Shown piece by piece: positions 1 through 22,799 of a DNA stretch of 22,799 nt. Within the stretch, counting starts at the first letter, position 1. Every line of letters begins with the position of its first letter. Source of the stretch: a virus; IMG/VR virus record IMGVR_UViG_3300044630_003140, positions 1 through 22,799 of that record; one strand, 5' to 3'. The notes under the pieces were generated by a model. That model was not told the DNA's origin. It ran no database searches and was given only the letters and a program-made list of their open reading frames with translations. Position numbers and translations under genes: made by a program.

Positions 1-1941
1 TGCTGGAGTAGCAAAAACACCACTAGTTAAAAATGTATGTACTGTATCACTGCTTACTGTAGTAACAGTGCCGCCTGTTGCTCGTTGACTGCCTGCGTAT
101 CTAATTACTACAATACCACTACCACCGGCGCCACCTTCATTGGTAACAGAATAGTGTGATCCGCCTCCTCCTCCACTACCGGTGTTAACTCCGCCAGCAC
201 CGCCTCGTTTGTTAGTTTGAGCTCCGATAGTTCCAATTTCAGCCACTGAGCCTGAATTCAGTGCAGAGCCGCCACCTGTACCATTAGTAGTGCCGGCACC
301 TTGTCTTGGAGCGCCACCGCCACCGCCGCCTATACCGCCATTGCCACCGTATACACTATAGCCAGCACCTGCGCCGCCACCTGCCCAGTATAGACTAGAA
401 CCTGTTATATTGTTTAATGTTCCAGCGCCGCCGTCAGCCTGTTGACTACCTGTTTGTGTAGCTGCCGCAGCACTGCCACCGCCGCCACCGGGATACCATG
501 TTACTCCACTACCAGCACCATTATTACCTTGACCCGCTGTTCCGGTTCCCGGTAGACCACCGTAACTGGCAGCACTTTGACGAGCACCAGATCCACCGCC
601 ACCACTACCTCCATTACCTGCAGGAGAACCTGATGTATCATGGGAACTAGCGCCGCCGCCGCCGCCGATAGCAGTTAATCCTAATGCTGTAGTATCTTGT
701 CCGTTTGATCCTGCAGGACTAGCTGTACCGGCAATAGCACCTGCACCACCTGCACCAACTGTAATAGTGTAACTACCGGCTACTGATAAATCAGTGCCGG
801 CAAGATATCCACCTGCACCACCGCCGCCACCCATATTTGAGCCTGCACCACCGCCACCAGCTACTACAAGATATCTTACAGTCATTCCTGGCGTAATAGT
901 AATTGATGCTGTATAAGATTCTATTGTGATAGTTAACGTATTTGTTGTGTTTACTTTAGCTTTGGTAGGAATACTAATTGTAGTTGCATAATTAGTAACT
1001 GTAAGACTACCGGTTAATGATGTATTATTAATATCTGCACTACTGATACCAGTGATAGTATAGCTTACTGTAGCAGAACTAGTTGCATGATAATAAGTAA
1101 GATTAATAGTGCTACCTGATACGACTGTACTAGGGGTGAGAGGACCAAATCCCGGAGGAAATGTGGTGAGACCGTCCCAAGCATAAGTTCCTGAATATAC
1201 ACCGGCTGTTGTAACGCCTGTAGTTACATAAGTTGTGGCATTAACAGTTTGTGACTTTAATACATTAGTTTCAGTGCCGCCAGTAGTAACCGTAGTATTG
1301 AATACAGAATCAATAGTTAAACAAGTGCCAGCATTGGTATAATTACCTGATGGGGCCGCTAAATGATAGAAAGTACAATTTCTTAAGGCTAAATTGTTAG
1401 TTCCATAATTATCATATTGATAACTCCACGCATTGTTAGCATTTGTTTCAGAGAATACACAGTTATAAAAATTACCCTTAGCACTGGCACTTTTAAAGTA
1501 AGCAACCTCATAACTTGTTGTCCTACCGTTATTATTTCTTTTAATAATAGCACCGTATATTTTACTACTAGTGTTAGCAAAATGAAATATTGCGCTATCT
1601 CTGCCTGCACTGTTGGCTGTATGCTGTATAATTACTCTTCCCGGAGCACAAACGAATTCTCTATGATTGCCACCGTCAGTTAATCCAACACTACTTCCAT
1701 TAACCGATGTGGGGGTAATAGTATAAGTACCCTCCAAAATCACAAACATTGTAGCAGTAGCTGAGGTGTTCTGTGCTAATGCATAATCTATAGTAAGATA
1801 GGCAGCACCTACACTATTTCCCGTGTTACTATTACTACCGGTACTGGCACTAATGTACTTGATTGTACCAGTGAATGCATCTACTAGGCTGTCATAGGCG
1901 TCAGGGAAATTATAAATGTTAAGTGCGTTTGGTAATGCCAT
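1..1941 (-). CDS. Glycine-rich phage adhesin with beta-helix-like N-terminus (partial, C-terminus off the left edge)
   Basis: Starting at ATG 1941 (MALPNALNIYNF), the frame stays open to base 1, giving at least 647 residues with no stop in the window. Residues about 30-205 resemble pectate-lyase-like right-handed beta-helix proteins (ISASTGSNSNTGNSVGAAYL, then FVILEGTYTI and short Asn/Thr-rich turns). A beta-sandwich-like linker follows at about 255-350. From R356 (RYLVVAGGGGAG) to about residue 614 (GIVVIRYAG) lies a Gly-rich domain dense in GGGGG runs. By family knowledge, such domains occur in phage tail tips and adhesins; Salmonella phage S16 gp38 folds comparable Gly-rich segments as polyglycine-II helices. 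A tail-tip or receptor-binding role is inferred. An AGGA ribosome site lies 9 bases before the ATG, and the start is 6 bases after the cupin-like gene's stop. Confidence is high for the gene and moderate for the role. Confidence 0.8.
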   Translation of the reverse strand, partial: MALPNALNIYNFPDAYDSLVDAFTGTIKYISASTGSNSNTGNSVGAAYLTIDYALAQNTSATATMFVILEGTYTITPTSVNGSSVGLTDGGNHREFVCAPGRVIIQHTANSAGRDSAIFHFANTSSKIYGAIIKRNNNGRTTSYEVAYFKSASAKGNFYNCVFSETNANNAWSYQYDNYGTNNLALRNCTFYHLAAPSGNYTNAGTCLTIDSVFNTTVTTGGTETNVLKSQTVNATTYVTTGVTTAGVYSGTYAWDGLTTFPPGFGPLTPSTVVSGSTINLTYYHATSSATVSYTITGISSADINNTSLTGSLTVTNYATTISIPTKAKVNTTNTLTITIESYTASITITPGMTVRYLVVAGGGGAGSNMGGGGGAGGYLAGTDLSVAGSYTITVGAGGAGAIAGTASPAGSNGQDTTALGLTAIGGGGGASSHDTSGSPAGNGGSGGGGSGARQSAASYGGLPGTGTAGQGNNGAGSGVTWYPGGGGGSAAAATQTGSQQADGGAGTLNNITGSSLYWAGGGAGAGYSVYGGNGGIGGGGGGAPRQGAGTTNGTGGGSALNSGSVAEIGTIGAQTNKRGGAGGVNTGSGGGGGSHYSVTNEGGAGGSGIVVIRYAGSQRATGGTVTTVSSDTVHTFLTSGVFATPA

Positions 1942-1947
1942 TATAGA

Positions 1948-2316
1948 TTATCCTATATTAACGTGTTTAGCTATTTCAAAAATTTCAGGTGCATTCATAC
2001 CTTTAGGAATCATATCTTCATCAATAATATCATCTACTCCGTCGCCGTTTCTCAATGCATGAATGCAATACGCAACTGTATCATCTTCTAATGCGGTCAG
2101 TTCGTGTAGATAATCTTTATGAATATAAATCATATGCGGTGCGGTGAATTCAGATATACCAAGTTCAGTTTCTACTTTTAACTTACCTGAAGATAAAAAT
2201 GTAATGTGGTTGAAGGGGTGCTTATGACCAAGCTCGGTATCACCTGCCTTTTCAAATTTCATTTCTCTAGTGTAGAGATTTGCAACACATGCTACCTTTA
2301 TAATAGGTTGTGACAT
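1948..2316 (-). CDS. Small cupin-like protein
   Basis: A 122-residue protein with a cupin-like pattern. Motif 1 is G30-H31-x-H33-x3-H37 followed by G44. Motif 2 is the stretch P60-HMIYIHKDYLH71. H31, H33, H37 and H71 could form a metal site, with H37 in the place usually held by Glu; binding is inferred, not shown. Length fits a single-domain cupin. There is no signal peptide or membrane segment. It lies between two structural genes on the same strand, so it could be a small virion component, an assembly factor or an accessory enzyme; the sequence does not decide. No strong Shine-Dalgarno is visible before ATG 2316. The 12 bases ending in this start codon are identical to those ending in the start codon of the next gene (1941). 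Confidence 0.75.
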   Translation of the reverse strand: MSQPIIKVACVANLYTREMKFEKAGDTELGHKHPFNHITFLSSGKLKVETELGISEFTAPHMIYIHKDYLHELTALEDDTVAYCIHALRNGDGVDDIIDEDMIPKGMNAPEIFEIAKHVNIG

Positions 2317-2364
2317 TATAGATTACTGTTATCGTGATAAATTTCAGAAAAATGATTCATTGTA

Positions 2365-3684
2365 TCAATACTTTCTTATCAAAAATAAATCTCTATAAGT
2401 AGAATCGTTTCCTATTGCGTAAGCATAGTATGCTTCACTATTGACCACAAAGGTTTGTCCCGGTGTATAATATCTCTGTAGGAACGTTTCAGTACCTCCT
2501 AGACTCTTGTATAATCCTATAGCCTGACCGCCAGGATTCATACTGGTCTGATGATGTCTAGCAAATGTTATAGGATATGCCGGTGGAACTAGTATGCCTG
2601 TTACAGGATCAGTAACTGGTCCAGTCATTGTAGTGTTCTGTCTATGTTTAGTTCTGAACAAGCCACTTCCGCCGCCGCACATGGGCACCTGCATTTGGTT
2701 ACCCCAAAGATATTGTTGATTAAATAACGTGCTAGTGTTACTCGGAGTAGCACTATAATTAGCACCTGATAATGGATCAATACCGTACCCAGTAAAGTCT
2801 CCTAAACTATTGTTACTAATTGTGCCACTGGCATTATACTGTCGGTACCATGCTGGATTGCTATTATAAGCACCAGTAGTACCTTGGAAAGTTCTAGCAA
2901 ACATACTAGCATTACTGCCACCGCCATTTTGATAGTGAATCGATCCGTCAAAGAATAAACTAGCTAAAGGGGGATTATCATCATATTGATCTTCCCATGA
3001 ACTAGTAGTTCTTAATCCAATATACATCAATCCTCCTGGTGACCAGGTACTGTTAGTGCTAGTACCACCGGACATACAGATGAAATATCGGTCAGTACAA
3101 GCAACTAACCATTCACCAACTCTAGGCTGAAAGACATTTGCACCATCAGTAGTAGTATCCTGTGGATAATTCACATCAAATTTGTACCGCATTGTTCCTG
3201 TACCATTAGTCTCCGGCAGATCCACATTAGCGACACTTGCCATGTAAAGACCACTGGCAGTGGTAGCTGTATTAAACCCATGAGATGCGTGAATGAATGG
3301 ATATGAAGAATAAGCTCCACTAAAATAATGCCCAATGTTAGTTCTAAAAGTCATTTTACGATATGGATATGCGGCTTTGCCACTATCTCTATATAAATCT
3401 ATACGATAGGGTTCGGCAAAACTAGCACTATAGTTTGAAACCACATTAGTACTGCTACTGCTGGTCCATCCACCTGCTTCTGTATTGCTAATTACTTCTC
3501 TAATCACATCCACACTGCCTGCAGTGCCAATCGCTGGGCTAGCTGTAGGTGTAGTTATAGACGGCACTGATGGTGTGCTACCGGCTGCGGCTGTACATAT
3601 AGCCTGTAGTGCCCGAAGAAAATTAATTGCTCTGGCTTTTTCGTCTGTTGCTCCGCCCACTGTAGGGTCAATTTTACATAACAT
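2365..3684 (-). CDS. Probable virion structural protein, 439 residues
   Basis: I do not recognise a named family with certainty. The N-terminus (MLCKIDPTVGGATDEKARAI) is a short, probably helical segment leading to a Ser/Thr/Pro linker at about residues 35-60. The rest is Gly/Ser/Asn/Tyr-rich and looks like beta-structure, with many aromatic residues, and ends in RDLFLIRKY. No catalytic motif, signal peptide or transmembrane segment is seen. The composition and the position between the repeat-bearing 607-residue gene and the cupin-like gene suggest a structural or tail-associated protein. ATG 3684 is chosen because a GGAG lies 6 bases upstream; this site overlaps the end of the preceding gene, whose TAA is 3 bases before the ATG, so the two are probably translationally coupled. 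Confidence 0.7.
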   Translation of the reverse strand: MLCKIDPTVGGATDEKARAINFLRALQAICTAAAGSTPSVPSITTPTASPAIGTAGSVDVIREVISNTEAGGWTSSSSTNVVSNYSASFAEPYRIDLYRDSGKAAYPYRKMTFRTNIGHYFSGAYSSYPFIHASHGFNTATTASGLYMASVANVDLPETNGTGTMRYKFDVNYPQDTTTDGANVFQPRVGEWLVACTDRYFICMSGGTSTNSTWSPGGLMYIGLRTTSSWEDQYDDNPPLASLFFDGSIHYQNGGGSNASMFARTFQGTTGAYNSNPAWYRQYNASGTISNNSLGDFTGYGIDPLSGANYSATPSNTSTLFNQQYLWGNQMQVPMCGGGSGLFRTKHRQNTTMTGPVTDPVTGILVPPAYPITFARHHQTSMNPGGQAIGLYKSLGGTETFLQRYYTPGQTFVVNSEAYYAYAIGNDSTYRDLFLIRKY

Positions 3685-3687
3685 AAT

Positions 3688-5511
3688 TTACTCCGTTAAT
3701 AATGAATAGTCGTTGAAGGACAGTCTTCTCACACTGCTTGAATCAACATAAGTCGTATGACTAGCATAGGTATTTTCTGCTATTTTCAGTAGACCGTATA
3801 CTACTGATAATGCATTGCCGTTACTTTCGTGATTTACAAATACTGGATTTTCTATAATAACCACAGATCCAGCACTACTAAATCTTTTCTCTGGAGTAAT
3901 ATATGCTAAATTTATTCCAGCTTGAGAACCATAAGAGATGGTTGTAAATTTATATGTATATGGAAGAGTTACTCCAATTGATTCTGCATCTAGATCAAGT
4001 CCTGCCATTAACATATTATCAGTATAAATTCTACTAACTCCATTTTTACCAATATCAAATATTCCTATCTGTGTTCCTCCGCTTACACTACTGATATAGC
4101 ATAATTTACTACTAACAACAATGTCAATACCATATGGTGCAGTAGTAGCACTATAAGTATGAAGGGGTACATTAGCACTTATTGGACGATATACCTGCCA
4201 ATAAGTATTACCGGTTATGTTGTTGTAATTAGTAATATAATTACCAGTGCTACCAATAGTACCTGTTTGTTGTGATACAATGGTAGTGCCTGATTTAAGT
4301 TTTGCCATGTTAGTGACCTCAGTATCTGAAAGGTTCACCCCGGTACTCTGTGTCTGGCTATAACTAGTAACGAGTACATCACCTGCAGAGAGAATGTAGC
4401 CTGGAAGTAATCTACCCACATCACCCACGACCATTAAAGTGCCAGTATGTTGTGCCGTTATAGTTCCTATGTTTTGATATTTTTGTATTTCTCGTCCATT
4501 GACTAAAGTATCTGTACCTGATGTGTAGCTTTTTGCAAGCGTCACTGAAGATAATCCACCGGTTTGTGCTAGCGTAGCAGTTGTAGCTGCCGTGATAGCA
4601 GTAGATGCAACAGTTTGACTTGCACTTACCACATATGTGCCTGAACCGCCTGTACCAGTAATCATTCCTGTAATAGTAGTACCACCGGTTACGCCACTAC
4701 CAGTCAATATCATACCTATAGTAAAAATTCCAGTAACTGTTCCACCTACAGTTAACGTTGTTCCGCTAATACTTGAAGCCGAGCTACCGCCTGTATTTGT
4801 AGCAAATGTACCTGTAATAGTAGTAGCTGAAACTGTTTGACTTACACTAACAGTATACGTACCTACGCCGCCTGTAGCACTACTAAATGCAGTGATAGTA
4901 GTATTAGCACTAACGCCTGTTCCAGTGATTACCATACCTATCTCAAAAACACCTGTTATCACACCAACGTTAACAGTCAATGTTGTTCCGGTTATGGTAG
5001 CAGTTGTATTAGTTGCTATTCGTGGAGTACTGTATGCTAATCTAAAATAATGTGTTACGTCACTGTAATCATTATGAATTTTACTATAAGTATCAATCAT
5101 TGTAGTGCCAGTAATAGCAGTAGATGATACTGCTTGACTTACGCTTACTACATATGTACCTGCACCGCCAGTACCAGTACCAAGTGCTACGATAGTAGTA
5201 CCAACAGCTACACCAGTACCTGTTACTTTCATACCTACAGCAAACGTACCAGTAACTGATCCAGCCACTGTTAACACAGTTGCGGCAATGCTTGAAGTTG
5301 ATCCACTTGCAGTAGCGTTTGTTCCTACTTTAGCATATTTAGCTGAAGGATAAGTACCGTACTTGATACTAGTAGCTGTGTCACATCCTGCACTTAAATT
5401 TGTTGGAACACCACTACCGTTGAAAGTAGCAGTACCCTGAATTATTTTATCAATATCTGCTTGCATATTTTCTACTGTACACGTGCTATTCATTCTATAT
5501 CTTACTAACAT
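3688..5511 (-). CDS. Structural protein with three inserted beta-repeats, 607 residues
   Basis: The N-terminus ([20 protein letters not shown]) and the C-terminal half look like a non-repetitive virion protein. Between them sit three copies of a repeat of about 63 residues, at about 73-136, 170-235 and 246-308. Each copy follows the scheme [25 protein letters not shown], then GTGG.GTY.VS.SQTVSSTAIT. By family knowledge, this repeat is widespread as an exchangeable beta module in phage structural proteins. Copies 2 and 3 are nearly adjacent. Copies 1 and 2 are separated by about 33 non-repeat residues ([19 protein letters not shown] and following), so the repeats appear inserted into an older scaffold. 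Start ATG 5511 overlaps the upstream gene's stop as TAATG, with AAGGAG 7 bases upstream. Exact virion location is unknown. Confidence 0.8.
4588..5295 (-). repeat. Three copies of a beta-repeat of about 63 residues within one gene
   Basis: The approximate copies are 5104-5295, 4807-5004 and 4588-4776. At protein level they align over their full length: V.G.F.IGM, then TGTGV, then GTGG.GTY.VS.SQ. Copy 1 is separated from copy 2 by unrelated sequence, while copies 2 and 3 are separated by only about ten residues. Boundaries are estimated from the translated alignment. Confidence 0.8.
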
Positions 5512-5816
5512 TAATTATCTCCTTGTGGTTCAGCTTCTGGATCAGCTTCTACTTCTAGCAAGGGTTCTTGATAACCAAGATCAGCTAGTCGAATAAATTG
5601 TTCAGACGTTACATCTTCAAAACTATGTAGAATATATGCTCCGTTGTTGGGTAACTGTATAACAGAAGTTGCTGAATTTAGTTGTTTAGCTTTGGCAACA
5701 AATTCATTTGTAATGTATTCTTGAGGAGACTCTCCTTCAGGAATAGTGTCTATGAATTGATATACATAACCAGAATATTGTGAAAATATTTGTTTATAGT
5801 GATTGGTTTGTGACAT
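5511..5816 (-). CDS. Small acidic protein of unknown function, 101 residues
   Basis: I do not recognise this protein. It starts [20 protein letters not shown] and ends in a strongly acidic Pro/Glu/Asp tail ([14 protein letters not shown]). The middle looks mixed alpha/beta, and composition is ordinary rather than fibre-like. It has no signal peptide or transmembrane segment. Its stop codon overlaps the next gene's start (TAATG), which points to stoichiometric or coupled synthesis with the 607-residue structural protein; a chaperone or minor structural partner is possible but is inference only. The upstream ribosome site is weak (AGAGA about 11 bases from the ATG). The sequence GATAAATA just before the start resembles a T4 late promoter box but is too close to the ATG to be a convincing promoter for this gene. 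Confidence 0.75.
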
Positions 5817-5851
5817 TATGATATTTATCTCTTTCTTTGTTTTGGGTATAG

Positions 5852-7513
5852 TTATACTAACGTTACTACATACTCTAAGTCTACTCTTAAATCGCTTGCA
5901 CCCGCTCCCGCAGTAACATTTATAGTTAAGTAATCGTTTGTAGTCAAACTAATACTTGCCGCAGTTGTTGTCATTTTATTTGTGTTAGAACTTATATTGT
6001 ATGTTCCAACAACTGAGCCGTTTTTCAATAACTGAAAAGTAAATGTACTAGAAGATGTAGTGCTCAAACTAGCATATACATTGCTGATAGTCAAACTACT
6101 AGGAGGATATAATCGTGCTGTACCGGTTGTTGGTACAGTAATAGTACCGCTTTGAGTCATAGAAATGTATTTTTTAACAGTATTAGTTTTTGTTTTCCAA
6201 GCAGTACCGTCCCAAATATACAATGCTTCTGTATCTTCTGCGAATGAAATATCACCTGTTCTGTTGTTTACTAAAGGTAGATATGAAGCATCTTCTACAA
6301 TTGCAATAGTAGGAACAACAACAACGTCATTACCAGCTACTAGAGTAGCAGTACCTGCTACTTCACGAATCTTATTCTTAAAGCTAGGTGTATTTTCAAC
6401 ATATGTTGCTAAGTCTTGGGGTACAAATTTATCAACACTTGCATCATACACAACGCACATTTGATTAACTAAACTTGGAATAGGACGAATCTCAATTGGT
6501 GTTTTATGTCCTTCGTTAGTGTGTTGAAAATATATAACATAGTTTCCATTGATATTTGTCTCAACAGCTAAATCTTTAATAGTTATTGTTCCGCGCATTG
6601 ATGAATGGAAACCGCATTGGTAATACAACGTATCAGGGGCACCATTTGGTACTGTGAATACTAATGTAGTTTGTCCAGCACTACCGTTGTTTCTACTTCC
6701 TGTAACACCAGTTGTATATTCACCGACATATGAATTTGCAACGAATCCAGTACCGTTGTCAGTAGTAAGATAGAATGGATGACCTTCTATAGAAGAATGT
6801 AAATTGAATGTGTATGTGCTACCTCGATACATAGGTCCTAAGTTTTTATTGTCTCCGTTTGCGGCGCTTTGATGATGGTGTATATTAGCAGCCATATTTT
6901 CACCAAACGTATATGCTCCTGCATTAGCAAAACTAACAGCATAATTAGCTGAAGGTGTATTTAATGTTGGTATTGTTAAATTAGCGGGTACTGTAACAGT
7001 AGTGCGCTTAACAACAGTACTTACTCCACCATTTATGTCAGGATGTGTTACACTAACATTACCATTATCTACAGCCCAATCTACTAAATTTTGAGTTCCT
7101 GCTCCATCGATCCACTTAAATTTTCCACTGTGCGTTTGAGTCATGTTACCATATATAGTCGCACCAGCAAAATTATGTACTGTGTAAACACCTTGCTTAT
7201 ACATTGGTACACTTATTTGTGGGCTGTTAGTGATTGACGTTCTTGCATAAGGTAATGTACTGGTTTCCCAAGTCCAGAACCAAGTAATATCATCGCCTGC
7301 ATCAGGTGCCGCTACTTGTATAGTCAATACTTCAGGTGCGATTGTTAGGTTGAAGGGGAAAATCTTATCTGAAGAAAAAACCGTATTACCTAAATATACA
7401 TTTGCGTTAGCGTCAAGATATAAGTCTTTATATGAATTAGTAGCACTACCTAATGTAGTATTTGCTACCGGTGTTAATATTGCCGCATTTTTTAGTTGAT
7501 AATAATTTGACAC
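5852..7513 (-). CDS. Fibre-like virion protein with an internal cupredoxin-like domain, 553 residues
   Basis: The N-terminus (LGSATNSYKDLYLDANANVY) matches the fibre modules of neighbouring genes. Residues about 228-313 resemble a cupredoxin: MYRGSTYTFNLHSSIEGHPF, then a loop, then TLVFTVP, then LYYQCGFHSSMRGTITI. H245, C300, H303 and M306 form a complete type-1 copper ligand set, and the C-x2-H-x2-M spacing is that of amicyanin. An HHH cluster lies just upstream at 212-214. The C-terminal third is again fibre-like (EALYIWDGTAWKTK and a beta-sandwich of about 100 residues ending in VDLEYVVTLV). The start is GTG 7513, supported by AAGGA 9 bases upstream; no closer ATG is in frame. A structural role is inferred from context. 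Whether copper is bound, or the fold is only a scaffold or adhesin, cannot be told from sequence. Confidence 0.8.
   Translation of the reverse strand: MSNYYQLKNAAILTPVANTTLGSATNSYKDLYLDANANVYLGNTVFSSDKIFPFNLTIAPEVLTIQVAAPDAGDDITWFWTWETSTLPYARTSITNSPQISVPMYKQGVYTVHNFAGATIYGNMTQTHSGKFKWIDGAGTQNLVDWAVDNGNVSVTHPDINGGVSTVVKRTTVTVPANLTIPTLNTPSANYAVSFANAGAYTFGENMAANIHHHQSAANGDNKNLGPMYRGSTYTFNLHSSIEGHPFYLTTDNGTGFVANSYVGEYTTGVTGSRNNGSAGQTTLVFTVPNGAPDTLYYQCGFHSSMRGTITIKDLAVETNINGNYVIYFQHTNEGHKTPIEIRPIPSLVNQMCVVYDASVDKFVPQDLATYVENTPSFKNKIREVAGTATLVAGNDVVVVPTIAIVEDASYLPLVNNRTGDISFAEDTEALYIWDGTAWKTKTNTVKKYISMTQSGTITVPTTGTARLYPPSSLTISNVYASLSTTSSSTFTFQLLKNGSVVGTYNISSNTNKMTTTAASISLTTNDYLTINVTAGAGASDLRVDLEYVVTLV
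6575..6832 (-). other. Cupredoxin-like (type-1 copper) domain
   Basis: This is residues 228-313 of the 553-residue protein. Putative ligands are His245 (codon 6779-6781), Cys300 (6614-6616), His303 and Met306. The strand preceding Cys ends in YYQC and the strand after Met reads RGTITI, as in plastocyanin/amicyanin-type domains. Confidence 0.7.
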
Positions 7514-7522
7514 AATTTTGTT

Positions 7523-7527
7523 TCCTT
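7523..7527 (-). promoter_or_regulatory. Ribosome binding site that supports a GTG start
   Basis: AAGGA on the minus strand lies 9 bases before GTG 7513. It supports use of the GTG start of the cupredoxin-bearing gene, since no ATG is available in frame nearby. Confidence 0.65.
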
Positions 7528-7532
7528 ATCTA

Positions 7533-10286
7533 TTATACATTTGTTAATATCCAACCTTGTGTGCTGTTATAGTATACCAGTGTAAATGCGGCTCTGTCAG
7601 TAGTTACTGTCATATTGCTATTAGCACCTTGAATTTTACTACCATTTTTATCAACAGTAATTGCATGTGTACTTGCATTACCTGTACCATCAATAATCAT
7701 GACTTCATCACCTAATGTACCTGAAGCAGGTAACGTGATTGTTAAGTTAGATGAACTAGTGTCAACAATATATCTATAACCAGCTACTGCTGTTGTATTT
7801 GCACTTATTGCTGAATATGTCCAACTTGCTCCGGCACTAGTGCTAGTAGCTACAGCTACTGCTAACTCTCGTATTTGTATTGCTACACTACTTGCCGGTG
7901 CAGTTATAAATGTTAATGTTGAATCACTGATTGTATAATCAGTTGTTGGTGTTTGAAGAACACCGTCTAATGTTACTAAGACACTACTTACAGTAGACCC
8001 AGATGTTACCGTATAGTTAACTGTACTATTATCGCCGGTAGCTACCCTAGTTGTAAAACTACCACTACCTATAGGTAATCCATCAATTGTAGTAACTTCA
8101 ATGTTTGATCCATTTGCAGGAGAACTACCAAAGGTAAGATTTGCTCCACTTAGTGAATAACTGCCTCGGCTAACAAATGCACCGTTGTAATTAACAAATA
8201 CACTATTAATACTACTAGGAGGAACACTTAAAGTAAAGGTGTCTTGTACCCCATTACCGGTGAAGTTGTCCACTGCTATAGTAGTTGATACATTTCCACC
8301 TGATTGTGCTTCCCAACTTAAATTACCTGTACCATCAGTTGTTAGCACATAATCTGCTGATCCTCCCGGGATATGAAAATTACCAACATTACCTATTGTT
8401 ACGTTACTTGTATTACTAAAATTAATTATTCCGGTACTAGTGAGTCCAGTCAATGTACCCACACTTGTAATATTTGGTTGTGCGTTAGTAGAAACAGTAT
8501 TAGCTACACCTGAATATTCTGAGTATGCCCCATCAACAATAAACTGTCCACCAATTGGGTTAGTCAGTACCATTGAGTTTCCGGTAATACTAATATTACC
8601 GCCACCTAATTGAATTGTATTTCCACTTAAATACAAGTCTCTAAATCTATAATCACTGTTACCTAAATCATATGTAACATTTGATGTTGGTATTATATTA
8701 CCTGCAATACTCAAACCTGTTAATGTTCCTAGGCTTGTGATATTAGGTTGTGCTGCCGTTGTAACAGTATTTGCATTAGTTGCAGTTGGTACATAACCAG
8801 TTACATTAGCACCTGTGACATTTGTTAATGTAGCTCCGTTACCTATAAAATAATTAGCAGATACATTACTTGTATATGTTGGTAGATATGCGGCTACGTT
8901 TGTATTACTATATGTTCCGCTAATGCCGGTCAACTGACTACCATTACCAATAAAGTAATTAGCAGTAACTAGATTACCTAAATTAGCATTACCAGAACTG
9001 ATGTTGCCGGTGACTGCTAGACTAGTTAATGTACCTACACTAGTGATATTTGGTTGTGCGTTTGTTGTTACTGTACCTGCTGTATTTGCATTTGTTGCGT
9101 TTGGTACATAACCGGTTACGTTAGCGCCGGCAACACTTGTTAATGTTGAACCGTTACCAATAAAATATCCAGCACGAATATTACCAAAACTATTAAACGT
9201 GACAACTTCATTACTGATATTTACGTTACTACCAAAACCAAATTCACTATTTGAGTTATCCCATCCCATGAACGCATCGACAGTTTCGGTAGTATAGTAA
9301 TGTAATAAAGTGCCTCTGTCTTTGCCGTCATTACTTGATAGTGGCGCTCCATTTGCGCCACCGCCCATTTCAATAATAGGATCTTTTACATATAAATTTG
9401 TTACATTTGTATATTCTGTATTTCCACTAACAGTTAAATTTCCTGTTACAGTCGCATCACCTGATACAACTAATCCTGTTAATGAACCAAGTGAAGTAAT
9501 ATTAGGTTGTGCATTAGTTGTGACTGTGCCGGCAGTTGTCGCACTTGTTGCTGTGTTTGCTAAGTTTGCATTAGGTACATAACCAGTGACATTAGCTCCG
9601 GTAACACTAGTTAGTGTTGCACCATTACCAATAAAATAATTAGCAGAAACATTACCCGTGTATGTCGGTAAGTATGCGGCTACATTTGTATTACTATAAC
9701 TTGCAGGTAATCCGGTTAATTGACTACCGTTACCTATAAAATATGTTGCAGTGACATTACCTGCACCACTAGTTCCTACTGTTAAATTGCCGTAAATACC
9801 TGCATCGCCAGCTACGTTACCATACCTAGTAGTAATAGTGATAGTGCCTGTACTATCTTGTATATTTGCTGTTTTAATACCAGTGCCGGTTGCAGTTATT
9901 AATCCGGAAACAGTTAAACTACTTAATGTGCCTACACTTGTAATGTTGGGCTGAGCGGCTGTTGTTACGGTATCAGCAATAGTTGCTGAGTTAGCAATAT
10001 TTGCATTTGGTACATAACCAGTAACATTACTACCAGTTAAACTTGTTAATGTAGAGCCATTGCCAATAAAATAGTTTGCAGAGACATTACCTGTATAAGT
10101 TGGAAGATATGATTGTACATTAGCGTTTGAATAGGTGCCGCCCAAACTCCAAGCTGTGCCATTTGCGTATAATAAATTATTTGTTTTTACGTTACCTGCA
10201 CTTACATTAGCAGAGGCATCTATACTATTAACAGTGTAATTACCTGTTACGTCAATTCCTGATGCTTTTACAAACGTTAGTGCCAT
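7533..10286 (-). CDS. Repeat-built phage tail fibre, 917 residues
   Basis: The N-terminus is MALTFVKASGIDVTGNYTVN. Residues about 50-620 are built from fibre repeats of the form SANYFIGNGSTLTS, TGANVTGYVPNA and TVTTNAQPNITSVGTLTSL. One DPIIEMGGGANGAPL module (nucleotides 9132-9416) lies inside. A VGNFHIPGGSADYVLTTDG module then leads to two beta-sandwich repeats of about 65 residues (FTGNGVQDTFTLS and a second, diverged copy) and a C-terminal cap of about 100 residues ending in STQGWILTNV. By analogy, such repeats form long trimeric beta-structured fibres. No peptidase S74 chaperone domain is present. The ATG at 10286 follows AGGA by 7 bases. A host-recognition or distal tail role is inferred. 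It is a clear paralogue of the two giant fibres to the right. Confidence 0.82.
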   Translation of the reverse strand: MALTFVKASGIDVTGNYTVNSIDASANVSAGNVKTNNLLYANGTAWSLGGTYSNANVQSYLPTYTGNVSANYFIGNGSTLTSLTGSNVTGYVPNANIANSATIADTVTTAAQPNITSVGTLSSLTVSGLITATGTGIKTANIQDSTGTITITTRYGNVAGDAGIYGNLTVGTSGAGNVTATYFIGNGSQLTGLPASYSNTNVAAYLPTYTGNVSANYFIGNGATLTSVTGANVTGYVPNANLANTATSATTAGTVTTNAQPNITSLGSLTGLVVSGDATVTGNLTVSGNTEYTNVTNLYVKDPIIEMGGGANGAPLSSNDGKDRGTLLHYYTTETVDAFMGWDNSNSEFGFGSNVNISNEVVTFNSFGNIRAGYFIGNGSTLTSVAGANVTGYVPNATNANTAGTVTTNAQPNITSVGTLTSLAVTGNISSGNANLGNLVTANYFIGNGSQLTGISGTYSNTNVAAYLPTYTSNVSANYFIGNGATLTNVTGANVTGYVPTATNANTVTTAAQPNITSLGTLTGLSIAGNIIPTSNVTYDLGNSDYRFRDLYLSGNTIQLGGGNISITGNSMVLTNPIGGQFIVDGAYSEYSGVANTVSTNAQPNITSVGTLTGLTSTGIINFSNTSNVTIGNVGNFHIPGGSADYVLTTDGTGNLSWEAQSGGNVSTTIAVDNFTGNGVQDTFTLSVPPSSINSVFVNYNGAFVSRGSYSLSGANLTFGSSPANGSNIEVTTIDGLPIGSGSFTTRVATGDNSTVNYTVTSGSTVSSVLVTLDGVLQTPTTDYTISDSTLTFITAPASSVAIQIRELAVAVATSTSAGASWTYSAISANTTAVAGYRYIVDTSSSNLTITLPASGTLGDEVMIIDGTGNASTHAITVDKNGSKIQGANSNMTVTTDRAAFTLVYYNSTQGWILTNV
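9132..9416 (-). repeat. DPIIEMGGG module, copy 1 of 3
   Basis: This module of about 95 residues (NVTNLYVKDPIIEMGGGANG, then DGKDRGTLLHYYTTE, then AFMGWDNSNSEF) is inside the 917-residue fibre. It also occurs at 21125-21409 and 22337-22621 in the rightmost fibre gene, with different flanking repeats. Confidence 0.8.
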
Positions 10287-10317
10287 TTTATTATCCTATA
10301 TTTTATTTAGCATATTA

Positions 10318-13300
10318 TTATTTACCAATAAACGCACTTGTAGGTGCCGTGAAGTTACTTGTATAACGTGCGTATCCTTTTGTGATTCTTAGGTCGTCTA
10401 TGTATCCGCTCATGAATTGTGTTAATGAGCCCGAATCCGAACCGATTATCAATGCGTTTGTTGGGTAATTTATTGAGTCAGTAAAGTTAACGCCATTTTG
10501 TGTACCATTAATATACATCTTAGTGACACCACTACCTCTAACTAATGCAACGTGATACCACTGCCCTAGTGTCAGTGCATTACTAGTTATTCTTCCGGAA
10601 CCACTATAATACTGTAGTGTACCGGAGGTCAGCCATAATATACCAGTATTAAAATCAATTATTCTACCTCCAGTACTGTTAAAATATACCCATGCTTCCC
10701 AAGTAAAGTCACCAGTACCAAACGCAAACGCTACACTGCTAGGTACCTTCAAATAATCTCCGGTGCCATCAAAATAGATACTACTGTTATTATACTTTTT
10801 AACACTAGTGCTTAATTGTGTGTTACCTACAGTTTCTAATACATTACTACCATGTAAATCAATTATACCACCGTTATTGAAGTTTAGTAACAAAGTTGTG
10901 TTTGGTATTGCTGTTACTGATGTTGTTGGTGGGATGAAATTACTGGTGTATAATGCAAAGCCTTTAGTTATACGAAGATCGGATAGATAACCGGTTAAGA
11001 TGTTATCAGCAGTTGAGATAATTAACGTTCCACCCGAAGCTATGTTTGTGCTATGTGTAAATGTTCCCGAAGCAACTCCATTAATATACCAAGCTGTACC
11101 GCTAGCGGAAGTTGATGTTCTTACTAAGGTGATGTTAGTCCAACTGTTAAGAGGTATTGATGTTGAACAAGTACTACCAGCAATAGTTGTGTTATTATTG
11201 ATTGTAAGTACACCTACTGCTGATAAATCCATACTAAAATCAGTTGAATCAGTCCCGCGTACAAACAACCTAGTCATTCCCGGTGCCGCTGTGCGATAAA
11301 TCCAAAATTCAATAGTATAGGCATTTGTGCCAAAACCTACAGTTGATCCGGATACTGTTAAATAGTCACCAGTACCATCAAAGTATGCACTACCACCCTG
11401 TAAATTTGAAGTATAACTTGTTGTACTCTGTGCGGTGTATCCAAATGGGTTGAATATTCTTGGTACAACATTACCATTAGCTGTTAATGTAAATCTATTA
11501 GTTGAGTTATCAATCATTGTAGTTGATTGACAGGTCAACAATGATACTTGACTTGCAGTTGCACCTTGGCTTGTTGTTGTCAATGGTGTTGTACTTGGTG
11601 TAAATGCCGATGTGTATAGTGCAGTGCCCTTGACCACTCGTAAATTAGAAATATATTGACTATTGGGGTTTAATATAATTGTTCCCGATGATGCATAGTT
11701 GGTTGCAATAGCACCGGATGCTGCCAATGCACCATTCTTGAAAATATAACCAGTACCGCTACTTCTAGTAAATGCCCAGTGTTCCCATACTCCTGCAACA
11801 GGTAAAACACTAGATGATGTTAAATCACTTCCGACATTGTATCTAGCAATTTGTACGCCATTACTAACAAAGTATATGCTGAATTCCCCGTTACTATTTG
11901 AACGGAAAATGTTACCCGGCACGGTTGTACTCAATGTTGTGCCTATTAAATAACTCCAAAATTCTACGGTAAAATCACCGGTACCAAATGCTAAGGAAGA
12001 TGATGTTATAGTGAGATAAGAACTAGTATCAAAGTAATTACTATAACTGATCGGTACTGCTTCAGGTATACTACCAAATGGTGAATAGGCTTGAACTGAT
12101 ACATCACCGTTTCTAGTTAATGTAAAATTGTTTATTGAATTGTCAATCAATCTGTTACTTTGACATGTTAATAAACTTGTGTTTGCAATTGCTGTTAGTG
12201 GAGTTGTACTTGGTGTAAATGTAGAAGTATATAACGCAGTACCTTTAACTATTCTAAGGTTAGAAACGTAGCCTAGAATACTACTATTGAAGTGTTGTCC
12301 TATAATTAATCCAGAATCTGAAGAAGGAGTTCCTGAAACTGCTGTGGATGTAGTACCTACTCCATTCACGTATATTCTAATACCGTTACTATCTTTTACA
12401 AAAGCTATATGACTCCATTGATTTAAAGATATCGTTTCAGTAGAGTCAACAGTAACGGAGCCTCCATTAAAATATTTAAACCTAACAGTTCCGTTTGTAT
12501 TTGGACCAAAACTCCAATAATTAGTACTAGATCCGGCTGCCATATTTCCAATTAAACACGGATTAGTATTTGTCAACCAGGTAGAAAGATTTGTTGGATA
12601 TACCCATGCATCTATGGTAAAATCTGTCGTCCACCATTGATTTTGTGTTGATGTTGTCGGTACAGACAAATAATCCCCAGTGCCATCAAAATAATTACTC
12701 CAACCAGTAACACTATAAGGACTAAATGATCCTTGACTTGTATTACCAAATCGTGTGATAATGTTATTGAAATTACTGTTATCTATAATAGCTTGATTAG
12801 TTGCGCCACCGTTATATTGTAGTGTTAATAACTGTGTATTTGCTACTGCTGTTAGTGGACTTGTGGGTGGGGTGAACGCTGAGGTATATACTGCTGTACC
12901 TTTAACTATACGTAAATCTGAAATATATCCTAACAAGGGCGCAATCGCATGAACAGTATCACCGATAACTAATCCAGCAGTTCTGTCTAAATTCACACTA
13001 TACGATGCGGAGTATCCTTGTACCCCATTAACAAACATTTTTAAAACCCCTGAAGTTCTTACTGCTGCCACATGACTCCATGAATTTAAGGTAACAGCCA
13101 CAGATGAGGCGTAAGAGGTGCCGTCATATAAATAAGGGAAATTACTAGCGTCTATACCTAAGAACCAAGGTGTTGCGGTTGCGCCACTTCTTGCATCTAA
13201 TAAACCATCATTTTCAGCAGAGGTTTTATAAACCCACATTTCAATTGTAAATTCCCCTGTACCAAAAGAAAGACCCGGAGTAAGAGATGATATAGTTAAC

Positions 13301-15021
13301 GTATCCCCAGTACCATCAAAATATGTACTACCATAAGTGCTGTAACTACTGTTTGTAGTGAATGGTGTTGCTGGACTGATTGATGTATCACCAGCTTTAG
13401 TAATTGTGAAATTGTTAGTTGAGTTATCAATTAACCTATTACTTTGACATGTTAATAAACTTGTATTTGCTATTGCAGTTAGTGGTGTTGTGCTTGGTGT
13501 GAATGTTGAGGTATAGACTGCGGTACCTTTAACTACTCGTAGGTTAGAAATATATCCAGTTAATACATTAGCTGGCGCTTGAAAGTCATTACTTGCTATA
13601 AACCATGTACCACTAGTGGTTGAATAGTTGGTTGAATCTGTTGTTGTGGCTCTACTGACGCCATCAACATACATAGTGATTGCACTGGAACCATTTCTAA
13701 CAATAGCACAATGATGCCATGTATTATCACAAACTACCACAGAAGTTCCTATATCAGTAGATCCATATCTTAATGCGCCGGCTGTTGTGGTACCATTATA
13801 TCCACCGGTTGTAATATGTAATGAAGTGATTGCCGCACGACCGGACAAAATAAATTTGTCATTATTCAATGGAGCATTGATCCAAAATTCTATAGTAAAT
13901 GATCCTGTACCAAATGCAAAAGCACTGTTGTTTGGGAAAGTAAGGTAATCCCCGGTACCATCAAAATAATTACTGTAATATCCCGGTGTATATGGATTAA
14001 ACAATACAGGTTTTGTATCACCTCGGATAGTCAATCCAAAACTATTTGTACTTGCATCACTAATAAACGGCATAACAGTTGTTTCTCCACTCAATAGTAA
14101 GGTAACGTATTTAAAATATAGATCATTTATTTCCACAATCCATGTAATTGTTCGTTGATTAGTACGATTTGTTGTTGCGGCTGTGGCTGTTAATAAAGTT
14201 GTAGTAGTGCCAGCTATAGTTGGGGTACCACTGATTGTCGCAGTACTTAACGTCAGTCCAGTAGGTAGACTATTTGCAGTATATGTAATGCTTTTTCCGG
14301 CTGCGCTGGTTGCACTTAATGTATTAGAGTATGCGGTTCCATCTAAATTGATACTTGTATTGCTACTTGGATTACTCCATGTAACATTGTCGGTATTGAT
14401 GGTTAGGGTAAACGTTCTAGTAACATCTTGTAACTCAGCATCAGTTGCAGTTACACCAAATGTATATGTTGTACTTGCACTATCAACTGGTGCAGTACCT
14501 GTAATTACACCATTTGCGTATAATGTTGCTCCACTAGGCAAACTTCCACTAGCTAAACTATATGTTATTGCGCTATCACTTGTTGCAATAACTTGAGTGC
14601 TTATTGAATTGGTTTCATATATATTACCAATACTACCGGCTGCAGTTGTATATGTTGGGACGCTAGAATAAACAAGTCCGGGCACTAATATAGCGGCACC
14701 ACCTGTACTGTTATAAACAATTAAACTATAACTTCCACCGGCAAGTGCAGGGCTTGTAAAACTTATTTGTGTTGGATTAACTAATGTTACTGGACTTATT
14801 GTAGAACCACTTACTGTTGCGGCTACTCCACTGGCAAATCCAGTACCATTAACTAACACAGTTTGACCTCCGGCAGGGTCTAAAGCAGTATCATCAGTAC
14901 CAGTTATACTCCAACCAGTTATAGTTGGTTGTGGATATAGATTTTGTACAAAGCTGGTTTGTAAATTAACAGTACCTTGATTATCGCCTGCTCTTTTACC
15001 ACGAAAGCCACTGTTAAACAT
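10318..15021 (-). CDS. Giant multi-lectin phage adhesin (IPT/TIG, Ig-like, six LamG-like domains), 1567 residues
   Basis: Domain order: a short leader (MFNSGFRGKRAGDNQGTV); an IPT/TIG-like domain at about 32-120 (GGQTVLVNGTGF, then GSYSLIVYNSTGG); two putative-Ig (He_PIG)-like domains at about 121-210 and 211-300 (LPSGATLYANGVITGTAP; LPTGLTLSTATISGTPT); and six concanavalin A/LamG-like domains at about 351-509, 566-720, 776-937, 995-1143, 1212-1364 and 1415-1561. Each LamG unit opens with YFDGTGDYL or a variant, continues FGTGDFTIEFW, and closes with ISNLRVVKGTAVYTSTFTP. Linkers carry LLTCQS and IDNSTNNFT. By family knowledge, LamG domains bind glycans or other surface ligands, so receptor binding is likely but inferred. 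Start ATG 15021 overlaps the upstream stop as TAATG, with GGAGGA about 10 bases upstream. No catalytic glycosidase motif is seen. Confidence 0.85.
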   Translation of the reverse strand: MFNSGFRGKRAGDNQGTVNLQTSFVQNLYPQPTITGWSITGTDDTALDPAGGQTVLVNGTGFASGVAATVSGSTISPVTLVNPTQISFTSPALAGGSYSLIVYNSTGGAAILVPGLVYSSVPTYTTAAGSIGNIYETNSISTQVIATSDSAITYSLASGSLPSGATLYANGVITGTAPVDSASTTYTFGVTATDAELQDVTRTFTLTINTDNVTWSNPSSNTSINLDGTAYSNTLSATSAAGKSITYTANSLPTGLTLSTATISGTPTIAGTTTTLLTATAATTNRTNQRTITWIVEINDLYFKYVTLLLSGETTVMPFISDASTNSFGLTIRGDTKPVLFNPYTPGYYSNYFDGTGDYLTFPNNSAFAFGTGSFTIEFWINAPLNNDKFILSGRAAITSLHITTGGYNGTTTAGALRYGSTDIGTSVVVCDNTWHHCAIVRNGSSAITMYVDGVSRATTTDSTNYSTTSGTWFIASNDFQAPANVLTGYISNLRVVKGTAVYTSTFTPSTTPLTAIANTSLLTCQSNRLIDNSTNNFTITKAGDTSISPATPFTTNSSYSTYGSTYFDGTGDTLTISSLTPGLSFGTGEFTIEMWVYKTSAENDGLLDARSGATATPWFLGIDASNFPYLYDGTSYASSVAVTLNSWSHVAAVRTSGVLKMFVNGVQGYSASYSVNLDRTAGLVIGDTVHAIAPLLGYISDLRIVKGTAVYTSAFTPPTSPLTAVANTQLLTLQYNGGATNQAIIDNSNFNNIITRFGNTSQGSFSPYSVTGWSNYFDGTGDYLSVPTTSTQNQWWTTDFTIDAWVYPTNLSTWLTNTNPCLIGNMAAGSSTNYWSFGPNTNGTVRFKYFNGGSVTVDSTETISLNQWSHIAFVKDSNGIRIYVNGVGTTSTAVSGTPSSDSGLIIGQHFNSSILGYVSNLRIVKGTALYTSTFTPSTTPLTAIANTSLLTCQSNRLIDNSINNFTLTRNGDVSVQAYSPFGSIPEAVPISYSNYFDTSSYLTITSSSLAFGTGDFTVEFWSYLIGTTLSTTVPGNIFRSNSNGEFSIYFVSNGVQIARYNVGSDLTSSSVLPVAGVWEHWAFTRSSGTGYIFKNGALAASGAIATNYASSGTIILNPNSQYISNLRVVKGTALYTSAFTPSTTPLTTTSQGATASQVSLLTCQSTTMIDNSTNRFTLTANGNVVPRIFNPFGYTAQSTTSYTSNLQGGSAYFDGTGDYLTVSGSTVGFGTNAYTIEFWIYRTAAPGMTRLFVRGTDSTDFSMDLSAVGVLTINNNTTIAGSTCSTSIPLNSWTNITLVRTSTSASGTAWYINGVASGTFTHSTNIASGGTLIISTADNILTGYLSDLRITKGFALYTSNFIPPTTSVTAIPNTTLLLNFNNGGIIDLHGSNVLETVGNTQLSTSVKKYNNSSIYFDGTGDYLKVPSSVAFAFGTGDFTWEAWVYFNSTGGRIIDFNTGILWLTSGTLQYYSGSGRITSNALTLGQWYHVALVRGSGVTKMYINGTQNGVNFTDSINYPTNALIIGSDSGSLTQFMSGYIDDLRITKGYARYTSNFTAPTSAFIGK
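10339..13971 (-). repeat. Six tandem LamG-like lectin repeats with linkers
   Basis: The approximate units are 13495-13971, 12862-13326, 12211-12696, 11593-12039, 10930-11388 and 10339-10779. The repeat period is about 200-220 residues. Linkers after units 1, 3 and 4 carry LLTCQS followed by IDNS; units 2, 5 and 6 have diverged there. Unit 4 has lost the GTG of YFDGTGDYL (it reads YFDTSSYL). Confidence 0.85.
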
Positions 15022-15380
15022 TAGCTAATTTCCTCCCATGTAGCTATTGCTTCAAGTCTTGAATTAGCGTTTGCAGTCAATCTGATACTATCACCTTCTA
15101 ATAAGTAAAGACTTAATGTTTTATCAATTGGTGTATATGCAGTATTGATTGAAATTGCAATATTGTTAATTAATCTATATGCGGTAGAACTACGATATAA
15201 ATCCACTGTTACTGTTGCGCTATTGCTAGCATCAACATTTGATATAGTTATTGCATTTACTTTGTAAATTTTTCCACTAGCGACACTGTTTGTTATTATT
15301 GCTGTTGCAGATGTTGTTACAGCTTGTACTGCTGTGTTTCCATATATGTTTGCTACTTGTACTATATTTGGGTTTGCCAT
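15021..15380 (-). CDS. Small beta-rich virion-type protein, 119 residues
   Basis: MANPNIVQVANIYGNTAVQA is followed by alternating beta-strand-like segments (SGKIYKVNAITISNVD, then SATVTVDLYRS), a turn, LYLLEGDSIRLTANA, and a final ATWEEIS. Length and pattern suit a single beta-sandwich. By memory of the family, similar short proteins occur beside tail genes in large marine phages, but I cannot name its exact role. Its ribosome site AAGGA (7 bases upstream of ATG 15380) overlaps the TAA stop of the preceding 210-residue gene. Its own 3' end holds the GGAGGA ribosome site and TAATG overlap for the giant lectin adhesin, so it is embedded in a tightly coupled trio. It may be a head-to-fibre connector or a small tail protein; that is inference. 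Confidence 0.75.
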   Translation of the reverse strand: MANPNIVQVANIYGNTAVQAVTTSATAIITNSVASGKIYKVNAITISNVDASNSATVTVDLYRSSTAYRLINNIAISINTAYTPIDKTLSLYLLEGDSIRLTANANSRLEAIATWEEIS

Positions 15381-15389
15381 AATTGTTCC

Positions 15390-16022
15390 TTAAAATCCAA
15401 AAACCAACGCCATGGCGATAGCTTTTCCTGTTGACGCTACTGGTGCGCCGTTTGATGTGATATTTGTTGCGTTTAATGTATTAGTTGATTTATTGAATGT
15501 TAGATTAGCACTTCCACCAGGTGATCCACTGTCATTAAATATAATTTGAGTGTTACTACCAGACAATACACCGGCCGTAAATGTAGTAACATCAATCTGT
15601 GCACCATTTATTGGTGTTCCTAATAAGGTTAATGTGTCTCCGGATACATCATATGATGAGCGTGTTTGTATTACACCATCAATATTAACGATAACTGCAT
15701 TGTCACCCTGGGGTGTTGTTGAAAGAGTATATGTGTTTCCTGTGCCGTTTGCGGTAAAAATATCGGCTACCACATTAACATTAGCGTTACCTCCGCTACC
15801 TGTCTGCGCTTCCCAACTTAAATTACCTGTACCATCAGTTGTTAGTACATAATTGGCGGAACCGCCTGTAATAGTTATATTACCAACGGCTCCTAAATTT
15901 GCTGAATCTGTGGCAACAATATTTCCTGTAAATGTGCTTGCAACTACACTGCTATTACTAGCATGTAATAGTATATTGCCGGTCGAAAGACCGTTCTTTA
16001 CGTTAAAATATTTAATTGTCAC
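15390..16022 (-). CDS. Short fibre paralogue, 210 residues
   Basis: This is a compact relative of the long fibres. Its N-terminus MTIKYFNVKNGLSTGNI aligns with the 1047-residue fibre (MTTLYFNVKQGIQTGNV). It then has a VGNITITGGSANYVLTTDG module, one beta-sandwich repeat of about 65 residues (IFTANGTGNTYTLS, then VIVNIDGVIQT), an NTQIIFNDSGSPGG segment, and a C-terminus GKAIAMALVFGF. The long stacks of GNG repeats are absent. The start is GTG 16022; alignment with the paralogue places it exactly here. The only nearby ATG, 12 bases upstream, is out of frame and stops after three codons. A fair ribosome site, AGGGAA, lies 9 bases upstream. It is the first gene after the structured spacer, so it may be the first cistron of a transcript. 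Role inferred: fibre base, adaptor or minor fibre. Confidence 0.8.
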   Translation of the reverse strand: MTIKYFNVKNGLSTGNILLHASNSSVVASTFTGNIVATDSANLGAVGNITITGGSANYVLTTDGTGNLSWEAQTGSGGNANVNVVADIFTANGTGNTYTLSTTPQGDNAVIVNIDGVIQTRSSYDVSGDTLTLLGTPINGAQIDVTTFTAGVLSGSNTQIIFNDSGSPGGSANLTFNKSTNTLNATNITSNGAPVASTGKAIAMALVFGF

Positions 16023-16085
16023 AGTTCCATATTCCCTGTTTTAGTTAGAGGATTTCTCCTCTAACTGTTATTTATGATTAATCAT
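16023..16085 (-). promoter_or_regulatory. Structured 63-base spacer with possible late promoter
   Basis: This is the longest gap in the window. It holds a 12-base perfect palindrome (16074-16085) directly after the stop of the 1047-residue gene, then CATAAATA on the minus strand (16069-16076), a 7-of-8 match to the T4 late promoter box TATAAATA, then a perfect hairpin (16043-16066), then the ribosome site of the next gene. A late promoter here would start transcription near 16063, inside the first arm of the hairpin. The match is short and the DNA AT-rich, so the promoter call is weak. Confidence 0.4.
16043..16066 (-). other. Perfect 10-bp stem, GAAA tetraloop RNA hairpin
   Basis: On the minus (transcribed) strand, AGTTAGAGGA, loop GAAA, TCCTCTAACT form an uninterrupted 10-bp stem with a GNRA-type loop. 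It is followed by AAAACAGGG rather than a T tract, so it does not look like an intrinsic terminator in the direction of the genes. It could be an RNA processing, stability or 5'-end element. Confidence 0.7.
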
Positions 16086-16409
16086 TTACGTGTTAATGTA
16101 AGTAGTAACTATATTTACCTTTGCATTAGCACTTGCTGATGTAGCATATAATGTTACGTTGCCTGATACCCCGTTAACATTACTAGATAATTCAATAATG
16201 TCAGCAGATATATTAGAACAAACACTTCCGTAAATTGTTATATAAGCAGTTGACCCATTATGTACCAATAGTGTTTCTACCGATTGATAACCGTCATCGC
16301 CGCTTGCAGAGATTATGTACTTAGCTGTTCTATACGTAGTTGGAACAAATTGGTCAATAACTGTACTAGTAGTTACACTGACATTACTACGATCACTTGT
16401 AATTCCAGT
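16086..16409 (-). repeat. Fibre C-terminal cap domain, copy 1
   Basis: This is the last 107 residues of the 1047-residue fibre, with shared landmarks VSVTT.T.., Y.AKY, DDGYQ, E.LL.H.G and Y.TIYGS. It matches 19253-19561 over its whole length. By memory this cap is common in T4-like marine phage fibres. Confidence 0.75.
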
Positions 16410-19229
16410 TGTCAAACTGACTACATCAATAGTAGCTGTTCCTGAAACATCCAAACTTGTAAGTGTACCAACGCTTGTGATATTTGGCTGAGCATTTGTG
16501 TATACTGTACCAGCAATTAATGCATTACCGACTTGACCTGATACGTTAGCACCGGCTACACTATTTGCAATGTTTGCATAATGACTTTGTACTGCACTTG
16601 CAACATTACCTGAAACATTAGCACCGGTTACTGAGTTAGCTATATTTGCATAATGACTTTGTACCGCAAATGATACGTTACCTGATACGTTACTACCGGT
16701 AATGAATGTAATACCTGCGCCATTTGCTGTAATATTTGTTACACTTAAAGTATTTGTACCTTTATTAAATGTAAAGTTATTGCTACCGGCAAATGCATCA
16801 TCATCATTAAACTGAACTGTAGTGTTTGCACCAGATGCATTTGCTACAAGGTCGTATGGTGCTCCGTTAGAATAGTAAATACCGTCAGTTAACAAATTAC
16901 CTGTGGTAGCATTACCGGTTACAACCAAACTAGTTAAATTACCCAATGAAGTTATATTTGGCTGAGCATTTGTGTATACTGTACCTGCGACTAGTGCGTT
17001 ACCAACTTGACCACTGACGTTAGCACCTGTAATTGAAGTTAATAAACTACCATTGCCACTGAAGTAATTAGCAATTACATAGTTAGCACCTGATATATTA
17101 CCTGTACCTGCGCCACTTGTTGCAATACTTCCAACTGTCAATGTACCAGTAACGTTTGCATTACCTGCAGTTACGTTACCAGTAATATCCAAACTAGTTA
17201 GTGTACCAACACTTGTAATGTTAGGTTGTGCGTTAGTGTATACTGTTCCAGCAATTAATGCATTACCAACTTGACCTGATACGTTAGCGCCTGCTACTGA
17301 GTTAGCTATATCAGCATAATATGCATGTACTGCATCTGCAACATTACCTGAAACATTAGCACCGGCTACTGAGTTAGCTACGTCAGCATAATATGCATGT
17401 ACTGCATCTGCAACATTACCTGTCACATTAGCGCCAGTGATACTTGTTAATGTTGCACCATTACCAATGAAATAATTAGCAGATATATTTCCAGTAACAC
17501 TTAAGCTACTTAATGTACCAACACTTGTAATGTTAGGCTGAGCATTTGTTGTGACAGTGCCTGCAGTGTTAGCAAAGTTTGCATTGCCTACGTTACCTAT
17601 ATTAGAACTGTTTAAATTTGTTAATAAACTACCATCACCACTGAAGTAATTAGCAACAACTAAATTACCTAAGCTAGCATTTACCGCAGTAATATTTCCA
17701 GTAGATGTAAAAGCACCGGTTTGAAACGGAGCATATGTACCATTAGCAAAATCAATAACTGTAGTTGGTTCTGCAACTACTTTGTCATATAGTTTATATG
17801 TTCCATCACTTGCATCTCTTGCCAATCCAGTGTGGTAACCATTTCCGTCATCATAGCTAGCAACGAATCCCAAATCATACAAATTAGCTACATTGTTTGC
17901 ACCTATGAAAATTAACGGGTCACCGACTACCAAGTCAGTAACATTTTGATAATTCAAGTTACCAGTAGCATTAATATTACCTGTAATATTTAAGTTACCA
18001 GTAACTGTTAATCCCAACAATGTGCCTGTACTAGTAATATTTGGCTGAGCATTAGTATAAACTGTTCCAGCAATTAATGCGTTACCAACTTGACCATTTA
18101 CATTTGATCCAGTTAATCCTGTTAATAAACTACCATTGCCACTGAAGTAATTAGCAATTACATAGTTAGCACCTGATATGTTACCAGTTCCTGCGCCACT
18201 TGTTGCGATACTGCCGGCAGTTAATGTACCGGTTACATTTGCATTACCTGTAGTTACATTACCAGTAATATCCAAACTACTTAATGTGCCAACACTAGTA
18301 ATATTTGGTTGAGCATTTGTGTATACTGTGCCAGCAATTAATGCATTACCAACTTGTCCACTTACATTGGCACCAGCCACTGAGTTTGCAATATTAGCAT
18401 AATGTGATTGTACTGCACTAGAAACGTTACCATTTACGTTAGCACCAGTGATGTACGTAAATCCAGCACCATTACCTGCAAAGTTTGTAGCGGTTAATGT
18501 ATTTGTTCCTTTATCAAAGGTGAATGCAGTTGATGCGCCAAATGATCCACCGTCGTTGAATTGAACTTGTGTGTTACTACCAGCAATACCAGTTGATCCA
18601 GCACTTGCAAATGTTAATACACCTGAACCATTAGTTTGAAGAACATATCCAGCGGCACCGCCGGTGATATGAACATTACCAACGTCTCCTAAACTTACAT
18701 TACTTGCAGTTGTAAAATTGATTGTACCACCACTTGTCAAGTTTGAGAGTGTACCTAAACTTGTAATGTTTGGTTGTGCAGCCGTTGTTACCGTACTTGC
18801 TGTATTCGCTGTGGTCGCTAGTGGAACATAACCTGTTACGTTAGCACCAGTGATATCTGTTAGTGTACTACCATTACCAGTAAAATAATTAGCAGATAGA
18901 TTACCTGATATTGACAAGCTACTTAATGTACCTAGACTTGTAATATTGGGTTGTGCCGCAGTCGTTACAGTACCTGCAGTCGTTGCTGAACCAGCTGTGT
19001 TTGCAGCCGTTGCATTTGGTACATAACCAGTTACGTTGGCCCCGGTAATACTAGTTAATAAACTACCATTACCACTAAAATAGTTCGCAGTTACTAAATT
19101 ACCTAAATTAGCAGAAGTACCGCTTACTAAAGTAATATTACCTACGTTACTAACATTGCCGGATGCCGCATCAATTACTACGTTACCTGTTTGTATACCT
19201 TGTTTTACATTAAAATACAGTGTTGTCAT
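16086..19229 (-). CDS. Giant repeat-built tail fibre, 1047 residues
   Basis: The N-terminus is MTTLYFNVKQGIQTGNVVID. The body is made of fibre repeats (TANYFSGNGSLLTSITGANV, ALIAGTVYTNAQPNITSVGT) with a few SAVQSHYANIAN or DAVHAYYADVAN units. Inside (about 17700-17950) is a distinct module DPLIFIGANNVANLYDLGFV, then YHTGLARDASDGTYKLYD, then EPTTVIDF; by memory this also occurs in T4-like marine phage fibres. The last 107 residues (16086-16409; TYRTAKY, GYQSVETLLVHNG, YITIYGS) form a cap shared with the gene to the right. ATG 19229 has AAGGA 6 bases upstream and lies 23 bases after the upstream stop. A tail-fibre role, probably trimeric and host-contacting, is inferred from repeats and paralogy. 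No S74 chaperone domain is seen. Confidence 0.82.
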   Translation of the reverse strand: MTTLYFNVKQGIQTGNVVIDAASGNVSNVGNITLVSGTSANLGNLVTANYFSGNGSLLTSITGANVTGYVPNATAANTAGSATTAGTVTTAAQPNITSLGTLSSLSISGNLSANYFTGNGSTLTDITGANVTGYVPLATTANTASTVTTAAQPNITSLGTLSNLTSGGTINFTTASNVSLGDVGNVHITGGAAGYVLQTNGSGVLTFASAGSTGIAGSNTQVQFNDGGSFGASTAFTFDKGTNTLTATNFAGNGAGFTYITGANVNGNVSSAVQSHYANIANSVAGANVSGQVGNALIAGTVYTNAQPNITSVGTLSSLDITGNVTTGNANVTGTLTAGSIATSGAGTGNISGANYVIANYFSGNGSLLTGLTGSNVNGQVGNALIAGTVYTNAQPNITSTGTLLGLTVTGNLNITGNINATGNLNYQNVTDLVVGDPLIFIGANNVANLYDLGFVASYDDGNGYHTGLARDASDGTYKLYDKVVAEPTTVIDFANGTYAPFQTGAFTSTGNITAVNASLGNLVVANYFSGDGSLLTNLNSSNIGNVGNANFANTAGTVTTNAQPNITSVGTLSSLSVTGNISANYFIGNGATLTSITGANVTGNVADAVHAYYADVANSVAGANVSGNVADAVHAYYADIANSVAGANVSGQVGNALIAGTVYTNAQPNITSVGTLTSLDITGNVTAGNANVTGTLTVGSIATSGAGTGNISGANYVIANYFSGNGSLLTSITGANVSGQVGNALVAGTVYTNAQPNITSLGNLTSLVVTGNATTGNLLTDGIYYSNGAPYDLVANASGANTTVQFNDDDAFAGSNNFTFNKGTNTLSVTNITANGAGITFITGSNVSGNVSFAVQSHYANIANSVTGANVSGNVASAVQSHYANIANSVAGANVSGQVGNALIAGTVYTNAQPNITSVGTLTSLDVSGTATIDVVSLTTGITSDRSNVSVTTSTVIDQFVPTTYRTAKYIISASGDDGYQSVETLLVHNGSTAYITIYGSVCSNISADIIELSSNVNGVSGNVTLYATSASANAKVNIVTTYINT

Positions 19230-19252
19230 TTTATTTCCTTTTTATTTCTGCG

Positions 19253-19561
19253 TTAATCCGCTACATAAGTTCCTACGAAATTTACTGTCGTATTAGCAGA
19301 AATAGTATTTGCTAATAATCTAACATTTCCAGAATTAATATTACTAAACAATGTAACAATATCAGTGCCTATCGTTGATAGACTTCCATAAATTGTCACA
19401 TAACTATCAATTCCGTCATGTATCAATAAAACCTCAACAGCTTGATACCCATCATCGCTGTTTACCCTCATAGTGTATTTAGCTGACCTATATTTATTTA
19501 CCGAAAAGCTATCTACTACTGTGTTTGTAGTAACAGAAACTGGAGTTCTATTACTGTATAA
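19253..19561 (-). repeat. Fibre C-terminal cap domain, copy 2
   Basis: This is the last 102 residues of the rightmost fibre. It aligns with the cap at 16086-16409, differing mainly by a few residues in the loop after YGS. Confidence 0.75.
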
Positions 19562-22500
19562 ATCATTAACTTTTAAGTTTGTTATTGTTGCTGTATTAGA
19601 AACTACCAAATTGCCTACGGTAGAGATGTTTCCGGCTATTAAATTACCTTGAACATTAGTATTTCCTAAGGTACTACCTATGGTAACGTTAGAATTTAGA
19701 CCAAGATTAATGTTGTCTATACCAGACGAGAAAACTCCCGCATTTGATCCAGAAACTGTTATCAAACCAGCATCAAAACTTATAGAAGTTGTATCAATAT
19801 TAGTAACATTTAATGTGTTAGATGATTTATTGAATGTAAAGTTTGCGACATTTCCAATATTTCCGTTATCATTAAATAACACCGTTGTGTTACTACCGAT
19901 TGATATAGATCCATAAGATACAATTTCTACAATTTCTCCACTTAGTGGTGGACTAGAAAATGTAACATTTGATCCACTTAAGCTATATGCGGCATCTTGT
20001 TGTGTTATACCATCAATGTTAACTAACAATGATGCTTCGCTTGCCGGGATAGTGGTCAATCCAAATATTGTCTGAACACCATTACCAGTAAAACTGTTTT
20101 TAGTAATATTAACAAATCCAGGACCTGTACTGCCACCGGCTGCTTGCCAGCTTAGATCACCTGATCCATTTGTGGTTAATACATATCCTGCAATGCCTCC
20201 TGTAATTGCAATGTTACTTACTGGTCCTAAATCTGACGATCCATTAACCGTTAGACTAGTTAAAGTACCTAAACTTGTGATATTTGGTTGTGCGTTTGTG
20301 TACACCGTGCCTGCAATTAATGCGTTAGATACCTGACCACTTACATTGCCACCGGATACTGAGTTTGCGATATTAGCCCAATTACTTGTTATAGCATAAC
20401 TGACATTACCTGATACATTACTACCTGATACTGAGTTTGCTACATCTGCATAATATGCATGTACCGCATCTGCAACGTTACCACTAACATTACTGCCGGA
20501 CACTGAGTTTGCTACGTCTGCATAATATGCATGTACCGCATCTGTGACATTACCTGATACATTACTACCTGATACTGAGTTTGCTACGTCTGCATAATAT
20601 GCATGTACCGCATCTGCAACGTTACCACTAACATTACTGCCGGATACTGAATTTGCAATATTAGCCCAATTACTTGTTATGGCATAACTGACATTACCAG
20701 TTACATTACTACCTGATACTGAATTTGCTATGTCTGCATAATATGCATGTATTGCGTCTGTGACATTACCTGATACGTTTGCACCTGATACTGAATTTGC
20801 AACGTTAGCCCAATTACTTGTGATAGCCCATGTTACATTACCAATAATATTAGCGCCAGTTATATTTGTTAATGTCGCCCCATTACCGATAAAATAATTT
20901 GCACTAACATTACCCGTGTACGTCGGTAGATATGCGGCTACATTTACATTTGAATAGCTTTCTGGCAAACCGGTTAGTTGACTTCCGTTACCAATAAAAT
21001 AATTAGCAGTTATATTTGCTGTAGTAGTGACAGCACCTGTTAATGAAACTAAATTACCTGTATATGTTGGAAGATATGCGGCTACATTTGTATTGCTATA
21101 TGATCCAATAATATTGGCAGCATTAATGTTTGATAATAAGCTACCATCACCTATGAAATAATTTGCACGAATGTTACCCAAACTATTATAAGTGACCACT
21201 TCATTTGTTACAGAAACATTACTACCAAATGTAAACTCACCATTACTATTATCCCATCCCATGAACGCATTGACAGGTTCAGTGGTATAATAATGCAATA
21301 ATGTTCCTCGGTCTTTACCATCGTCGGTCGTTAATGGTGCACCATTTGCACCACCGCCCATTTCAATTATTGGATCTTTTACATATAAATTAGTGACGTT
21401 TATATATTCAGTTGTTCCGCTTACAGTTAAATTTCCTGTAATAATTGCATTTCCCGAAACATCTAAACTTGTAAGTGTACCGATACTAGTAATATTTGGT
21501 TGTGCATTTGTGTACACAGTGCCTGCAATTAATGCGTTAGCTACTTGACCGGTTACATTTGCGCCGGCTACACTATTTGCGGTGTCAGCATAATATGCAT
21601 GTATTGCGTCTGTGACATTACCACTAACATTACTGCCGGCCACCGAATTTGCAATATTAGCATAATTACTAGTGATTGCGTAATTGACATTACCCGATAC
21701 ATTTGCACCGGATACTGAGTTTGCTACGTCTGCATAATATGCGTGTACTGCATCTGCAACATTGCCCGATACATTTGCACCGGATACTGAGTTTGCTACG
21801 TCTGCATAATATGCATGTATTGCGTCTGTGACATTACCCGATACATTACTACCTGACACTGCGTTGGCAGTATTTGCGTAATTACTTGTTATGGCATAAC
21901 TAACATTACCTGATACATTACTGCCGGAAACTGAGTTAGCTACATCAGCATAATATGCGTGTACTGCATCTGCAACATTGCCCGATACATTACTACCGGA
22001 TACTGAGTTTGCTACATTAGCCCAATTACTTGTTATGGCGTAATTAACATTACCTGATACATTTGCACCGGATACTGAGTTTGCTACATTAGCCCAATTA
22101 CTTGTTATGGCGTAATTAACATTACCTGATACATTTGCACCGGATACTGAGTTTGCAATATTAGCATAGTGTGATTGTACTGCACTTGATACATTACCTG
22201 ATACGTTTGATCCTGTTATAAATGTTAATGTTGCTCCATTACCAATGAAATAATTAGCAGAAACATTACCGGTATAAGTTGGAAGATAATTAGCTACATT
22301 ACTATTACTGTATGCTCCAACTAAGTTAGATGCATTAATGTTTGTCAATAAGCTGCCATCACCTATGAAATAATTTGCACGAATATTACCAAGATTATTA
22401 AAGGTTACTACTTCATTAGTTACTGATACATTGCTACCAAATGCAAATTCTCCGTTACTATTATCCCATCCCATGAATGCGTCAATTGGGCTAGTAGTAT

Positions 22501-22799
22501 AGTAATGTAATAAACTACCTCTATCTTTACCGTCGTTTGTAGTCAATGGCGCGCCATTTGCACCGCCGCCCATTTCAATTATTGGATCCTGAACAACAAG
22601 AGAATCAACGTTGATATAATTAACATTACCTGATACTGTTAAATTACCTGCAATTGTTGTGTTTCCAGATACAACTAAACTTGTTAAATTGCCTAAACTG
22701 GTTATATTTGGTTGTGCATTTGTATATACGGTACCGGCTATTAATGCATTACCTACTTGGCCACTTACATTAGCACCGGCTACTGAGTTTGCTATATTT
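19253..22799 (-). CDS. Giant repeat-built tail fibre (partial, N-terminus off the right edge)
   Basis: The frame is open from the right edge. The ATG at 22573 (MGGGANGAPL) is internal to a conserved module, and 75 further in-frame codons upstream read as normal fibre (ALIAGTVYTNAQPNITSLGN, then NVDSLVVQDPIIEM). At least 1181 residues are present. It holds two DPIIEMGGG modules (22337-22621 and 21125-21409) and two tandem arrays of a 24-residue unit, NVSGNVADAVHAYYADVANS or NVSGNVNYAITSNWANVANS. After the second array come a VSNIAITGGIAGYVLTTNG module, a beta-sandwich repeat of about 65 residues (SFTGNGVQTIFGLT) and a 102-residue C-terminal cap (YRSAKY, GYQAVEVLLIHDG, YVTIYGS). The cap is paralogous to that of the next gene. 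A tail-fibre or adhesin role is inferred. Confidence 0.85.
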   Translation of the reverse strand, partial: NIANSVAGANVSGQVGNALIAGTVYTNAQPNITSLGNLTSLVVSGNTTIAGNLTVSGNVNYINVDSLVVQDPIIEMGGGANGAPLTTNDGKDRGSLLHYYTTSPIDAFMGWDNSNGEFAFGSNVSVTNEVVTFNNLGNIRANYFIGDGSLLTNINASNLVGAYSNSNVANYLPTYTGNVSANYFIGNGATLTFITGSNVSGNVSSAVQSHYANIANSVSGANVSGNVNYAITSNWANVANSVSGANVSGNVNYAITSNWANVANSVSGSNVSGNVADAVHAYYADVANSVSGSNVSGNVSYAITSNYANTANAVSGSNVSGNVTDAIHAYYADVANSVSGANVSGNVADAVHAYYADVANSVSGANVSGNVNYAITSNYANIANSVAGSNVSGNVTDAIHAYYADTANSVAGANVTGQVANALIAGTVYTNAQPNITSIGTLTSLDVSGNAIITGNLTVSGTTEYINVTNLYVKDPIIEMGGGANGAPLTTDDGKDRGTLLHYYTTEPVNAFMGWDNSNGEFTFGSNVSVTNEVVTYNSLGNIRANYFIGDGSLLSNINAANIIGSYSNTNVAAYLPTYTGNLVSLTGAVTTTANITANYFIGNGSQLTGLPESYSNVNVAAYLPTYTGNVSANYFIGNGATLTNITGANIIGNVTWAITSNWANVANSVSGANVSGNVTDAIHAYYADIANSVSGSNVTGNVSYAITSNWANIANSVSGSNVSGNVADAVHAYYADVANSVSGSNVSGNVTDAVHAYYADVANSVSGSNVSGNVADAVHAYYADVANSVSGSNVSGNVSYAITSNWANIANSVSGGNVSGQVSNALIAGTVYTNAQPNITSLGTLTSLTVNGSSDLGPVSNIAITGGIAGYVLTTNGSGDLSWQAAGGSTGPGFVNITKNSFTGNGVQTIFGLTTIPASEASLLVNIDGITQQDAAYSLSGSNVTFSSPPLSGEIVEIVSYGSISIGSNTTVLFNDNGNIGNVANFTFNKSSNTLNVTNIDTTSISFDAGLITVSGSNAGVFSSGIDNINLGLNSNVTIGSTLGNTNVQGNLIAGNISTVGNLVVSNTATITNLKVNDLYSNRTPVSVTTNTVVDSFSVNKYRSAKYTMRVNSDDGYQAVEVLLIHDGIDSYVTIYGSLSTIGTDIVTLFSNINSGNVRLLANTISANTTVNFVGTYVAD
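20351..20854 (-). repeat. 72-base tandem repeat array, 7 copies
   Basis: Seven full units of 24 codons run without interruption from codon GCT at 20854 to GGT at 20351. Units come in two flavours, T/ADA(V/I)HAYYAD and (S/T)(Y/W)AITSNWAN, mixed along the array. It ends where SNALIAGTVYTNAQPN begins. Confidence 0.9.
21125..21409 (-). repeat. DPIIEMGGG module, copy 2 of 3
   Basis: About 95 residues of the rightmost fibre (NLYVKDPIIEMGGGANGAPL, then AFMGWDNSNGEFTF). It sits between the two 72-base arrays. Confidence 0.8.
21563..22210 (-). repeat. 72-base tandem repeat array, 9 copies
   Basis: Nine full units of 24 codons run from TCA at 22210 to GGC at 21563. Unit 1 is of an AVQSHYANIAN type; the others are of HAYYAD or ITSN(W/Y)AN type. 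Units 2 and 3 are identical in protein sequence. Confidence 0.9.
22337..22621 (-). repeat. DPIIEMGGG module, copy 3 of 3
   Basis: About 95 residues near the right edge. Its upstream half differs from the other two copies (NVDSLVVQDPII rather than NVTNLYVKDPII). Confidence 0.8.

Follow-up and report, generated by a model that had tools for sequence, protein, structure and literature searches.

Can a viral fibre protein carry a genuine type-1 copper site, and might the virus particle bind metal through it? The question is raised by a gene on the minus strand of the window, the 22.8-kb viral fragment analysed here (G+C 38%), where it lies with genes of tail-fibre type. The first-pass annotation had proposed that its 553-aa product embeds a cupredoxin domain with a full set of blue copper ligands, flanked on both sides by fibre-type sequence.

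The gene product and its predicted fold

The gene is an uninterrupted frame preceded by a likely ribosome binding site (Table 1). Full-length homologues of its product, with 84% identity, are found on two IMG/VR contigs, and the whole protein contains two cysteines. Its C-terminal domain resembles a solved tail fibre, that of Agrobacterium phage 7-7-1 (Z 10.5), which bears out the proposed fibre-type context; with this domain and with neighbouring genes of fibre type, the protein can be classed as a tail fibre. A PHROG match to a baseplate wedge-tail fibre connector was also obtained.

Table 1. Positions of features in and near the fibre-type gene. Coordinates refer to the window.
Feature	Position	Strand	Basis or remark
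Likely ribosome binding site, AAGGA	7523..7527	-	9 bases 5' of GTG; sequence inspection
Fibre-type protein gene, 553 aa	5852..7513	-	Start GTG at 7513, stop at 5852, uninterrupted frame
Conserved beta domain preceding the cupredoxin, residues 56-183 (DITWFWTW...GKFKWIDG)	6965..7348	-	Family alignments
Predicted cupredoxin domain, about residues 185-316	6566..6961	-	AF2 domain model and full-length model matches
Insertion, residues 205-215 (ENMAANIHHHQ), containing HHH 212-214	6869..6901	-	Alignments; outside the conserved site
Ligand 1, H245 codon	6779..6781	-	Aligns with the ligand His of bacterial cupredoxins
Ligand 2, C300 codon	6614..6616	-	Aligned with bacterial cupredoxin ligand
Ligand 3, H303 codon	6605..6607	-	Aligned with bacterial cupredoxin ligand
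Axial ligand, M306 codon	6596..6598	-	Aligned with bacterial cupredoxin ligand
Most conserved stretch of the family, residues 318-389 (GNYVIYFQHTNEGHKTP...FVPQDLATYVENTPSF)	6347..6562	-	Family alignments
C-terminal beta domain, residues 444-553, resembling Agrobacterium phage 7-7-1 tail fibres	5855..6184	-	VIA Z 10.5, rmsd 2.5, 106 aligned

The isolated domain (residues 218 to 322) was modelled by AF2 with a pLDDT of 92.7. Comparison of this short model with the PDB (VIA) gave Z scores of 6.8 at most, a range in which a merely common arrangement is possible, and the rows were mostly rusticyanin, AcoP, azurin, auracyanin and laccases. Foldseek values for the same model were weak (best E 0.005), with Ig domains interspersed. 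This ambiguity was settled by the full-length model, numbered as the residue minus 1. The top PDB matches of its range 184 to 315 are cupredoxins, with a Z score of 9.4 for rusticyanin (rmsd 2.7, 107 residues) and of 9.1 for the cupredoxin domains of small laccases. The full-length model also contributes an extra strand near residues 187 to 193, beyond the short domain model. From this strand and the rusticyanin match, the domain spans about residues 185 to 316. The first-pass annotation had placed it at 6575-6832 (residues 228 to 313); its reading as a cupredoxin agrees with the predicted fold, whereas its start was set too late. The models thus support a true cupredoxin domain at residues 185 to 316, with ligand distances not in evidence.

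The predicted fold is also matched in BFVD by small 'beta-sandwich proteins' from relatives of Pithovirus and Marseillevirus (A0A481Z6J5, A0A481YVH3 and others; E 5e-7 to 8e-5).

The four ligands and their conservation

Inspection of the translation located H245, C300, H303, M306 and the histidines 212 to 214 exactly as the first-pass annotation had them. The four ligands had been read as a type-1 set with the amicyanin spacing C-x2-H-x2-M, and this reading stands in a column-by-column alignment with the ligands of blue-copper proteins. A profile built from 83 phage copies of the domain was aligned with hhalign to eight bacterial blue-copper proteins taken via PF00127, and matched them at 96.4% (E 1.2e-9) with H, C, H and M all aligned. 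All four ligands are invariant in a second profile of 12 diverse phage copies. Run against all PDB sequences, the latter retrieved plastocyanin, amicyanin, pseudoazurin, copper nitrite reductase, auracyanin and a few laccases (best E 0.004). A broader profile (A4) was less useful than profile A1, its top PDB matches being unrelated, and a search of PDB sequences with the single domain gave no match. The 553-aa protein has no Pfam or NCBIfam match above cut-off, the only hit being PF25489 below threshold; PF00127 (Copper-bind) is not listed for it. Nor does it qualify under the amicyanin equivalog TIGR02657, given the lack of an NCBIfam match and the proline at position 246, directly after the first histidine, where asparagine is usual. 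Y298, close to C300, is invariant in the family alignment.

The histidines 212 to 214 had been suggested to add metal binding. They lie in an 11-residue insertion that is unique to the window sequence and absent from all aligned homologues, and we therefore rejected them as extra ligands.

When the 553-aa protein was shuffled, C-x2-H-x2-M appeared anywhere in it in 11 of 20,000 trials; it is the conservation of the ligands that excludes chance as the explanation of the motif. Our first conservation survey was biased, and because its DNA pattern itself contained the cysteine and the histidine it was replaced by searches with anchors outside the domain (A3 before it and A2 after it). All four ligands are kept in 76 of the 78 distinct homologues recovered in this way, which share 42-99% mutual identity; four, overlooked by a simple pattern, were scored by eye. 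In cyanophage gp9 proteins, found via their N-terminus, the set is complete in every one of 62 distinct C-termini. Few columns of the domain are as conserved as those of the ligands, and the codons of the cysteine and of both histidines change synonymously while the residues stay fixed. The ligands are thus not freely lost; free loss would have counted against the site.

The two exceptions, L003 and L261, occupy separate tree positions beside ligand-bearing sisters and represent two independent losses. Each lacks the Cys, His and Met jointly, which suggests that selection acts on the metal site as a whole; L261 retains the first histidine despite this loss. Selection on the metal site, as argued in the first-pass annotation, is therefore upheld by the counts and by the joint losses, and the site is the best explanation of the conservation. 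We rejected the stronger statement that loss is always all-or-none, given the histidine left in L261 and a further copy, L388, in which the cysteine alone is altered. The latter, from a 101-kb virus record (G012:C1:67600-68300), is a natural Cys-to-Asp copy of the domain (GHPLW...YYVDENHSAMAG) and retains the remaining three ligands; the substitution is that of the engineered azurin C112D.

The fold also persists without ligands, in L003, L261 and L384 and in a cousin domain encoded by the gene adjoining cyanophage gp9 (gp10-like; in L017 the gene from 3325 onward), where no ligands occur in 44 sequences. Metal is therefore not required for every use of the fold, and the cousin in the neighbouring gene indicates that the fold is viable without the site and that the site is guarded where present.

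Copper-competent and ligand-free versions of the domain stand side by side in the cyanophage gp9 gene cluster. Giant ORFs of 4600-5400 codons (G003, G004 and G007; L381-L383) encode a ligand-free version in which an insertion exceeding 100 residues splits the domain. In the pattern-biased survey, contigs from marine Bacteroidetes and other bacteria (L107-L153) encoded domains of this type, the ligand set being complete in 48 of 51 rows.

Distribution and relation to known proteins

The domain is not rare among marine phages. It occurs in about 300 marine phage records, nearly all of them cyanophages with few others, and within the phage collection it is restricted to marine and aquatic phages. 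Its commonest placement is the C-terminus of gp9, encoded between gp6 and gp8; podoviruses P-GSP1 and P-SCSP2 carry it as well, as does S-TIM5, and many phage genomes hold several copies. The contig of the window's closest relative carries a T4-type major capsid gene (gp23), and the uncultured phage of the window is therefore probably T4-like. Because of this capsid gene and the tail-fibre C-terminus, a virion location of the window protein is likely, inferred from these relations and not shown directly. The window gene is not itself gp9, since T4_gp9_10_N (PF07880) is absent from its product. The S-CREM2 virion proteome was also considered and rejected as proof of particle location, as no ligand-bearing copy was present in the S-CREM2 stretch searched.

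The phage domain shares its fold, its ligand order and spacing, and its profile similarity with type-1 cupredoxins (rusticyanin, amicyanin, plastocyanin, auracyanin; PF00127). It differs from them in being set in a multi-domain fibre, in having proline for asparagine after the first histidine and, for the window sequence, in falling below the Pfam cut-off. In cyanophage gp9 (PHROG 677; Syn9 gp102, S-SM1 gp9), the domain and its four ligands recur in the C-terminal ~80 residues, whereas Syn9 gp102 has T4_gp9_10_N and the flanking domains differ from those of the window protein. The P-SSM2 'T4-like proximal tail fiber' PSSM2_298 is likewise a tail-fibre protein. It contains two copies of the domain, one of which passes the PF00127 cut-off alone (23.3 bits versus 21.2), but its flanks are different and its C-terminal end is a Peptidase_S74 chaperone.

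The plastocyanin encoded by petE is a photosynthesis protein. As a phage-encoded cupredoxin it is known from cyanophages, where it is an auxiliary gene (PMC3037559); in contrast to the fibre domain, it is a stand-alone gene of 324-369 bases and no part of the virion. Metal sites on phage fibres have also been described, namely iron-bearing HxH sites on T4 gp37 and on marine phage tail fibres, together with a Trojan/Ferrojan horse proposal of metal-dependent host contact (PMC11705849). Those sites hold octahedral iron between paired fibre histidines, whereas the window protein has a cupredoxin copper site within one domain. No account of a phage structural protein containing a cupredoxin was found in the open-access literature (most subscription journals were outside the scope), and searches there that combined cupredoxin with phage tail fibre, cyanophage or virion returned nothing relevant.

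Possible roles of the metal site

The near-invariance of the ligands in hundreds of marine phages suggests that these virions do carry bound metal, copper being the most likely, and that it serves a purpose yet to be described. We consider it reasonably probable that the window protein is a tail-fibre cupredoxin with an intact type-1 set and an amicyanin-type short loop, in which bound metal stiffens a joint or host-contact module; metal binding and role are both inferred. Taken separately, occupancy by copper is a good prospect, though no metal data exist, while a structural or adhesive role for the metal is inferred at about even chances. In such a scheme, the domain would fold and assemble inside the host and would take up copper within the cell, or from the water after lysis. 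By holding the strands and the ligand loop in place, the bound metal could then make the module rigid, and this module might serve as a fibre joint or as a host-contact surface. In cyanophage gp9 the cupredoxin domain sits at the C-terminus, the place at which gp9 of T4 grips the long tail fibre.

Other readings of the same site have to be weighed. The metal might be zinc, or copper as Cu(I) only, acting as a structural staple in place of a blue copper centre. In vitro, other metals can occupy Cys-His-His-Met sites, and the replacement of the usual asparagine by proline would fit this option; we nevertheless hold it to be unlikely, as copper proteins are nearly all of the fold and sequence relatives with the same ligand order. 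It is very improbable that the cupredoxin fold was borrowed for binding alone, with the ligands as relics or structural residues and no metal. Some relatives do keep the fold after losing the ligands, but such disuse does not sit well with conservation through synonymous codon change (76/78 and 62/62), with the joint and independent losses of C, H and M, or with a single cysteine that has no disulphide partner inside the domain.

Type-1 ligand sets give rapid electron transfer in known cupredoxins. The complete set and the invariant Y298 near C300 could thus be taken as signs of a blue copper centre on the virion, where electron transfer or redox sensing at the host surface triggers a change in the fibre or baseplate. 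We find this improbable, since neither the window nor the neighbouring genes show a redox partner and since relatives without ligands exist. A docking signal is a different possibility, in which a copper-loaded domain is recognised by, or donates metal to, a copper-uptake or electron-transfer component of the host surface, as a copper 'Trojan horse'. Strict ligand conservation in adhesion-type proteins, the purely marine and aquatic distribution of the domain within the phage collection and the published iron HxH fibre sites with their Trojan/Ferrojan horse proposal (PMC11705849) all speak for it. We still rate it as rather unlikely: no receptor is known, the domain is present in phages with unlike hosts and, as inferred from T4, the gp9 domain is positioned at the joint and not at the fibre tip. 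Electron transfer seems to us less likely than a metal-locked module for adhesion or for a joint, with copper binding and function inferred.

The main interest lies in the breadth of the distribution: the apparatus by which common marine phages adsorb probably includes a copper site. Should the site be loaded, copper would be part of that apparatus in every particle of some of the ocean's most abundant viruses, the published iron 'Trojan horse' idea would extend to copper, virions would join the marine copper ligands and marine phage attachment would gain a chemical handle. A broader proposal remains speculative: the baseplates and tail fibres of marine T4-like phages would bear functional blue-copper centres, in many cases more than one or two to a genome, and the metal would be used in host contact or in a redox-triggered infection step. 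If such centres do work, virions would represent a copper-carrying class of ocean particle. Because Syn9 and S-SM1 gp9 have the same four residues, a direct test is feasible in cultured cyanophages.

Other fibre-type products are encoded on the same strand of the window. A 122-aa cupin-like protein (1948-2316) contains the motif HKHPFNH and resembles PHROG short tail fibre and tail fibre adhesin families; it is possibly another metal-binding fibre part. A 1567-aa protein (10318-15021) has six Laminin_G_3 (concanavalin-like) and two Ig-like stretches and is likely a sugar-binding fibre.
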